From: Natrialbaceae archaeon AArc-T1-2
GTDB taxonomy: Archaea > Halobacteriota > Halobacteria > Halobacteriales > Natrialbaceae
Direction of reading: 5' to 3'
Length of the DNA: 64,000 nucleotides
Assembly: GCF_030273315.1 (NCBI RefSeq)
Contig: NZ_CP127174.1
Span: forward strand, 620,001-684,000
A program made the translations under genes and the position numbers. The first letter of the stretch is position 1, and every line of letters begins with the position of its first letter. Positions 1-64,000 of this stretch are shown piece after piece. Below the pieces are notes generated by a model. The model saw only the letters and a program-made list of their open reading frames with translations, was not told the origin of the DNA and did not search any database.

Positions 1-1150
1 CGACGATCGATCCGAGGACGCTGGCGACGACGACCAGAATCACGACGGCGTTTATCACGTGTTCGTCTAGCAGTCCGACGTCGAACCCAACGAGAACGAT
101 CGCCAGTGCGGCTGCAGCCTGTCCGACCGAGAGACCGAACATCGTCGACAGCTGGTCGCTCGAGTAGTCGTAGTGATACGCGGTGAGCCACGCTGCGGCG
201 TATTTGGTGATGATCGTGAGGACGATGAACGCGCCGGCGATGGCGAGCGTTTCCCCACCGGCGACGAGCACGCGGACGTCGACGAGCATCCCGACCGACA
301 GCAAGAAAAACGGGATGAAGAGGGCGTTGCCGACGAACTCGATGCGGTTGAGCAACGGTCCGCGACGGGGGATCAGTCGATTGAGGACGAGCCCCGCGAG
401 GAAGGCTCCGACGATCGGTTCGACGCCAGCCACCTCCGCGAGGACGGCACAGGCAAACAGCACCGCCATCACGAACAGGAACTCGTAGTAGCTCTCCTGG
501 TCGACGGTTCGAAAGAACCACCGACCGAGTCGCGGGACGAGTACCCACACGCCGGCGAAAAAAAGTGCCAGCCCGACAGTCAACTCGAGCCAGAATCCGA
601 CGCCGATCCCCTCCTCGACCGAGGCGACGGCGACCGCGAGAACGAGCAACGCGAGCGTGTCGGTGAGGATCGTCCCGCCGACCGTCGTGGCGACGCTCTC
701 GTCGGTCGCGATCCCGAGTCGGCTCACGATCGGATAGGCGAGCAACGTGTGTGAAGAGAATACGGCGGCAAACAGCGCTGCTGCGGCGATCGAGAACCCG
801 AAGACGACGTAGCCGACGACCGTTCCCACTACCTGGGGGACGAGAAAGGAGAGCAGACCGAACACGACGCTCCGGTCGGCGGACTCGAGAAAGCGATCGA
901 AGTCGATCTCGAGTCCCGCGACGAAAAGCAGGTAGATCAGCCCGACCTCGCCGAGTAACACGATGGTGTCGTCGCGTGCCAGCAGGCCGAGCCCGTTCGG
1001 GCCGACGACGGCCCCGGCGACGATGATTCCGACGATACCCGGCAGCCGATATCGCTGCAACACGAGCGGCGCGGTCAGAAAGACCACCATCGCGAGTCCG
1101 AAGACGAGCACCGGGTCCTCGACCGGAAGCGAAACGCTCGGGGGAACCAT
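1..1150 (-). CDS. Kef-type cation:proton antiporter, 3' end outside window
   Basis: The frame is open from the ATG at 1150 leftward through the window edge (383 codons), so the C-terminus is missing. It is a polytopic membrane protein of the CPA2/Kef superfamily that would exchange a monovalent cation for protons. The visible part carries the repeated hydrophobic helices and conserved stretches shared almost position for position with the divergent neighbour at 1377 ([36 protein letters not shown]). The neighbour has C-terminal Usp-like domains, so this gene probably does too, but that part is not visible. The two start codons are about 226 bp apart and share a promoter region. Confidence 0.9.
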
Positions 1151-1376
1151 TCGTACTGATCGACGGCTGCGTGATCCGTACCACGCCACGATACATCAGT
1201 TTCGCCCCGGATCGAAACTGGCGCACGACGGTCGGATGCCGCGGCCGTTTTGAATGGGTTTATGTTTCCGTGTGAATTCACCATCGAATACGACTCGTAA
1301 CTCCGAGCATGGTTGAATATATCACGAACAGGTGTGGGGCTCCGTAGCGAATGTACACGACGAAACCGAACGCGTC

Positions 1377-3446
1377 ATGAGAGCCGAACCCGCTGTGCTC
1401 GTCCTCGGGGGACCGCTGTCGCTCCCGCTCGAGGAACCGGTGCTCGTCTTTGCGCTCGCACTCGCGGTGTTTCTCGTCGCGCCGCTTCTGATCAAGCGAC
1501 TCGGACAGCCCGGTATTGTCGGGATCGTCCTGTTCGGGGTGGCGATCGGCCCCGGCGCACTCGGGCTGTTAGACGAGAGCGAGGCGATCGTCCTCTTAGG
1601 CGAGGTCGGACTCGTCTACCTGCTGTTTACCGTCGGCCTCGAGATCGATCTGCGGGGCTTTCTCAAGGCACCAGAAAACGCCGCGTTGTTCGGACTGACG
1701 AGTTTCTTCGTGCCGCTCGTCGTCGGGGTCGGAGCCGGCTACTACGTGCTCGGGCTCTCGGAGTGGGCAGCGCTTTTGCTTGCGGCCGTCTTCGCTTCCC
1801 ACACGCTGCTCGCGTATCCGATCGCCAACCGGCTCGACATCACCGACAACCGTGCCGTGACCGCCGTCTTCGGTGGTATTCTCTTTACCGATACGCTCGC
1901 ACTCGTCGTGCTCGCGATCGTGATTGGAGCGATCGACGGCGGCCTCACGCTGGCATTGTTCGTCGACATCGCCGTCTCGCTCGCGATTCTCTTCGCCAGT
2001 GTGTTGCTCGTCGTTCCGCCGATTGCTCGGTGGTTCTTCCAGAACCTCTCCGACGAGAGTTACTACGAGTTTCTGTTCGTCGTCGTGGCGCTGTTTGCCG
2101 CCGCCAGCCTCGCCGAGGTGCTCGACATCTCGGGTATCCTCGGTGCGTTCGTCGCCGGACTGGCGCTCAACCGCCAGATTCCTCGCGGCGGGACGCTGAT
2201 GAACCGCGTCGAGTTCGTCGGCAACGCCTTCTTCATCCCGTTTTTCCTGCTATACGTCGGCATCCTCGTCAACCCCGCCGTCATCTTCGACGGACTGCGC
2301 ACGCTCGAGGTCGCTGGCGTCGTCGTCGTCGTCATGCTCGCCACCAAGGCCGTGGCTGCCTGGATCGTGGCGACGATCCAGGGCTACGACCGAAACGAAC
2401 TGGGCGTCATCTTCGGGCTCTCGACGGGTCAGGCCGCCGCGGCGCTTGCGATCACGTTGATCGGCTACGAGGCCGGTCTGTTCGGCGATCACGTGCTCAA
2501 CGCCGTCGTGCTCATGTTGCTCGTGACCGCCGTCGTCAGTCCCTGGCTCACCGAACGGTTCGGCACGCGTCTCGCTCTCGATGCCGACGTCGACCCCGGC
2601 GGCGAGGACGCTCTCGATCCGCGCATCCTGCTGCCGCTGTCGACCGACGCCGATCGTCGCCGTCGGCTGCTCGAGCTCGCGTTCGTCCTCAAAGACCGGT
2701 ACGGGACCGAACCGGTCCACCTGCTCACCGTGGTCCCGCCCCGCTCGGGCAAGACCGAAACCCGGGTCGCCGAGGTCGAACGCGACCTCGAGAACGCCGC
2801 CGAGTTCGGCGGAGCCGCCGAGATTCCCGTCGAGGTCGAAACGCGGGTCAACCACAACGTCGCCTCGGGGATCGTCCGCGGGAGCGTCGAGACGCGCGCC
2901 GACACGATCGTCATTGGATGGGATGCCAGTCGGACGTTCGGCCGCCGGATCTTCGGTTCGACCATCGACCAGGTGCTGCGCCGGACGACGGTTCCGGTCG
3001 TCGTCTCGCGACTCGGCCACCCGATCAACACGACCCAGAAGCTGTACGTCGTCGTTCCGCCCGGACTCGATCACCACGAGGGGTTCTACGAAGCCGTCCA
3101 CACGGTCAAGCGGCTGGCGATCCAGCTCGGGACGCCGATGACCGTCCTGGTCGTCGAGGGAAGTCCCCGCCAGTACGAGCGACTGTTCGGACTCGTCGAG
3201 CAGGAACTCACTGCCGAGTTCGACGAGGTCGACTCCTGGGGGTCGCTGCTACCGGAGTTGTCCACCCGGACCGGCTCGGACGACCTGATCATCGTCATGT
3301 CGCCCCGGGAGGGAAGCGTCGGCTGGCACAGCGAACTCGGAGAACTTCCGGGACGGCTCGTGGAACTGCCGCCGGAGTCGTTCATCACGATCTACCCGCG
3401 GGAGGACGAACCCGAGTACGACGCGACGTTTCTCAAGATCGAGTGA
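1377..3446 (+). CDS. Kef-type cation:proton antiporter with C-terminal Usp-like domains
   Basis: A 689-residue protein. Roughly residues 12-410 are closely spaced hydrophobic helices of a Na+(K+)/H+ exchanger domain ([27 protein letters not shown]). The cytoplasmic rest (about 425-689) contains two universal-stress-protein-like folds, for example VPVVVSRL at the end of the first. Such fusions are thought to let nucleotides or signals gate the transporter. An in-frame GTG at 1332 would add 15 residues. The ATG at 1377 is preferred because it aligns with the start of the paralogue on the opposite strand. Two free-standing UspA genes follow on the other strand. Confidence 0.9.
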   Translation: MRAEPAVLVLGGPLSLPLEEPVLVFALALAVFLVAPLLIKRLGQPGIVGIVLFGVAIGPGALGLLDESEAIVLLGEVGLVYLLFTVGLEIDLRGFLKAPENAALFGLTSFFVPLVVGVGAGYYVLGLSEWAALLLAAVFASHTLLAYPIANRLDITDNRAVTAVFGGILFTDTLALVVLAIVIGAIDGGLTLALFVDIAVSLAILFASVLLVVPPIARWFFQNLSDESYYEFLFVVVALFAAASLAEVLDISGILGAFVAGLALNRQIPRGGTLMNRVEFVGNAFFIPFFLLYVGILVNPAVIFDGLRTLEVAGVVVVVMLATKAVAAWIVATIQGYDRNELGVIFGLSTGQAAAALAITLIGYEAGLFGDHVLNAVVLMLLVTAVVSPWLTERFGTRLALDADVDPGGEDALDPRILLPLSTDADRRRRLLELAFVLKDRYGTEPVHLLTVVPPRSGKTETRVAEVERDLENAAEFGGAAEIPVEVETRVNHNVASGIVRGSVETRADTIVIGWDASRTFGRRIFGSTIDQVLRRTTVPVVVSRLGHPINTTQKLYVVVPPGLDHHEGFYEAVHTVKRLAIQLGTPMTVLVVEGSPRQYERLFGLVEQELTAEFDEVDSWGSLLPELSTRTGSDDLIIVMSPREGSVGWHSELGELPGRLVELPPESFITIYPREDEPEYDATFLKIE

Positions 3447-3572
3447 TCGTCACGACGCGATCGGAACTCACGCACGTGTCTTCACGGCGTCATACGGTCT
3501 GCTGGACCGACCCCCCGGCACAACCGAAGGACGGGTCGCGGTTGTGGCGGGGCTGACGCACAGCGGTCCGTA

Positions 3573-4019
3573 TCAGTCCGCGTGACGAACGACGTAGACG
3601 TCGTACTGCTGGTCGCTCGCGACCGGACCACCGACGCTCGACAGCGGCGTCGTCACCGAGCCCGCGTTCTCGCTGCCGACGAACACCACGTCGGCGTCGA
3701 CGTCGGCGGCGACGTCGCGGATCGTCCGGACCACGTTCGTCGTCGACGTCGCCGTCGGTTCGTCGGAGTCGACGATCTCGTGGCGAAACGTCGCCTCGGG
3801 GGCGACGCTGTCGACGATGTTTCGCATCTTCCTGACGACGACGTCCGGATCGAACTGCTCGTGGTCCTGGATCCAGCCCCGTTCCCGTGCGTAGTCACCG
3901 TCGTCCGGCACGATCGTCACCGCGACCACGTCTTCGTCCGTGAGTTCGGCGTGTTCGGACGCTTTCTCGAGTGCCGCGGTCGACAGCGTCGACCCGTCAA
4001 ACGGAACGAGTAGTGTCAT
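3573..4019 (-). CDS. Universal stress protein (UspA family), degenerate ATP loop
   Basis: 148 residues with the alpha/beta UspA fold, starting with the typical first strand (TLLVPFDGS) and ending in a VYVVRHAD strand. The ATP-binding signature G-2x-G-9x-G(S/T) is not clear here. The equivalent stretch is VGSENAGS followed by a divergent loop, so ATP binding is doubtful. It lies 51 bp downstream of another Usp gene on the same strand and beside an antiporter with Usp-like domains, which suggests a shared role in ion or stress response. Function beyond family membership is inferred. Confidence 0.87.
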   Translation of the reverse strand: MTLLVPFDGSTLSTAALEKASEHAELTDEDVVAVTIVPDDGDYARERGWIQDHEQFDPDVVVRKMRNIVDSVAPEATFRHEIVDSDEPTATSTTNVVRTIRDVAADVDADVVFVGSENAGSVTTPLSSVGGPVASDQQYDVYVVRHAD

Positions 4020-4070
4020 AACCCACTGTGAAACGACGGACGAGGTAAAGGTTCGGTCGGGACCGTCGCG

Positions 4071-4508
4071 TCACCGATCCCCGTCCGCCCCGACGACCAG
4101 GACCGGAATCGGCGAGAGGCGAACGACCGCGTCGACGGTGCTGCCGAGCAGGGTGCGCCTGAACGACGACCGTCCGCGTGCGCCGACGACGAGCACGCCG
4201 ACGTCGTGATCCTCGCCGTACGCGATGATCTCCTCGTGGGGAATCCCTGTCCTGATCGCCGTCTCGAGCGGAACGTCCGCCGCCTCGGCCCGCGTCTCGA
4301 TCTCCTCGAGTGTGGATGCCGCGCGCTCGCGCAGCCGCTTCTCGACGGTTTCGGGGTCGACAATCGCGTTGTCGTACTCCCGGCGCGTCTCTACGACGGC
4401 GACGCCGTACAGTGGAACCTCGAGTCGGTCGGCGAGCGCGACCGCGTGCTCGACCGCGACCGACGCGTCGTCGCTGCCGTCGGTGGCGACGAGGATCGAA
4501 TCGTACAT
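4071..4508 (-). CDS. Universal stress protein (UspA family), ATP-binding type
   Basis: 145 residues. The N-terminus ILVATDGSDDAS and the C-terminal VVGARGRSSF...LLGSTVDAVV segment match the ATP-binding UspA pattern (G-2x-G-9x-G-S/T). It is cytoplasmic and probably forms dimers. It is the upstream gene of a two-Usp pair reading leftward and is divergent from aroC, with about 90 bp between the start codons. Target or signal cannot be read from the sequence. Confidence 0.93.
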   Translation of the reverse strand: MYDSILVATDGSDDASVAVEHAVALADRLEVPLYGVAVVETRREYDNAIVDPETVEKRLRERAASTLEEIETRAEAADVPLETAIRTGIPHEEIIAYGEDHDVGVLVVGARGRSSFRRTLLGSTVDAVVRLSPIPVLVVGADGDR

Positions 4509-4601
4509 ACCCGACGTACGGACTCGTGGCTCAAAGTCGTACGGTCTATCGCCGGTACGGATCCTTCATCGCTAAGTGGCCCCGTCACAGAGAGGCGGGT
4601 A

Positions 4602-5753
4602 ATGAACGGCAACCGTTTCGGTCGCCTCTTCCAGGTGACCACGTTCGGCGAGAGTCACGGCGAGGCGATGGGCTGTACCGTCTCGGGCTGTCCCGCCGGC
4701 CTCGAACTCTCAGAAGAGGACATTCAAGAAGACCTCGACCGACGCAAACCCGGCCAGTCGATGATCACGACGAGTCGCGGCGAACCCGACGACGTCTCGA
4801 TCAAGTCGGGGCTGCAAGACGGCTACACCACGGGCACCCCGATCGGGATGGTCATCCAGAACAAAGACGCCCGTTCGGGCAAGTACGAACCCTTTATCAC
4901 CGCACCCCGACCCTCCCACGGCGACTTTACCTATTCGGCCAAGTTCGGCACCCGAAACTGGGGTGGCGGAGGGCGATCGTCGGCACGCGAGACAGTCAAC
5001 TGGGTCGCCGCGGGCGCAATCGCAAAGAAACTCCTCGCACGGGAAGGGATCGAACTCAAGGCTCACGTCAATCAGATCGGCGAGGTCGAAGCGCCCGAGG
5101 TGAGCTTCGAGGAGATACTCGAACACAGCGAGGAAAACGACGTCCGCTGTGCCCACCCCGAGACCGCCGCGCGAATGCAGGAGCTGATCGAGGAGTACCA
5201 GGAGGAAGGCGACTCCATCGGCGGGAGCGTCTACTTCGAGACCCGCGGCATCCCCGTCGGGCTCGGTGCGCCCCGCTTCGACTCGCTGTCGGCGCGGCTC
5301 GGCCAGGCGATGATGGCGATCCCGGCCGTAACGGCCGTCGAGTTCGGCCTCGGACGGGAAGCCCGCGAGTGGACGGGCAAAGAACGAAACGACGACTGGG
5401 AGTTCGATTCGGAGGGGAATCCGACGCCCGTCGAGAACGACCACGGCGGCATCCAGGGCGGGATCTCGAGTGGCGAACCGATCTACGGCGAGGTCACCCT
5501 GCACGCACCCACCTCGATCCCGAAGACCCAACAGACCGCAGACTGGGAGACTGGCGAACTCAAAGAGGAGAAAGTCATCGGCCGTCACGACCCCGTGCTC
5601 CCGCCGCGGGGGGTGCCGGTCGTCGAGGCGATGCTCGCGCTCACCCTCGTGGATTTCATGTTACTCTCGGGGCGGATCAATCCCGACCGCGTCGACGACC
5701 AACCCGGCGAGTACGACACTGATTACCACCCGAACAGCCCCCGAAACGAGTAA
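4602..5753 (+). CDS. aroC: Chorismate synthase
   Basis: 383 residues, the usual length. It converts 5-enolpyruvylshikimate-3-phosphate to chorismate using reduced FMN, the last common step before tryptophan, tyrosine and phenylalanine. Signatures visible: GRLF...GESHG near residues 8-20, RRKPGQS near 46, and GTRNWGGGGRSSARET near 121-136 (FMN/phosphate binding). The long upstream open frame (from 4206) is not coding. The ATG at 4602 is preceded by a purine-rich GAGGCGGGT and starts exactly at the family N-terminus. It stands alone here; other aromatic genes lie at 56-60 kb. Confidence 0.97.
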   Translation: MNGNRFGRLFQVTTFGESHGEAMGCTVSGCPAGLELSEEDIQEDLDRRKPGQSMITTSRGEPDDVSIKSGLQDGYTTGTPIGMVIQNKDARSGKYEPFITAPRPSHGDFTYSAKFGTRNWGGGGRSSARETVNWVAAGAIAKKLLAREGIELKAHVNQIGEVEAPEVSFEEILEHSEENDVRCAHPETAARMQELIEEYQEEGDSIGGSVYFETRGIPVGLGAPRFDSLSARLGQAMMAIPAVTAVEFGLGREAREWTGKERNDDWEFDSEGNPTPVENDHGGIQGGISSGEPIYGEVTLHAPTSIPKTQQTADWETGELKEEKVIGRHDPVLPPRGVPVVEAMLALTLVDFMLLSGRINPDRVDDQPGEYDTDYHPNSPRNE

Positions 5754-5812
5754 CGATCGCCGGACTATCGGCTCGCCGTTCGAGGTGTCGGCGGCGACGT
5801 TACGTTTGTTAT

Positions 5813-5842
5813 CGAGAACGAACATGTTAGGGGACGTTCTCG
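5813..5842. promoter_or_regulatory. Inverted repeat between aroC and the porAB-like operon
   Basis: CGAGAACG (5813-5820) and CGTTCTCG (5835-5842) form a perfect 8-bp inverted repeat with a 14-nt spacer, 60 nt after the aroC stop and 140 nt before the next start. No T-run follows, so it is more likely an operator or RNA hairpin than a simple terminator. The remaining intergenic DNA to 5981 is AT-richer and must hold the promoter of the downstream operon. Confidence 0.35.
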
Positions 5843-5981
5843 GAATCCATCATTATCAAAAACGACGGACGGCGTCGAGATCGCAATCCTTCACGATTGA
5901 TGCATGGTAATGTATAGCAAAGTCTTTAGGTCCGGTAGAGCAAACGACTAGGTACCGCTGGCTTATAGCCACGACCTCACC

Positions 5982-7889
5982 ATGAGCGACAACGAACTCA
6001 TCTGGCGAATCGCGGGCGGTTCCGGAGACGGGATCGACTCGACGAGCCAGAACTTTGCGACGGCGCTGATGCGCGCGGGTCTCGACGTCTTTACACATCG
6101 TCACTATCCGTCACGGATTCGTGGCGGTCACACGTACGTCGAGATCCGTGCCGCGGATCGGGAGGTACAGTCACGGGGGGACGGCTACAACTTCCTGCTC
6201 GCGCTTGGCGACTCGTTCGCCCGGAACCCGCAGGAAGATTCCGTCTACGACAACGAGGAGATCAAACCACTCTCGGAGAACGTAGACGAACTCCGCGAGG
6301 GCGGCGTCATCGTCTACGACGAGGGACTGCTTAGCGAGGAAGACGTCGAGGAACTGGACCTCGAGGCGCGTGCCGAGGAGAACGACTGGCACGTCTACCC
6401 GCTCGATCTGCGGGGACTCGCGAGGGAGTACGGCCGCGAAGTCATGCGAAACACCGCCGGCGTCGGCGCGACGGCCGCGTTGCTCGAGATGGACCTCGAG
6501 CACATCGAGGACCTGATGGAAGATGCCATGGGCGGCGAGGTCCTCGAGACGAACATTGAGATCCTCCACGAGGCCTACGAATCGGTCCGAGACGAGTACG
6601 AGTTTACCCACGACCTGCGCGTTCCGGAGGGCGACCACGACGAACAGCAGGCGCTTCTGTCGGGTTCGAACGCGATCGCCTACGGCGCGATCGACGCCGG
6701 CTGTCGGTTCATCGCCGGCTACCCGATGACGCCGTGGACGGACGTCTTCACGATCCTGACCCAGAACTTCCCCGATATGGGTGGGATCGCCGAACAGGTC
6801 GAAGACGAGATCGCCGCCGCGGCGCTTGCCCTCGGTGCGAGTCACGCCGGCGTGAAAGCGATGTCCGGCTCCTCCGGCGGCGGCTTCGCCCTGATGAGCG
6901 AACCGCTCGGCCTCGCGGAGATGACCGAAACTCCGATCGTCCTGATCGAGGCGATGCGGGCCGGTCCCTCCACCGGTATGCCGACCAAGCCCGAGCAAGG
7001 AGACTTAGAGCACGTCCTCTATACGAGCCAGGGCGATTCCTCGAGAGTCGTCTTTGCACCCGGCGACATCGAGGAGGCCTACGAGCAGACGCGACTGGCG
7101 TTTCACCTCGCCTACGAGTATCAGCTCCCGGCGATCGTCATCTACGACCAGAAGCTCAGTGGCGAGAACAAAAACGTCCCGGTCAGCTTCTTCGATCGCG
7201 AGCCCGAGCCGGCGCTCGGCTCGACGCTCACCGAGGAGGAACTGGCCGAAGCTGCCCACGACGCCTCCGGGAAGTTCCGACGGTTCCAGCACGACCCCGA
7301 CAACGACGCGGGCGTCAGTCCACGGTCGCTGCCGGGACAGGAGGGCGGACGATACCTCGCGACGGGCAACGAGCACACGCCCGAGGGACACATCGAGGAA
7401 GACCCCGATAACCGCGTCGCCCAGATGGAACGTCGGATCGGGAAACTCGAGGCGATCCGCGAAGAACTCGACGAGGAACACCCCTCGAACCAGACCTACT
7501 ACGGCGATGAGACGGCAGACTTCGGTATCATCACGTGGGGGTCGTCCCACGGTGCTGTCGCCGAGGCGGTCGACCGCCTGAACGCGCACGGTCACTCCGT
7601 AAAAGGCGTCACCGTCTCCGATATGATGCCCTTCCCCGAGACGGAGATGACCGAGTTCATAGAGAGCGTCGACGAGGCGATGGTCGTCGAGATGAACGCT
7701 ACCGCCCAGTTCCGCGGGCTGCTCCAGAAGGAGCTGGGTCGGTTCGGCGAGAAACTGACGAGCCTGCTCAAGTACAACGGTAACCCGTTCGAACCCGCAG
7801 AGGTCGTCGAAGGCTACGAGGTCAACGTCGCCGACACCGACGAGGAACCGACCGCACAGGTACGAATCGAACCTGCAGCAGGTGACTGA
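5982..7889 (+). CDS. porA: 2-oxoacid:ferredoxin oxidoreductase alpha subunit (probably pyruvate-type)
   Basis: 635 residues. It begins with the gamma-like domain (AGGSGDGIDS, RIRGGHTY), followed from about residue 225 by the pyrimidine-binding domain (GSNAIAYGAIDAG, AGYPMTPWTD) and a C-terminal transketolase-like domain (WGSSHGAV). With the beta subunit 2 nt downstream it forms the coenzyme-A-acylating enzyme that oxidises pyruvate or 2-oxoglutarate and reduces ferredoxin, the haloarchaeal replacement for the NAD-linked dehydrogenase complex. Sizes of 635/313 residues fit, from memory, the halobacterial pyruvate enzyme better than the shorter 2-oxoglutarate one. Substrate assignment is therefore an inference. 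Confidence 0.85.
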   Translation: MSDNELIWRIAGGSGDGIDSTSQNFATALMRAGLDVFTHRHYPSRIRGGHTYVEIRAADREVQSRGDGYNFLLALGDSFARNPQEDSVYDNEEIKPLSENVDELREGGVIVYDEGLLSEEDVEELDLEARAEENDWHVYPLDLRGLAREYGREVMRNTAGVGATAALLEMDLEHIEDLMEDAMGGEVLETNIEILHEAYESVRDEYEFTHDLRVPEGDHDEQQALLSGSNAIAYGAIDAGCRFIAGYPMTPWTDVFTILTQNFPDMGGIAEQVEDEIAAAALALGASHAGVKAMSGSSGGGFALMSEPLGLAEMTETPIVLIEAMRAGPSTGMPTKPEQGDLEHVLYTSQGDSSRVVFAPGDIEEAYEQTRLAFHLAYEYQLPAIVIYDQKLSGENKNVPVSFFDREPEPALGSTLTEEELAEAAHDASGKFRRFQHDPDNDAGVSPRSLPGQEGGRYLATGNEHTPEGHIEEDPDNRVAQMERRIGKLEAIREELDEEHPSNQTYYGDETADFGIITWGSSHGAVAEAVDRLNAHGHSVKGVTVSDMMPFPETEMTEFIESVDEAMVVEMNATAQFRGLLQKELGRFGEKLTSLLKYNGNPFEPAEVVEGYEVNVADTDEEPTAQVRIEPAAGD

Positions 7890-7891
7890 CA

Positions 7892-8833
7892 ATGAGCGCA
7901 TTCAACGCAATCGGAACGGGAACGGATCGAGAGGTAGACCGCGAGGAGTTCACGCCCGGTCTCGAGCCCCAACCGACCTGGTGTCCGGGCTGTGGTGACT
8001 TCGGCGTCCTCAAAGCGCTAAAACAGGCGCTACCGGAGGTCGGAAAGAGCCCCGACGAGGTGTTGACGGTCACCGGAATCGGCTGTTCGGGCAAGCTGAA
8101 CAGCTACCTCGACACGTACGGCTTCCACACGATCCACGGCCGGTCGCTGCCCGTCGCACGCGCGGCGAAACTCGCCAACCCCGACCTCGAGGTGATCGCC
8201 GCGGGCGGGGACGGCGACGGCTACGGCATCGGGGGGAACCACTTCATCCACACGGCCCGGGAGAACCACGACATGACCTACATCGTGTTCAACAACGAGG
8301 TCTTCGGCCTGACGAAAGGCCAGACTTCGCCCACGAGCCCGAAAGGTCATAAGTCCAAAACGCAGCCATCCGGCAGCGCGAAGACGCCGCTGCGGCCGCT
8401 GTCGATGGCGCTGACCGCCGGGGCGACCTACATCGCTCGCACGGCCGCGGTCAACCCGAACCAGGCGAAAGAGATCCTCGTGGAGGCGATCGAACACGAC
8501 GGCTTCGCCCACGTCGATTTCCTCACCCAGTGTCCGACCTGGAACAAGGACGCCCGCCAGTACGTCCCCTACGTCGACGTTCAGGACTCGGAGGACTACG
8601 AGTTCGACGTCACGGACCGCCGTGAGGCCGCCGAGATGATGATCGAGACCGAGGACGTCCTCCACGAGGGGACCGTCCTCACCGGTCGGTACTACATCGA
8701 CGAGGACAGCCCCTCCTACGGGACGGAGAAACGAGCGCTCGGCGACGTGCCCGAAGAGCCACTCGCCGAACGCTACTTCGACGACGACTACGAGTGGGAA
8801 CGCAGCTACGACCTGCTCGATCGACACACGTAA
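7892..8833 (+). CDS. porB: 2-oxoacid:ferredoxin oxidoreductase beta subunit (probably pyruvate-type)
   Basis: 313 residues, starting 2 nt after the alpha subunit stop, so clearly one operon. It carries the thiamine-diphosphate site (GDGDGYGIGGNH followed by NNEVFGLTKGQ) and cysteines CPGCGD, GCSGK and TQCP that supply the single [4Fe-4S] cluster of the short haloarchaeal enzymes. No separate delta (ferredoxin-like) subunit is present, as expected for this two-subunit class. It catalyses decarboxylation of the 2-oxoacid and passes electrons through its cluster to ferredoxin. Confidence 0.9.
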   Translation: MSAFNAIGTGTDREVDREEFTPGLEPQPTWCPGCGDFGVLKALKQALPEVGKSPDEVLTVTGIGCSGKLNSYLDTYGFHTIHGRSLPVARAAKLANPDLEVIAAGGDGDGYGIGGNHFIHTARENHDMTYIVFNNEVFGLTKGQTSPTSPKGHKSKTQPSGSAKTPLRPLSMALTAGATYIARTAAVNPNQAKEILVEAIEHDGFAHVDFLTQCPTWNKDARQYVPYVDVQDSEDYEFDVTDRREAAEMMIETEDVLHEGTVLTGRYYIDEDSPSYGTEKRALGDVPEEPLAERYFDDDYEWERSYDLLDRHT

Positions 8834-8851
8834 GCGAGAACGTCTCCGACG

Positions 8852-9163
8852 TCAATCAGCGCCCCAACCCTGCGCGAATCGTTTCGTGAGCGAACTCAAT
8901 ACGAGCAACGAGACGAGAAGCGCGCCGAATACGACGGTCGAGTAGCCGTATGCGAGCTGGTAGAGGCCGTAGGCGACGACGAGCAACCCCATAAGCAGGG
9001 CTGTGGTACCGGCCCACCGCGAGACGTACGCCGGGTCGACACTCTCGTCGTAGTTGACGTGGAAGTCGGCGCGGCCGCGAAATGCGATGAAGTACGCCGG
9101 GATCAGGATGATCACGCCGAAGACGATCCAGACGATACCCAAGACGAGCTCGAAGTCGACCAT
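8852..9163 (-). CDS. Small three-helix membrane protein (DUF3784-like)
   Basis: 103 residues with an N-terminal helix (LGIVWIVFGVIILIPAYFIA), a short polar loop (YDESVDPAYVSRW) and two further helices. The arrangement is like DUF3784/SdpI-tail type small membrane proteins. The longer upstream frame is discarded: the ATG at 9163 is where hydrophobic sequence begins, and a TTATTC TATA-like box lies about 27 nt upstream, typical of leaderless haloarchaeal genes. It converges on the por operon with an 18-bp gap. Function unknown. Confidence 0.75.
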   Translation of the reverse strand: MVDFELVLGIVWIVFGVIILIPAYFIAFRGRADFHVNYDESVDPAYVSRWAGTTALLMGLLVVAYGLYQLAYGYSTVVFGALLVSLLVLSSLTKRFAQGWGAD

Positions 9164-9337
9164 CGACGAAACTGGGCGTGGCGGACGAATAAGTTCGACG
9201 ATCGATCGGGCAACGGCGTGGCGGTTCGGGTCGTTACCAGCGGTGAGAAACCCACGAATCGAGCCGGCTTTTATTCTGCAACGCTGTCGTTTTCGGATAC
9301 AGAAGATCTTTTTTGCGTCCGGGTAAAATAGATCGAC

Positions 9338-9766
9338 ATGAGCAGCCGATCGACGGAAGATCGTATCCTCGAAGTTCTCGAGGAAGACGCCCAGGCCTCC
9401 TACGCCGAGATCGCGGACCGGGCGGACGTCTCGAAACCCACCGTTCGAAAGTACATCGACCAACTCGAGTCAGACGGCGTCATCGTCGGCTACTCGGCCG
9501 ACGTCGACCCGAAGAAGCTCTCGAGTCAGACGATCGCGCTGGTCGGGGTCGACGTCGCAAGCGAACGCTACGTCGAAGCGACCAACGCGCTCAAATCGCT
9601 CGAAGAGATCGAGTCGCTGTACAGTTCAAGCGGCGATCACATGCTGATGGCGGAGGTGCGAGCCGAAGACGGCGACGAGCTCGGCGACATCATCGCCGAG
9701 GAGATCCTCGAGATCGAAGGCGTCACGGCCGCACATCCGTCGTTCTTGCAGGAACGACTCAAGTGA
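9338..9766 (+). CDS. Lrp/AsnC family transcriptional regulator
   Basis: 142 residues. An N-terminal winged helix-turn-helix (AEIADRADVSKPTVRKYIDQL, about residues 20-40) is followed by a RAM/AsnC ligand-binding domain (IALVGVDV, SSSGDHMLMAEV). Haloarchaeal Lrp proteins usually sense amino acids and act on neighbouring metabolic genes. Here the nearest candidates are its own promoter, the divergent small membrane protein and the por operon. The start is fixed by the downstream fold and a short leader with a TTTTATT box. The effector cannot be read from sequence. Confidence 0.92.
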   Translation: MSSRSTEDRILEVLEEDAQASYAEIADRADVSKPTVRKYIDQLESDGVIVGYSADVDPKKLSSQTIALVGVDVASERYVEATNALKSLEEIESLYSSSGDHMLMAEVRAEDGDELGDIIAEEILEIEGVTAAHPSFLQERLK

Positions 9767-9842
9767 CGGCTTCGGGTCGAACGTTCCGCCCGGCAGCGTA
9801 CGTGGGCCCCGGCATTTTGTCGTTCGGACGCGTACTCCGCCC

Positions 9843-10325
9843 ATGGCAACGTACGAACGCGAGACCCGCGTCGACGCGTCGCTCGAGGACGTCTGGACGT
9901 TTCACTCGCGAGTCGAGGGTCTCGAGGCGCTGACGCCCGACTGGATGGGACTTCGCGTCGAACGCGTGGTCGGCCCCGACGACGTCTCGTCTCCGACGGT
10001 GCTCGAGGCGGGAACGGAACTCTCGCTGTCGATGCGGCCGTTCGACGTGGGTCCGCGAACGTACTGGACGTCGCGTATCACCTCCCGCGAGCGAACCGAG
10101 GGGGCGGCCGTCTTTCGCGACGAGATGATCGACGGTCCCTTCGATCGGTGGCTCCATACGCACGCGTTCTACGCCGACGGGACGTCGACGATCGTCCGCG
10201 ACCGGATCGAGTACGCGCTGCCGATGGGTGGGGTGGGCGCCGCTCTCGAGCCGTTCTCGCGGATCGGGTTCGAGCCCATGTTTCGATACCGCCACCGGCG
10301 GACGAAGGCGTTGCTCGAGGGGTAG
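9843..10325 (+). CDS. SRPBCC (START/polyketide-cyclase-like) family protein
   Basis: 160 residues beginning with the family hallmark YERETRVDASLEDVWTF and a beta-rich middle ending in a long C-terminal helix (FRYRHRRTKALLEG). This helix-grip fold encloses a hydrophobic cavity that binds lipids or other small ligands. The closest general resemblance is to ligand-binding SRPBCC proteins of unknown substrate. It is transcribed alone, 76 bp after the Lrp gene, and converges on a NosL-like lipoprotein gene 18 bp away. Confidence 0.82.
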   Translation: MATYERETRVDASLEDVWTFHSRVEGLEALTPDWMGLRVERVVGPDDVSSPTVLEAGTELSLSMRPFDVGPRTYWTSRITSRERTEGAAVFRDEMIDGPFDRWLHTHAFYADGTSTIVRDRIEYALPMGGVGAALEPFSRIGFEPMFRYRHRRTKALLEG

Positions 10326-10343
10326 CGACCGTTCCGACGACCG

Positions 10344-10970
10344 TCACTCCGCCCGCGCCCGTTCGACGTACGTCTCTCTGAACGCCATCGCGACGTCCGA
10401 GTCGAGTTCGTCCCCGGCGATGACGTCGTCTTCCTCGAGGTCGTCGTACTCGCCTGCGTACTCGAGGGCACCTTCCCGGTCGGCGAAGGGATACGGGTTC
10501 ACCATCGGTCCGTGAGCCCGGTCCGGATTCGAATCGAGGACGTAGTACGTCTCGTGGCCGTCGACGGCCTCGCCCGTCGCGACGTCGGTGACCCACCAGT
10601 TGGCCAGCGATGCCTCGGGTGCATCGAAGACATCGGGATAGACCGTGTACGCGATCGCACAGCCGGGCGAACAGAAGAACGCCCGCGTCCCGTCCTCGTG
10701 TGCAGCCTGGGCGTTCCAGTCGGGGTACTCGGCCGGCGGCATCGGGCAGACGACACAGACCGCCTCGGCTGGCACCTCGGCGAGTTCGTCGACCGGCACC
10801 TCGTCGGACGGCCAGAACTCGCCCTCGTCGTCGTCCGCCGGATCGGCGTCGTCCGCTGGATCGTCGTCCGAGTCGTCGCCCAGACAGCCCGCAAGCGCCG
10901 CGGCCGCTCCGATCCCCACGGCCGCCAGCAGCTGCCGTCTACTGGGCGGAGACGATGCGAACTCACACAT
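10344..10970 (-). CDS. NosL-like Tat lipoprotein A
   Basis: 208 residues from the ATG at 10970. A twin-arginine signal (SRRQLLAAVGIGAAAALAGC) with a lipobox ends at Cys29, followed by a very acidic Asp-rich linker. The folded part has CVVCPM and FFCSPGC motifs like NosL and related copper/metal chaperones of the cell surface. The protein is predicted to be exported folded and anchored by lipid. It is paralogous to, and divergent from, the gene at 11122, with about 150 bp between the start codons. Metal identity (Cu(I) in NosL) is family knowledge, not shown here. Confidence 0.85.
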   Translation of the reverse strand: MCEFASSPPSRRQLLAAVGIGAAAALAGCLGDDSDDDPADDADPADDDEGEFWPSDEVPVDELAEVPAEAVCVVCPMPPAEYPDWNAQAAHEDGTRAFFCSPGCAIAYTVYPDVFDAPEASLANWWVTDVATGEAVDGHETYYVLDSNPDRAHGPMVNPYPFADREGALEYAGEYDDLEEDDVIAGDELDSDVAMAFRETYVERARAE

Positions 10971-11121
10971 GACCGATCGGTAGTGCTCGAGCGACAAAAC
11001 CGGCCCGCTCTCGGCTCCCGAACGAGTGGACAACTGGTACAAAGCGTCTGTGGCACGATTCTCGAAACCATTCGACGGATGGACCAGACGGACTTTGAGA
11101 GGTGCGCGGGTACGAACGAAT

Positions 11122-11769
11122 ATGCGCGAACCAGACAAACTCGCGGTCGACAGGCGACGAGTGCTCGGTGCGATCGGTATCGGGACGGCGGTCGGTCTCG
11201 CAGGCTGTCTCGGCGACGACGACGAGCCCGAAGAGACCGACGACGAAGAGGTCGACGACGAGGCAGGTGACGAAGAGGTCGACGACGAAGTGACAGACGA
11301 CGAGGAAACCGACGACGAAGACGCAGAACCCGCGCTCGACGAGCCAGCCGAGTTCGACGGCACCGAGTGTGCGGTCTGTGGGATGGCACCTGCGGAACAT
11401 CCCGACTGGAACGCCCAGCTCGTCCACGAGACCGGAACGCGGGCGTACTTCTGTTCGTCCGGCTGCATGGCGGCGTACTACCCCGACCCGCTCGAGTTCG
11501 GCGACTGCGAAGCGCCGATCGAGAACGTGTGGGTCACCTGCTTCGGCGGCGAACTCGTCGACGGCGCGGAGGCGTACTACGTCCGCGTGACCGATCCGGA
11601 CCACGTCGACGACATCATGATGATCAATCCGACGCCGTTCGCAGAGCGTGAAGACGCCGAGGGCTTCGTCGACGACTTCGAGGAGTACGACGACGAGGAC
11701 ATCATCACCCTCGAGGACTTCGACGAAGACCTCGCGATGACCTACCGGGAGGATCACTTCGAAGACTGA
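11122..11769 (+). CDS. NosL-like Tat lipoprotein B
   Basis: 215 residues from the ATG at 11122. The Tat lipoprotein signal (DRRRVLGAIGIG...LAGC, Cys about 29) precedes a 50-residue run of Asp/Glu repeats and a NosL-like domain with CAVCGM, PDWNAQLVHE and YFCSSGC. It shares layout and motifs with the divergent gene at 10344, so the pair arose by duplication. The stop codon overlaps the left tip of an 84-bp palindrome. The likely role is metal capture at the cell surface; no nos operon is nearby. Confidence 0.86.
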   Translation: MREPDKLAVDRRRVLGAIGIGTAVGLAGCLGDDDEPEETDDEEVDDEAGDEEVDDEVTDDEETDDEDAEPALDEPAEFDGTECAVCGMAPAEHPDWNAQLVHETGTRAYFCSSGCMAAYYPDPLEFGDCEAPIENVWVTCFGGELVDGAEAYYVRVTDPDHVDDIMMINPTPFAEREDAEGFVDDFEEYDDEDIITLEDFDEDLAMTYREDHFED

Positions 11770-11852
11770 GTGGCGTTCAAAGCCTGAACTGATGGGTGAA
11801 ACCGAGTGCGGTTGACCGGTTTCACTCATCAGTCGACGCTTGGAACGGTACT
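11769..11852. repeat. 84-bp imperfect palindrome, copy 1 (MITE-like)
   Basis: Identical over all 84 bases to the reverse complement of 13472-13555. Each copy is itself an imperfect palindrome. The inner arms ACTGATGGGTGAAACC and GGTTTCACTCATCAGT differ by one G.T pair, and the outer arms (AGTGGCGTTC... against ...GGAACGGTACT) also match imperfectly. A CTGA tetranucleotide occurs at both edges (11766-11769 and 11851-11854), suggesting a target duplication. It looks like a miniature non-autonomous transposon, or a strong bidirectional hairpin after the NosL B gene. Confidence 0.75.
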
Positions 11853-11982
11853 GAAACGGATTGTTGTTCCTGATTCCCGGGACAACGCAAGACGAGTCAC
11901 GGTTGCCCCCGGAACGACACAGCAGTCAGTGAGAGTCGTCGATCCCGGATGCCATTATCTGTCGATACGTCTTACACCCCAT

Positions 11983-12522
11983 ATGGGAGACGCGTGGCAA
12001 CAGGCGATCGAGACGCGACGTGCGGAGAAAGACGAGTACTTCGCGACGCATCCACGCTCGCCGATCCCGCCGGACGAACGGGGGTCGTTCGAGGGGCTCG
12101 CGTACTATCCGATCGACGAGGACTACCGGTTCGAGCTCTCCTTACACGAGTACGACGAGCCCGAACGGGTCACCGTCGGGACGAGCACAGAGGGCGAACG
12201 GGAGTACCTGCGCTGGGGCGAGTTCCGCGTTACCGTCGACGGCGAGAACGTGACGCTGCAGGCGTACAAGTCCGAGCCAGACGACGACCGACTCTGGGTT
12301 CCGTTCCGGGACGCGACAAGCGGCGAGGAGACCTACGGCGCTGGCCGGTATCTCGACCTCGAGGAAGACGCTCATCGAACGGACGAGGGGAGCTGGATTC
12401 TCGATTTCAACGAGGCGTACAACCCGACGTGTGCGTACTCGGAGCAGTACGAGTGTCCGCTCCCGCCGATGGAGAACTGGCTCGAGGTGCGGATCGAGGC
12501 CGGCGAGAAGAACTATCGGTGA
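11983..12522 (+). CDS. DUF1684 family protein
   Basis: 179 residues. The C-terminal half has the DUF1684 hallmark GRYLDLEED...LDFNEAYNPTCAY followed by CPLPPMENWLEVRIEAGEK. The N-terminal half is a beta-rich domain with no recognised catalytic motif. The longer frame running back to 11806 would pass through the end of the palindromic repeat. The ATG at 11983 (MGDAWQQAI) is the family-like start, 130 bp beyond the repeat. Biochemical function is unknown. It is followed 71 bp later by a ZIP transporter, and both genes lie between the two palindromes. Confidence 0.85.
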   Translation: MGDAWQQAIETRRAEKDEYFATHPRSPIPPDERGSFEGLAYYPIDEDYRFELSLHEYDEPERVTVGTSTEGEREYLRWGEFRVTVDGENVTLQAYKSEPDDDRLWVPFRDATSGEETYGAGRYLDLEEDAHRTDEGSWILDFNEAYNPTCAYSEQYECPLPPMENWLEVRIEAGEKNYR

Positions 12523-12593
12523 CCGACTCTCTCGAGGACGGGAGTCCGGCTTCGCTGGCGATTTATACGACCCGTCCGAGAGTCGATTCGTAG

Positions 12594-13391
12594 ATGGATC
12601 TGCTCGGAAACCTCACGCTGGTGTTCGTCGCGGGGTTTATCACGGCGCTTGCGACCGGCATCGGCGTGTTACCGTTTTTCTTCTTCGATGAGATCAGCGA
12701 TCGTCGAAACGTCGTGCTCTGGGGACTGTCCTCGGGGATCATGGTCTCGGCGTCGGTGTTCGGGCTCATCGAGGAGGGACTCGCGGAAGGGACCGCGACA
12801 GAGATTGCCGCGGGGATGGCTGTCGGCGTCTTGCTCGTCGTCGTCGCACGCGACGTACTCATGGACGCCGACATCGATCCGCGGGAGTACGAGGAAGCGG
12901 ACTTCAAGAAACTCGTGCTCATTCTCGGCATCCTGACCGTCCACAGCTTCCCCGAAGGGGTCGCCGTCGGCGTCTCGTTCGCCGACCTCGGTCTCGAAGA
13001 CGGTGTCCAGCTGCTGGGCATTTCCGTCCCGCTGTTGGCGATTTTCATGACGATCGCGATCTCGATTCACAACATTCCGGAGGGGACCGCGATCTCGATC
13101 CCGCTGAAGTCGATGGGCGTCTCCGAGTGGAAGATGGTCTGGTGGGCCGTCTTCTCGAGTCTGCCACAGCCGATCGGGGCCGTCATCGCGTTCGCGTTCG
13201 TGCGGTTCGCCCGGGAGTTTCTTCCCTTCGGCTTCGGGTTCGCCGCCGGTGCGATGATCTATCTCGTACTCACCGAGTTCATCCCCGAAGCCCTAGAGAT
13301 CGGCGAGAGGCTCCCGAACGGCGGGAAGCCGGAACTCGCGGGCGGGATCGTCGTCGGCGTGCTGGTGATGATTCCGCTCGCGTTCATCTGA
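12594..13391 (+). CDS. ZIP family metal transporter
   Basis: 265 residues with about eight membrane helices. The metal-binding helices carry HSFPEGVAVG and HNIPEGTAI, the two His/Glu motifs that form the binuclear transport site of ZIP (SLC39-like) proteins, and a third acidic helix ends in LVLTEFIPEA. It is predicted to import zinc or another divalent cation into the cytoplasm. The variable cytoplasmic loop after helix 3 is short and lacks a His-rich stretch. It lies between the two inverted palindromes together with the DUF1684 gene. Confidence 0.94.
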   Translation: MDLLGNLTLVFVAGFITALATGIGVLPFFFFDEISDRRNVVLWGLSSGIMVSASVFGLIEEGLAEGTATEIAAGMAVGVLLVVVARDVLMDADIDPREYEEADFKKLVLILGILTVHSFPEGVAVGVSFADLGLEDGVQLLGISVPLLAIFMTIAISIHNIPEGTAISIPLKSMGVSEWKMVWWAVFSSLPQPIGAVIAFAFVRFAREFLPFGFGFAAGAMIYLVLTEFIPEALEIGERLPNGGKPELAGGIVVGVLVMIPLAFI

Positions 13392-13471
13392 TCGCTCGAG
13401 ATACGGACAACGGTCCGTACGAGTGCCGACGCACGAATTGCTGGTGATCCTGCGCCGGGCGCTTACAGGCT

Positions 13472-13555
13472 AGTACCGTTCCAAGCGTCGACTGATGAGT
13501 GAAACCGGTCAACCGCACTCGGTTTCACCCATCAGTTCAGGCTTTGAACGCCACT
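13472..13555. repeat. 84-bp imperfect palindrome, copy 2 (MITE-like)
   Basis: Exact reverse complement of copy 1 at 11769-11852 and itself palindromic. CTAG flanks it on both sides (13470-13473 and 13554-13557), a different tetranucleotide from copy 1. Independent insertion with 4-bp target duplication would produce this. It separates the ZIP transporter from the convergent queC, so it could also end transcription from both sides. Confidence 0.75.
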
Positions 13556-13565
13556 AGGGCGACGG

Positions 13566-14303
13566 TCACGTCGTCGCGTACCGGGGTCGCTCGAGGTAGT
13601 CGATGGGATCGCAGACGCCGAGACGCTGGAACGCTTGCAGCCGGTAGGCACAGGCGTCACAGGTGCCACAGGCGGGTTCGCTCTCGCGGTAACAGCTCCA
13701 GGTGTGCTCGAATGGGACCTCGAGGTCGAGGCCTCGCCGTGCGATGTCCGTTTTCGAGGCCTCGACGAACGGCGCTTCGACCGCGATCTCGGTTTCGGGG
13801 TGGGTTCCGACGTCGACGACCCGTTCGAACGCTTCGAAGAACGCCGGCCGGCAGTCGGGATAGCCGGAGAAGTCCTCGCTGTGGGCACCGACGAACACTG
13901 CCTCACAGCCGTTCGCCTCGGCATAGGAGACCGCCATCGCGAGCAGGTTCGCGTTTCGGAACGGGACGTAGGTGTCCGGAATCTCCTCGCGCTCTAACTC
14001 CGCGTCCTCGACGTCGAGTGCGTCGTCGGTCAGGCTCGAGGCGCCGATCGTGACGAGATGTTCTGTCTCGACGTGCAGGAACTCGCGGACGTCGAGTTCG
14101 TCGGCTACCCTGCGAGCACACGCGCGTTCTCGGTCTTCGGTACGCTGGCCGTAGGAGGTGTGCAGGGCGTCGAGGTCGTAGCCGCGGTCGCGGGCCTCGT
14201 AGGCGACGGTGGCGCTGTCCATGCCGCCGGAGAGCAAGACGACGGCACGTTTTTCTGTCGATTCATCGGGATCGGTCGAGTGAGGGTCGGACGTCTCTGT
14301 CAT
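13566..14303 (-). CDS. queC: 7-cyano-7-deazaguanine (preQ0) synthase
   Basis: 245 residues from the ATG at 14303; an upstream in-frame start at 14336 is unlikely. The ATP-pyrophosphatase P-loop SGGMDS sits at residues 25-30, and the C-terminal cysteine cluster SCYRE...ACGTCDAC binds zinc. It converts carboxy-deazaguanine and ammonia with ATP to preQ0, which archaea insert into tRNA position 15 as the archaeosine precursor. Last gene of queD-queE-queC, 8 bp after queE. Confidence 0.96.
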   Translation of the reverse strand: MTETSDPHSTDPDESTEKRAVVLLSGGMDSATVAYEARDRGYDLDALHTSYGQRTEDRERACARRVADELDVREFLHVETEHLVTIGASSLTDDALDVEDAELEREEIPDTYVPFRNANLLAMAVSYAEANGCEAVFVGAHSEDFSGYPDCRPAFFEAFERVVDVGTHPETEIAVEAPFVEASKTDIARRGLDLEVPFEHTWSCYRESEPACGTCDACAYRLQAFQRLGVCDPIDYLERPRYATT

Positions 14304-14311
14304 GGTCGAAC

Positions 14312-15094
14312 TCAGGTCTCGGGGGCGTCGTTCCACAGGTCGACGTGCAGGCGGGGCGTGTACCGGAAGCCGTACTCCATCGCGAACTCGGCCACGCGAG
14401 ATCGGGTCTCGGCGAGGCGACCACGGGTGGCTCCTTCGGGCATCAGGAGGACGTCGTCGTCCCGTACTGGAACCGACGCCATCTCGCGGATCGTCTCGAC
14501 GAGTTCGCGTACCTCGCCTGCATCGTCCTCGTCCGTGACGACGAACTTCAGCTGGAACTCGTAGGCGTCGACCAGCCGGGCGAGCGTCTCGTGGTCGATC
14601 CGGTCTCGTTCGTGGCGGTCCGCCCAGGTGCCGTCGTCCGGGGCGTCTGCTGGTCGACGATCCGGTGTCGGCGTCGAACTCGACAGTTTCGGGCTGATCG
14701 AGACGAGGTCGATCGGTGCCTCGCGGTAGATCGTCCCGTTCGTCTCGACGGTGACGTGATACTCCCGGGCCGAGAGCTCCTCGAGCAGCTCGACGACGCC
14801 ATCGTGCAACAGGGGTTCGCCGCCCGTGACGACGACGTGGTCGACGCTGTGGGCGTCGACCTCCGCGAGAACTGACTCCAGCTCGAGCCAGTCGTGGGTC
14901 GGCTCCCAGGAGGTGTGATAGGAGTCACAGAACCAACACCGGAGGTTACAGCCGCTCGTGCGAACGAACACCGAGGGAACACCCGCGAGCCGTCCCTCGC
15001 CCTGCAGCGAGTAAAACAACTCGTTGACCGGCAGTGCGTCCTCGCACCCGGCGTCGTCGGTGTCGCCTCGAGACGGCGCGTCGGAGACCGGCAT
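14312..15094 (-). CDS. queE: 7-carboxy-7-deazaguanine synthase (radical SAM)
   Basis: 260 residues. The radical SAM cysteines are in SGCNLRCWFCDSYHTSWE (CxxxCxxC), with VVVTGGEPLLH for AdoMet and substrate binding. It rearranges 6-carboxy-tetrahydropterin to 7-carboxy-7-deazaguanine. The ATG at 15094 is chosen, 1 bp after the queD stop. A GTG or ATG further upstream would overlap queD. The adjacent queD supplies the substrate and queC uses the product. Confidence 0.95.
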   Translation of the reverse strand: MPVSDAPSRGDTDDAGCEDALPVNELFYSLQGEGRLAGVPSVFVRTSGCNLRCWFCDSYHTSWEPTHDWLELESVLAEVDAHSVDHVVVTGGEPLLHDGVVELLEELSAREYHVTVETNGTIYREAPIDLVSISPKLSSSTPTPDRRPADAPDDGTWADRHERDRIDHETLARLVDAYEFQLKFVVTDEDDAGEVRELVETIREMASVPVRDDDVLLMPEGATRGRLAETRSRVAEFAMEYGFRYTPRLHVDLWNDAPET

Positions 15095-15095
15095 C

Positions 15096-15566
15096 TCAGA
15101 ACCGGCCCCCGCCACAGAGCTCGCTCGTCTCCCGAACTTCGACGGCGACGTCCGTGACGGTCTCGGGCAGCCGTCGCTCGAGCTTCGCCTCCAGGACGAC
15201 GCTCATCACCTCCGCCGTTGGCGGCTGCTCGAGTACGACGACGGCGTCGCCGTCGCCTGCGGTCTCGAACGCCTCGATCAGCGGATCGCCCGCCTCGAGG
15301 AGGAACGTGTGATCCCACTCGGATACGACGTCGGTAATATCGCCCTTGTCGACGATCCACCCTTCTTCGGTGAGCTCGCCGGCGACGGTGACCGAGATCT
15401 CGTAGTTGTGTCCGTGAGGGCGAGCACACTTCCCGTCGTGGTGTCTTAGTCGGTGGCCGGCGCTGATCCGGAGCGGGCTGTCGCGGCCGACGTGGATGAC
15501 GCGGCGAGTTCCAACGATGTCGCCGTCGGCATCGCAGCCATCATCCTCGAGTATTCTCTCGACCAT
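15096..15566 (-). CDS. queD: 6-carboxy-5,6,7,8-tetrahydropterin synthase
   Basis: 156 residues of the 6-pyruvoyl-tetrahydropterin synthase family. Zinc ligands lie in SAGHRLRH and PHGHNYE, the catalytic Cys is in GKCARPHGH, and a conserved acidic site follows (DFGDI-like KGDITDVVSEWDHTFLL). It converts dihydroneopterin triphosphate to carboxy-tetrahydropterin, the entry step of preQ0 synthesis. First gene of queDEC. Its start lies about 35 bp from the left end of the neighbouring TnpB element. Confidence 0.95.
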   Translation of the reverse strand: MVERILEDDGCDADGDIVGTRRVIHVGRDSPLRISAGHRLRHHDGKCARPHGHNYEISVTVAGELTEEGWIVDKGDITDVVSEWDHTFLLEAGDPLIEAFETAGDGDAVVVLEQPPTAEVMSVVLEAKLERRLPETVTDVAVEVRETSELCGGGRF

Positions 15567-15735
15567 ATCTCAGTATTCTACTTCGGTTACTTAACTCCTA
15601 CAGGCTAAGTCCCCGTCCTCAAGGAGCAACGTAGCGACCATCGGGAGCGAGTAGCGCAGTAGGGCGGGGATCAGCCGCAAGCCAGTGTCACTCTCAACCG
15701 AAACGCATGAATATATACTGAATATATAGTCGTGT

Positions 15736-15897
15736 ATGGGCACGTTCGAACTGGAAGGCGAAGAAATCATCGACCGCGAAGCGAAGGAGTTCGGCGGGAG
15801 TGCCCACGCCACCGTACCCAAAGACTGGCGCGGCGCAGACGTGAAAGTCATCCGCGTTAGCGACCCCGACGAAACCGACGACGAAAACGAAGAGTAA
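15736..15897 (+). CDS. DUF2080 family transposon-associated protein
   Basis: 53 residues. It has an AbrB-like N-terminal beta fold (EIIDREAKEFGGSAHATVPKDW) and an acidic tail. This small family typically sits directly upstream of tnpB in haloarchaeal IS1341-type elements, as here (4-bp gap). Just upstream two GAATATATA repeats (about 15711-15728) supply a TATA-rich promoter. It may be a DNA-binding regulator of the element, but its function is not established. Confidence 0.85.
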   Translation: MGTFELEGEEIIDREAKEFGGSAHATVPKDWRGADVKVIRVSDPDETDDENEE

Positions 15898-16237
15898 CAC
15901 GATGAACTACAACTACAGGTATCGCATCGAACCTGACGAAGCCGTCGAAACCGCGTTAGAACGGCATATCGATACCTGTAGGCAACTGTACAACCACTAC
16001 CTGTACGAACTCCGCAACACCGACGAGTACCTGTCGTACACCGCGATGCAGAACATGCTTCCCGACCTGAAAGACTGGTGGGGCGAATTGAATGACGTGT
16101 ACTCGAAAGTGTTGCAGACGGTCGCTCGCCGCGTTAGCGACAACCTCGACCGCCTCAAAGAGAAGAAAGACAACGGACACAAGGTCGGGATGCTCAAGTG
16201 GAAGCCACCGCGAGAGTATCGAAGTCTCACATACAAC

Positions 16238-17164
16238 TGCTTTGTTGAATAGCTGCTGAACGATGGTTAGAGTGGCTCACAGAGCTTTTCTATGTTGATG
16301 ATGGCGAACATGAGGACAATTTCACGGAACTGTCGATACCAGCCCAGCGCTCGCACGGCATCGCCGAGCGAGCGCTTCGTTGTCGAGTACGACGTTTCGG
16401 CCATCCAGCGCTGAGCGTAGCCTTTTGTCCGGATAAGCGTGTTGTTCCCTGTCGTGAGTGGTTTCGATCCACGCTGTAAGATCAGTGGTTCGACACCGAG
16501 GGCGTAGAACTCGTATTTGGTGTGCCAGTTGTGGAAGGCTTTGTCAGCAGCGACGGAAAGCAGGTCGTCCGCGTTCCGGCGGACGACCTGCGGCCCTGTC
16601 TTCGTATCGTGTTTCCACCGGGCTGAGATATGAACGTCAAGAACTGCAAGAGACTCTACATCGGTTAATGTGGTCACTTTCAGCGTCTGCACGCTATTCC
16701 CGGATCGCTGACGGTAATACGATGATGCAGCGTGTCGGTCGAAGAACGTACTGTCGAGAGCGACGTGTCCAGACTGCGGGTGTTGCTGCGCTGAAACGCG
16801 CAGCAACGCCCGCCACACCCACATTTTCAGCCGATCGAACGACTTGTAGATCGTGCTGTAATCCGGCAACTCGTCCTGATCGAGGCCAAGTACGTCACGA
16901 ACCTCAGACATGTACTTCAGCCGGTTCGGCGTTTCACGGTAGCTATGGCCCTCTTCGAGCCGAAAACAGTGCAAAACGACATGTACCCAGCGGGCGAACC
17001 CGCCGCTGGCGGGCTCGCCCGCGTGCTTCCCCAACGCTTGTTTGGCTAGGTCTCGACACTGCTCAACGAAGTCGAGGATATCGATTTCCATACCAACCTC
17101 GATTTCCTCGACTTCATCCTTCTAACCCGTGATATCAGCTGATTAGATCGCTCTTCAACAGAGC
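16238..17164 (-). mobile_element. IS5-family insertion sequence, about 927 bp
   Basis: Bounded by the direct repeat ACATACAAC (16229-16237 and 17165-17173). Terminal inverted repeats GCTTTGTTGAATAGC (left, from 16239) and GCTCTGTTGAAGAGC (reading inward from 17164) match at 13 of 15 positions. One full-length transposase reads leftward. Removing the element restores the tnpB frame exactly, so the boundaries are secure to about 1 bp. Confidence 0.93.
16267..17091 (-). CDS. IS5-family DDE transposase
   Basis: 274 residues. A helical N-terminal domain (LDFVEQCRDLAKQAL) is followed by a DDE core. A catalytic Asp lies in VALDSTFFDRH, a second candidate is in AADKAFHNW, and Glu lies in the WMAETSYSTTKRSLGD segment near the C-terminus. 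Length and sequence type resemble the ISH1-like group of haloarchaeal IS5 transposases. The frame is intact and the inverted repeats are well preserved, so the element may still be active. Confidence 0.9.
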   Translation of the reverse strand: MEIDILDFVEQCRDLAKQALGKHAGEPASGGFARWVHVVLHCFRLEEGHSYRETPNRLKYMSEVRDVLGLDQDELPDYSTIYKSFDRLKMWVWRALLRVSAQQHPQSGHVALDSTFFDRHAASSYYRQRSGNSVQTLKVTTLTDVESLAVLDVHISARWKHDTKTGPQVVRRNADDLLSVAADKAFHNWHTKYEFYALGVEPLILQRGSKPLTTGNNTLIRTKGYAQRWMAETSYSTTKRSLGDAVRALGWYRQFREIVLMFAIINIEKLCEPL

Positions 17165-18183
17165 ACATACAACCAGTCTGGTTTCGAACTCAAGAACACG
17201 AGTGACCAGACGCTCCTCTCATTGTCCAAGATTGGTGAGGTACCGATACATACCCACCGCGACATTCCCGACGACGCCCGCGTCAAACAGGTCACGGTCA
17301 AACAAGAGAAAACAGGCGAGTGGTACGCCATCTTCGGCATCGAAACCGAAGCTACTGCGCCCGAAAAGCCCGCTCTGGATAAGGTTGACCGCGAGGATAT
17401 GGTTGGCATCGACGTGGGCATCATCAAGTACGCCCACGACACCGACAGCACGATGGTCGGCAGCCTCGACCTCGACGCCGAGTGCGAGAGACTCGAACGC
17501 GAGCAACGGGCGTTGAGTCGCAAACAGGAAGGCTCGCAGAACTGGCACGAGCAACGCCGACGTGTGGCCCGCATCCACGTCCGCATCGTACGGAAGCGAC
17601 GTGACTTCCTACACAAGCTCTCGAACTACTACGCTCAGAAGTACGACCTTGTGGCCGTGGAAGACCTCGACGTTCACGGGATGATGCAACTGCCGTCGAA
17701 CAGTCGAAACCGAGCGTCGGCGTCGTGGCGAACATTCATCGACTTCCTCGAATACAAGTGCGACCGCGAGGGAACGCACTTCGTGAAAGTCAAACCTGAG
17801 GGCACGACGCAAGAATGTGCCGAGTGTGGTGTCGAGGTCGAGAAGGAATTGTGGGTGCGCGAGCATTCCTGTCCGACCTGTGGGTTTGAGACTGACCGTG
17901 ACGAGAACGCCGCTTACAACGTGCTACAACGCGGTCTTTCGGAGTTAGGTTTGGGGCACGCCGAAGTTACGCCTGCGGAGACTGCACTCCCTACGTCCAC
18001 GACTGGTGGGTCTGCTACCGTCGTGGATGCAAAGTGCGTCGTTGAAACAGGAAGCCCCACCCTCAAGGAGCGAACCGCGCAAGCGGTGAGCGAGTAGGGT
18101 GGGGTAGTTCACCGGTAGCCGACTGGCTGTGCGGCGAGGTCACAAAAAACGACCGGTCGGTTTCGATCGAGACGTCCGAACGG

Positions 18184-18546
18184 TTACTGGGTCCCGCGTT
18201 GTTCTTCCAGCCGGTTTTTGGCTTCGGTACGAGGCTTTCGAGAGAACTGGGGCCGTTCACCGTTGAAGTCGATCTCGAGCTCGTCGAGGGTTCGCCGGTA
18301 GATGTTCGTCCGACGTCCCTCCTCGGAGAGTCGCCGCCCCTCACACTCGAGGAGTCCGGCGTCGACGAGTTCTTCGATGCGACGGTAACAGGTCGCGATC
18401 GGGATTTCGATGTCCTCGCTTAGCGTCTGTGCCGATTTGGGGGTACCTGCAGCACAGAGGATCTCGGCGCTGTATTTGTTTCCAAGCGCAGCGAGAAGCG
18501 CGTTCGATTCCGATTCCTGATCGTTCGCCCAACCACCACGTGACAT
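18184..18546 (-). CDS. Winged helix-turn-helix regulator (ArsR/TrmB-like)
   Basis: 120 residues. Residues about 15-75 form a winged HTH (LLAALGNKYSAEIL, AQTLSEDIEIPIATCYRRIEELVDAGLL), with a basic tail (FSRKPRTEAKNRLEEQ). No metal or ligand site is obvious. It follows the TnpB element on the opposite strand. The 250-bp region upstream contains the inverted repeat TCAGGAT/ATCCTGA just outside its start codon, a possible autoregulatory site. Regulated genes are unknown; malic enzyme is the next gene on the same strand. Confidence 0.85.
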   Translation of the reverse strand: MSRGGWANDQESESNALLAALGNKYSAEILCAAGTPKSAQTLSEDIEIPIATCYRRIEELVDAGLLECEGRRLSEEGRRTNIYRRTLDELEIDFNGERPQFSRKPRTEAKNRLEEQRGTQ

Positions 18547-18568
18547 TCCACTCTCCGTTTGCCGATTA

Positions 18569-18596
18569 TCAGGATTGAATCTTCCGGTTATCCTGA
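18569..18596. promoter_or_regulatory. Inverted repeat upstream of the HTH gene (candidate operator)
   Basis: TCAGGAT (18569-18575) and ATCCTGA (18590-18596) are a perfect 7-bp inverted repeat with 14 bp between them, 23-50 bp upstream of the HTH start at 18546. Position and symmetry fit a dimeric regulator binding its own promoter. The rest of the 252-bp gap up to 18798 contains no gene that I can support. Confidence 0.35.
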
Positions 18597-18798
18597 ATAT
18601 CCGCCGCTTCAGTCACGAGCGGCGAACAACGTTATACCGCCGGACAGAACGGCCGATACATTCACCGGAGGACGTTCCCGGTGATAGTGTATCAAAGCAT
18701 CTGTCCGACGGTATACAAGAGCGCAAACGGGTTCGCGACGTTCGGTCTTCGACCGGGCGGTACCGAGGCGTGAACGCTCGTCCGAGAGTCAACCAGTC

Positions 18799-21054
18799 CT
18801 AGTTCGTCGGTTGAGCTTCGACGGCCGCGACGGCTGCGAGGTTCACGATGTCTCTGACCTCGTCGTCTCGTTGCAGGACGTGGACCGGTTCGGCCATCCC
18901 GGCGAGCATCGGTCCCACTGTGTCTGCACCGCCGAGTCGTTGCAGGAGTTTATACGCGATGTTTCCAGCCTCGAGGTTGGGGAAGACGAGTACGTTTGCC
19001 GGCTCGTCGAGATCCGAAAACTCGTAGGTCTCCTGGACGATCTCCTCGACGACGGCCGTATCGGCTTGCATCTCGCCGTCGACCGGGAAGTCGACTGCGG
19101 GATCCGCCCGGAGCCGAGCGGCTGCCCGACGCGGTTTACGGGTCCCCTCGTTGTCGACGCTGCCGAAGTTCGAGTACGACAGCAACGCGGCACGCGGCTC
19201 GACGTCGAACCGACGAGCGATCTCCGCCGCGTGGCGGGTCACCTCCTCGAGGGTCTCCGCGTCGGGATCCTGATTGACCGTCGCGTCCGCCAGGAAGACG
19301 ACGCGGTTTTTGAACGTGAGCATGTAGACGCCCGCAGCGTGGGTCACGTCCGCCGCGGTGCCGACGACCTGCAGGAGTGGTCGAAGCGCCGAGGGGTAGT
19401 GATACGTCAACCCAGTCAACATGGCGTCGGCGTCATCTTGTTCGACCATTACCGCGCCGAAGTAGTTGCTGTCTCGGGTCAGTTCGGCCGCTTCTTTTCG
19501 GGTGATTCCCTTGCGACGCCGACGTTCGTAGAGCGCGTCGACGTACGTCTCGTACTCCCCGGCCGCCGGATCGACGACGTCGGGATCGAACTCGAGGCCC
19601 ACGTCGTCGACGATTCGGCGTATCTTGGCTTCGTTGCCGAGGAGGATCGGCCGGGCGATGTTCCGATCGGCGAGCTGGTACGCCGCGCGAACGATCTTTT
19701 CGTCGTCCCCCTCCGCGAGCGCGACGCGCTGGGGATCGCTTTTGGCTTTGTTACGGACGACGCGCATCATCTCGCGGGATTTACCCAGGCGGGCTTCGAG
19801 TCGCTCGAGATAGCGATCGGGATCGACCGTGGTGCGGGCAGCGCCGCTCTCGATCGCCGCTTGTGCAACCGCAGGTGCTACCTCGAACAGGATGCGGGGA
19901 TCCACCGGCTTCGGAATGATGTACTCGGGGCCGAACTGGAGCGGCTGGTCTCCGTAGGCTTTTCGGACGGCGTCTGGGACGTCCGCCTTCGCAAGGTCGG
20001 CGATCGCTTCGGCCGCGGCGACTTTCATCGTTTCGTTGATCTCGGTCGCCCGGACGTCGAGCGCGCCGCGGAAGATGAAGGGGAACCCGAGGACGTTGTT
20101 CACCTGGTTCGGGTAATCGGAGCGCCCGGTCGCCATGATGACGGTGTCCTCCCGAGCCGTCTTGGCTTCCTCGTAGCCGATCTCCGGATCCGGGTTCGCC
20201 ATCGCGAAGACGATCGGGTTCTCGGCCATCGAACGGACCATCTCTCGATCGACGATGCCGCCGGCCGAGAGGCCGACGAAGACGTCCGCATCCGCCATCG
20301 CATCGGACAGACCCCCGTCGGGAACGTCGCGGGCGAACTCGCGGTTGTGCGGGTTGAGATCGCCGGCTTCCGCCCGCTCGGTCGTGAGAATGCCGTCGAT
20401 GTCGACCATGGTGATGTTCTCCGTTTGCACGCCGAGTGACACGTAAAAGCGAGCCGTCGCGACCGCCGCTGCACCGGCGCCGGCGAACGTCACCTCGAGG
20501 TCCTCGAGCGCCTTTCCGGAAATTTCTGTCGCGTTCAGGAGCGCTGCTCCCGAGATGATCGCCGTTCCGTGCTGGTCGTCGTGGAAGACGGGAATCGATA
20601 GCCGCTCGCGGAGCCGGGCCTCGATCTCGAAGCACTCGGGGGCTTTGATGTCCTCGAGGTTGATCCCGCCGAACGTCGGCTCCATTCCCGCAACGGACTC
20701 GACGAACGCGGTCGGATCGTCGTGATCGAGTTCGATGTCGAACACGTCGATGTCGGCGAACCGCTTGAAGAGCACGCCTTTGCCTTCCATAACCGGTTTC
20801 GACGCCTGCGGGCCGATGTCGCCGAGTCCGAGGACGGCGCTCCCGTTAGAGACCACGCCGACCAGATTCTCCTTGATCGTATACTGGTACGCCGCGTCGG
20901 AATCGTCCGCGATCTCGCGACACGGTCCGGCGACGCCCGGCGAGTACGCGAGGCTTAACTCGCGCTGGGTGGTCGTCGATTTCGTCGTCGTGACCTCGAG
21001 CTTTCCCGCCGGCTCTCGTCGGTGGTACTCGAGTGAGTCTTCTTCCAGTGACAT
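18799..21054 (-). CDS. maeB: Malic enzyme fused to phosphotransacetylase-like domain
   Basis: 751 residues, the length of the large NADP-type malic enzymes. Residues 1-420 are the malic enzyme part ([34 protein letters not shown], Rossmann segment [21 protein letters not shown]). Residues about 430-751 form the phosphate acetyl/butyryltransferase-like domain, which in this class is regulatory and not catalytic. It decarboxylates malate to pyruvate with NAD(P)H production. The ATG at 21054 has a strong Shine-Dalgarno (GGAGG, complement of 21061-21065) 6 nt upstream. The longer start at 21072 would place that SD inside the gene. Confidence 0.95.
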
Positions 21055-21310
21055 ACCCCACCTCCCAACCAAACGGGCAAAAATATTCGGATATAGGAGA
21101 TAGGTACGGCACTAAATCGGAAGTAAATTATAAATTGTCCTTGACGGTTTTTCGTTACCGTCCGCTCGCAGTCCTGCTCGACATCGACCGCACTCGAGTC
21201 CGACAGTGCAGACGACGAGTCACGAGAGCTGATTCGGAGTCGATGCCTGCCGTCGGCGTGCCGTCATAGCCAGCCCTACAGCAGAAACGTCCGAGTCGTC
21301 TCGCGTCGGT

Positions 21311-22219
21311 ATGGACGTCCTCGTCCGGTTGCTGGCGTTGCTCGTCGTCCTTCTGGTCGGGACGGGGCTCCGAGTGGTGGGTGTTCTCGATGCGAAACGG
21401 ACCGATCGGCTGAACGCGGTCGCCTACTACGTCGCGCTTCCGGCGCTCATCTTCATCGCCACCTACGATCAGGCGATCGGCGAGTTGCTGTCGCCGGCAC
21501 TGGTCGTGGGGCTTTTGGTCGTCCTGTTTACGACGGCAGGGATCGCGTGGGTCGTCCACCGAAACCAACACGGGAACGGTCGCCGGAGTGTCGCGATCGT
21601 CCAGTCCTATCACTCGAACCTCGGGTATCTCGGTCTCCCGCTGGTCGCGGCGACGTTCGGTGCCCCGGTGACTGCGATCGCGAGCGTCGTACTCGGTATC
21701 GTAACGCTCGTTCAGGTCCCGCTGACTATTTTCGTCCTCTCTACGTTCAACGGCGCTGATGCGGACCTCGCTGCCGAACTACGGGGTCTCGCGGTCAATC
21801 CAGTGTTGCTCTCGCTCGTCGTTGGCCTCACCATCGGATCGGTCGGTCTCACCATCCCCGGTGCCGTCGAACTCGGTCTCGATGGACTCGGCTCGCTCGC
21901 GCTCCCGCTTGCGTTACTCTGTGTCGGCGCGTCGCTCGAGGTCGACCGTCCGTCGATCGATTTCGGTGCGACTGGGACCGTCGTCGCGCTGAAGATCGTT
22001 TGTATGCCGGCACTCGCCTGGCTCGTCTTTTCATTCCTGGCAGTCGACACGTCGACGTTCGTCGCGTCGGTCGTGATGCTCGGGACCCCCACCGCCGTCT
22101 CGACGTACGTTTTCGCCGCCAAACTCGAGGGCGACGAGGAGTTCGCGTCGCTGAACGTGTTCACGACGACGCTCGGTTCGATTCTGACGCTGTTCGTGCT
22201 GATCACGCTCATGGCGTAG
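21311..22219 (+). CDS. AEC family transporter (auxin efflux carrier-like)
   Basis: 302 residues with about ten membrane helices in two five-helix halves. Typical AEC features are the early ALPALIF motif, YHSNLGYLGLPL in helix 4 and the C-terminal LGTPTAVSTYVFA segment. Members export or import organic anions such as malate or malonate. It is divergent from malic enzyme (256 bp between starts), which makes a dicarboxylate a reasonable but untested substrate. Confidence 0.9.
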   Translation: MDVLVRLLALLVVLLVGTGLRVVGVLDAKRTDRLNAVAYYVALPALIFIATYDQAIGELLSPALVVGLLVVLFTTAGIAWVVHRNQHGNGRRSVAIVQSYHSNLGYLGLPLVAATFGAPVTAIASVVLGIVTLVQVPLTIFVLSTFNGADADLAAELRGLAVNPVLLSLVVGLTIGSVGLTIPGAVELGLDGLGSLALPLALLCVGASLEVDRPSIDFGATGTVVALKIVCMPALAWLVFSFLAVDTSTFVASVVMLGTPTAVSTYVFAAKLEGDEEFASLNVFTTTLGSILTLFVLITLMA

Positions 22220-22270
22220 CACCTCCAGTCGGTCGAGACGCCTTTTACCCATCGCCTGCTACGACCGCTC

Positions 22271-22957
22271 ATGGAAGTTGCGATCGTGACGGTCGGTGAC
22301 GAACTGCTCGCCGGTCGAACGACGAACACGAACGCCACGTGGCTCTGTGAACGGCTGACCGAAAACGGCGTCCACGTCGAACGCGTCACGTCTCTTCCCG
22401 ACCGAGTCGGGGACATCGCCCGCGTCGTCAACGAGTATCGAGCGGCGTACGACGCCGTCATCGTCACCGGCGGGCTCGGTCCCACCCACGACGACGTCAC
22501 GATGGACGCCGTCGCCGCGGCGCTCGACCGTCCGCTCGAGGAACACGAGGAAGCACTCGCGTGGCTCACGGACGAGGGCGGGTACACGCGTCAGGACCTC
22601 GCTGACGGGACGGCACACCTCCCGGAGGGTGCGCGCGCGCTCCACAACGAGGCCGGCGTCGCGCCCGGTGCCGCCGTCGAGAACGTCTACGTCCTTCCCG
22701 GCGTGCCCACGGAGATGAAGGCGATGTTCGAGACGATCGCATCCGAGTTCAACGGCACGAGGCGATACCGTGAGGTCATCAGAGCCGACGAGCCGGAGAG
22801 TGCGCTGTTGGATCGGATCGAGAAACTCCGCGAGACGTTCGACGTCACCGTCGGCAGCTACCCTGGCGACGTGGTTCGGGTCTCGATCGAGAGCACGGAC
22901 GAGTCGACCGTCGAGGCGGCCGCGGCGTGGCTTCGCGAGCGCGTCGAGAGGCCGTAG
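22271..22957 (+). CDS. CinA-like molybdopterin-binding domain protein
   Basis: 228 residues consisting only of the MoaB/MogA-like COG1058 domain: VTVGDELLAGRTTNTNATWL at the start, VTGGLGPTHDDVT about residue 73, and YVLPGVPTEMKAMFE. Bacterial CinA (about 400 residues) adds a C-terminal NMN deamidase domain that is absent here, as is usual in archaea. The domain binds nucleotide-like ligands and in some members hydrolyses ADP-ribose. An IS630 element begins 27 bp after the stop. Confidence 0.92.
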   Translation: MEVAIVTVGDELLAGRTTNTNATWLCERLTENGVHVERVTSLPDRVGDIARVVNEYRAAYDAVIVTGGLGPTHDDVTMDAVAAALDRPLEEHEEALAWLTDEGGYTRQDLADGTAHLPEGARALHNEAGVAPGAAVENVYVLPGVPTEMKAMFETIASEFNGTRRYREVIRADEPESALLDRIEKLRETFDVTVGSYPGDVVRVSIESTDESTVEAAAAWLRERVERP

Positions 22958-22990
22958 TTTCGAGACGGGGCCGAAACGCTATAGTAGGCG

Positions 22991-23482
22991 TTAGAAGTAA
23001 TTGCTCACTTCTGGAAGCGAGAGTTGATCAATAGCGGTATCAATCGCTGTTGTGAGCTCGTTGAGTGAGTCAAAGAAGCGATTGCTGAGTGCTGCTTGGA
23101 GTTGTCTCCAGCACTCTTCGACCGGATTTAGCTCAGGTGAATACGCTGGCAACGTCACGAAGGCGAGGTCGTCACGGGCCGCCAGGTCCGTGACGGCCGA
23201 CGCCCGAAAATATGGCGCTCCATCCAACACAATAATCAAGTCATCTTCGAACTCTTGGCATAACGCAAGAATGAAATGTTTTGCGTGATCGGCGGTAACG
23301 TACTCTTCAAATCGAGAGAAAAAGCGATCACCGTCCTCGGTGATCGCGCCTAAGAGACACGTCCAGTCGCGTTGTCCGGACAATTCAACAGACGGTCGCG
23401 TGCCGCGAGGAAACCACGCGGCACGCGGCTCAACTTGGACGGATTTCTTGGTTTGATCGATACAGACTACTGTGGCGTCCAT
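22991..23482 (-). CDS. IS630 transposase, DDE domain (orfB)
   Basis: 163 residues containing the catalytic domain: Asp in VVCIDQTKKS, Asp in IIVLDGAPYF and Glu in PELNPVEECW. It overlaps orfA by 16 bp and lies in the -1 frame. Seven consecutive A residues in the coding strand (complement of 23493-23499) lie just before the overlap, so a -1 slip there would fuse the two frames into one transposase of about 330 residues. It could also start independently at its own ATG at 23482. Confidence 0.9.
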   Translation of the reverse strand: MDATVVCIDQTKKSVQVEPRAAWFPRGTRPSVELSGQRDWTCLLGAITEDGDRFFSRFEEYVTADHAKHFILALCQEFEDDLIIVLDGAPYFRASAVTDLAARDDLAFVTLPAYSPELNPVEECWRQLQAALSNRFFDSLNELTTAIDTAIDQLSLPEVSNYF

Positions 23483-23991
23483 TTCCCGCCGCTTTTTTTG
23501 AGTTCCTCGCGGAACGTTTCTTGGTCCTCAGCATCTGATTCGGCGGCTGTACGGCGTGGTTTTTGGAAGCTCAATCCCGCTTCTTTGAGCAACCGCCGGC
23601 AGCTTGGGATTGAGTACTCGACATCGTAGGTCTCGGCGAGATGCTGCTGGACAAGCGCCGGCGTCCACGCCGGCGCGTCAAAGCCAACTTCTTCAGGAGA
23701 CCTGTGGACTGTTTCTTCGAACTCTTGTTGCTCTTTTTCTGAGAGTTTTCGCTTTCTTCCAGACCGATGAGCATCAGTAACGGCCTGCTCAAGCGACTCG
23801 TCAGTGTCGAGTCGCTTGAGCCAACTATAGATTGTTCGCCGGCCGGTGTTATGCCACTCGGCTAGTTCGGTCTGCGTAACGCCGTTTTTGTACGCAATTG
23901 CCGCTAACAGCCGTTGTGTCGGCTTCCTTCCCTCGACGTTGTCGAGTGCGTCGTGAAGTTCTTCGACGGAGATATCGTCGAGATGATCCAT
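23467..23991 (-). CDS. IS630 transposase, HTH domain (orfA)
   Basis: 174 residues from the ATG at 23991. Contains two helix-turn-helix units (GVTQTELAEWHNTGRRTIYSWL, then WTPALVQQHLAETYDVEYS) that would bind the terminal repeats. The frame ends in KSGGKWTPQ, immediately beside the orfB start. Fusion with orfB by frameshifting at the A7 run is likely because neither part alone is a complete IS630 transposase. Confidence 0.88.
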   Translation of the reverse strand: MDHLDDISVEELHDALDNVEGRKPTQRLLAAIAYKNGVTQTELAEWHNTGRRTIYSWLKRLDTDESLEQAVTDAHRSGRKRKLSEKEQQEFEETVHRSPEEVGFDAPAWTPALVQQHLAETYDVEYSIPSCRRLLKEAGLSFQKPRRTAAESDAEDQETFREELKKSGGKWTPQ

Positions 23992-24041
23992 TAGAAGTAG
24001 CAACAATCTATGGGCAGAAAATTCTAACGGTTACTATAGAA

Positions 24042-24167
24042 CTACCGGTACAGGTACGCGAGCCAGGCGAACGTAACGATCAGCGCGAGAAGTAGCGTTC
24101 CCCAGCCGGCGAGCTCCATCGGAAGTTCGGTTTCCGTCTCGAGAGCCACGTAGAGTAGTTCGTTCAT
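24042..24167 (-). CDS. Small single-helix membrane protein, 41 residues
   Basis: Encodes 41 residues: a polar N-terminus rich in Glu/Thr and one helix (WGTLLLALIVTFAWLAYLY) ending in Arg. The frame is complete, and the IS630 element inserted only 5 bp beyond its stop codon, leaving it intact. Short proteins of this design are common in haloarchaea but have no assigned role. The gene is divergent from the yqeC-like gene. A coding call this short is moderate in certainty. Confidence 0.55.
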   Translation of the reverse strand: MNELLYVALETETELPMELAGWGTLLLALIVTFAWLAYLYR

Positions 24168-24291
24168 GGTCGGCGGTGAGTGCCCGCCCCTCTTAACGTT
24201 TCAGAAACGCCGTCGCCGTGAGCTCGACGGTCGGTCCGACGTCGGCGTCGTTGTCCCTCAGTTTTAGGCCTTGCGGTGCGTATCGCCACCA

Positions 24292-25017
24292 ATGAACGTC
24301 GTCGACGCGTTAGACGCCTCGGCCGGAACGCTCTGTGTCGTCGGCGCGGGCGGGAAGAAGACGACTCTCTACGCGCTCGCAGGTCGCCTCGAGCGGGCCG
24401 TGCTCACGGCGACGGTCCGGATCCCGATATTCGATCCCCACGTCTCGTCCGTCCGGGTGACGACGGAGCCGGCGACGACGCTCGAGAACCTCGAGGCGGG
24501 ATCGTTCCCGCTCGGACTCGTTCCAGAACGAGAGGGCGAGGACCGCTATCGCGGCTACGACACCGGGACGATAGACGACATCACGGCCGCACACGACGGC
24601 CCCGTGCTCGTGAAAGCCGACGGCGCGCGAACGCGGGAGTTCAAGGCACCGAACGATCGCGAGCCACAGTTGCCGACGACGACGGACGTCGTCATCCCCA
24701 TCGCGAGCGCTCACGCCGTCGGCCAGCCGCTGTCGGCGGCCGTCGTCCACCGCCCCGAACGTGTCGCCGCGATCACCGACCTCGAGGTCGGCGATCCGAT
24801 TACGCCGACGGCGGTCGGGACGGTACTGGCGAGCGAGCGGGGCGGATTGAAACGCGTGCCGGCGGACGCGACGGCGATTCCGCTGATCAACAAGGTCGAC
24901 GACGGCGACGACGAGGCCGTCGCACGCGAGATTGCAGCCGCGGTCCACGACCGGACCGACGTGCCACGGGTCGTGGTGGCCCGGATGGCAGACGCCGAGG
25001 TCGTCGGCGTGGTGTAA
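24292..25017 (+). CDS. YqeC-like protein (putative selenium-dependent hydroxylase cofactor maturation)
   Basis: 241 residues from the ATG at 24292. A P-loop-like VVGAGGKKTTLYALA is at residues 14-28, with VLVKADGARTREFKAP near 105 and a GTPase-like INKVD late in the protein. This is the pattern of the YqeC family linked to maturation of molybdenum hydroxylases with a labile selenium ligand. No hydroxylase or sel genes are visible nearby, so the partner enzyme is unknown. A TTTTAGG box lies about 30 bp upstream. Confidence 0.8.
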   Translation: MNVVDALDASAGTLCVVGAGGKKTTLYALAGRLERAVLTATVRIPIFDPHVSSVRVTTEPATTLENLEAGSFPLGLVPEREGEDRYRGYDTGTIDDITAAHDGPVLVKADGARTREFKAPNDREPQLPTTTDVVIPIASAHAVGQPLSAAVVHRPERVAAITDLEVGDPITPTAVGTVLASERGGLKRVPADATAIPLINKVDDGDDEAVAREIAAAVHDRTDVPRVVVARMADAEVVGVV

Positions 25018-25050
25018 CACGTTTATACCCTTCCCACCGGATACGGACGT

Positions 25051-26139
25051 ATGAGCGACCCCTCCAGTTCCAGCACGGAGCCACCCGACGAGAGCGACGT
25101 CTTCACGTACAACGGCGGGCGAGTCGATCCGGGCGAGTCGGCGAACATCCGCTACGGCATCAGCGAGACGTACCTCGGCGATCCGGTTCGGATCCCGGTG
25201 ACCGTCGTCAACGGCGAGCGTCCGGGACCGACGGTCTTTCTCTCCGCGGCGGCCCACGGCGACGAGCTAAACGGCATCGAGGTCGTCCGCGAGGTCGCTC
25301 ACGACTGGGACCACTCGATCCTGCACGGAACCCTCGTCTGTCTTCCCGTCATGAACGTCCCCGGCTTTCTGGCCCAGGAGCGATACCTGCCGATATACGA
25401 CCGGGACCTCAACCGCTCGTTTCCCGGCCGGGAGGGATCGACGAGCGCGCGTCGGATGGCCCACCGGATCTTCACGAACTTCATCGAACCCTGTGACTTC
25501 GGGCTCGACTTTCATACCTCCACACGTGGTCGAACGAACATGCTTCACGTCCGGGCGAACATGGACGACTCAGCGGTTGCTCGCGTCGCCAACGCGTTCA
25601 GTTCGAACGTCATCATCGGCGGCGAGGGCCCGTCGGGAACGCTCCGGCGCGAAGCGACCGACGCCGGAATTCCGACGATCACGATCGAGATGGGAAAGGC
25701 CCACCGCTTCCAGCGCGCGCTCATCGACCGCGCGCTCACCGGCGTCGCGAGCGTCCTCGCCGAGTTTGGCCTCCACCGCGATTCCGCGGTGTACTGGCCC
25801 GGCTGGCGGACCGTCATCGACGACGCGGACGAGAAGACGTGGCTGCGCGCGGACGCGGGGGGTATCGTCGACATGAAACGCGGCCGCGGCGAACTCGTCC
25901 GCGAGGGCGAGGTCATCTGTGCCATCACGAACCCGTTCAAGGAAGACGACGACATCGTCACCGTCGAGGCGCCGTTTACGGGGCTGATCGTCGGCGTCCT
26001 CGAGAACCCCGTCGTCTACCCCGGCAATCCGCTCTGTCACCTCGTCGGCCTCGAGGACGACACCTTACACGCACTCGAGCGCGAACTTCGGGACGACGAA
26101 CCGGGCTCGAGATCGTTGAGCCGCCGAACTGGAGCGTAA
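25051..26139 (+). CDS. Succinylglutamate desuccinylase/aspartoacylase family metallo-hydrolase
   Basis: 362 residues. Zinc ligands are seen in AAHGDELNGIE (His, Glu) and in DFHTSTRGRTN (His). The substrate carboxylate-binding NRSFPGR follows, with the catalytic Glu in TIEMGKAH. The C-terminal 100 residues form the beta-sandwich that resembles a biotinyl domain (GGIVDMKRGRGELVREGEVI). It would hydrolyse an N-acyl amino acid or similar amide; the substrate is unclear. It lies 33 bp after the yqeC-like gene. Confidence 0.9.
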   Translation: MSDPSSSSTEPPDESDVFTYNGGRVDPGESANIRYGISETYLGDPVRIPVTVVNGERPGPTVFLSAAAHGDELNGIEVVREVAHDWDHSILHGTLVCLPVMNVPGFLAQERYLPIYDRDLNRSFPGREGSTSARRMAHRIFTNFIEPCDFGLDFHTSTRGRTNMLHVRANMDDSAVARVANAFSSNVIIGGEGPSGTLRREATDAGIPTITIEMGKAHRFQRALIDRALTGVASVLAEFGLHRDSAVYWPGWRTVIDDADEKTWLRADAGGIVDMKRGRGELVREGEVICAITNPFKEDDDIVTVEAPFTGLIVGVLENPVVYPGNPLCHLVGLEDDTLHALERELRDDEPGSRSLSRRTGA

Positions 26140-26251
26140 ATATACTCCTCATGCGCTCTCGAGACGGCTACGGCGACAATAGCGTCGATAGGCGCAGCGA
26201 GCGCCAAAAGTAACTTCTATACCCTCGCGGTCCAACCCTCGGGCTGAGAAC

Positions 26252-26683
26252 ATGAGCCAGTCTTACAATCGCGGTCTCATCGAGGACTTCGGCCGCTGGA
26301 AGGAGTTCTCGGCCGGGATGTGGGCGTGGATTTTCCACAAGTTTACCGGGTGGATGCTCATCGGCTACCTGTTCACCCACATCGCCGTGCTGAGCACTGC
26401 CATTCCGGCGGCTGCAGGCGAGACGATGATGCTCGCTGGAGAAGAGGTCAACGTCTACACCGGAACGATTCAGGGTCTCGAGAGCCTCTTTATCATCCGG
26501 GTGCTCGAGGTCGGACTGCTCGCGGTCGCAGTCTTTCATATCCTGAACGGGGTTCGCCTGCTGATGGTCGACCTCGGCATCGGTCTCGACTCACAGGACA
26601 GAAGCTTCTATGCGTCGTTGATCCTCACGGCCATCATTACGGTCGCGAGCGTGCCGACGTTCATGCACGGGGTGGGCCTGTAA
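26252..26683 (+). CDS. sdhC: Succinate dehydrogenase cytochrome b subunit
   Basis: 143 residues with three membrane helices. Conserved His residues in [17 protein letters not shown] and [11 protein letters not shown] fit haem b ligation and quinone-site roles. First gene of sdhCDBA, complex II of the respiratory chain and citric acid cycle. The stop overlaps the sdhD start in TAATG, indicating translational coupling. Confidence 0.93.
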
Positions 26684-27048
26684 TGGCTGAACGCTACTCC
26701 TCGTTCGTGCCCGGCGGTACCGGCTGGTTGCTCCAGCGCGTCACAGCGGCGTTTCTCGTCGTCGTGCTCGCGTTTCACTTCTTCCAGCTACACTTCGTCA
26801 ACCACGCGGCGGAGGTCACGTTCGCCGGCACGCAGGCCCGCATGGATAACCTCGGCTACTTCCTGACGATGGTGTTGTTCCTGATCGCTGGCGCGTTCCA
26901 CGGGATAAACGGCGTCTACAACGCCCTCGTCAACCAGGGCCTGTCTGGAACCCCAAAGAAAGTCGTACTCGCAGTCCTTACTCTCGCAGGCATCGCGCTC
27001 GTCGTTCAAGGAACCTGGGTTGCACTCGTCATGGCGGGGATGATCTAA
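26683..27048 (+). CDS. sdhD: Succinate dehydrogenase hydrophobic membrane anchor subunit
   Basis: 121 residues, three helices. It begins with a short polar segment and GGTGWLLQRVTAAFLVVVLAFH. His residues in AFHFFQLHF and AFHGINGVYNAL are the likely haem and quinone ligands. The ATG is shared with the sdhC stop (TAATG). Together with SdhC it anchors the catalytic SdhAB dimer to the inner face of the membrane. SdhB begins 1 bp after its stop. Confidence 0.92.
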   Translation: MAERYSSFVPGGTGWLLQRVTAAFLVVVLAFHFFQLHFVNHAAEVTFAGTQARMDNLGYFLTMVLFLIAGAFHGINGVYNALVNQGLSGTPKKVVLAVLTLAGIALVVQGTWVALVMAGMI

Positions 27049-27049
27049 C

Positions 27050-27922
27050 ATGAGTACACAACAACAAGAGCCCGAAACGCAAGAGGCACCGACAGACCAG
27101 GAGATGAAAGGAGAGCGCTCTCCCCAGCAAGAACGGCTCAAGCGAAAGCAAGAAGACAAGGCCGAACGAGAGAAGACGGCCGACGCGGACGAACTCGAGG
27201 GCGACACCGTCCACCTGAAGGTCTTCCGGTACGACCCCGAGGTCGCAGAGAAACAGGAACCGCGTTTCGACGACTTTCACGTTCCGTTCGAGAAGGGGAT
27301 GACGGTGCTCGACGCCGTCATGTACGCGCGGGACACCTACGATTCCTCGCTCACCTTCCGACACTCCTGTCGGCAGGCCGTCTGTGGCTCTGACGCCTTC
27401 TTCATCAACGGCAAGCAGCGACTGGCGTGTAAGACCCAGATCAGCGACTTAGCACAGCCGGTCCGGGTCGAGCCGCTGCCCCACCAAGAGGTCGTCAAAG
27501 ACCTCGTCGTGGACATGGACCACTTCTACGACCAGATGCACGCCGTCGAGCCGTACTTCCAGTCCGAGGACTTCCCGGCAGACGAAGAACAACGCCAGAG
27601 TCGGGAGAACCGCGAGAAGATCAAGATGTCCTCGCGGTGTATCTGGTGTGGTGCGTGTATGTCCTCGTGTAACATCGCCGCGGGCGACAACCAGTATCTG
27701 GGTCCGGCGGCGATCAACAAGGCCTACAAGTTCGCGATGGACGATCGCGAAGAGGAGGAACTCAAAGAGCACCGACTCCGCATCTTAGAGCAGGAACACG
27801 GCGTCTGGCGCTGTCAGACTCAGTTCTCCTGTACCGAGGTGTGCCCGAAAGACATCCCGCTCACCGAGCACATCCAGGAGCTCAAGCGTGAAGCGGTCAA
27901 GAAGAACCTGAAATTCTGGTAA
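27050..27922 (+). CDS. sdhB: Succinate dehydrogenase iron-sulfur subunit
   Basis: 290 residues with a long acidic/basic haloarchaeal N-terminal extension (about 50 residues). The [2Fe-2S] site is HSCRQAVCGSDAFF...RLAC, with Asp in place of the third Cys, as in several known SdhB proteins. The [4Fe-4S] site is CIWCGACMSSC, and the last cluster uses CTEVCPKDIP. It passes electrons from the flavin of SdhA to quinone at SdhCD. Overlapping operon order C-D-B-A. Confidence 0.96.
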   Translation: MSTQQQEPETQEAPTDQEMKGERSPQQERLKRKQEDKAEREKTADADELEGDTVHLKVFRYDPEVAEKQEPRFDDFHVPFEKGMTVLDAVMYARDTYDSSLTFRHSCRQAVCGSDAFFINGKQRLACKTQISDLAQPVRVEPLPHQEVVKDLVVDMDHFYDQMHAVEPYFQSEDFPADEEQRQSRENREKIKMSSRCIWCGACMSSCNIAAGDNQYLGPAAINKAYKFAMDDREEEELKEHRLRILEQEHGVWRCQTQFSCTEVCPKDIPLTEHIQELKREAVKKNLKFW

Positions 27923-27927
27923 CAACA

Positions 27928-29769
27928 ATGTACGAACACGACGTCATCGTGGTCGGCGCAGGCGGCGCCGGCCTCCGGGCTGCTGTCGCAGCGCACGAAG
28001 CGGGAGCGGACGTAGGGATGGTCACGAAACTCCACCCGGTCCGCAGTCACACCGGGGCCGCCGAGGGTGGTATCAACGCCGCACTCCGGGAGGGCGACGA
28101 GTGGGAGCTACACGCCTACGACACCATGAAGGGGTCGGACTACCTCGGCGACGCGCCCGCGATCGAGACCCTCGCCCAGGACGCTCCCGAGGAAGTGATG
28201 AACCTCGAACACTGGGGAATGCCCTTCTCGCGCGAGGAGGACGGGAGAGTCTCCCAGCGGCCATTCGGCGGCCTCTCGTTCCCGCGGACTACCTACGCGG
28301 GTGCCGAGACCGGTCACCACCTGCTGCACACGATGTACGAGCAGGTCGTCAAACGCGGCATCGAGGTCTACGACGAGTGGTTCGTGACCCAACTCGCCGT
28401 CACCGACGAACCCGACCCGAACGACCGGGACTGTCACGGCGTCGTCGCCTACGACGTCCAGACCGGCCAGATCGAGGGCTTCAAGGCTCGCAACGGCGTC
28501 ATCCTGGCGACCGGCCCTCTCGGACAGGCGTTCGATCACACCACAAACGCCGTCTCCTGTACCGGCGACGGGCAGGCGATGGCCTACCGGGCAGGCGTTC
28601 CGCTCGAGGACATGGAGTTCATCCAGTTCCACCCGACCTCGCTGCCCTCCACCGGTGTGCTGATCTCCGAGGGCGTCCGTGGCGAAGGTGGCATCCTCTA
28701 CAACAACGACGGCGAGCGGTTCATGTTCGAGTACGGCTACGCGAACAACGAGGGTGAACTCGCCTCTCGTGACGTCGTCGCCCGTGCCGAACTCACCGAG
28801 GTCAACGAGGGACGCGGCGTCGACGACGAGTACGTCAACCTCGACATGCGCCACTTAGGCGAAGAACGTATCCTCGATCGGTTGGAGAACATCCTCCACC
28901 TCGCGGAGGACTTCGAGGGCGTCGACGGGCTCGTCGAGCCGATGCCGGTCAAGCCCGGCCAACACTACGCGATGGGCGGCATCGAGGTCGACGAGAACGG
29001 TCAGACCTGTATCGACGGCCTCTACGCCGCCGGTGAGTGCGCCTGCGTCTCCGTCCACGGCGCGAACCGGCTGGGCGGCAACGCGTTGCCCGAACTGATC
29101 GTCTTCGGCAAGCGCGCCGGCTACCACGCCGCCGGCGAGGACTTAGGCGAGCCCGAGATCGAGACGGGCTACACCGAGGGCGTCGACGAAGACGACACCG
29201 ACCTCCCCGTCACACCCGGTGAAGCCGGCATCGACCCCGCAGCCGGCGACGTCGCCGCCGACGGCTCCGGACAGATCGCCGACGCCGACGCCGCCATCGA
29301 ACGCGCCGTCGAAGCCGAACGCGACCGCGTCGAGTCCCTGCTCGCGAAAGACGACGGCGTCAAACACTCCGAAGTCCGAGCGAAGCTGCAGCAGGCGATG
29401 ACCGACTACGTGAACGTCTTCCGGACGGGCGAGGGCATCGAGAAGGCCCTCGAAGCCATCCGTGAGTGTCGCGAGATGTACCAGGACGTCTACGTCAACG
29501 ATCCGTCCCGGACGTTCAACACCGACCTCCAGCAGACGATCGAGACGCGCAACCTGATCGACGTCGCCGAGACAATCGCACTCGGCGCGCTGGTTCGCAA
29601 CGAGTTCCGGGGCGCACACTGGCGACAGGAAAACCAGATCCGCGACGACGAGAACTGGCTCAAACACACCCTGATCTCCTGGAACGGCGGCAAGCCGTCG
29701 ATCTGGTACCGCCCCGTCATCCTCGAGGGCGAAGAGAAGGCCTACGAGCCCAAAGTGCGCAGCTACTGA
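27928..29769 (+). CDS. sdhA: Succinate dehydrogenase flavoprotein subunit
   Basis: 613 residues. The FAD Rossmann motif VVGAGGAGLRAAVAA is at residues 7-21. The covalent-FAD His is in RSHTGAAEGGINAAL, and the active-site loop includes FIQFHPTSL and GGIEVDENGQT...LYAAGECAC. It oxidises succinate to fumarate in the cytoplasm. Last gene of the operon, 5 bp after sdhB. Length and motifs are normal for the family. Confidence 0.97.
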   Translation: MYEHDVIVVGAGGAGLRAAVAAHEAGADVGMVTKLHPVRSHTGAAEGGINAALREGDEWELHAYDTMKGSDYLGDAPAIETLAQDAPEEVMNLEHWGMPFSREEDGRVSQRPFGGLSFPRTTYAGAETGHHLLHTMYEQVVKRGIEVYDEWFVTQLAVTDEPDPNDRDCHGVVAYDVQTGQIEGFKARNGVILATGPLGQAFDHTTNAVSCTGDGQAMAYRAGVPLEDMEFIQFHPTSLPSTGVLISEGVRGEGGILYNNDGERFMFEYGYANNEGELASRDVVARAELTEVNEGRGVDDEYVNLDMRHLGEERILDRLENILHLAEDFEGVDGLVEPMPVKPGQHYAMGGIEVDENGQTCIDGLYAAGECACVSVHGANRLGGNALPELIVFGKRAGYHAAGEDLGEPEIETGYTEGVDEDDTDLPVTPGEAGIDPAAGDVAADGSGQIADADAAIERAVEAERDRVESLLAKDDGVKHSEVRAKLQQAMTDYVNVFRTGEGIEKALEAIRECREMYQDVYVNDPSRTFNTDLQQTIETRNLIDVAETIALGALVRNEFRGAHWRQENQIRDDENWLKHTLISWNGGKPSIWYRPVILEGEEKAYEPKVRSY

Positions 29770-29785
29770 TCGCGCGACCCCTTTT

Positions 29786-29980
29786 CTAGAGACCGAGCGC
29801 CTCGAGCAGGTCGACGCCCACGTCGAGGTAGTCGACGACTTTGTACCCCAGGTAGATGCCGACGATCCCCATGACTCCCGGCAGCTCCGGCGGCGCCGGG
29901 ATCGGGATCTGGAGGAACCTGAACAGGGCACCGGTGAGCAGTCCGGTGAGGAGCGCGAGAACGGTAAGCTGTGTGGACAT
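29786..29980 (-). CDS. XapX domain small membrane protein
   Basis: 64 residues: an N-terminal helix (LTVLALLTGLLTGALFRFL), the conserved IPIPAPPELPGVMGIVGIYLGY motif of the XapX family, and an amphipathic tail. These are tiny integral membrane proteins found next to transporters or metabolic genes, with no known activity. It reads towards sdhA with a 16-bp gap. The following 230 bp to 30214 hold no gene that I can support. Confidence 0.88.
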   Translation of the reverse strand: MSTQLTVLALLTGLLTGALFRFLQIPIPAPPELPGVMGIVGIYLGYKVVDYLDVGVDLLEALGL

Positions 29981-30214
29981 TGGTAGTGAGTGTCCGGTGT
30001 GAGTACAAAAACGATGTGACGCGGACCCTCACTATCGTTGCGCCTATTCGACGATCGACGCCACGGCTGTCGACGAAGCGTGAGAGCGCGTGCGGCGTCG
30101 ACGCCGCCGAGACGCGGCCGTCGTCTCGGTAGCTAACCGCCGTCGCGTCGGTCGAATTTCGACGTTCGTTGAAAGATGATTTTATTATCGTCGAAACACT
30201 CTCGTCGAACGACT

Positions 30215-30448
30215 ATGGCAACACGACAGGATACGACAGTATCGGTGCCGGATGCGATCGCGTCACCGCAGGCAAAGCTCGTGTACCTGTATCTCGCCGT
30301 TCGTGGCGAAGCGACCGCCGACGAGATCTGTGCCGACCTCGGGCTCAAGAAGGGGACAATGCTCTCGATTGCCAGGTCACTCCGAAGTCGTGGCTACGTC
30401 GAACGGCGGGACGGGTACACCGTCGTCGATGGGGCGTCGTCGTTATAA
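30215..30448 (+). CDS. Small winged-helix (MarR/TrmB-like) DNA-binding protein
   Basis: 77 residues from the ATG at 30215. Essentially one winged HTH: SPQAKLVYLYLAVRGEATADEICADLGLKKGTMLSIARSLRSRGYVERRDGYTVV. There is no ligand domain, so it may act as a stand-alone DNA-binding switch. An AT-rich TTTTATTATC box about 30-35 bp upstream is a good haloarchaeal promoter. Its last six bases overlap the 3' end of the convergent HD gene. Confidence 0.85.
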   Translation: MATRQDTTVSVPDAIASPQAKLVYLYLAVRGEATADEICADLGLKKGTMLSIARSLRSRGYVERRDGYTVVDGASSL

Positions 30449-31255
30449 CTCGATCCGTTCGACGAGCTGATCGCGGTTCTCGTTCGTGTTGACCGCGACG
30501 ATCCGGATCAGATCCTCGAGCCCCGACCCCTTGAGCTTGGCCTTCAGCAGGTTGTCAACCTGGTAGACGCCCGCGGCGTTCGTCATCTCGATTTCGACCA
30601 TGACGGGTCGGCTCTCGCCTTCGTGCAGCGAGACGCGAGAGATCGCCTGACTCGAGAGTGTATTAATGCCGCGACCACCCTGTTCGTAGGGGATCCGCGA
30701 CCGACCGCGTTCCATGTCCAAGGCGTCGGCGACGCGGATGACGCCTGCCTCGGTCGTCAAGGGCGTCTCGGCGGTGTGATGACAGAGGATCGCGTGAAGC
30801 ACCTCGCCTTTCACGCGAACCCTGTCGGCGACGTCGTAGAACTCGGGGAGGATGCGACCGAGGATATCCGCAGCGAGCGGGATCGAGTAGTAGGCGTGTT
30901 GGTCGCGGTGGACGACGTGGCCGACGTCGTGTAACACTGCAGCGAGTGCGACGATCACCGCCTCGTCTTCCTCGGCGAGGCCCTGCTGGCGAGCGCCGTT
31001 GAAATCGACATTGCCGGCTTTGAGCAGGTCGTAGAGACAGAGCGCTCGGTTGCGGACGATCTCGATGTGTTTCGGCCCGTGGTCGTTGTACCCCTTGCGA
31101 TCGACCGCGTTGACGTTCTGGGCTTCGAGGTAGGCTGCGATCTCCTCGTCGGCGTCGAGGTACTCGAGGACCTCGTGGAGCTTCTCGTCGGGGAAATGGT
31201 GGTCGTCGTCGGGAGAGTAGACACGGCGCGCACCGCTCGTCTCGGAATCGCCCAT
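30443..31255 (-). CDS. HD-domain phosphohydrolase
   Basis: 270 residues. Metal-binding HD residues are HGPKHIEIV (His), VLHDVGHVVH (His-Asp) and a following CHHTAETPL, with a conserved Asp in RVADALDMERGRSR. The domain order resembles archaeal proteins related to nucleotide phosphohydrolases of the HD superfamily. The substrate is not evident. The C-terminal 70 residues form an alpha/beta tail of unknown role. It stands alone and is convergent with the small HTH gene. Confidence 0.9.
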   Translation of the reverse strand: MGDSETSGARRVYSPDDDHHFPDEKLHEVLEYLDADEEIAAYLEAQNVNAVDRKGYNDHGPKHIEIVRNRALCLYDLLKAGNVDFNGARQQGLAEEDEAVIVALAAVLHDVGHVVHRDQHAYYSIPLAADILGRILPEFYDVADRVRVKGEVLHAILCHHTAETPLTTEAGVIRVADALDMERGRSRIPYEQGGRGINTLSSQAISRVSLHEGESRPVMVEIEMTNAAGVYQVDNLLKAKLKGSGLEDLIRIVAVNTNENRDQLVERIEL

Positions 31256-31354
31256 ACTCGATTCCTCGAGAGCAGGACCAAAAAGCGCTCCGCCGAACTC
31301 GTCCGAGGTCGCTGTCGTCCGTCGATCGTCGACAGTCGACGTCCGTATCCCGTA

Positions 31355-31834
31355 TCAGGCGACGTCAGCGACGGCCTCCTCGACCTCGTCGTAGTCGGGT
31401 TCGACGCCGGGGTCGTCACTGACCCACGAGTAGGTGATCGTTCCGTCGTCGTCGACGACGAAGACGGATCGTTTCGCGACGCCGTAGACGCCGAGGCCGT
31501 CGAAGTCCATCCGGACGCCGTAGTCGTCGATGATCTCCTTTTCGAAGTCACTGACGAGGCCGAACTCGAGGTCGTTCTGATCACGGAACTCGTTGAGCGA
31601 GAACGGCGAGTCGACGCTGACGCCGTAGACGGTCGCCTCGAGGTTCCGGAACGAAGCGAGCCGATCTTGGAAGGTACACATCTCGTCCGTACAGACGCTC
31701 GTGAACGCGCCGGGGAAAAACGCGAGTACGATCGGACCCTCTTCTGCGAGTCGGTTCGACAGTGTCAGCTGTTCTACGTCGCCGTTTGCAAGCGGTGCGG
31801 TGAAGTCAGGCGCGGTGTCTCCGGTTGTGGGCAT
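31355..31834 (-). CDS. Peroxiredoxin (AhpC/TSA, BCP/AhpE-like)
   Basis: 159 residues from the ATG at 31834. The peroxidatic site is FFPGAFTSVCTDEMCTF, with the active Cys in the first position and a nearby second Cys five residues on, as in BCP/PrxQ-type enzymes. The conserved Arg is in VAKRSVFVVDDDG. It reduces hydroperoxides using thioredoxin-type donors in the cytoplasm. Monocistronic; upstream ATGs at 31879 lengthen it outside the fold and are rejected. Confidence 0.93.
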   Translation of the reverse strand: MPTTGDTAPDFTAPLANGDVEQLTLSNRLAEEGPIVLAFFPGAFTSVCTDEMCTFQDRLASFRNLEATVYGVSVDSPFSLNEFRDQNDLEFGLVSDFEKEIIDDYGVRMDFDGLGVYGVAKRSVFVVDDDGTITYSWVSDDPGVEPDYDEVEEAVADVA

Positions 31835-31981
31835 CGGGCGTCTCTTTCCGACACGGCAAAAAGACAGTTTCGCTCGCAAGGTGTTTGACCGAATACCGTT
31901 TCGCGATCAATGAACGAAGCGGTCCGTCGACAAATAGTCCTCGAGAGAGAACGTACGACATCTTTGTGGCGGAGTTTGAAT

Positions 31982-32161
31982 ATGCTTGGTCCGGTTTCTA
32001 ATCTGGAGGTGGTTCACTTGGGAGACGAAAGCCGCGCGATGGCCGTCTGTGAGAACTGTAGCTCGGCGTACGCCGCGAAGATCGTAGGAGAGAATCGAAT
32101 CCGCCCGATCGGGCGAGATACTTGCTCGTGCGGCTCTAGCGATTTTCGGGCCCTCGAGTGA
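31982..32161 (+). CDS. Small zinc-ribbon-like protein, 59 residues
   Basis: 59 residues from the ATG at 31982 (an upstream ATG at 31910 would give 83). A beta-rich start (LEVVHLGDESRAMAV) leads into CENC and a later CSCG, a C-x2-C...C-x-C pattern that could bind one zinc. Haloarchaea encode many proteins of this size, most uncharacterised. The shorter start is chosen because the conserved-looking part begins there; this is a judgement, not proof. Confidence 0.55.
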   Translation: MLGPVSNLEVVHLGDESRAMAVCENCSSAYAAKIVGENRIRPIGRDTCSCGSSDFRALE

Positions 32162-32295
32162 TCGGTGTCGTCCGCACGGTACCGACCCTTATGTATTGGG
32201 TCCAACATTCACGCTAGATATGATTTCATTCGTTCGTGCGTTTATTCGATGTACATATCAGAAATATATTTGTGTTTTCCCGAGCGTCTCCTCGT

Positions 32296-32409
32296 ATGGC
32301 TCTACTGATCCGTAACGCAATCCCGTTTTTCATCGCCATCGCCATCGTGGCCGCGGGGGTTGTCGTATATCTCGAGCTAGTTGATCTCATCCTTGAGCTG
32401 TACCCGTAG
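32296..32409 (+). CDS. Small single-helix membrane protein, 37 residues
   Basis: 37 residues: short basic N-terminus (ALLIRN), one long helix (IPFFIAIAIVAAGVVVYL) and an acidic C-terminus (VDLILELYP). A TATATTTG box lies about 30 bp upstream, as expected for a leaderless start. The overlapping reverse frame has no family features. No function can be assigned. The 250 bp after it up to tatA hold no supported gene. Confidence 0.5.
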   Translation: MALLIRNAIPFFIAIAIVAAGVVVYLELVDLILELYP

Positions 32410-32660
32410 TCTCCCGACACCTCGCTCGTCGACGCCAGCCACCGAGTAGGGTCGACGCCCGATCACGTTGATGCTCCCTGCTGGCACCCGAAACTGATGC
32501 GGATGGGTTCGAATCTTGGGACGGACGTCAATTCTCGGTGACACACTCCGCGCCGTTCACGGTGCGGTTCTCTCACTGTTGGGATAGACATTCGCGTGAA
32601 CTTGAGTGGTTGAGCGGTCCAAAAAGGTTATAATTGCCAGCGGGTAAGCCACGCATAGAG

Positions 32661-32972
32661 ATGGTAGCCGAAATCGCACCGCTGTTCATCCCCGGTGCAC
32701 CCGGGGGTCCGGAACTCCTGATCATCCTCTTCATCGCCATTTTGCTCTTCGGGGCGAACAAGATCCCGAAGCTGGCTCGCTCGACCGGCGAGGCCATGGG
32801 CGAATTCCAGAAGGGGCGTGAGAAGGTCGAAACGGAACTCGAAGAAATGCGCGAGACGGGCGAGTACGACGAGGTCGACGACGAAGACGAAAGCGACTTC
32901 GTCGACACCGAACCCGTAACGAGTGACGACGAGGTCGAGACCGAGACCGACACCGAGACGGAATCGAACTGA
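32661..32972 (+). CDS. tatA: Twin-arginine translocase subunit TatA/E
   Basis: 103 residues. N-terminal helix followed by the hallmark FGANKIPKLARSTGEAMGEF amphipathic helix, then a highly acidic C-terminal tail. TatA oligomers form the pore for folded, twin-arginine-signal proteins. This matters here because both NosL-like lipoproteins carry Tat signals, and most haloarchaeal secreted proteins use this route. tatC is not in the window. Its stop lies 9 bp before a tRNA gene. Confidence 0.95.
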   Translation: MVAEIAPLFIPGAPGGPELLIILFIAILLFGANKIPKLARSTGEAMGEFQKGREKVETELEEMRETGEYDEVDDEDESDFVDTEPVTSDDEVETETDTETESN

Positions 32973-32981
32973 ATTTTTCCC

Positions 32982-33054
32982 GGGCGTGTGGCCTAGCGGA
33001 GAGGGCAGGAGGTTCCTAACCTTCTGATCGCGGGTTCGAATCCCGTCACGCCCG
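32982..33054 (+). tRNA. tRNA-Arg (anticodon CCT)
   Basis: 73 nt. Acceptor GGGCGTG pairs with CACGCCC. D-arm GCCTAGCGGAGAGGGC, anticodon stem GGAGG/CCTTC with loop TTCCTAA (anticodon CCT, reads AGG), and T-arm CGGG-TTCGAAT-CCCG. Unspliced. The 3' end (33033-33053) is repeated about 100 bp downstream. Confidence 0.95.
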
Positions 33055-33092
33055 TTCACCCGCGAACGACAGTGAGCGGTGTGAACGGCACT

Positions 33093-33154
33093 GCGGGATT
33101 CGAACCAGGGAGTGGAGCAACGCGGAACGACCGTGGTTCGAATCCCGTCACGCC
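33093..33154 (+). repeat. tRNA-Arg 3'-end fragments (inverted and direct)
   Basis: The 21-bp tRNA segment GGTTCGAATCCCGTCACGCCC (33033-33053) recurs exactly at 33134-33154. Its T-loop core also occurs inverted at 33094-33106 (CGGGATTCGAACC). Direct duplication of a tRNA 3' end is what integrase-mediated insertion leaves behind, though no integrase is visible. The AT-richer remainder to 33341 should carry the promoter of the pilus operon. Confidence 0.6.
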
Positions 33155-33341
33155 CTCGAGCACGTTGCCGGTCTCGTTCGAGACCACCGCCGACAAATGT
33201 AATTCAAATAATATATGATGTCGGTCTCACATCGTCACTCCTGGAATTGACGCGATAGCGGGACTCGAGCCGGGCACGAGATTATCAGATGTGGTAATAG
33301 CTGGATGAAGTTTTTGAGGTGTGGTCGACTGGTGGCACGCA

Positions 33342-36300
33342 ATGGCTATTGATGAGGCCGACCAGACTGATGCCGGGCGGTTCTCCGACACCGTGGTGTC
33401 AGGTGCTGAGTCGGATGGACGGACCCACGAGCCGATACGCGGCTCCGACGTGCGCGTCGGCGACTACACGTGGGCAGATTTTATGGCGGAGCATGGGTAC
33501 GACGACGACGTATCCGAACTCTATCCTCACGCTGACGACGATCCGGACGGTTCCGAGACCGGAAGCGACGACCCGACGGCGGACCCATCCAGTCCCGACT
33601 GGGACGGCGTCGAGTTCGATCCGACGGCGTATCTCGGCGTCCACCCCGACGAGCTCTCGGAGCTGCTCTCGAGCGTCGTCCGTGACGCGACCGATCTCCG
33701 GAACCGCGTCCGTGAGGTTGCCGGTCCCGAAGCGGTACCGGTTCGAAAGGGCGTCTACACCTGGGAAGACTACGAACGGGAGTACGTCGACGACGGGGCA
33801 CTCGAGGAGTTAGACCGGGAAGCGGCGCTCGGTTTCGATCCGGACGCGATCGAAGACTACCTCGAACACGGCGACACCGCCGCGACGAAACTCGAGGCGA
33901 TCGTCGAGGAACGGACCGTCGACGTCCGCGAGGAACTCGGCGAAGACGACTTCTTCTCGACCGTAGACGGCCACACGACGGTGACGAATCGGTACGACCT
34001 CGAGAAGGCTGTGCCGATGAAAAAGAAGCGCCACTTCCGCGAGGAGGAGCGATACTGGGTGAACAAACCCTACTCGTTCGTCATCATCTTCCACTCGGAG
34101 AAAGAAAACGAGAAGAAGTACTACCTGATCGAACCGACGTTGACCGAGATCGAAAGCGAGTTACAGGAGTTTCTGTCGGGCAAACTCCGGACGACGATCA
34201 AGTACTCGGACGAAGGGGTCAAAGAGAGTACCGACCAGGAGAGCAAACGGACGGTCATCGAGAACGAGACGCGCCGCCTGTTGAAACGGTACAGTCTGTT
34301 CGAGCAGCCGTCCGGACGTGACAGCGGGTTGTTCTCGAGCAACGACGACGGTGGGCTGTTCTCGAGAGGCGGGTCGGATGCCGCCGGTAGTGATGACGAG
34401 GGCGGACTGCTCTCGAGAAACAACTCGAGTACCGACGGTGGACTGCTCTCGCGCAGTGACGAGGGCGGACTGCTCGAGTCGCTGAAGACGTTGCTCGACG
34501 ATGACGACGACACCGGGGACGACGACGGAGACGAGCCGGACGACACGAGCGAGACGGACCGCGAGCTCGATGGAATCGAGGCCCGTCCCGAGCCGGCCGT
34601 CCTCGAGGAGGACGCCGACACCCTGACCGAGTACCAGGTCGAGAAGCTGTTGTACTACCTCAAGCGGAATTTCATCGGCTACGAGCGGATCGACGGGATC
34701 AAACACGACATCAACGTCGAGGACATCTCGTGTGACGGGTACAACTCGCCGGTGTTCGTCTATCACTCGGAGTACGAACAGATCATCACCAACGTCTTCC
34801 ACGGAAAAGAAGAACTCGACGACTTCGTCGTCAAACTCGCCCAGCGATCGGGCAAGGGAATCAGCAAACGGCTCCCGCAGGTTGACGCGACCCTTCCCGA
34901 CGGTTCGCGTGCACAGCTTACGCTCGGTCCGGAGGTCTCGGACCACGGGACGAACTACACGATCCGTCAGTTCAAAGACGTCCCGTTCACGCCGGTCGAT
35001 CTCATCAACTGGAACACGTTCAGCTTAGAGGAGATGGCGTTTCTCTGGCTCTGTATCGAGAACCACAAGAGCCTGATTTTCGCCGGCGGGACGGCCTCGG
35101 GAAAGACGACCAGCCTGAACGCCGTCTCGCTGTTCATCCCGAGCAACACGAAGATCGTCTCGATCGAGGACACCCGCGAGGTCGAGTTGCCACAGCGAAA
35201 CTGGATCGCAAGCGTCACCCGGCCTTCCTTCTCCGACGACGATCAGGGCGACGTCGACGAGTTCGACTTACTCGAGGCCGCACTGCGCCAGCGTCCCGAC
35301 TACATCGTCATGGGTGAGATCCGTGGCGAGGAGGGGCGAACGGCGTTTCAGGTCATGTCGACGGGGCACACCACGTACACGACGTTCCACGCCGACTCCG
35401 TCGACGAAGTCCTCAAACGATTCACGACTGACCCGATCAACGTCTCGAAGACGATGTTCACTGCCCTGGATCTGGTTTCGATCCAGACCCAGACGCGGGT
35501 CCAGGGTAACAAGGTCCGTCGGAACAAGTCGCTGACAGAGATCAACCACTACGAGGCAGAAAACGACGAGATCAACGTCCAGGACGTCTACCAGTGGCAG
35601 GCCGAAACCGACGAGTTCCTCAAGATGGGTGACTCGAATACGCTGGATACGATCCAGTTCGACCGCGGCTGGAGCCGCGAGCGCCTCGAAAACGAGATTT
35701 TCAAGCGCAAGGCCATCCTCGCATATCTCATCAAGAACGGACTCAACACGTACGCAGAAGTCGCCGCGACTGTCCAGGCGTTTATCAACGACCCCGAAAC
35801 GATCCTCACGCTCATCGCCAACGATCAACTCGAGGAGAGTCTCGCGGATCTCCGGGAGATGGAAAGCGTTCTGATCGACGTCGACCAGGAGAAAGAAGCG
35901 CTCGTTCCACGACCCGATCCCACCGACGAGACGTACAACCTCTCCGTCGACATTCTCGAGCGAGCCGAGACGGAACTGCTCGAGGAGTACCGCGGGAAGG
36001 TTCCAAGCGGGCTAAGCAGCGCACTCGGTGACGTCGACGAAGCGGGAACGATCGAAGTCGATCGAGCCGATCCCGACGACGTCAGCTTCGGCGGCGACGT
36101 GGACGATGCCGCCGACGACCTCGAGTGGGACCGAGACGACGATGCAGCCAGCTTCTCGAGCGAAGGGGACGACAGCGAGGCGATGCCGTCGTGGCTCGAC
36201 GAATCAGATTCGGGTAGCGACGACGGTGTGATGGCGAGTACGTCGACCGACGTGGAACCGGAATCGGAACCACCGGCACTCGAGGGAAGACGAGACGAGA

Positions 36301-36950
36301 GAACTGCAACGACACAACCGTCCGACGAAACGGGTGAGGCGTCGAATCCGGCAGCCGAGTTCGAGCCGGCGACGGCCGAAGCCGACGCGTCGACCGGTTC
36401 AGACGACGGGCCGGAGCCAACTGACGCTCGAGTCGCAGATGATCCCGATGACGGTACGACGCTCGATTTCGAGGCGGAGGCCGCTTCGTCGGAATCCGGG
36501 CGGGACGGCACGACGGACGCAGACGACGAGTTCGACGGGCTGTTCCAGGATATGGGGCGTGCGCTCGAGGAGATCGAGCGCGCCGACGCCGAGGCGACAG
36601 GCGAACAGCGAGAGAGCGATCCGTCATCCGCCGAGGCGGAACTGGAGACGATTTTCGACGACGAATCGGTCGACTCGATGGAGGTCGAGACGAGCGATTC
36701 GATTTTCGCAACCGAAGGCACGGACGACGCTCGAAGGTCCGAAGTGGACGGCGACCCGTCGGAGACGGACCCGACCGATACGCCGTCCGACGACGAGACG
36801 ACTGACGACCGATCCGGAGCAGACGGGGACGATCCGGAGCCGGTCTTCGAGACCGCGTCGGGAATCTTTGGTGACGAGGAAGAAGGAAGCGACGACACCG
36901 ACGACGGGGCCGAATCGACCGGCGCTGGGTCTGACGATCGGGGTGAGTAA
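33342..36950 (+). CDS. Type II/IV secretion system ATPase of an archaeal type IV pilus (PilB/TadA-like)
   Basis: 1202 residues, unusually long. Residues 1-320 are N-terminal and include two related motifs (GDYTWADFMAEHGYDDD and GVYTWEDYEREYVDDG). About 326-383 is a linker with repeated GGL(L/F)SR words. The RecA-like core follows: Walker A AGGTASGKTTS near 582, Asp box near 605, Walker B-type YIVMGEIRGEEG, and His box STGHTTYTTFHAD. From about 905 to the end is a roughly 300-residue Asp/Glu/Ser-rich tail. It hydrolyses ATP to drive pilin polymerisation from the cytoplasm. It heads an operon with a TadC-like platform (6-bp gap) and five prepilin-like genes. The ATG at 33342 is preferred to the GTG at 33321. 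Confidence 0.92.
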   Translation: MAIDEADQTDAGRFSDTVVSGAESDGRTHEPIRGSDVRVGDYTWADFMAEHGYDDDVSELYPHADDDPDGSETGSDDPTADPSSPDWDGVEFDPTAYLGVHPDELSELLSSVVRDATDLRNRVREVAGPEAVPVRKGVYTWEDYEREYVDDGALEELDREAALGFDPDAIEDYLEHGDTAATKLEAIVEERTVDVREELGEDDFFSTVDGHTTVTNRYDLEKAVPMKKKRHFREEERYWVNKPYSFVIIFHSEKENEKKYYLIEPTLTEIESELQEFLSGKLRTTIKYSDEGVKESTDQESKRTVIENETRRLLKRYSLFEQPSGRDSGLFSSNDDGGLFSRGGSDAAGSDDEGGLLSRNNSSTDGGLLSRSDEGGLLESLKTLLDDDDDTGDDDGDEPDDTSETDRELDGIEARPEPAVLEEDADTLTEYQVEKLLYYLKRNFIGYERIDGIKHDINVEDISCDGYNSPVFVYHSEYEQIITNVFHGKEELDDFVVKLAQRSGKGISKRLPQVDATLPDGSRAQLTLGPEVSDHGTNYTIRQFKDVPFTPVDLINWNTFSLEEMAFLWLCIENHKSLIFAGGTASGKTTSLNAVSLFIPSNTKIVSIEDTREVELPQRNWIASVTRPSFSDDDQGDVDEFDLLEAALRQRPDYIVMGEIRGEEGRTAFQVMSTGHTTYTTFHADSVDEVLKRFTTDPINVSKTMFTALDLVSIQTQTRVQGNKVRRNKSLTEINHYEAENDEINVQDVYQWQAETDEFLKMGDSNTLDTIQFDRGWSRERLENEIFKRKAILAYLIKNGLNTYAEVAATVQAFINDPETILTLIANDQLEESLADLREMESVLIDVDQEKEALVPRPDPTDETYNLSVDILERAETELLEEYRGKVPSGLSSALGDVDEAGTIEVDRADPDDVSFGGDVDDAADDLEWDRDDDAASFSSEGDDSEAMPSWLDESDSGSDDGVMASTSTDVEPESEPPALEGRRDERTATTQPSDETGEASNPAAEFEPATAEADASTGSDDGPEPTDARVADDPDDGTTLDFEAEAASSESGRDGTTDADDEFDGLFQDMGRALEEIERADAEATGEQRESDPSSAEAELETIFDDESVDSMEVETSDSIFATEGTDDARRSEVDGDPSETDPTDTPSDDETTDDRSGADGDDPEPVFETASGIFGDEEEGSDDTDDGAESTGAGSDDRGE

Positions 36951-36956
36951 GACGAT

Positions 36957-38996
36957 ATGAGTCTGAAAGTGCGAGACGAGACCGAAAGCAACGTAGGGGC
37001 CGGATCCGATCCGCTCGGCGAGAGTTTTTATCCGCTCTATACCCTGCTGTTCGACGAAAACAGCGGATTCGTCACCGACGTCAAGCGGAAACTCGCCCAG
37101 TCCCGAATGACTGACACGGTCGAGATCTACCTCTCGCGGGCGCTCGGTATCGGCGTCATCTCCGGGCTCTTGCTCTGGATTCTCGGGGTGTTGCTCGGGT
37201 ACGGCATCTTCGTCGCGTTGGACCTCGTCAGCGTCGAGACGCTGGTCGGGATGCCGGTTCAAAACGAGGCGCTCATCGCCTTCTTCGATCTGGTCCGGAT
37301 CCCGGCGCTGGTCTTCGGAGTGGGACTGGTGTTGGGAACGATCGGATTTTTACTCGGGTTCGGGGTGTTGGTCGCTGTCCCGTACTCGCGGGCGTCGGCT
37401 CGCAAACGCGAGATCAACATGCTGCTTACCGACTCGGTGTCGTTCATGTACGCACTTGCGGTCGGCGGTCTCAACCAGCTCGAGATCCTCGAGGCGATGG
37501 CCGACGCCGAAGACACCTACGGCGAGGTCTCGAAGGAGTTTCAAAACATCGTCCAGGAGACGGAGTACTTCGATATCGACTACCGGACGGCGATCCGCAA
37601 ACAGGCCCTCGAGACCCCAAGCGACGAGCTCGCCCAGTTCCTGACCGACATGCTCTCGATCATCAACAGCGGCGGCGACATGGAGAGCTTCCTCGAGGAC
37701 AAGAAAGAAAAGCACATGCGGACGGCAAAGCAGGAACAGGAGACGACACTCGACACGCTCGAGCTGTTCGGCGAGATGTACATGACGCTGTCGCTGTTTC
37801 CACTCTTGCTCATCATCCTCATGGTCATCATGCAGATCATGCCCGACGTCGACGTCTCGTCGATGATGCTGTATCTGGTCGTCTACGCGCTGATCCCGCT
37901 GACGGGGATCGGCTTTATCGTCATGGTTTCGACCGTCAAACACGACGAGCCGGGCGACGGGTTCCTCTCACGAAACGGCGACGATCGGTACGCCCAACGT
38001 GCTGCCGATCGCGGGCTTCTCGATCTCGGTCTCGTCGAGGCGTTTACCGGCGAGTACACCGTCTTCGACCGGATCAAAAAGAAGGAAGGGACCCACGAGA
38101 CGATCGCCGTCCTCCGTCGACCACACGTCTTCTTCCGTGACAACCCGACGTACACCCTCGGGCTGACGGTTCCGACGGCACTCGTCGTCGTCGTCGTGGC
38201 GATGGCAGACGGCTCGGCACCGACGTCGTGGAGCGGATTCATCGAGCGGCCGGTCTGGTCGACGGTGATCTACTTCTACGTCCCGCTGTATCTCATCACG
38301 GTCCCACTCGCCGTCTTCCGGGAGTGGAACGTTCGCTCGCGAACGTCGATCACCAACACGCTGTCGGAAGACCTCCGGAAGCTCTCGAGTGCGAACGACA
38401 CCGGACAGACGTTACTCGAGTCGCTGAAATCGACCGCGGACACCTCGAGTGGCAAACTCGCCACCGAGTTCGAGGAGATGCACACGAAGGTCAACTACGG
38501 GATGAGCCTCGGCGAGGCGATGGTCGAGTTCAACAACAAGTACCACATCCCACGGCTGGCCCGGACGGTCAAGCTCATCACCAAGGCACAGGAGGCCTCG
38601 AACGAGATTTCGGACGTCCTCCGGACGGCCGCGGCCGCAAGCGAGAACCACGACGACATCGTCCGGGATCGGAAGACGCGGACGATGATGCAAGTCGTCA
38701 TCATCGTCATGTCATTTCTGACGATGCTCGCGGTGATCGCGATTCTCCAGACGCAGTTCATCGACACGATGGCCGGGATGCAACCGGAAAACGGTGGCGG
38801 CGGTGACGAGGCCGGTCTCGAACTCGAGATCGACACCAACGAGCTGTCGTTACTGTTTTTCCACGCCGTGACGCTTCAGGCGGTGCTGGCGGGCTTTATC
38901 AGCGGCTACATCCGGGATGCGGATCTGCTGAGTGGGCTGAAGTACGCGATCGTGCTGGCGACGATCGCACTCGTCACCTGGAGTATGGTGGGCTAA
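36957..38996 (+). CDS. Type IV pilus membrane platform protein (PilC/TadC-like)
   Basis: 679 residues with two T2SS-F-type cytoplasmic domains, each followed by membrane helices (first ends about ALIPLTGIGFIVMVS, second ends about YAIVLATIALVTWSMVG). Signatures include SFMYALAVGGLNQLEILEAMAD and the duplicated counterpart LLESLKSTADTSSGKL. This duplicated form is typical of haloarchaeal pilus platforms. It would sit in the membrane above the ATPase and guide subunit incorporation. The next gene begins 1 bp after its stop. Confidence 0.93.
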   Translation: MSLKVRDETESNVGAGSDPLGESFYPLYTLLFDENSGFVTDVKRKLAQSRMTDTVEIYLSRALGIGVISGLLLWILGVLLGYGIFVALDLVSVETLVGMPVQNEALIAFFDLVRIPALVFGVGLVLGTIGFLLGFGVLVAVPYSRASARKREINMLLTDSVSFMYALAVGGLNQLEILEAMADAEDTYGEVSKEFQNIVQETEYFDIDYRTAIRKQALETPSDELAQFLTDMLSIINSGGDMESFLEDKKEKHMRTAKQEQETTLDTLELFGEMYMTLSLFPLLLIILMVIMQIMPDVDVSSMMLYLVVYALIPLTGIGFIVMVSTVKHDEPGDGFLSRNGDDRYAQRAADRGLLDLGLVEAFTGEYTVFDRIKKKEGTHETIAVLRRPHVFFRDNPTYTLGLTVPTALVVVVVAMADGSAPTSWSGFIERPVWSTVIYFYVPLYLITVPLAVFREWNVRSRTSITNTLSEDLRKLSSANDTGQTLLESLKSTADTSSGKLATEFEEMHTKVNYGMSLGEAMVEFNNKYHIPRLARTVKLITKAQEASNEISDVLRTAAAASENHDDIVRDRKTRTMMQVVIIVMSFLTMLAVIAILQTQFIDTMAGMQPENGGGGDEAGLELEIDTNELSLLFFHAVTLQAVLAGFISGYIRDADLLSGLKYAIVLATIALVTWSMVG

Positions 38997-38997
38997 C

Positions 38998-39537
38998 ATG
39001 TGTCGGGACCGACCTCAGACACCGATCTCGATCGGCGACCGCGGCCAGACGACCCAGGACTTCGCCGTCGGGATCGGCATCTTCCTGCTCGCACTCGCCT
39101 TCGCCTTTTCGTTCATCCCGACGTTCATGACGCCGTTCGAGACGCCGGTCGGCGGCGGTGAGACCGAACAGGCGGATCGGATCGCGGCGACGATCGTCGA
39201 CGACCTCTCGGTGGCCGATTCCGAGCGTCCGAATCACGTGGCCGGTGACGACCTCGAGGAGTACGAGGACAAAAACAGCAGCGAACTGGCGGACGATACC
39301 GTCCTCGGATCGGAGTTGCGAACGACCGAGGACAACGGCGACACCGTCGCGATCGATCGCGTGAACGTCACGCTGACGTCACTCGACGGAGAGGAAGTGG
39401 TGAATTCGACTGACGACAACTATCACGAGGACCTCCCGAGTTCGAGTGCCTCACGGATCGTCACCGTCGAGGACGAGGACGGAGACATCGTGGACGGCTG
39501 TGAACCGGCCTGTCGGCTCACCGTGAGGATCTGGTAA
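38998..39537 (+). CDS. Prepilin-like protein 1 (DUF7287-like)
   Basis: 179 residues. A positively charged leader ends in GDRG, followed by QTTQDFAVGIGIFLLALAFAF, i.e. a prepilin-peptidase site (cleavage after Gly) and hydrophobic H-domain. The mature part is acidic and beta-rich with two late cysteines (CEPAC). Resembles the haloarchaeal families labelled DUF7287 (name from memory). Predicted minor pilin or pseudopilin of this pilus machine; the sequence does not show whether it forms the fibre. Confidence 0.83.
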   Translation: MCRDRPQTPISIGDRGQTTQDFAVGIGIFLLALAFAFSFIPTFMTPFETPVGGGETEQADRIAATIVDDLSVADSERPNHVAGDDLEEYEDKNSSELADDTVLGSELRTTEDNGDTVAIDRVNVTLTSLDGEEVVNSTDDNYHEDLPSSSASRIVTVEDEDGDIVDGCEPACRLTVRIW

Positions 39538-39539
39538 CT

Positions 39540-40208
39540 ATGCGAGGCAACAATTCCGATCGAGGGCAGGCGTACACGCTCGAGGGACTCATCGGCGGGA
39601 TGGTCGTCCTGATGGCGGTGTTGCTGTCCCTGCAGGCGGTGGTGATCACGCCGACGACCGGCGGGACGATCGACCGGACGATCCAGGCCCAGCAACAACA
39701 GGAGGTACAGGATTCCCTGCTCGTCGCCAGCCACGCCGACGAGGCGGAGAACCTGACGCTTTCGGAGACGATCCGGTACTGGGAGAACGCGTCGGACGAT
39801 TCGGCAATCGCCTTCGAAAACGAGAGTGACCTCCCGCAGGGCGTCTACGATCCGGAGGGCTTCGAGAACGAGTCGGTACTCGGTGAGGTGCTCGGCGAAC
39901 GATTCGCCGAAGGCGACGGGCGCAACTACAACGTCGAACTGGTCTACCAGAACGAGAGCGAGCGCGTCCCCGCCGACGAGCGCATCCACCTCGTCTACCA
40001 GGGCCAACCGGACACGAACGCCTTCACCGCGAGCACGGTCGTGACGCTGTACGAAGACCAGCATCTGACGGGCAACAACGAGACTGCCATGACACTCGCA
40101 GACGTCGACGAGAAATACGAGAACGGCGACTACGAGGAGATACCGGTCCCCAACGACGGCGACGGTGACGTCTACAACGTCGTGGAGGTGCGGGTGGTCG
40201 TATGGTAA
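39540..40208 (+). CDS. Prepilin-like protein 2 (DUF7288-like)
   Basis: 222 residues. N-terminus NNSDRG then QAYTLEGLIGGMVVLMAVLLSLQAVVI gives a class III-type leader with the cut after Gly and a Glu a few residues in, as in classical pilins. The ectodomain is acidic, with several NxS/T sequons (possible N-glycosylation). It starts 2 bp after gene 1, and its end overlaps gene 3 by 7 bp, so all are co-translated. Confidence 0.83.
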   Translation: MRGNNSDRGQAYTLEGLIGGMVVLMAVLLSLQAVVITPTTGGTIDRTIQAQQQQEVQDSLLVASHADEAENLTLSETIRYWENASDDSAIAFENESDLPQGVYDPEGFENESVLGEVLGERFAEGDGRNYNVELVYQNESERVPADERIHLVYQGQPDTNAFTASTVVTLYEDQHLTGNNETAMTLADVDEKYENGDYEEIPVPNDGDGDVYNVVEVRVVVW

Positions 40209-41056
40209 GCGACCTCTCCAACCGAGATCGCGACCGCGGCCAGTTGATCCTCATCGGCGGGATCACCCTCGCGTTCGTCATTCTCGGCATCGTCGTCGTC
40301 TTCAACGGCGTGTTGTTCACCCAGACGATGGCCTCGAGTTCGACGACGGAGACGACGGACGTCGAGGTCGCCGAGTACGAGATCAGACAGAGCGTGCAAG
40401 GGACGGTCCAGCGGACGAACCTGGACGACGGGAGCGATCTGACTGATGCTGAAGAGCGATTAGTACCGCCGTATCGGAACGCAACGGTCGGTGATCGGCC
40501 ATCGATAGTGGACGTTACGGAAGTCGAAATCGATGAAGACGCGCAGTGGTATCGGTCGACGCTCGAAGAGGGTGAGGTCTTCAACGCCACGGATGATCAC
40601 GAGGATCGAACCGAACAGCATGTCGGTCGCTTCGCGCTACTGATCGACACGGACGACGACGGCGATCTAACCTTCAGCGTAGACGGCGAAGATGTCGATG
40701 TCGAACACGATAACGAGCAAATAGATATCGTGACCGGTTGTGAACTCGAGTACGAGGATCAGGACGTCGTCGAGATCGACTTCGTCGCCGGAACGACGAA
40801 CGCGTCGGAGTTAGATGGTGACTGTGATGACCTCGATCTGATCGATCCATCCGACGAAATTGAGACGATCGAATTCGATGACGATACTGACGATATCGGC
40901 ATGTACGAAATCGTCGCGAAGGGTAATGGCGACCTCACACCGGACATCGGTGGCGACGACGCAGTGTGGCAAGCCGACGTCACCTACCAGTACGACTCGA
41001 GCGACGTCACTGCCGAACGAGAAATCACGGTCGACATCTACGGTGATCGACGATGA
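40202..41056 (+). CDS. Prepilin-like protein 3 (DUF7261-like)
   Basis: 284 residues, the largest of the five. The leader NRDRDRG is followed by QLILIGGITLAFVILGIVVVFNG. The ectodomain is dominated by Asp/Glu and contains one Cys pair region (VTGCELEYED...DGDCDDLD). Codon usage in the second half is less GC-biased than in its neighbours. Overlaps gene 2 by 7 bp and gene 4 by 4 bp (ATGA). Probably a surface-exposed pseudopilin. Confidence 0.82.
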   Translation: MVSDLSNRDRDRGQLILIGGITLAFVILGIVVVFNGVLFTQTMASSSTTETTDVEVAEYEIRQSVQGTVQRTNLDDGSDLTDAEERLVPPYRNATVGDRPSIVDVTEVEIDEDAQWYRSTLEEGEVFNATDDHEDRTEQHVGRFALLIDTDDDGDLTFSVDGEDVDVEHDNEQIDIVTGCELEYEDQDVVEIDFVAGTTNASELDGDCDDLDLIDPSDEIETIEFDDDTDDIGMYEIVAKGNGDLTPDIGGDDAVWQADVTYQYDSSDVTAEREITVDIYGDRR

Positions 41057-41526
41057 GACGACGAGACGACCGGGCGGTGTCGATTGCAATCACGCACGTC
41101 CTGACGATCGCGGTGACGACGATCGTGCTGGCCGGACTGTTGATGGGTGCCAGCACGGTGCTCGACAGGGAACAGACACGGAGCGGCGAGCAGTCCCTCG
41201 AGACGATCGGCGAGCGGCTGGCGACCGAACTCGAGGACGTGGATCGGCTGGCAGACGACTCCGATGACAACACCGTCACCGTCTACGCCGAGCACCCGGA
41301 GACGGTGTCGGGATCGTCGTACACGGTCGAGGTGGCCGAAGACGACGACTGTGGTGAGTTGATCGACGGGGAGTGTCTGCGACTGACCGCACACGGCGGC
41401 GGGGCGGTCGCCACCGTGCCGGTGGACACCGAGGCGGAGCTCGACCCCGACAGCAGTGCAAGCGGTGGGACGATGAACGTGAGTTACACCGGCGACGAGA
41501 TCACGATACGGAGTGAGTCGCGATGA
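41053..41526 (+). CDS. Prepilin-like protein 4 (DUF7266-like)
   Basis: 157 residues. The leader RRRDDRA is followed by VSIAITHVLTIAVTTIVLAGLLM, the DDRA-VS pattern also seen at the processing site of haloarchaeal PilA pilins. Short acidic ectodomain with one Cys pair (DDCGELIDGEC). Starts in an ATGA overlap with gene 3 and ends in one with gene 5. Confidence 0.82.
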   Translation: MRRRDDRAVSIAITHVLTIAVTTIVLAGLLMGASTVLDREQTRSGEQSLETIGERLATELEDVDRLADDSDDNTVTVYAEHPETVSGSSYTVEVAEDDDCGELIDGECLRLTAHGGGAVATVPVDTEAELDPDSSASGGTMNVSYTGDEITIRSESR

Positions 41527-42260
41527 GAGAGCAGTCGTTCGGAGACGACGAGCGTGCCGTCAGCGAGGTGATCTCGTTCGTGATGGTGTTCGGTATCATT
41601 ATCGGCTCGGTCGCCGTCCTCTCGCTCGTCGGCTTCCAGCTGGTCGAAGACTACCAGGAGAACGAACAGCTCCAGAACGCCGAACGCGGGATGACCTCCC
41701 TGGCGGCGAACGTCGACGACGTGGTCCGGTACGACACGATCGACGAACGCTCGAGCGAGCTCGCGCTCCGGGAGGGACGGGTCGTCACCGGCGACGACGG
41801 AACGAGGCTGAACGTGACCGTCGGCGACGAGGAGGTGTTCAACGACACGCTTGGCACCTTCAGGTACGAACTCGACGGGCGGGCGATCGCGTACGACGGC
41901 GGTGGCGTGTTCCGGGCCGAAGAGAGCGGGAACGTCTCGATTTCCCAGCCCCCGATTCGGTGTGACGAGGACGTGGCCGTCGTCTCGCTGGTCGTCCTCG
42001 AAGCCGACGACCGGACCCTCCAGAGCGACGAGGTGCAGGAGTTCACGGTCAGAGAGAACGAAACCGAGGTGCACAGGACGCTCGAGGACGACGTGACCGT
42101 GAACGTCACCGTCGAGGACACCGCATACGAGACGGGCTGGGAGACAGTCCTCGGCCACGAGAACGACGACGTGGGCTGGGAGTGGGACGACGACGACACC
42201 GGCTCCTGTGACGTCGACCGCGCGACGATACGAATCGTCGCAGCCGAACTCGAGTACTGA
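41523..42260 (+). CDS. Prepilin-like protein 5 (DUF7289-like)
   Basis: 245 residues. The leader FGDDERA is followed by VSEVISFVMVFGIIIGSVAVLSLVGF, with Glu near position +3 after the predicted cut. The mature domain is beta-rich, with Cys in PPIRCDEDV and GSCDVDRA. Last gene of the seven-gene operon; only 6 bp separate its stop from the convergent gene at 42267. Confidence 0.82.
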   Translation: MREQSFGDDERAVSEVISFVMVFGIIIGSVAVLSLVGFQLVEDYQENEQLQNAERGMTSLAANVDDVVRYDTIDERSSELALREGRVVTGDDGTRLNVTVGDEEVFNDTLGTFRYELDGRAIAYDGGGVFRAEESGNVSISQPPIRCDEDVAVVSLVVLEADDRTLQSDEVQEFTVRENETEVHRTLEDDVTVNVTVEDTAYETGWETVLGHENDDVGWEWDDDDTGSCDVDRATIRIVAAELEY

Positions 42261-42266
42261 CGCCCG

Positions 42267-43388
42267 CTATCTCGTCTGTCCCGACCACGCACCGGTCAGC
42301 ATCGCTCGCAGACCGGCTCGCTCGACCAGCGCGAGAATTCGGTCGGCCCGATCCGTGCTGTCCCCGCCGGCGTCGAGATAGAGTCCGTTCGATAGCTCTC
42401 GTGGCGACTCCATCGGTGAGCCGTCGGCACACACCGGCTCGTCGTTGAGAACGGTTCCCTCATCGTCGTCGGATCGGAAGGGAACGTCGAGCCCGGAGAG
42501 ACCGCGGTCGAACAGAAATTCGACGGCGTGGACCAGCGCGGCGTCTGACTGTGCGTGGCCGATCGCTCCGATCGATCCTCGCTCGTTGAAAAATCGGACG
42601 ACGTACTCTTCGCCTTCGTCGGCGTCTCCGGCCGACCGATCGGCGGCCGGATCGGACGCGGCGTCTCCTTCCCGGTCGACCGTCGACGGATCGGCGAACT
42701 CGAGGACCGTCTCCTGGCCGTCTGCAGCGGGCGACCCGTCTGCCGAAGTTGAACCGTCGATCGCGGGCGGACTGTCGACGAGCGACACGACGAGGTGATC
42801 GAGAAACCGCTCGGTCGACACACGACAGACGTCGTCGTACCGATCACCGGCGATCGCGGTGAGGTCGTCGACGATCGACGCCTCGAGGTCGGATCGACGG
42901 ACAGCGATTCGGCGGGCCGCGAGTTCTCCCGTCTCCCCCTCGAGGCGGCGGCTCGTGGCCGTCCGGCTGACGGGTGCGAGGTCGTCTTCGCGGTCGGCGA
43001 TCGACGTGAGCGGACACGTGAGGTGGTCGGCGTCGTCGGCACCGTCGACGAGTACCAGCTGGCGGCCGTTGGTGTACAGCGTCCGGTCGACACCGGTTCG
43101 TGCCATCGCCTTCTGAAGTCGTCTCGCCCGTTCGACGTCGAGGTCGTCGGGGTAGGCCTCGACGGCGACGAAAAGCGCCGGTGTCGAATCGACGCCGAGA
43201 ACGTACTCGAGTCGCGCATCAGCGATAGTCGTATCGGTGAAACAGCTATCTGCGTGTACGTCCCATCCCAGCGCTTCGAGTAGCGGATCGACGAGCCACG
43301 ATCGGGTCTCCAGGAACGACGTCGGCGGAGACGCATCGACCAGCACGCGAATGCGGTCGACGAACGAACGGAGGTCGAGACGGTCCAT
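42267..43388 (-). CDS. HsdR_N-like (PD-(D/E)xK-fold) protein of unknown function
   Basis: 373 residues from the ATG at 43388. The N-terminal 140 residues resemble the nuclease-fold domain at the start of type I/IIG restriction subunits: FLETRSWLVDPLLEALGWDV, then a beta hairpin LEYVLGVDSTPALFVAVEAYPD and RRLQKAMARTGVDRTLYTNGRQLVLVD. The catalytic E-x-K is replaced by EAY, so cleavage is unlikely. The C-terminal half is acidic and low-complexity. It is transcribed against the pilus operon. Role unknown. Confidence 0.7.
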   Translation of the reverse strand: MDRLDLRSFVDRIRVLVDASPPTSFLETRSWLVDPLLEALGWDVHADSCFTDTTIADARLEYVLGVDSTPALFVAVEAYPDDLDVERARRLQKAMARTGVDRTLYTNGRQLVLVDGADDADHLTCPLTSIADREDDLAPVSRTATSRRLEGETGELAARRIAVRRSDLEASIVDDLTAIAGDRYDDVCRVSTERFLDHLVVSLVDSPPAIDGSTSADGSPAADGQETVLEFADPSTVDREGDAASDPAADRSAGDADEGEEYVVRFFNERGSIGAIGHAQSDAALVHAVEFLFDRGLSGLDVPFRSDDDEGTVLNDEPVCADGSPMESPRELSNGLYLDAGGDSTDRADRILALVERAGLRAMLTGAWSGQTR

Positions 43389-43512
43389 ACAGCCAATATG
43401 TCTCGACTGCGTTAAGTAGATCTCGAAAGGTATTAGATGTAAGACATGTATATTCTCAATACTGATAACTGTAGGTGAGGATTTATTGCTGGAGAGAACC
43501 GCCATCGGGCGT

Positions 43513-46290
43513 ATGTTAGGCCCGTTCCGCAGAATCATACCGAAACTCATACGACGTAGATATGCGTTAAAATTTATTATAGCGATACTGATAATTGGGG
43601 TCGCAGTCGGGGCGATCGGCTACGTGGGAACAGCACAGCTCGCGACAGAGGTCGAAGAACAGACGCACGATTACCAGACCGAGCTCGCCGGAACGGAGGC
43701 CGAAAACGTCCAGAACCACCACGAGCGGAACCTCCTGGTTACCGACATCATCGCGATGTCCGATCCGCTCGAGCCGAGCGACGACCACGACGAGTACGTC
43801 GAGGAAGCTCGGAGTTTCCTCGAAACCGAACAGAGCCGACACGCCGATACGACTCATATCCATCTCATCGATACGTCAGAGGAGCACGTTCTGGCAAGTA
43901 CTGCCGATGAGATAGACGATGAGCAGTTCGGGACGCTCGATGCGACGTGGACGGAGCCAGACCAGCTCCCACAGCGAAGCGATTCGTACTTTATCGACGT
44001 CTACGAGAATCACGACGGAGACGCCGTCGCAGCGTACGCTCGACCAGTGCCGGACGAAGACGGCGTCCAGCTGATGAGTGATCGACTCGTCGTCTACACG
44101 GTCGATTTCGACGCGTACGCCGAACACCTAACCGATGAGGACGGGGAGATCGCGTACCTGGTCGACACTGCCGACGAGCGCGTTCTCATGGATCCGACCG
44201 GTACCTCGACGTTCGAGAGCTACGAACACAGCGAGGTGGTCAGAGACGGTGCCGGCGTCGATACCGTCGAGATCGGCACCCCAGATGGCTCACTCGCCGA
44301 CTCGATCAGGTGGGCGAACGAGGGCGACAGATACGAAGACGGCGAGTATCTCGCGTCCCACGCCATCGTTCCCGGTGTCGATAACTGGTATGTGGTCGTC
44401 CATACGCCTCAGGACGAGGCATACGGCCTGATTTACACCGTTCGGGAGTGGGGCATGTACGGTTCCGTCGCGGGCCTACTTCTCGTCGTTCTCGTCGGCG
44501 GCATCATCGGACGGAACACGTCTAAATCGATCAATCGGCTCCGGAGCAGGGCGGAACGCATGGCCGACGGCGACCTCAACGTCGAGTTGGAGACGAACCG
44601 AATCGACAGCATCGGTCAGCTCTACGACGACTTTGCGACGATGCGTGACTCCTTGCGAGAACAGATCCACGAGGCACAACAGGCTCGCCAGGAGGCAGAA
44701 CAGGCACGCGAGGAGACCGAGCGAGTCAACCGCCAGCTCGAGGCGAAAGCCGACGAGTACAGCGAGGTGATGCAGACCTGTGCCGACGGCGATTTCACCG
44801 CCCGGATGAGCCCCGACGCGGACAACGAGGCCATGGCGGACATCGCCGAAGAGTTCAACGAGATGGTCGCCGAGATCGAAGAGACGACCGAGCGGATCAA
44901 AGCGTTCGCACGCGAGGTCGCGACCGCCTCCGAGCAGGTCACGGCGAGTTCCGAGGAGGTCAGATCGGCCTCCGAGCAGGTCACCGAGTCCGTCCAGGAG
45001 ATCTCCGCCGGAGCCGACGAGCAGAACGAGCACCTCCAGTCGGTCACCCACGAGATGAACGGGCTCTCGACGACGATCCAGCAGATCGCCGCCTCCTCGA
45101 ACGAGGTCGCAGAGATCGCCGCAAAGACCGCCGACGCCGGCGACCAGGGTCGAGAGGCGGCCCAGGACGCCATCGAGGGGATGCGCGAGATCGAAACCGA
45201 ATCCGACGCCGCCGTCGAGGAGTTCGAACGCCTCGAAGCGGAGATCGAACAGATCGACGACCTCCTCGAGTTCATCACCGAGGTCGCCGAGCAGACCAAC
45301 ATGCTGGCGCTGAACGCGAACATCGAGGCGGCTCGCTCCGGCGGCTCCGACGAGGGGTTCTCGGTGGTCGCCGGCGAGGTCAAAGAACTCGCCGAGGAGA
45401 CCAAAGCCGCCGCCGAGGACATCGACGACCGCCTGGCGCGCATCCAGCGCCAGAGCGAGCGGACGGCATCGGAGATCCGGGCCACGAGCGAGCACGTCTC
45501 CGAGCACGCGACGTCGGTCGAACGCGCCGTCGACGCACTCGAGGACATCGCCAAGTACGCAGCCGAAACCAACACCGGCGTCCAGGAGATCTCGGCGGCG
45601 AGCGAACAGCAAGCGGCCTCGACCCAGCAGGTCGTCGCGATGGTCGACGAGGCCGCGACGATCGCCGAAGAGACGACCGCCGAAAGCGAAACCGTCGCCG
45701 CCGCCGCCGAAGAACAGACCACGGCGCTGACGGACGTCTCACAGAGCGCAGACGAACTCGCCGACCGGGCCGTGCGACTCTCGGAGGCGCTCGACCGATT
45801 CGAAACCGATGTCGACGTCGATCGGACCGCCGACGAGTTGGATATCGACGCCACGACCGACGGGTTGGATCTCACAGCGCAGCCATTCGCGGCCAACGGT
45901 CCGGACGAGCGTGTGACTGTATCTGAGGACGAAGACGAGGACGCCCAAACGGCCGTCGACAGGACGACGCCCGGCGACGACGAGGAGCCGGCTTCCGCAC
46001 TCGACAGACTCGAGCAGATACAGACAGACGAACAGGTCCTCGACGTCGAGACGGACGCGGAGCCGATGCCCGATACCGGTATCGGTGAGCGAGACTCGCC
46101 GGACGACGCCGGCGTCGAACTGGACGGCGAGTCGATGGGCAACGACGAGGGTGAGTCGCCTGCCGAGGTTGACTCGAGCGATGACAGAACGGGCCCGACC
46201 GAACTCGACGCTGGCACCGAGACGGAGGACGAGCCGACACCCGAAGAGAACGACGACGAGGACGACGTCTTCGCGTTCGAGGACACCTGA
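43513..46290 (+). CDS. Methyl-accepting chemotaxis transducer (halobacterial Htr type)
   Basis: 925 residues. TM1 at about 18-38, an extracellular sensor of about 275 residues (PDC/Cache-like), TM2 about 315-333, a HAMP domain (INRLRSRAERMADGDLNVEL), a second HAMP-like unit (MQTCADGDFTARMS) and a long coiled coil with the signalling tip EQTNMLALNANIEAARSGG near 593-611. The tail after about 780 is 145 residues of acidic disorder. It relays ligand signals to CheA/CheW. A TTG at 43486 with GGTGAGG 5 nt upstream is an alternative start. It lies beside the pilus operon, so control of motility or pilus function is possible. Confidence 0.94.
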   Translation: MLGPFRRIIPKLIRRRYALKFIIAILIIGVAVGAIGYVGTAQLATEVEEQTHDYQTELAGTEAENVQNHHERNLLVTDIIAMSDPLEPSDDHDEYVEEARSFLETEQSRHADTTHIHLIDTSEEHVLASTADEIDDEQFGTLDATWTEPDQLPQRSDSYFIDVYENHDGDAVAAYARPVPDEDGVQLMSDRLVVYTVDFDAYAEHLTDEDGEIAYLVDTADERVLMDPTGTSTFESYEHSEVVRDGAGVDTVEIGTPDGSLADSIRWANEGDRYEDGEYLASHAIVPGVDNWYVVVHTPQDEAYGLIYTVREWGMYGSVAGLLLVVLVGGIIGRNTSKSINRLRSRAERMADGDLNVELETNRIDSIGQLYDDFATMRDSLREQIHEAQQARQEAEQAREETERVNRQLEAKADEYSEVMQTCADGDFTARMSPDADNEAMADIAEEFNEMVAEIEETTERIKAFAREVATASEQVTASSEEVRSASEQVTESVQEISAGADEQNEHLQSVTHEMNGLSTTIQQIAASSNEVAEIAAKTADAGDQGREAAQDAIEGMREIETESDAAVEEFERLEAEIEQIDDLLEFITEVAEQTNMLALNANIEAARSGGSDEGFSVVAGEVKELAEETKAAAEDIDDRLARIQRQSERTASEIRATSEHVSEHATSVERAVDALEDIAKYAAETNTGVQEISAASEQQAASTQQVVAMVDEAATIAEETTAESETVAAAAEEQTTALTDVSQSADELADRAVRLSEALDRFETDVDVDRTADELDIDATTDGLDLTAQPFAANGPDERVTVSEDEDEDAQTAVDRTTPGDDEEPASALDRLEQIQTDEQVLDVETDAEPMPDTGIGERDSPDDAGVELDGESMGNDEGESPAEVDSSDDRTGPTELDAGTETEDEPTPEENDDEDDVFAFEDT

Positions 46291-46374
46291 GAACGCCGCG
46301 CGGTCGCTGTTTTTCGTCGTATCGGGAAGTCGGCGTACGATCGAGTCTCGATCTGGCCCGGCTACGGCCGAGTA

Positions 46375-46533
46375 TCACTGGAAAGCGGAGACATCGTACT
46401 CCGCAATCTCGACAGACCCACAGGACGGACACTCCCAGTCGGTCGGCTCGAGCATCGTTCCACAGTCCCGACACTCGTAGACGACGTCGTCGCCATCGAC
46501 CAACCACCGCCGAACCGCGGTGGTGTATGACAT
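46375..46533 (-). CDS. Zinc-ribbon (rubredoxin-like) small protein, 52 residues
   Basis: 52 residues with CRDCGTM and CPSCGSVE, a C-x2-C-x11-C-x2-C zinc ribbon. The order is basic start (TTAVRRWLVDGDDVVYE), zinc ribbon, then a short acidic end. Such single-ribbon proteins are common in haloarchaea and may bind nucleic acid or proteins. The complete frame and cysteine spacing support it, although it is very short and stands alone. Confidence 0.72.
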   Translation of the reverse strand: MSYTTAVRRWLVDGDDVVYECRDCGTMLEPTDWECPSCGSVEIAEYDVSAFQ

Positions 46534-46619
46534 ACGTTCGTGCTTTCGAAGGCATCATGAAGGCTGTTCGGCCTTCACCTGCGCGTTGGCCAGTGCACGT
46601 GCATGTGACGACGATCACG

Positions 46620-47573
46620 TTACACTCGAGGTCCATCGACGGTGGGATCCGGTAGCTCGTACGTGACGTCGGTCAGTTCGCTCGAAATATTCCACAGCCG
46701 ACGGGCCGTCTCCTCGTCGTAGGACCGGTCCGAAGAGGCCTGACGTTTGGGCGTGCCGCGCATGTTCATGAGTCCGCCGGGACCGTAGTACGCTCCCCCC
46801 TCGGCCTCCGGTGCCGTTGCAGCGTACAGCGTCGGTAACGCGCCCATCGAAGCAGACTGTGCGAGTACCGTATTCATCACCCACCTCGCCGCCTTCCGAA
46901 ACCGACGTCCGCGCCGCTCGAGACCGCGAAACTGGAGTTGCGTATTCGCGTAGCCGGGGTGGACGGCGATGCTCGTTACATTCGCTCCGGCGGTGAGAAA
47001 CCGGCGCTCGAGGTCGTACGCGAAGAGCACGTTCGCGAGCTTCGACTGGGCGTAGGCGTCCCACGCGTCGTACGCTCGCTCGCCGTGGAGGTCGTCGAAG
47101 TCGATTACCCCCCGCTCGTGCATGGCACTCGAGACGGTGACCACCCGCGAGTCGCGCTCGTCGTCGGGACGGAGATTCTCGAGCAACCGGCCCGTCAGCG
47201 CGAAGTGGCCGAGGTGGTTGACGCCGAACTGCGTCTCGAAGCCGTCTTCGGTCTCCGACCGGGGGATCGCCATCGTTCCGGCGTTGTTGATCAGTACGTC
47301 GATCGTTTCGTCGCCGAGACGATCTGCGAGCGATCGGATCGACTCGAGGTCTCCCAGATCGCACCGCTCGACGCGGAGGTCGGCGTCGGGGACCCCCTCA
47401 CGAATATCCGTGACCGCTGCGTTGGCACGATCGACGCTCCGACAGGCCATGATCACCGTCGCACCGTTTCGCGCGAGCTCACGAGTGGTCTCGAGGCCGA
47501 TTCCGCTGTTCGCTCCCGTCACGAGGTGTTTGCGTCCGCGTTGGTCGGGGACGTCGTCGGCTGTCCAGCCCAT
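46620..47573 (-). CDS. Short-chain dehydrogenase/reductase (retinol dehydrogenase-like)
   Basis: 317 residues. NAD(P)-binding TGANSGIGLETTRELA at 19-34, INNAG at about 94, and catalytic Ser (VTVSSAM) and Tyr/Lys (YAQSKLANVLF). The C-terminal GPGGLMNMRGTPK and long substrate loop match the WW-oxidoreductase/retinol dehydrogenase-type SDRs, which reduce or oxidise lipophilic alcohols. The substrate is unknown. Monocistronic. Confidence 0.92.
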   Translation of the reverse strand: MGWTADDVPDQRGRKHLVTGANSGIGLETTRELARNGATVIMACRSVDRANAAVTDIREGVPDADLRVERCDLGDLESIRSLADRLGDETIDVLINNAGTMAIPRSETEDGFETQFGVNHLGHFALTGRLLENLRPDDERDSRVVTVSSAMHERGVIDFDDLHGERAYDAWDAYAQSKLANVLFAYDLERRFLTAGANVTSIAVHPGYANTQLQFRGLERRGRRFRKAARWVMNTVLAQSASMGALPTLYAATAPEAEGGAYYGPGGLMNMRGTPKRQASSDRSYDEETARRLWNISSELTDVTYELPDPTVDGPRV

Positions 47574-47714
47574 ATCCGTCCTATGAGCACTATCTCCTAA
47601 ACGCGTGTGCCGTAATACCGAGCTGGGCTACACGTAAATCCGTGCTCGATCGAAGCGGTGCGGAGACGCGAACCGGGCGCTATATCTTCGCTGGAGGTCT
47701 TTTTGACTCAACCA

Positions 47715-48575
47715 ATGGTATCCGACTGGGTTCGAGCCAATCGTATCGTTGCCTTCTTTCTTCTGACCTTCGCGGTGTCTTGGAGTTTCAACGGGATCGT
47801 GATCGTGCTCGGAATGGAGATGTCGTGGACACGGTGGATTCTGAGCGGATTTCTCAGTGCATCCGGACCGGCTATCGCCGCCGTCGTCGTCGTTTATGTA
47901 AGCGGCGATGATCTCCGCGCATGGGCCCGGGGAATCGTCGCGTGGCGCGTTCACCCGAAGTGGTACGCAGCGGCGATCGGAATCCCGGCCACCATCGCGC
48001 TCGGCTCCGGGATTGCCGGACACCTTGCGGGTGGGCCAGTTGATTTCGGTACGTTTTCACCGGCGCTGCTAACACTTGCGTTCGGAATCGTCCTGGCGAC
48101 GTTCATCGGCGGTGGTCAAGAGGAAATCGGATGGCGTGGCTTCGCACAACCGGAACTCCAGCGACGGTACGGTGCAACACTCGCCGCACTCGGAGTCGGG
48201 ATTATCTGGGGTGTATGGCACCTGCCGTTATTCTTCGATCCGCTTGCGCCACACTCCCAGTGGCCGCTCGTCTCCCAGGCAGCATACTTTTTCGGAATAA
48301 CCGGCTTTTCGGTGCTTCTCGCGTGGGTCTACAACGGATCCGGCGGTAGCATCCTGCTCGCGATGATCATGCACGGAAGCAAAAACGCCACCGGTGGGGC
48401 GCTCGTTCCGCTCGATACCGACGTCGTTATCGTCGATGGCGCGCCCGATTACGGGGCACTCGTCTCGGTCAACGTTTCTACCGCAGCGATCACGGTCGCG
48501 CTTGCGCTCCTCGTCGTCGCCGTCGTCGGGACGGACCTTCTCGCTCGCCGAAACAACTCGTCGACGGCTGTTTGA
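47715..48575 (+). CDS. CPBP family intramembrane metalloprotease (Abi/CAAX-like)
   Basis: 286 residues from the ATG at 47715. About eight membrane helices. The CPBP motifs are GGGQEEIGWRGFAQPEL (Glu-Glu-x3-Arg), IIWGVWHLPLFF (His) and MIMHGSKNATGG (His, Asn). Eukaryotic relatives cut CAAX proteins; prokaryotic ones are linked to bacteriocin immunity or general membrane proteolysis. Upstream in-frame GTG is rejected because the hydrophobic domain begins after Met 47715. Followed 100 bp later by an MFS gene. Confidence 0.9.
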   Translation: MVSDWVRANRIVAFFLLTFAVSWSFNGIVIVLGMEMSWTRWILSGFLSASGPAIAAVVVVYVSGDDLRAWARGIVAWRVHPKWYAAAIGIPATIALGSGIAGHLAGGPVDFGTFSPALLTLAFGIVLATFIGGGQEEIGWRGFAQPELQRRYGATLAALGVGIIWGVWHLPLFFDPLAPHSQWPLVSQAAYFFGITGFSVLLAWVYNGSGGSILLAMIMHGSKNATGGALVPLDTDVVIVDGAPDYGALVSVNVSTAAITVALALLVVAVVGTDLLARRNNSSTAV

Positions 48576-48677
48576 CACCGGTGTCGGACCTGTCCGTGGC
48601 GTATCCGGCCGTTCGCTCGAGGAATCGGCAACCGTGAGTCTCAAGACAGTCGTGACCCAATCACTGCCGAAACAGCG

Positions 48678-50006
48678 ATGCGAGCTATACTGCAGGAGTA
48701 CGCTGAAATAAAGAACCTGCGGAACTCGGGTCTGATCGGGTTCTCCCACGGGATAAACGAGTTTTACGGTCTCGCACTTCCGCCGGTTATCCCGTTGTTA
48801 GTTGCGGATCTCGACATCACGTACGCACAGGCCGGATTGCTTCTGACGGTCTTCTATGCGATGTACTCGATTTTCCAGCTGCCGGCGGGGCTGGTAGCCG
48901 ATTACGTCGGGAAAAAACGCCTCCTGGTGTGGGGACTCCTGGGAATGGCGGCCGGTCTCGTTCTCGCGAGTACCGCACAGAGCTATGAACTCTTGTTGGT
49001 CTCACAGGCCGTAATGGGGGTCTGTGGAAGCACGTATCATCCGACCGGGATGGCGATGATCAGCGATACCGAAACCAAAGATACCGAAGGGAAGGCGATG
49101 GGGCTGTTCGGGTTGGGCGGGATGCTCGGTATCGCGAGTGCGCCGTTGGTGATCGGCGGGATCGCAGCGGTCGTCGACTGGCGAACGGCGCTGTTGGCCG
49201 CGGCCGTACTGGGTGTCTTCGTGACAGGTCTGTTTCAACTGCTGTATCGAACGCCGACGTCCGAGCCTCCGAAGCCGAACGGCGGCTCTCTCGCCGAACC
49301 GTCGGACCGACGGGAAACGGAACGGCCGGACGGCGGCGAACCCGACGTTCGAACGGACAAAAACGTACGCCCCGGCGTGACAACGCGGGTACGGAGGGGA
49401 TTGCAGCGAGCCGTGCGGTTCGAAATCACGCCCGGTCTCGTGCTGATATCGCTCATTACGCTTCTCGTTTCGCTCCAGATACGATCGATACAGACGTTTA
49501 CGACGGGGTTTCTAACCGACGGAACCGGACAAACGGCGTCCGTGGCTAACGGTATTTTCTTCGTCATGCTCTCTGCCAGTGCCATCTCGTCGATATGGGT
49601 CGGCAGTCTGGCCGATCGATTCGACCGCGGTCGACTCGGCGCGGTCGCGGCAATAACGACGTCGCTGCTGCTTCTTTCTACCGTTCTGGTCGTCGCGCTC
49701 GACGCCGCTGCGATCGACTGGCTCGCGACCGGCGGGCTCGTCGTGGTATTCGGACTGCTCGGCTTGGCGGTGTACGGCTGTACGCCGATAAAGAACGCGC
49801 TCATTTCGGAGTACGCGACGACCGACTCAAGCGGCAGTATTTTCGGCGTCACGCAAACGGGGTCGTCGATAGGAAGCGCGGCTGGGCCTGCAATCTTCGG
49901 ATACGTTGCGACCGAATTCAGCATCGCCGTCGCGTTTCCGCTCATCGCGGTCGTCGGCGGGATCATCGCCGCCGGGTTTTACGCGCTCTCCAGTAAGAAC
50001 GAGTGA
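48678..50006 (+). CDS. MFS transporter
   Basis: 442 residues with twelve predicted helices in two sets of six, separated by a polar, Pro/Arg/Glu-rich loop (about residues 194-245). The intracellular loop 2-3 motif DYVGKKRLL and the repeated LADRFDRGRLG are MFS signatures. The start HGINEFYGLALPPVIPLL resembles fosmidomycin-resistance-like or general drug/metabolite exporters. The substrate cannot be read. Confidence 0.9.
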   Translation: MRAILQEYAEIKNLRNSGLIGFSHGINEFYGLALPPVIPLLVADLDITYAQAGLLLTVFYAMYSIFQLPAGLVADYVGKKRLLVWGLLGMAAGLVLASTAQSYELLLVSQAVMGVCGSTYHPTGMAMISDTETKDTEGKAMGLFGLGGMLGIASAPLVIGGIAAVVDWRTALLAAAVLGVFVTGLFQLLYRTPTSEPPKPNGGSLAEPSDRRETERPDGGEPDVRTDKNVRPGVTTRVRRGLQRAVRFEITPGLVLISLITLLVSLQIRSIQTFTTGFLTDGTGQTASVANGIFFVMLSASAISSIWVGSLADRFDRGRLGAVAAITTSLLLLSTVLVVALDAAAIDWLATGGLVVVFGLLGLAVYGCTPIKNALISEYATTDSSGSIFGVTQTGSSIGSAAGPAIFGYVATEFSIAVAFPLIAVVGGIIAAGFYALSSKNE

Positions 50007-50059
50007 TAACGAGTGATTTCTTCTCACCCTGCTCGCTCACGGGATTGTTCGGCACAAAC

Positions 50060-50395
50060 GTAGTCCTGAACGGGTTCGTAATGAAACACGTTTCGATGTG
50101 GTTTCGCTCGCTGTAGTCGAGCTGACCGCTCAGCTTCCGACGAGCAAGGGCAGTCAGAGCCACCAACATCGACGAGAAACGCTGTGTCGTCGAGATCGTG
50201 TTTCTCCTCAAGCCGCGAGAAGAAGGCCGCCGCGGGGTCGGTGCCGTGGCGTTGACGAGACACACAGCGTCTCGTTCGCACACCAAAACGCGAAGCGTTC
50301 TGGGGACAGCCGAAGACGTCGATCTCTAGCAGGAGATAATGGGGTCGTCGCTTGAGAGTTACGGTACTGATACGGAAAAGTATTAGACGGGCCTG
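50060..50395 (-). pseudogene. Degraded DDE transposase (IS6-like)
   Basis: Pieces of one transposase are spread over two frames: RLEEKHDLDDTAFLVD in one and ALTALARRKLSGQLDYSERNHIE in the next, with a frameshift between them near 50180. The latter contains the conserved NHIE with the catalytic Glu. The N-terminal domain and the rest of the C-terminus are missing. This decayed copy occupies most of the 577-bp gap between the MFS gene and the restriction-modification gene. Family assignment (IS6-type) is from memory of similar sequences. Confidence 0.65.
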
Positions 50396-50583
50396 GGACA
50401 TAGTACTTATAGTTACGACACTATCAAGAAATGCGACTGGTGGGCTTCAGAGGAGAAGGCTCATGAGTGGTCGTCATTCGATGACGCTTATATCAAGCTA
50501 TCCGAAGCTGTCGACCGATTAAATTCATTCGAAACTGCTAGCTTAGAGGAAGATTCAACTACGTTGGTTTACATCGACGTAGT
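50387..50583 (+). other. Gene-like fragment without start, beside the RM gene
   Basis: The frame from 50387 is open through to 50752 and reads DWWASEEKAHEWSSFDDAYI and LSEAVDRLNSFETASLEEDS, which look like protein (acidic, helical) and use A/T-ending codons. No ATG or GTG start exists within it. It probably is the tail end of a gene cut off when the transposon remnant or the island formed. Its identity is unknown. Confidence 0.35.
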
Positions 50584-53496
50584 ATGCCGGCAGAGTTCGA
50601 ATTTCAAGCACGTCTTTTTGCTGCTCTTGAGGACTACATCGAGGCACACGATACGGATTTTGAAGAGCCCCGGGGCGAGGAGCCGACAGATTCGGGTGCG
50701 GTGGATATTTACCTGCCATCGACTGTCCGCGAAGGCGTCGCCATCGAGGTAAAGAAGGCGGACGTTGACCCTCACTCCATCGACGTGATTAAACAGGGCC
50801 ACAGGTACGCAAGAGACAAAGGCATCTCCTTGTTCGTCACCGCAAATCCGAACGACGTTTTCCTGTTCCGACGCACGGAGACGGCGACGAGTATCACCGA
50901 ACTCGAGCGCCGGCACTACGACCTGCGAAAGTTGTCGTTGCCCGATTTCATCGACGAACTTCTTGCGGACGTGGTGGACATACAGCAAGGCGAGGGAGAG
51001 GTATTCGACTTCGATGATCTCATCATCAGCCGCCTGCGCAGCTTCCACACCAGTATCTACCCCATCTACGAGAACCTCATCAGCGAGACGTTCGACGAGG
51101 ACGATGAGTTCCAGTCGCTTCTCGTCGAGTGGGCGAGGGAGAACGACTACCCACACGACTACCCCGGAGTGGAGGACACCTTCCGCATCGCCGCCCAACA
51201 ATACGCCTACATCTTGATGAACCGGATCGTGTTCTACGAACTTGTCCGAGGACAAGACGTGAAAACAGAGAGTGGCCTCCCGCTCGACCCGATTTATGAC
51301 GGTGTGACGGTTGAGAAGTTAGACGAACACTTGGAGAACTGCTTTGAGTCGATAATGGAGGAGATCGACTACGAAGCGATTTTCAAGGACGACAGCGGGT
51401 TCTTCAAGGCTGTTCCAGAGGACGAACACACAAAACGACGACTGCACACCTTCACGAAGAGTATTGAGCAGGAGCCGCTTCGAGACATCAATTCCGACGT
51501 TGTCGGGCAAATCTATCAGGAACTCATTCCGACAGAGGAACGGAAGGAACTCGGCCAGTTCTATACGCCGAGAGAAATCGGCCAGATCCTCTCTCGGTGG
51601 GCCATCGACTCGACAGATGACCGGTTCCTTGACCCCTGCAGCGGTTCCGGCTCTATCACGGTTGAGGCTTACAAACAGTTCGATGAACTGAATGGATTGT
51701 CCCATCAGGAAATCATCCGCCGCATCACGGCGGTCGACATCAACAAGTTCCCGCTTCACCTGACCGCGCTGAACCTCGCCACCCGAAACATCCATCAGCC
51801 CACCAACGAATTGTTCGCGTACTACGACGACTTCTTCCACCTCGACCCGGACACGAAGCGGCACAACAGCCACCGACTCGGGGTTGGAGGCACCAGCACC
51901 GATGCGGCGGATGAGGGCGAGGCCATCGGGACGTTCGACGCCACCGCGGCCAACCCGCCGTACGTCCGGCAAGAACACTTGTATCCGAACCGTGAGATGT
52001 ACCGAAAGCACCTGAAACGATTCGGACCAAGTTCGAAAACGCCATACTACGACGGTGACAAGGAGATCGACGGTAGGAGCGACCTCTACTGTTACTTCCT
52101 AACCCACGTCACGCAGTTCCTCGAAGAGAGGGGGAAACTCGCGTGGATTGTGCCGACGAAGTGGATGGTAGCGGACTACGGCCCGTCGCTCCAGCAGTTC
52201 CTCTACGACCATTACAAGGTCGAAGCTGTTGTCGGCTTCCGCAAGCGCGTCTTCGAGGACGCGCTCGTGGACACGGTGCTGTTGATGATAGAGCGGTGTG
52301 ATGACGTCACCGAGCGGAAAAACACGGAGACGAATTTCGTTCGGATAAACGAGAAGATGGATCCGGACGACGTAATCCGTGTCATCGACCGTAGATACAA
52401 TATCTCCAAGTCTTCCTATATGAAGATTCACAGCCGGCCCAACTACCGCACCATCTCCGTCCGGCAGTCTCACCTGATGGGGAACGTCGGTGACAAGCTA
52501 CACCACTACATCAACGCGCCCGCGCTCTACACCGCCGTCCTTGAGGACACACGTACGGTGGAACTCTCCAGCGTGGCTGACATCACCCGGGGCAAGAAGA
52601 CAGGGGCCAATCCCATCTTTATCCTCGACGAGGACGACATCAAGTCACGGAATATCGAGCAACGGTTCACCGTTCCAGCCATCAAGAGCGTCAAAGAGGT
52701 TGACGGCTACGAACACACCCCCGCGGACGCCGAAAAGTGGATGCTAGATATGCACGACTACGTCGAGGGTGTGGTTTCGATGTCTGGTATTGGTGGCACC
52801 AGCGACACCGCTGACCGGGTCACGTCCTCGCTCCGCGCTGACGGGTACGATGGTGTCCTTTCCTACCTCAAATGGGCCGAGGAGCAACCATCGAGCAGTA
52901 ACTCCTCTCTCGACACCTACGACCCGTGGTTCAATATGGGCGACCTCAATCCAAAGATGGCACCCATCGTCTGTCCACAGGCGATGGATACTCACAGGTT
53001 CTTTTTCAGAACCAACAGCGATGTCGTGGCGAGCAATCGGTTCCTGCTCGTGCAGCCGAACGCCGCCGACTCTGACCTGCTGCTCGGGCTCCTGAACTCG
53101 AGTCTCACGAAAATCGTCATCGAGAGTCACGGCCGAATCACCGGCGGCGGCGCAGTAAACCTGTCCGGGAGCGACCTGCGTACGCTTCGTGTCGTCGATC
53201 CCGACCAGCTTTCGGATGAACAGGCAGACCGGGTGACAGATGCCTTCAATCGACTGGCCGCTGGCGATGCGGATGCACGGGACGATCTCGACGAGGTGAC
53301 CATCGATGTTCTCGACCTCGATGTGACCGTCGACGAACTCCAAGAGGTTGCCGAGACGTTGAAGCGTACCAGACGCGAGAAGGGGAAACAGGTCGAGACT
53401 CTTATCAAGGAGCTGGACGAGTTGGAAGGTCACATCGATATGTCGTTCGAGGACGACTCCGGCCGACAAGAGGGCCTGTCCAGTTTCAGTGACTGA
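50584..53496 (+). CDS. Type IIG restriction-modification enzyme (nuclease plus N6-adenine methyltransferase)
   Basis: 970 residues. The N-terminal PD-(D/E)xK domain has Asp41 and Glu55-Val-Lys57 (VDIYLP...AIEVKK) and Gln71. A helical connector leads to the methyltransferase: motif X KELGQFYTPREIG, motif I FLDPCSGSGS (Asp350) and the catalytic NPPY at 457-460. A target-recognition region fills about 600-880. Single-chain enzymes like this methylate one strand and cut at a distance. Base composition is lower in GC than the neighbours, which suggests acquisition. A small gene overlaps its stop (TGATG). Confidence 0.93.
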   Translation: MPAEFEFQARLFAALEDYIEAHDTDFEEPRGEEPTDSGAVDIYLPSTVREGVAIEVKKADVDPHSIDVIKQGHRYARDKGISLFVTANPNDVFLFRRTETATSITELERRHYDLRKLSLPDFIDELLADVVDIQQGEGEVFDFDDLIISRLRSFHTSIYPIYENLISETFDEDDEFQSLLVEWARENDYPHDYPGVEDTFRIAAQQYAYILMNRIVFYELVRGQDVKTESGLPLDPIYDGVTVEKLDEHLENCFESIMEEIDYEAIFKDDSGFFKAVPEDEHTKRRLHTFTKSIEQEPLRDINSDVVGQIYQELIPTEERKELGQFYTPREIGQILSRWAIDSTDDRFLDPCSGSGSITVEAYKQFDELNGLSHQEIIRRITAVDINKFPLHLTALNLATRNIHQPTNELFAYYDDFFHLDPDTKRHNSHRLGVGGTSTDAADEGEAIGTFDATAANPPYVRQEHLYPNREMYRKHLKRFGPSSKTPYYDGDKEIDGRSDLYCYFLTHVTQFLEERGKLAWIVPTKWMVADYGPSLQQFLYDHYKVEAVVGFRKRVFEDALVDTVLLMIERCDDVTERKNTETNFVRINEKMDPDDVIRVIDRRYNISKSSYMKIHSRPNYRTISVRQSHLMGNVGDKLHHYINAPALYTAVLEDTRTVELSSVADITRGKKTGANPIFILDEDDIKSRNIEQRFTVPAIKSVKEVDGYEHTPADAEKWMLDMHDYVEGVVSMSGIGGTSDTADRVTSSLRADGYDGVLSYLKWAEEQPSSSNSSLDTYDPWFNMGDLNPKMAPIVCPQAMDTHRFFFRTNSDVVASNRFLLVQPNAADSDLLLGLLNSSLTKIVIESHGRITGGGAVNLSGSDLRTLRVVDPDQLSDEQADRVTDAFNRLAAGDADARDDLDEVTIDVLDLDVTVDELQEVAETLKRTRREKGKQVETLIKELDELEGHIDMSFEDDSGRQEGLSSFSD

Positions 53497-53678
53497 TGTA
53501 CCGGTTCGGCGAGGACGACCGGATCCGGGTGGCCATCCCAGATGAATCCAACCCTGGTCACGCCCTACACGGGAGCCACGGCACGGTAATCACCGTCATT
53601 GAGGACGACGCTGGGCTGGAGACAGGGAGGCCGCAGGACTCTATTTTCTGCCCGGTTGCCCGAAGTAGAGCGTGTTGA
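53496..53678 (+). CDS. Small SH3-like partner of the Type IIG enzyme, probably truncated
   Basis: 60 residues starting in a TGATG overlap with the RM gene. The N-terminal 45 residues (MYRFGEDDRIRVAIPDES...GSHGTVITVIEDDAG) look like a small KOW/SH3-like barrel. From residue about 48 on, the sequence (DSIFCPVARSRAC) is not what I would expect of the fold, which normally continues with two more strands. The reading frame may have been cut by a rearrangement near the tRNA-Gln 3' end. Its role, perhaps stabilising the RM enzyme, is an inference from position. Confidence 0.6.
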   Translation: MYRFGEDDRIRVAIPDESNPGHALHGSHGTVITVIEDDAGLETGRPQDSIFCPVARSRAC

Positions 53679-53729
53679 CCGAGTGGAGATAACGGGAGGA
53701 GAAGACAGGGATTCGTGACAAAATGTGGA

Positions 53730-53753
53730 TAGTCCCGGGCGGATTCGAACCGC
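53730..53753 (-). repeat. Duplicated tRNA-Gln 3' end (att-like)
   Basis: 24 bp identical to 53828-53851, the last part of tRNA-Gln: discriminator, acceptor 3' strand and T-arm. The two copies lie 98 bp apart. Between them is a hairpin-rich stretch (for example GAATCCGCGAG against CTCGCGGATT). Duplications of a tRNA 3' end mark integrase attachment sites; the RM gene lies on the side expected for an inserted island. Confidence 0.65.
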
Positions 53754-53827
53754 GGTCGGAGCAAAGCTCCTCCCAGGCTCGAATCCGCGAGGACATTCGC
53801 CGCTCGCGGATTTGCTCGCGGCAGAAG

Positions 53828-53900
53828 TAGTCCCGGGCGGATTCGAACCGCCGTCAACGGCTCCAAAGGCCGTTATGATTGGCCACTACACCACGGGACT
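53828..53900 (-). tRNA. tRNA-Gln (anticodon TTG)
   Basis: 73 nt including discriminator A. Acceptor AGTCCCG pairs with CGGGACT, anticodon stem ACGGC/GCCGT with loop CTTTGGA (anticodon TTG, reads CAA), and T-arm GGCGG-TTCGAAT-CCGCC. Unspliced. Its 3' end faces the restriction-modification island. Confidence 0.95.
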
Positions 53901-54037
53901 CCAGTACGAAGGTACACGCCCGGTCCGTCAAGAACCCTTCGGGTTTCCTCGAGGAACCCCTCCCGCGGCCACCGTTTCGAGATTCGAAACCCGGACGATC
54001 GACCGCCGGTACGCCCAGAATGCGAACGCTCGAGCAC

Positions 54038-54451
54038 TCAGCCGAGTTGTTCGTCGAGGATCAGCCGCGTTTTGGTCCCGATGACCTCGTCCTGTTCACG
54101 TGCCTGCGTGATGAGGTCGTTGACGCCGCGGGTGTCCGTCGCGTCCACGACGAGGACGACGTCTTGTTCGCCCGAGACCTGCCAGACGAAGTCGACTTCC
54201 TCCCACTCGGCCATTCGTTTCGAGACCTTTTGGGTGTCGACGTCGACCGCGACGGCGATCTCGATCATCGCCTGGACGTTACCCGTCCGCGTCGAGACGG
54301 TAAAGCGTTCGATGACACCGTCTTCAGTCATGCGCTCGACGCGGTTGCGGACTGTCCCTTCGCTCGTGCCGACCTCGTCGGCGATCTCCGTGTACGGCGT
54401 ACGGGCGTCTCGTCGGAGGATGTTGAGGATTTGCCTGTCCAGCTCGTCCAT
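54038..54451 (-). CDS. Lrp/AsnC family transcriptional regulator
   Basis: 137 residues from the ATG at 54451. N-terminal HTH (LDRQILNILRRDARTPYTEIADEVGTSEGTVRNRVERM) and a RAM domain (IEIAVAVDVD, GEQDVVLVVDATDT). The upstream in-frame start at 54487 falls inside the intergenic palindrome and is rejected. Divergent from carA, with about 100 bp between starts. A perfect palindrome in that gap is a good candidate for its operator, which would couple it to arginine/pyrimidine precursor synthesis. Confidence 0.93.
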   Translation of the reverse strand: MDELDRQILNILRRDARTPYTEIADEVGTSEGTVRNRVERMTEDGVIERFTVSTRTGNVQAMIEIAVAVDVDTQKVSKRMAEWEEVDFVWQVSGEQDVVLVVDATDTRGVNDLITQAREQDEVIGTKTRLILDEQLG

Positions 54452-54487
54452 AGAGATACGATCCTTCGCGGGACGGACACTTGACAA

Positions 54488-54502
54488 TTACGAATTTCGT
54501 AA
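54488..54502. promoter_or_regulatory. Palindrome TTACGAA-T-TTCGTAA between lrp and carA
   Basis: A perfect 15-bp palindrome located 37 bp upstream of the Lrp start and 52 bp upstream of carA. Lrp proteins bind as dimers or octamers to such symmetric AT-rich sites, so autoregulation and carA control are plausible. The remaining 100-bp gap holds both promoters. Confidence 0.5.
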
Positions 54503-54553
54503 CTCAGCTTCGAAGACAACACTTATGACGGTGGGAAGGGTACGTTTCTCGTA

Positions 54554-55624
54554 ATGACAACGGCGTACGTAGCGCTGGAGGGAGGCCACGTACTCGAGGG
54601 GCGTGGTCGTGCTCCGGGCACCGCTCGTGGCGAACTGGTTTTCACGACAGCGTATACGGGTTACGAAGAGAGCCTGACCGATCCGTCCTACGAGGAACAG
54701 GTCCTGACGTTCTCGTACCCGCTGATCGGTAACTACGGCGTCCGCGAGGAACGGTTCGAGTCCGACCGGGTCCATCCGCGAGCCGTTCTCGCGCGCGAAC
54801 TGACCACAGACGTCGCCAACTGGCTCGAGAGCGAGGGCGTTCCCGCCGTCGACCACCTCGACACCCGTGACGTCGTCACCGACATCCGTGACGGCGGCGC
54901 GATGCAGTGTGGCATCGCCGTCGGCGAGGACGTTACCGAGGAGGACGCCCTTGAACAACTCGAGGCCTGCAAGGCGATGAGCGAGCACACCGACATCGGC
55001 GCACAGGTGAGCGTCGACGAACTCGAGACCTACGGCGAAGACAACGACGGCCCGACGGTCGCGCTGGTCGACTGTGGCGTCAAGGGCTCGATCGTCGACT
55101 CGCTGTGTGAGCGTGACGCCGTCGTCCACGTACTTCCCTACGACGCGACGCCGGCCGACGTCGAGGACGCCGATCCCGATGTCTTGTTCGTCTCGAACGG
55201 ACCCGGCGATCCGGCGAACTACGAGGCGGCCATCGAGCTCGTCGAGGAGTACGTCGACGACCTTCCCGTCGCCGGCATCTGTCTCGGCCAGCAGATCGTC
55301 GCCCGCGCGCTCGGTGGTACCACCGAGAAGATGGCCTTCGGTCACCGTGGCGTCAACCAGCCGGTCATGGACGTCGAGACGAACCAGGTCGTCATGACCA
55401 CCCAGAACCACGGTTACACGGTCGCAGACCCCGGCCCGCGTCTGGAGGTCACCCAGTTCAACGTCAACGACGACACCCCCGAAGGGCTCGACGGCACCGA
55501 CTGTGACGTGCTCACCCGTCAGTACCATCCCGAAGCCAACCCCGGTCCCTACGACACCCTCGGCTTCTTCGACGACGTCCTCGAGATGGCGTCTCGATCG
55601 CGAACCGTTCCCGCCGACGACTGA
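54554..55624 (+). CDS. carA: Carbamoyl-phosphate synthase small (glutaminase) subunit
   Basis: 356 residues. N-terminal CPSase small-chain domain (TGYEESLTDPSYEEQVLTF, NYG), then class I glutamine amidotransferase: catalytic Cys in AGICLGQQ, His and Glu in YHPEANPGP. It hydrolyses glutamine and passes ammonia to CarB for carbamoyl phosphate, feeding arginine and pyrimidine synthesis. carB is not in this window directly downstream. Start ATG 54554 fits the family N-terminus. Confidence 0.96.
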   Translation: MTTAYVALEGGHVLEGRGRAPGTARGELVFTTAYTGYEESLTDPSYEEQVLTFSYPLIGNYGVREERFESDRVHPRAVLARELTTDVANWLESEGVPAVDHLDTRDVVTDIRDGGAMQCGIAVGEDVTEEDALEQLEACKAMSEHTDIGAQVSVDELETYGEDNDGPTVALVDCGVKGSIVDSLCERDAVVHVLPYDATPADVEDADPDVLFVSNGPGDPANYEAAIELVEEYVDDLPVAGICLGQQIVARALGGTTEKMAFGHRGVNQPVMDVETNQVVMTTQNHGYTVADPGPRLEVTQFNVNDDTPEGLDGTDCDVLTRQYHPEANPGPYDTLGFFDDVLEMASRSRTVPADD

Positions 55625-55808
55625 TCGTTCTCGCGTCGGTAAGCTCTCTCGCGTACCGTATCAGCCGTCACCGCGACCGATCGCCTGCTCGTACCCGTCG
55701 CCAATCCCGAGACGCCCAATCGACTGCGTGACACCGCCGTGGGGCCATCGTGGCGAAGCGGCAGACGGGCGTATCGAATGCGCTGGGCCGACGCCTGCGA
55801 AACCGACT

Positions 55809-56276
55809 CTAGAGTCCCTCGAGCGAGCGCAGTTTCTGTTCGACCGGCGGTGGAGCCGCACTGGGACCGTCGCGAACGCGGTGATCGGGGATCAAGATTG
55901 GCGTCGGGTTCTCGTCGAGAGCCGTTCGCACCAACACGACGTCGTCTTCGTCGTCGGGATCGAGGTCGGGCGTCATCCGTGCGAGTGCGTCGACGCCCAC
56001 CTGATCGCCGTAGGGAATCTCACGGACCGTCTCCAGGACGGCCCGCTGGTCGGTCGGGACGGTGAGTGCGATCTGAACGTCCTCGAACGTGATCTCCTCG
56101 ACGCCCTCGAGATACTCGAAGATCCGCTCGAGGATCGGGTGGTCGTCTTCGGCGTCCTCGGCGGGTGTCTCCGGGAACGAGACACGCAGCACGCGTCCGC
56201 TTGCGATCCCCATCTGAACGTACCGACCGAGGTACGACGACTCGCGTGCGTAGATACCGGCGACCGCTTCGTCCAT
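55809..56276 (-). CDS. Alkyltransferase-like (MGMT-related) protein without the active cysteine
   Basis: 155 residues of the Ogt/MGMT fold: a beta-rich N-terminal domain (SGRVLRVSFPE), then a helical part with TVREIPYGDQVGVDALARM and the DNA-binding wing. Where methyltransferases have PCHR, this protein reads IPDHRV, so the alkyl-accepting Cys is Asp. It cannot remove alkyl groups by the usual route but may bind DNA lesions as alkyltransferase-like proteins do. Divergent from trpC, with the shared 94-bp promoter. Confidence 0.8.
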   Translation of the reverse strand: MDEAVAGIYARESSYLGRYVQMGIASGRVLRVSFPETPAEDAEDDHPILERIFEYLEGVEEITFEDVQIALTVPTDQRAVLETVREIPYGDQVGVDALARMTPDLDPDDEDDVVLVRTALDENPTPILIPDHRVRDGPSAAPPPVEQKLRSLEGL

Positions 56277-56340
56277 GTCCCCCGAGAGGGGCGGCGTGGA
56301 CTTGAATATTCGCCGGTCGCAGTTCGATGGCGCAAGGTTT

Positions 56341-56368
56341 TTGTACATATGAGTACGTCGATGTACAA
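56341..56368. promoter_or_regulatory. Paired TGTACA boxes upstream of trpC
   Basis: TTGTACAT (56341-56348) and ATGTACAA (56361-56368) form a perfect inverted repeat, two helical turns apart, ending 2 bp before the trpC start codon. TGTACA is the TRP-box word recognised by the TrpY repressor of Methanothermobacter, so a tryptophan-responsive operator is the simplest reading. A TTTTT run sits just upstream (56337-56342). Confidence 0.6.
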
Positions 56369-56370
56369 CA

Positions 56371-57141
56371 ATGGAGGAGCAATCTGCAGTCGATCCCGCG
56401 GTCGCGTCGATCCTCGAGGCGGCCCGGGACCGATCCGGCGGCGACCGGATCGACGTCGACGCACGGTCGTTTCCGGACGCGATCGCCGAAGCGGCCGCGG
56501 ACGGACGTGTGCCAGTGATCGGGGAGGTAAAGCCGACGAGCCCGACGGCCGAGGGGACGCGAACCGACGATCCCGTCGAGCTGGCGACGGCGATGGTCGA
56601 CGGCGGCGCGGCCGCGATCTCGGTGCTGACCGAGCCGACCCACTTCGAGGGCTCGCCTGAGGCACTGACACGGGTGCGCGATGCCGTCGACGTGCCGGTC
56701 CTCCGGAAGGACTTTCTCCTCCGCGAGGAGCACATAGACGTCGTCGAAGCCGATCTGGTGCTACTTATCGCTCGCTTCGTCGACGACCTCGAGGGACTCG
56801 TCGCGGCCGCTCGCGACCGTGGCTTTCAGCCGCTGGTCGAGGTCCACGACGTCGACGAACTCGAGGCGGCCCTGTCGGCCGGCGCGGAGATCGTCGGCGT
56901 GAACAACCGCGACCTGACGAGACTCGAGGTCGACCTCGAAACATTCGAGTCGGTTGCCCCGCACGTTCCAGACGACGTGGCGCTGATCGCCGAGAGCGGG
57001 ATTTCGACCCCGGACGACGTCCGTCGCATGCGCGAAGCTGGCGCAGACGCATTGCTCGTCGGTAGCGCGATCATGGACCACGGCGGAGACAGCGACGTCC
57101 GCGAGAACACACGGGAGCTGACACAGACGGAGCACACATGA
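56371..57141 (+). CDS. trpC: Indole-3-glycerol-phosphate synthase
   Basis: 256 residues of a (beta/alpha)8 barrel. Conserved [14 protein letters not shown] near 50, VLRKDFLL (catalytic Lys) near 112, [14 protein letters not shown] near 176 and [11 protein letters not shown] near 209, the usual active-site strands. It closes CdRP to indole-3-glycerol phosphate. First gene of trpCBA; the stop overlaps the trpB start (ATGA). The Trp-box-like repeat lies directly upstream. Confidence 0.97.
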
Positions 57142-58421
57142 GCGAGAGTACGTTCGGCAGGTACGGTGGACAGTACGTTCCCGAGGCGTTGATGCCGGCC
57201 CTCGAGGAACTCGAGGACGCCTACGAGCGGTACGTCCTCGAGAACGAAAACGGATTTCTAGACGAGTTTCGCGATCGGATGCGGGACTTTGGCGGTCGGC
57301 CGACCCCGCTCCAGCGGGCGGATCGGCTAAGCGAGCGCTACGACCGCGAGATCTACCTCAAGCGCGAAGATCTCGTCCACGGCGGTGCCCACAAGCTGAA
57401 CAACGCACTCGGCCAGGTGCTGCTCGCGAAGTACATGGGCAAAGAGCGGATCATCGCCGAGACTGGCGCGGGCCAACACGGTACGGCGACGGCGATGGCC
57501 GCGGCACATCTCGACATGCCCTGTGAGATCTACATGGGCCGGACCGACGTCAACCGCCAGCGTCCAAACGTCTACCGGATGCGAATGAACGGCGCCGAGG
57601 TCAACCCGGTCGAGGCCGGTCGCGGGACGCTCAAGGAGGCGATCAACGAGACACTGCGTGACTGGGCGACGACCGTCGAGACCACCCACTACGTCATCGG
57701 CTCGGTCGTCGGTCCCCACCCGTTCCCGAAGATGGTCCGGGACTTCCAGTCGGTGATCGGCGAAGAGGCCCGCGCACAGATCCGCGAGCAGACGGGACGA
57801 CTCCCCGACAGCGTCGTCGCCTGTGCCGGCGGCGGCTCGAACACGATGGGGACGTTTCACGCGTTCGTCGACGATAGCGCGGAGCCACGCTCCGCGGACG
57901 ACTCGAGCGGTGAGCAAGGCGAACCGCGAGAGCACGTCGATCTCTACGCCGTCGAAGCCGGCGGCTCGAGCCTCGAGATCGACGTCGAGGAGGGTGTCGC
58001 GCCCAACTCCGCGACGCTGTCGACCGGCACCGACGGCGTCCTCCACGGCGCGATGACGAAGCTGCTCCAGAGCAGCGACGGCCAGATCGTCGAATCCCAC
58101 AGCGTCAGCGCCGGGCTGGACTACGCCGGGGTCGGCCCCGAACTCTCCGCACTCGTCGAGCGCGGCCGGGTTCGGCCCGTCACTGTCGACGACGAGGCCG
58201 CGCTGAACGCCTTCCATCGCCTGTCGCGACTCGATGGGATCATCCCCGCCCTCGAGTCGTCACACGCGCTTGGCTATCTCGAAGAGGCTCACGAGGATCT
58301 CGGCGACCTCGTCGTCGTCACCGTCTCCGGCCGCGGTGACAAAGACCTAGAGACCGTCCTCGAGGAGACCGACGGCCGAGATCTCGAAGCCGCTCCCGAC
58401 GTCGAGGTGTTCGACGGATGA
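57138..58421 (+). CDS. trpB: Tryptophan synthase beta subunit
   Basis: 427 residues. PLP-Lys in [22 protein letters not shown] and the PLP phosphate loop [10 protein letters not shown] all present. A hydrophilic insertion (about residues 250-275, [15 protein letters not shown]) follows that loop. It condenses indole and serine to tryptophan with TrpA. ATGA overlaps at both ends couple trpC, trpB and trpA. Confidence 0.97.
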
Positions 58422-59323
58422 GTGGCGAGGATCGACGACCGAAGGGAGGTGAGCCTCGGGAACCGCGAACGGGGAACGACGATGAGCAACGACCCGTGAG
58501 CGAGGACGGTGAAAGCGACATAGAACGAGCGATCCGCGAGAACCACCCCGCGCTCATCACCTACGTGACCGCGGGCGACCCCTCCCTCGAGGAGACGAGA
58601 GAGTACGTGGAGGCGCTCGACCGCGGCGGTGCGGACTTGATCGAACTCGGCCTGCCGTTCTCGGAGCCGGTCGCCGAGGGGCCGACGATCCAGGCGGCGA
58701 TAAACCGCGCGCTCGAGGCGGACACCACTCCCGAACGCTTCTTCGAGCTCGTCGACGAACTCGCGATCGAGGCACCGTTGCTGGTGATGACGTACTACAA
58801 CATGATTCTCCAGTATGGGACAGCGCCGGATCCGGAACCGTTCGTCGAGCGCGCCGCCGAGGCCGGGCTCGCGGGGATCATCGTCCCCGACCTGCCCGCC
58901 GAAGAGGCGGGACCGCTCCGGACGGCGTGTGACGCGTACGGCCTCGATCTCGTCTTCATCGTCGCACCGACGACGAAAGGCGAGCGGCTCGATCGGATCA
59001 TGTCCCGGGCGAGTGGCTTCGCGTACGTCCAGGCCCGACTCGGCACCACCGGCGCGCGCGCGGACGTCTCCACGGCGACCCACGACAGTCTCACCCGCCT
59101 CGAGTCCTACGACGTCCCGAAAGCGGTCGGCTTCGGGGTCAGCGAGGGCGACCACGCCCGGGAGATCGTCGAGGCGGGGGCGGACGGCGTCATCGTCGGC
59201 AGCGCGTTGATCGATATAATCGCCGAAAGCGACGACCCCGCCGCGGATCTCGAGGCCAAAGCCCGCGAACTGAAAGCGGGGGCACTCGAAGGAGCGGACG
59301 CCCCAGAACCAGAACAGCCTTAA
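58418..59323 (+). CDS. trpA: Tryptophan synthase alpha subunit
   Basis: 301 residues with a polar N-terminal extension of about 37 residues before the barrel ([12 protein letters not shown]). The catalytic Glu is in LIELGLPFS. The second catalytic acidic residue, Asp in bacteria (ADGPTIQ), is Glu here (VAEGPTIQ). It cleaves indole-3-glycerol phosphate and passes indole to TrpB. An in-frame GTG at 58496 is an alternative start, but the ATGA overlap with trpB supports 58418. Confidence 0.96.
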
Positions 59324-59350
59324 TAGATAGCTTGCTAGTTCCTCGCAAAA

Positions 59351-60145
59351 ATGAGCACTGGAATCAACGCACGACTCGAGCGAATCGGCACGGACGGAGC
59401 GTACCTCATCGTGCCGATGGACCACGGCATCACACTGGGGGCCGTCGACGGCCTCCGGGAGATCGAATCGACGATCGACGCGGTGACACGCGGCGGCGCG
59501 GACGCCGTCCTCACACAACGAGGGATCGCCCCGCGCGTCCACCCGAACAAAAACGGCAGGGGCTACATCGTCCATCTCAACGCCTCGACGTCGATCGGGC
59601 CGGATCCGAACGACAAACGTCTCACCGGCACCGTCGAGGACGCGATCCGGGCCGGTGCAGACGCCGTCTCCTTTCACATCAACGTCGGTTCCGACCACGA
59701 ACCCGACCAGATCACCCAGCTCGCAGAGCTCACCTCCGAGGCCGAGCGATACGGCATGCCGGTTCTCGCGATGGCCTACGCTCGCGGACCCGGCGTCGAC
59801 GGGACGGACCCCGAGGCGCTCGGCCACGCGGTGCGACTCGCAGAGGAGATCGGTGCGGACGTCGTCAAGACCGGCTACAGCGGCGACGCCGACAGCTTCG
59901 AGACCGTCACCGCCGCGACGAGCCTGCCGGTCGTGATCGCGGGCGGCTCGAAGGGGACCGACCGGGAGACGATCGAGATGGTCCGCGGCGCGATCGACGC
60001 CGGCGGCGCGGGCGTCTCGATGGGTCGGTCGATCTTCCAGCACGAGGACCCCAAGGCGATCACGCAGGCGGTCGCCGCCGTTGTCCACGACGATCGCTCG
60101 GTCGAGAAGGCGCTCTCGGACGCCGGGCTGGCACTCGAGGCCTGA
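59351..60145 (+). CDS. 2-amino-3,7-dideoxy-D-threo-hept-6-ulosonate (ADH) synthase
   Basis: 264 residues of the DeoC/class I FbaB-type aldolase barrel: PMDHGITLG near residue 18, LTQRGI, and the Schiff-base Lys in DVVKTGYSGD, with a phosphate site GGSKGTDRE and GRSIFQ. In archaea lacking the DAHP route, this enzyme makes ADH, the starting compound that dehydroquinate synthase II turns into dehydroquinate. It follows trpCBA by 27 bp, which suggests shared control of aromatic synthesis. Its usual partner, the dehydroquinate synthase II gene, is not next to it. Confidence 0.93.
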   Translation: MSTGINARLERIGTDGAYLIVPMDHGITLGAVDGLREIESTIDAVTRGGADAVLTQRGIAPRVHPNKNGRGYIVHLNASTSIGPDPNDKRLTGTVEDAIRAGADAVSFHINVGSDHEPDQITQLAELTSEAERYGMPVLAMAYARGPGVDGTDPEALGHAVRLAEEIGADVVKTGYSGDADSFETVTAATSLPVVIAGGSKGTDRETIEMVRGAIDAGGAGVSMGRSIFQHEDPKAITQAVAAVVHDDRSVEKALSDAGLALEA

Positions 60146-60210
60146 CGGTCGCCGAGACGTGTAATTGATATTACAAAGCGGTTTTGTGAATGCGTGTCTG
60201 ACAGATAGCA

Positions 60211-62061
60211 GTGGCCACGCTCTTGTTGACGGTCATCGGCATCGTCGCACTCGGCGTCGGAGCACAGGTAGTCGCAAAGCGCCTTCGGATTCCGAGCGTG
60301 CTCTTTCTCATCGTTATCGGCGTGGTCATCGGTCCCGAAGGATTGGGGTTCGTGACGATCGAAACGTTCGGCGACGGGCTCTCGACGGTCGTCGGCGTCA
60401 GCGTCGCGATCATCATCTTCGACGGCGCGTTCCATCTCCGTCGAGAGAAACTCGCGACGGCTCCCGAGGCCGTCGTACGACTGACGACCATCGGTGCGGC
60501 GCTCGCGTTCGTCGGCACGGCGGCCGCCGTGTGGGTGTTCCTCGGCGTCGACTGGGACGTCGCCTTCCTGATCGGTGCGTTGTTGATCGCGACCGGACCG
60601 ACCGTGATCACCCCAATTCTCGAGGTCGTAACCGTCCGGGAACACGTCGGCGCAGCGCTCGAGGCCGAAGGGATCGTCAACGACGTGACTGCGGCGGTAC
60701 TCGCGATCGTCATCTTCGAGGTCGTCGTCGTCGCCGGCACGCCGGAGCTGGTGCCGATCTCGTTCCTCCAGCGACTCGTCGTCGGCATCGGGGTCGGCGT
60801 CGTCGCCGCCGCTTCCGTACGGTTCCTGCTCGTCACCGCCACACCGCCGCCGGGCGATGCTCCACAGGTGGCACGGCTTGTTACCCTGACCGCAGCGCTG
60901 GTCGCGTTCGGCCTCGCCGAGTCGGTCTTTTCAGAAACCGGCGTCGCGGCGGCCGCAACCGCCGGGCTCGTCCTCGGAAACATCGAACTCCCACACCGCG
61001 AGGAGATTCTCGAGTTCAACCGGGACCTCACGCTCGTCGTGCTCTCGTTCGTGTTCATCTCGCTCGCCGCCCTGATCGACTTCGACACGTTACTCGGACT
61101 CGGCATCGGCGGCGTCGCCGTCGTCGTCGCCGTGACGCTTTTCGTGCGACCGATCCTCATCGCCATCTCCGCGACCGATCGACAGTTCAACCGTCCGGAA
61201 CGGCTCTTTCTCTCACTCGTCGGTCCCCGCGGCATCATTCCCGCCTCGATCGCGACGCTGTTTGCCATCGAACTCGAGGCGGCCGGCCAGTTCGAGGCCG
61301 CCCAGGCGCTCGCGGGAACCGTCTTTCTCGTCATCTTCACGACAGTCGTCTTGCAGGCGGGCTTTGCCCGACAGATCGCAGACTACCTCGAGGTGATTCC
61401 AATGAGATCGATCATCGTCGGCGGGGGCCGGGTCGGCCGGGCCCTCGCCACGCGACTGGAGGACCGGGGCGAAAACGTCGTGTTGCTCGACCGGGACGAG
61501 GAAGCCGTCGACCGGCTCCGGCAGGACGGGTTCACCGCCGTCCACGGCAACGGTACCGACGCCGAGTCGTTGCGAGACGCCGAGATCGAGGACGCGAAGA
61601 TCGTTGCCGCGACGACCGCCGACGACGACACGAACCTGCTCGTCTCCCAGCTCGCCCGGACGAAGTTCGAGGTCGAGACCGTCGTCGCTCGCGTGAACAC
61701 GCCCGACAACGTCGACGCCTTCGACGCGCTCGACGTCCGCGCGATCGACGTCTCGAGCGCGACGGCCTGGTCGATGGACAACCAGATCGAACGCCCAGCG
61801 TTGAGTCGTTGGATGACCGAACTCGGCGAGGGTCACGACGCACAGGAGGTCACCATCACCGCCGAGGACGTCGTCGGCTCGACGATCCGGGAACTCGACG
61901 CCGAGATCCCGGACGGCTGCATCGTCGCCGTGATCGCGAGAGAGGGCGAGACGTACGTTCCGGAGGCGGATACGGTCCTGAAAGAAGGCGACCGCGTCAC
62001 GTTCATCGGTCGCTACGAGGCCGTCCACGAGGCCGTGACGCGGTTTCACCCACACGGATGA
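60211..62061 (+). CDS. CPA-type Na+(K+)/H+ antiporter with TrkA domains
   Basis: 616 residues from the GTG at 60211. The first 385 or so residues form about 12 membrane helices of an NhaP/CPA1-type exchanger (ATGPTVITPI, VNDVTAAVLAIVIFE). Residues about 395-510 are a TrkA-N domain (RSIIVGGGRVGRALA), and the last 80 a TrkA-C domain. Such regulatory domains bind NAD(H) or other nucleotides and gate transport. Separate from the other two antiporters, which are Kef-like. Confidence 0.92.
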   Translation: MATLLLTVIGIVALGVGAQVVAKRLRIPSVLFLIVIGVVIGPEGLGFVTIETFGDGLSTVVGVSVAIIIFDGAFHLRREKLATAPEAVVRLTTIGAALAFVGTAAAVWVFLGVDWDVAFLIGALLIATGPTVITPILEVVTVREHVGAALEAEGIVNDVTAAVLAIVIFEVVVVAGTPELVPISFLQRLVVGIGVGVVAAASVRFLLVTATPPPGDAPQVARLVTLTAALVAFGLAESVFSETGVAAAATAGLVLGNIELPHREEILEFNRDLTLVVLSFVFISLAALIDFDTLLGLGIGGVAVVVAVTLFVRPILIAISATDRQFNRPERLFLSLVGPRGIIPASIATLFAIELEAAGQFEAAQALAGTVFLVIFTTVVLQAGFARQIADYLEVIPMRSIIVGGGRVGRALATRLEDRGENVVLLDRDEEAVDRLRQDGFTAVHGNGTDAESLRDAEIEDAKIVAATTADDDTNLLVSQLARTKFEVETVVARVNTPDNVDAFDALDVRAIDVSSATAWSMDNQIERPALSRWMTELGEGHDAQEVTITAEDVVGSTIRELDAEIPDGCIVAVIAREGETYVPEADTVLKEGDRVTFIGRYEAVHEAVTRFHPHG

Positions 62062-62068
62062 CGAACGC

Positions 62069-63007
62069 TCACCTCTCCGAGAGGCCAAGCGGATCGTGCT
62101 CTCGGAGTTCGTCGACGACCGCGACACCGACGCGAGCGGCGTTTTCGGTCGCGAGCGCCAGGCTCTCGGGGATGCCCTCGAAGCTCTCCTCGATCGACTG
62201 GTCGGGTGCCGGCCGATCGTAGTTCGCGACCGCACGCACGCTCACGTAGCGATCGAACAACCCGAAGCGCTCGAGTGCGGTCGCCGTCGCGGCGTCTTCC
62301 ATCTCGGTCGTCGCGAACGACTCGAGGCCGTACTCCCCGCAGTACCATTCGACCTCGCGAGCGTAGCGTGGTCCGTGCCAGAACTCGTCGCCACAGACCG
62401 TCGGGCCGACGTCGACGGTCGGCCCATCCGTGACTCCCCCGGGGTATCGGTGCTGGTAGGCCCGCACGTCGTCGTCGGTCTCGAGGTCGACCTCGCGGGC
62501 GGCCGCGAGCGCGGGCTCGAGGACGTCGCCGTTGACGAAGTGGACGGACTTCTCGGGATCGTAGGGAAGTCGATCGATCGGCGGTCCCTCGCGCTCGGCG
62601 AGCAGGTCGGGGTCCCAGCGGTGTTTTCGGTCCCAGTCGACGATTGCGTCGGCGAGAATCACCGATCCGAGCGCGGCCCTCGAGGGCGACGAGCCCGCGA
62701 TGCCGGCAGTGAGGACGTACGCCGTAGAGAGGTCGACGCCGGGGCTCGCACAGAGCGTCGCGACCGTTGTCGCGGCCTCGGATTTGCCAAGCTCCGTCGT
62801 CGTGATCGCGACGCCGTCGCCGGTCAGAAAAAGCGGCGTCTCGAGACCCTCTAGCTCGAGGGCATCGACGATCTCGTGGCGCTCGAGCCAGGCCCGGCGT
62901 TCGTCGAGCGGCGGCTCGAAGGCGACCGCCGGCAGGACCAGCGCGGACGGGCTGACGGGATCGTTACGATCGATGGACCGTGGCTCCGGACGCGAGTGCT
63001 CGCTCAT
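62069..63007 (-). CDS. NUP-family purine nucleoside protein (phosphorylase-like fold)
   Basis: 312 residues from the ATG at 63007 (another in-frame ATG at 63118 would add 37 residues). Contains the NUP (purine nucleoside permease) pattern: TGDGVAITTTELGKSEAATT, YVLTAGIAGSSPS near residue 105, ADAIVDWDRKHRWD, and the late MEDAATATALERF. Members were described as nucleoside permeases in yeasts but resemble nucleoside phosphorylases and are likely soluble here (no TM, no signal). Substrate unverified. Confidence 0.8.
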   Translation of the reverse strand: MSEHSRPEPRSIDRNDPVSPSALVLPAVAFEPPLDERRAWLERHEIVDALELEGLETPLFLTGDGVAITTTELGKSEAATTVATLCASPGVDLSTAYVLTAGIAGSSPSRAALGSVILADAIVDWDRKHRWDPDLLAEREGPPIDRLPYDPEKSVHFVNGDVLEPALAAAREVDLETDDDVRAYQHRYPGGVTDGPTVDVGPTVCGDEFWHGPRYAREVEWYCGEYGLESFATTEMEDAATATALERFGLFDRYVSVRAVANYDRPAPDQSIEESFEGIPESLALATENAARVGVAVVDELREHDPLGLSER

Positions 63008-63154
63008 CGTCCCGTGCTCGTCGCGGGAGGGCGAAGAATCCTCTGGCTGCCCGTGCCGTGGGCCCCGAAGGGGTACCGTGACTAGTCGATCGTGATACGG
63101 TTCATTCACTTCGATCATACAACAGGTACGAGAGCCACGTTAACCGCCTCGCAA

Positions 63155-63400
<246 letters not shown>

Positions 63401-63541
63401 CACCCCCGACATGTTTGTCGATCATATAATAGATTGAAGTCCAGTGCTATTGTAGACCACCATTGATGTTCGGTAACACAAGACGTGTTATCGAGTGCCA
63501 ATCGGCGTTTGGCACCCGGTTGAACGAGAGTGACTCGACAC

Positions 63542-63715
63542 ATGGCACAAGCACACAAACTCGATTGTGAGTCAGCAGAGGCAGATTGCCGGTTCATCAT
63601 CCAGTCGGAAAACGAGGAAGAAGCGATCAAACATGCCAAAAAGCACATGAAAGAAGTTCACGACAAAGAGTTAACCGAGGGGGAACTCCGGGAAGAATAT
63701 CTGCAGGTCGCATAA
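63542..63715 (+). CDS. DUF1059 family small protein
   Basis: 57 residues. MAQAHKLDCESAEADCRFIIQSENEEEAIKHAKKHMKEVHDKE: two Cys and several His in the DUF1059 pattern (C...C...H...H), which could bind a metal. It ends in a short helical tail (EGELREEYLQVA). The product is tiny and soluble. The start ATG at 63542 fits the family. Function is unknown. Confidence 0.85.
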   Translation: MAQAHKLDCESAEADCRFIIQSENEEEAIKHAKKHMKEVHDKELTEGELREEYLQVA

Positions 63716-63941
63716 AAGATCGTCTCGAGTGCACGAGCCCACGCCCCGACCGTCGGCCTCGAGGTCGACTTCGCGCGGGTGGCGTTGACGGTCTCCGAAC
63801 GGGCGCGTCGCCGGGCGGGAACCTGCCGGTGGGACGCCGACCACGAGGCCGACGATGGACCCGTGCGAGCGGCGACGGTGGAGCGAGGGCGCTCGAGTCG
63901 CACCGTGGGCTTTTACCTGCCGCTGTGTCTCTGTCACGACG

Positions 63942-64000
63942 ATGGGACTGCTCGATCTGATGTTCGGCCGGTCGATGGGCGACGAGGACGCGTACACGCT
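63942..64000 (+). CDS. Unknown gene, only the first 19-20 codons visible
   Basis: The ATG at 63942 opens MGLLDLMFGRSMGDEDAYT and runs off the window end. A CTTTTACC box about 25-30 bp upstream (in GGGCTTTTACCTG, 63908-63920) is a good leaderless haloarchaeal promoter. Nothing can be said about function from 19 residues. Confidence 0.5.
   Translation, partial: MGLLDLMFGRSMGDEDAYT

Follow-up and report, generated by a model that had tools for sequence, protein, structure and literature searches.

A conserved PilB4-type pilus operon with five prepilin-like genes, and its chemosensory neighbours in Natrialbaceae

The pilus operon and its five prepilin-like genes

We analysed a window of 64,000 nucleotides from Natrialbaceae archaeon AArc-T1-2, and found that one tight operon at 33321-42260 on the + strand encodes a PilB ATPase, PilC and five prepilin-like proteins in the order DUF7287, DUF7288, DUF7261, DUF7266, DUF7289 (Table 1). 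From the end of PilC onward, the intergenic spacings are 1, 2, -7, -4 and -4 bases. The sequence-only reading had placed five prepilin-like genes in one overlapping run at 36957-42260. All five genes are present, but 36957 is the start of PilC, and the operon begins with PilB at 33321.

In Pfam, PilB matched T2SSE at residues 514-734 (1.1e-31) and PilB3_C (4.5e-08), and in the tree it grouped with the ATPases linked to the same pilin cassette, including those of Haloferax. It has the adjacent PilC/TadC protein and the own pilin set that mark the PilB4 type, placed in clade 2 by Makarova 2016. The operon belongs to the PilB4 type of archaeal type IV pilus operons, a pilus-building kind already known in haloarchaea.

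Table 1. Genes of the pilus operon and the two genes downstream
Feature	Position	Strand	Evidence
PilB4-type assembly ATPase, 1209 aa; additional regions at both ends, the C-terminal one acidic	33321..36950	+	T2SSE, PilB3_C, tree
PilC/TadC-type platform membrane protein, 679 aa	36957..38996	+	T2SSF 2.1e-28, two stretches
Prepilin-like DUF7287, 179 aa, DRG/Q	38998..39537	+	Pfam 2.8e-40
Prepilin-like DUF7288, 222 aa, DRG/Q	39540..40208	+	Pfam 3.8e-56; AF2 model
Prepilin-like DUF7261-related, 284 aa (long form), DRG/Q	40202..41056	+	Pfam 24.1 bits (cut-off 27); syntenic orthologues
Prepilin-like DUF7266, 157 aa, DRA/V	41053..41526	+	Pfam 3.3e-19; N-terminus related to DUF7289
Prepilin-like DUF7289, 245 aa, ERA/V	41523..42260	+	Pfam 2e-61; AF2 model
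Conserved protein, 427 aa, no Pfam family	42267..43550	-	Belongs to the Natrialbaceae pil-che block
Chemoreceptor (HAMP and MCP signalling domain), 934 aa, TTG start uncertain	43486..46290	+	MCPsignal 4.4e-36, HAMP 9.1e-11

Four of the five prepilin-like proteins (DUF7287, DUF7288, DUF7266 and DUF7289) have curated Pfam matches well over the cut-off. The match of the third to DUF7261 is weak, below the cut-off, and covers its N-terminal part. A search of the literature library found no paper on DUF7287, DUF7288, DUF7289, DUF7266 or DUF7261, and Pfam still lists these families as of unknown function. The haloarchaeal PilB4 pilus as a whole is annotated, but has hardly been studied.

All five proteins carry the class III prepilin signature, in which a charged leader ending in K/R is followed by G/A and a hydrophobic helix, and their cleavage sites are those first read from the sequence. 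As a control for chance, we scored every coding-like ORF of the window for a K/R followed by G/A and an uncharged hydrophobic stretch. This class-III-type N-terminus was found in 6 of 49 ORFs, namely the five prepilins and the membrane protein PilC.

To characterize the ectodomains, we examined AF2 models of two families. DUF7288 is modelled as a helix with an alpha/beta ectodomain (pLDDT 86.8), and DUF7289 as a 63-residue helix with an all-beta ectodomain (pLDDT 92.7). Neither model shows the pseudopilin ectodomain fold of a GspH-K type tip complex, and no PDB structure, pseudopilin or enzyme, matched either ectodomain at E 0.001 or better. There is no support for enzyme ectodomains, because the two that were modelled match no solved structure. 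A sequence search of solved structures with the DUF7266, DUF7289 and DUF7261 profiles returned nothing meaningful.

Of 61 loci sampled from the order of the source organism, 48 keep the seven-gene arrangement. It also recurs across the majority of 80 named genomes; seven intact Haloferax loci, whose PilB is 1096-1114 aa long, are among these. Beyond the haloarchaea, many methanogen loci of the phylum retain the order of the five-gene cassette. DUF7288 occurs in 95 of 99 high-quality relatives and in H. volcanii, our control genome, and DUF7289 occurs in 229 of 295 genomes of the phylum, with some duplicated long copies. In haloarchaeal loci each of the five prepilins is usually single copy. 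Eight loci carry the five pilins, or most of them, with no adjoining PilB/PilC recognised by the profile used, and in two genomes (G077, G104) a PilB of the PilB4 clade occurs without the cassette. The conserved gene order supports the view that the five prepilins make up a single set, inherited together and associated with one PilB/PilC pair. This order-conserved cassette offers a defined minor-pilin set for testing.

The chemosensory cluster beside the operon in Natrialbaceae

We found a che cluster after the pilus operon in all 20 Natrialbaceae regions fetched, 7 of which had been picked blind. The gene of the 427-aa protein lies downstream of the pilin genes in 20/20 che-linked regions and is absent from L304-L306, and MCP relatives occupy the same position as the window's chemoreceptor in 9 of the 20. 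In the genome of the window, the pilus operon is adjoined by no more of the block than the MCP and the gene of the 427-aa protein, and about 167 kb separate it from the che operon. The pilus and che genes are convergent and do not form one operon.

CheF was found in none of the 20 pil-linked che regions (0/20), nor in the 49-kb che region of the window genome, whereas it is present in 3/3 other che regions examined (L307, L309, L311). A che set without its usual link to the swimming motor, placed beside a pilus operon, suggests that the pili of Natrialbaceae may be under the control of chemical signals. In the proposed mechanism, a dedicated array of MCP, CheA, CheW, CheY, CheB, CheR and CheC, lacking the archaellum adaptor CheF, would serve the PilB4-type pilus, and chemical signals might, less certainly, tune pilus extension or attachment. 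We put forward only tentatively that such a CheF-less system is dedicated to this pilus and gives non-swimming archaea a chemically steered, pilus-based surface behaviour. Makarova 2016 (PMC4858521) had seen no evidence of chemosensory control of such pili.

The alternative, which we consider possible without favouring it, is that the che cluster is a passive neighbour serving the archaellum or another output, and that its retention in species without an archaellum reflects recent, ongoing decay. Unrelated neighbouring genes (c7-c9) are indeed as syntenic as the che genes. The block was lost in G027 and G003, where the pilus operon stays. Since G027 has neither CheW nor FlaI, the archaellum ATPase, and keeps the operon, che is not needed for the pilus operon. 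Moreover, the pil-linked cluster may also serve swimming, because the CheW genes found in G005, which is archaellated and has ArlI, all lie in that cluster. Against passive neighbourhood stand the consistent lack of CheF from the linked clusters and the retention of che in seven genomes without FlaI, five of them linked genomes in which CheA, CheB, CheY, CheR and CheC were all recognised. The pil-linked CheA also forms a separate clade (support 100/99), and two genomes (G017, G026) carry both kinds of che system, with their CheAs in distinct clades. In addition, three relatives without CheW cleanly lack the entire pil-che block.

A CheF-less cluster that is fixed beside the pilus, and that species without archaella retain, makes the chemosensory question directly testable. 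If the control is real, it would be a first case of archaeal chemotaxis acting on something other than the archaellum, here a type IV pilus.

Proposed minor pilins and the probable source of the major pilin

The operon had been read as lacking a PilA-type gene, and this was confirmed; a canonical PilA, with the site ERA/, was found elsewhere in the genome. According to complete T2SSE lists, the PilB of this operon is the sole pilus or archaellum ATPase in eight near-complete genomes, including the window genome, whose list comprises one pilus ATPase, one PIN-domain-type-like ATPase and one weak match. All eight (8/8) keep 2-5 Pilin_N genes elsewhere, and therefore the major pilin is probably supplied in trans. 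These species are well suited to finding out which pilin makes up the fibre.

The five genes had also been taken as a complete minor-pilin set for one machine. The part that stands is a conserved set tied to one PilB/PilC, with PilA in trans. Its completeness without a major pilin is still only proposed here, because Makarova 2016 (PMC4858521) predicts a major pilin inside such loci, and gives the PilB4 system its own, arCOG03926, a distant relative of PilA. By that account the pilus could be self-contained, with a prepilin of the operon as its major pilin, DUF7266 being the likeliest of the five, and PilA not the main subunit. DUF7266 and DUF7289 do have PilA-like V-S N-termini, and DUF7289 has a weak Pilin_N match (E 0.16). 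We consider this unlikely in view of the PilA genes retained in trans in all eight sole-ATPase genomes, the usual single copy of each prepilin, and H. volcanii PilB3-C3, which likewise assembles pilins encoded elsewhere.

In the bacterial GspG-K layout, a single ATPase and a single platform protein go together with several distinct pseudopilin-like proteins. The operon shares this layout, but a pseudopilus of the type II secretion kind, exporting proteins instead of forming a surface pilus, is very improbable, as PilB groups with archaeal pilus ATPases, PilA is retained, and the modelled DUF7288 and DUF7289 ectodomains match no pseudopilin or other solved structure.

The suggestion of alternative peptidase preferences did not hold. 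The G/Q and A/V pattern is kept within this single operon, but two pilin classes, each cut by its own peptidase, are hardly credible, because all five families have either G or A at -1 across about 60 loci (DUF7287, 42G/16A; DUF7288, 46G/12A; DUF7261, 43G/11A; DUF7266, 31G/27A; DUF7289, 27G/30A) and we found a single A24 peptidase in the window genome. The families differ instead in the +1 residue, which is Q or V, and in a conserved acidic position close to the N-terminus, such as Asp at +5 in DUF7287 (58/60), Glu at +6 in DUF7288 (58/59) and an acid at +3 in DUF7289 (56/58).

The best joint explanation, which we hold with moderate confidence, is a PilB4-type operon with five minor pilins, PilA in trans and, less certainly, chemosensory control in Natrialbaceae. 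PilB and PilC are the motor genes, and five different class III prepilins are encoded alongside. A single PibD-type peptidase would trim all five, which would then act as minor pilins, whether at the start or tip of the fibre or as its scaffold, and PilA made from elsewhere in the genome would form the bulk of the fibre.

Comparison with known systems

Among the closest known systems is PilB4-C4 of H. volcanii (HVO_1160 locus), which, according to Makarova 2016 (PMC4858521, Figure 4B), likewise has an ATPase with extra N- and C-terminal regions, an adjacent PilC and its own pilin set. Haloferax species share all seven genes of the window operon, arranged identically. The paper also describes a signature minor pilin, arCOG02911, as all-beta, 250-550 aa long, often duplicated and euryarchaea-wide. 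With its all-beta model, wide presence in the phylum and duplicated long copies, DUF7289 is a candidate for this pilin. The phylum-wide five-gene order, the argument for PilA in trans and the che neighbourhood were not found in the parts of Makarova 2016 (PMC4858521) consulted.

H. volcanii PilB3-C3 with PilA1-6 (PMC6491452) is also similar, as a related ATPase and PilC build adhesion pili from PilA encoded elsewhere; no pilin genes are reported in its operon, whereas the window operon has five. The clade 4C hybrid pilus (H. volcanii PilB1-C1; H. salinarum pil-2) has pilins in common with the PilB4 kind, according to Makarova 2016 (PMC4858521), but its ATPase and PilC come from another clade than those of the window operon.

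Pseudomonas Pil-Chp (PMC12632253) is a chemosensory gene set linked to type IV pili, which it controls. By comparison, the link in Natrialbaceae is drawn from gene neighbourhood and retention alone, and the full T2SSE list of the window genome has no PilT/PilU-like retraction ATPase. The archaellum-linked che clusters (Schlesner 2009, PMC2666748) similarly contain CheA, CheB, CheR, CheC, CheW and CheY, and differ from the pil-linked regions in containing CheF. That study noted the Methanosarcina che2 regions as the only archaeal che regions without CheF.

The pilus operon and its five prepilin-like genes

The plus strand of the window carries a seven-gene operon encoding PilB, PilC and five prepilin-like proteins (DUF7287, DUF7288, DUF7261, DUF7266 and DUF7289, in that order; the cassette). 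From PilB onward, the genes are separated by 6, 1 and 2 bases and then overlap by 7, 4 and 4 bases. Four of the pilins scored well above the Pfam cut-off, and the third, DUF7261, matched its family weakly. Since these matches coincide with class-III-like N-termini that are limited to the five pilins and PilC among the 49 coding-like ORFs of the whole window, the run of five prepilin-like genes proposed in a sequence-only reading is confirmed and not due to chance. The interval proposed for it, 36957-42260, covers all five pilins but starts at PilC, while the operon starts at PilB. The PilB protein ends in a long acidic, low-complexity tail (residues about 840-1209). At the same locus position, DUF7261-type pilins come in a short form of about 125-165 residues and a long one of about 260-325.

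Features of the window and window genome (G000); positions prefixed C1 refer to the genome
Feature	Position	Strand	Annotation
PilB	33321-36950	+	Pfam T2SSE
PilC	36957-38996	+	Pfam T2SSF
Five prepilin-like genes	38998-42260	+	Pfam families and class-III-like N-termini
DUF7261-type pilin	40202-41056		Long form
427-aa gene	42267-43550	-	No Pfam family found
che operon (L269)	C1:826-835 kb		CheW, CheY, CheB, CheA, CheC, CheR; complete-looking
Two longer DUF7289 pilins (L270)	C1:839963-842408		572- and 521-aa open frames

Conservation, cleavage sites and predicted structures

DUF7288 was present in 104 of 119 relatives (95 of the 99 high-quality ones) and in the control genome of Haloferax volcanii. 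Co-occurrence of the seven genes across haloarchaea, a check suggested by the same reading, was borne out: the order PilB-PilC-7287-7288-7261-7266-7289 was kept in 48/61 loci (window counted). A few order differences in the locus table are an artefact of sorting stop-to-stop ORFs by their starts. Among 80 named genomes, most intact loci contained all seven genes, seven Haloferax loci (PilB 1096-1114 aa) among them. Methanogens of the phylum keep the cassette order, often with no adjacent PilB/PilC, with several copies in some cases and a changed order in a few loci; phylum taxonomy and the Methanosarcina control match suggest that the cassettes from other families are those of methanogens. DUF7289 on its own occurred in 229/295 genomes of the phylum. 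Eight loci (L025, L047, L049, L072, L073, L078, L079, L080) had all or most of the five pilins and no PilB/PilC recognised by profile, and may represent clade 4C hybrid systems. Genome G097 has another, divergent PilB/PilC pair about 8-13 kb beyond its cassette (L295).

In all five families, each sampled at about 60 loci, residue -1 was G or A (DUF7287, 42G/16A; DUF7288, 46G/12A; DUF7261, 43G/11A; DUF7266, 31G/27A; DUF7289, 27G/30A). As both residues occur in every family and a single A24 prepilin peptidase is encoded in the window genome, two distinct peptidase preferences are not supported. Residue +1 is family-specific (Q in three families, V in two). Conserved acids near the N-terminus were found in DUF7287 (Asp +5, 58/60), DUF7288 (Glu +6, 58/59) and DUF7289 (Asp/Glu +3, 56/58), and none in DUF7261 or DUF7266 over about 60 loci each. 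In profile comparisons, DUF7287 paired with DUF7288 and DUF7266 with DUF7289; DUF7261 and DUF7266 showed no relation.

AlphaFold2 models (pLDDT 92.7 for DUF7289, 86.8 for DUF7288) show a helix, of 63 residues in DUF7289, plus an ectodomain that is all-beta in DUF7289 and alpha/beta in DUF7288. A PDB search with both models gave no match at E 0.001 or better: the models resembled neither a known enzyme nor a known pseudopilin. Judged by their modelled helix-plus-ectodomain layout, both look like pilin-type proteins.

A chemosensory neighbourhood

The window operon is followed by the 427-aa gene and then a chemoreceptor. We found the 427-aa gene adjoining the 3' side of the operon in 20/20 Natrialbaceae regions (family label deduced from membership of kinship group f1 together with general knowledge; seven regions picked blind to che status), a chemoreceptor at that place in 9/20, and CheR, two CheC, CheA, CheB, CheY and CheW on the opposite strand after the operon in the 20. 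In L279, the one region viewed gene by gene, a CheD-sized ORF separates CheR from CheC. Three relatives that lack CheW (G027, G003, G050) are missing the whole block, the 427-aa gene with it, and the next syntenic genes come straight after the operon. The 427-aa protein, encoded between the pilus and che genes in Natrialbaceae, may belong to the che-pilus system. Outside Natrialbaceae, no CheA or CheW followed the operon in 12 regions, and a long DUF7289 pilin did in most. In other families, a long DUF7289 gene runs convergently to the cassette. The window genome's che operon, which lies about 167 kb away from its pilus genes, is kept although neither archaellin nor archaellum ATPase was found there; two longer DUF7289 pilins lie a few kb past it.

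CheF joins CheY to the archaellum. All three of the other che regions studied contained it; it was not found in the 20 linked che regions or in the window genome's 49-kb che region. CheF was reported in all archaeal che regions but Methanosarcina che2 (Schlesner 2009, PMC2666748). The pil-linked CheA form a separate clade (support 100/99), and two genomes (G017, G026) carry one CheA of each kind. Pil-linked CheA open frames span about 1100-1570 aa with acidic linkers; other CheA frames listed span about 690-760 aa. Seven genomes keep che genes without the archaellum ATPase FlaI (G000, G002, G011, G059, G063, G016, G032), five of them with che linked to the pilus operon. The pilus may be under the control of the linked che cluster. 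Against this link, the pilus and che genes are convergent and not one operon, synteny is general in the area, archaellated G005 has CheW genes in the pil-linked cluster only, and G027 keeps the pilus operon without FlaI and CheW. No prior report of this neighbourhood was found in the open-access literature, most subscription journals lying outside the search. Of the findings on this operon, it is this chemosensory setting that is new, and it is the most interesting part.

The major pilin and the kind of pilus locus

The only pilus ATPase of the window genome is this operon's PilB; a second T2SSE match reads as a PIN-domain ATPase. No archaellin was found in this genome. At other sites it carries a canonical PilA, ERA|[24 protein letters not shown], as well as two PilA-like genes. 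A cassette-type PilB is also the sole pilus ATPase in seven other near-complete genomes (G002, G011, G027, G059, G063, G085, G118), all with 2-5 Pilin_N genes. Pilin_N genes were absent from four genomes without a pilus ATPase, which are just 58-78% complete. Most simply, these five would be minor pilins, with PilA as the major pilin supplied in trans. A major pilin encoded inside the locus, the alternative raised in Makarova 2016 (PMC4858521), is less probable.

The window PilB clusters with cassette-linked ATPases, Haloferax among them, apart from archaellum ATPases. G104 has a PilB of that clade next to one long DUF7289 pilin, without a cassette. The window locus fits the PilB4-type locus described in Makarova 2016 (PMC4858521), and DUF7289 is a candidate for its minor pilin arCOG02911, whose description it fits. 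The operon is a member of this already described kind, whose pilin cassette is now more sharply defined.
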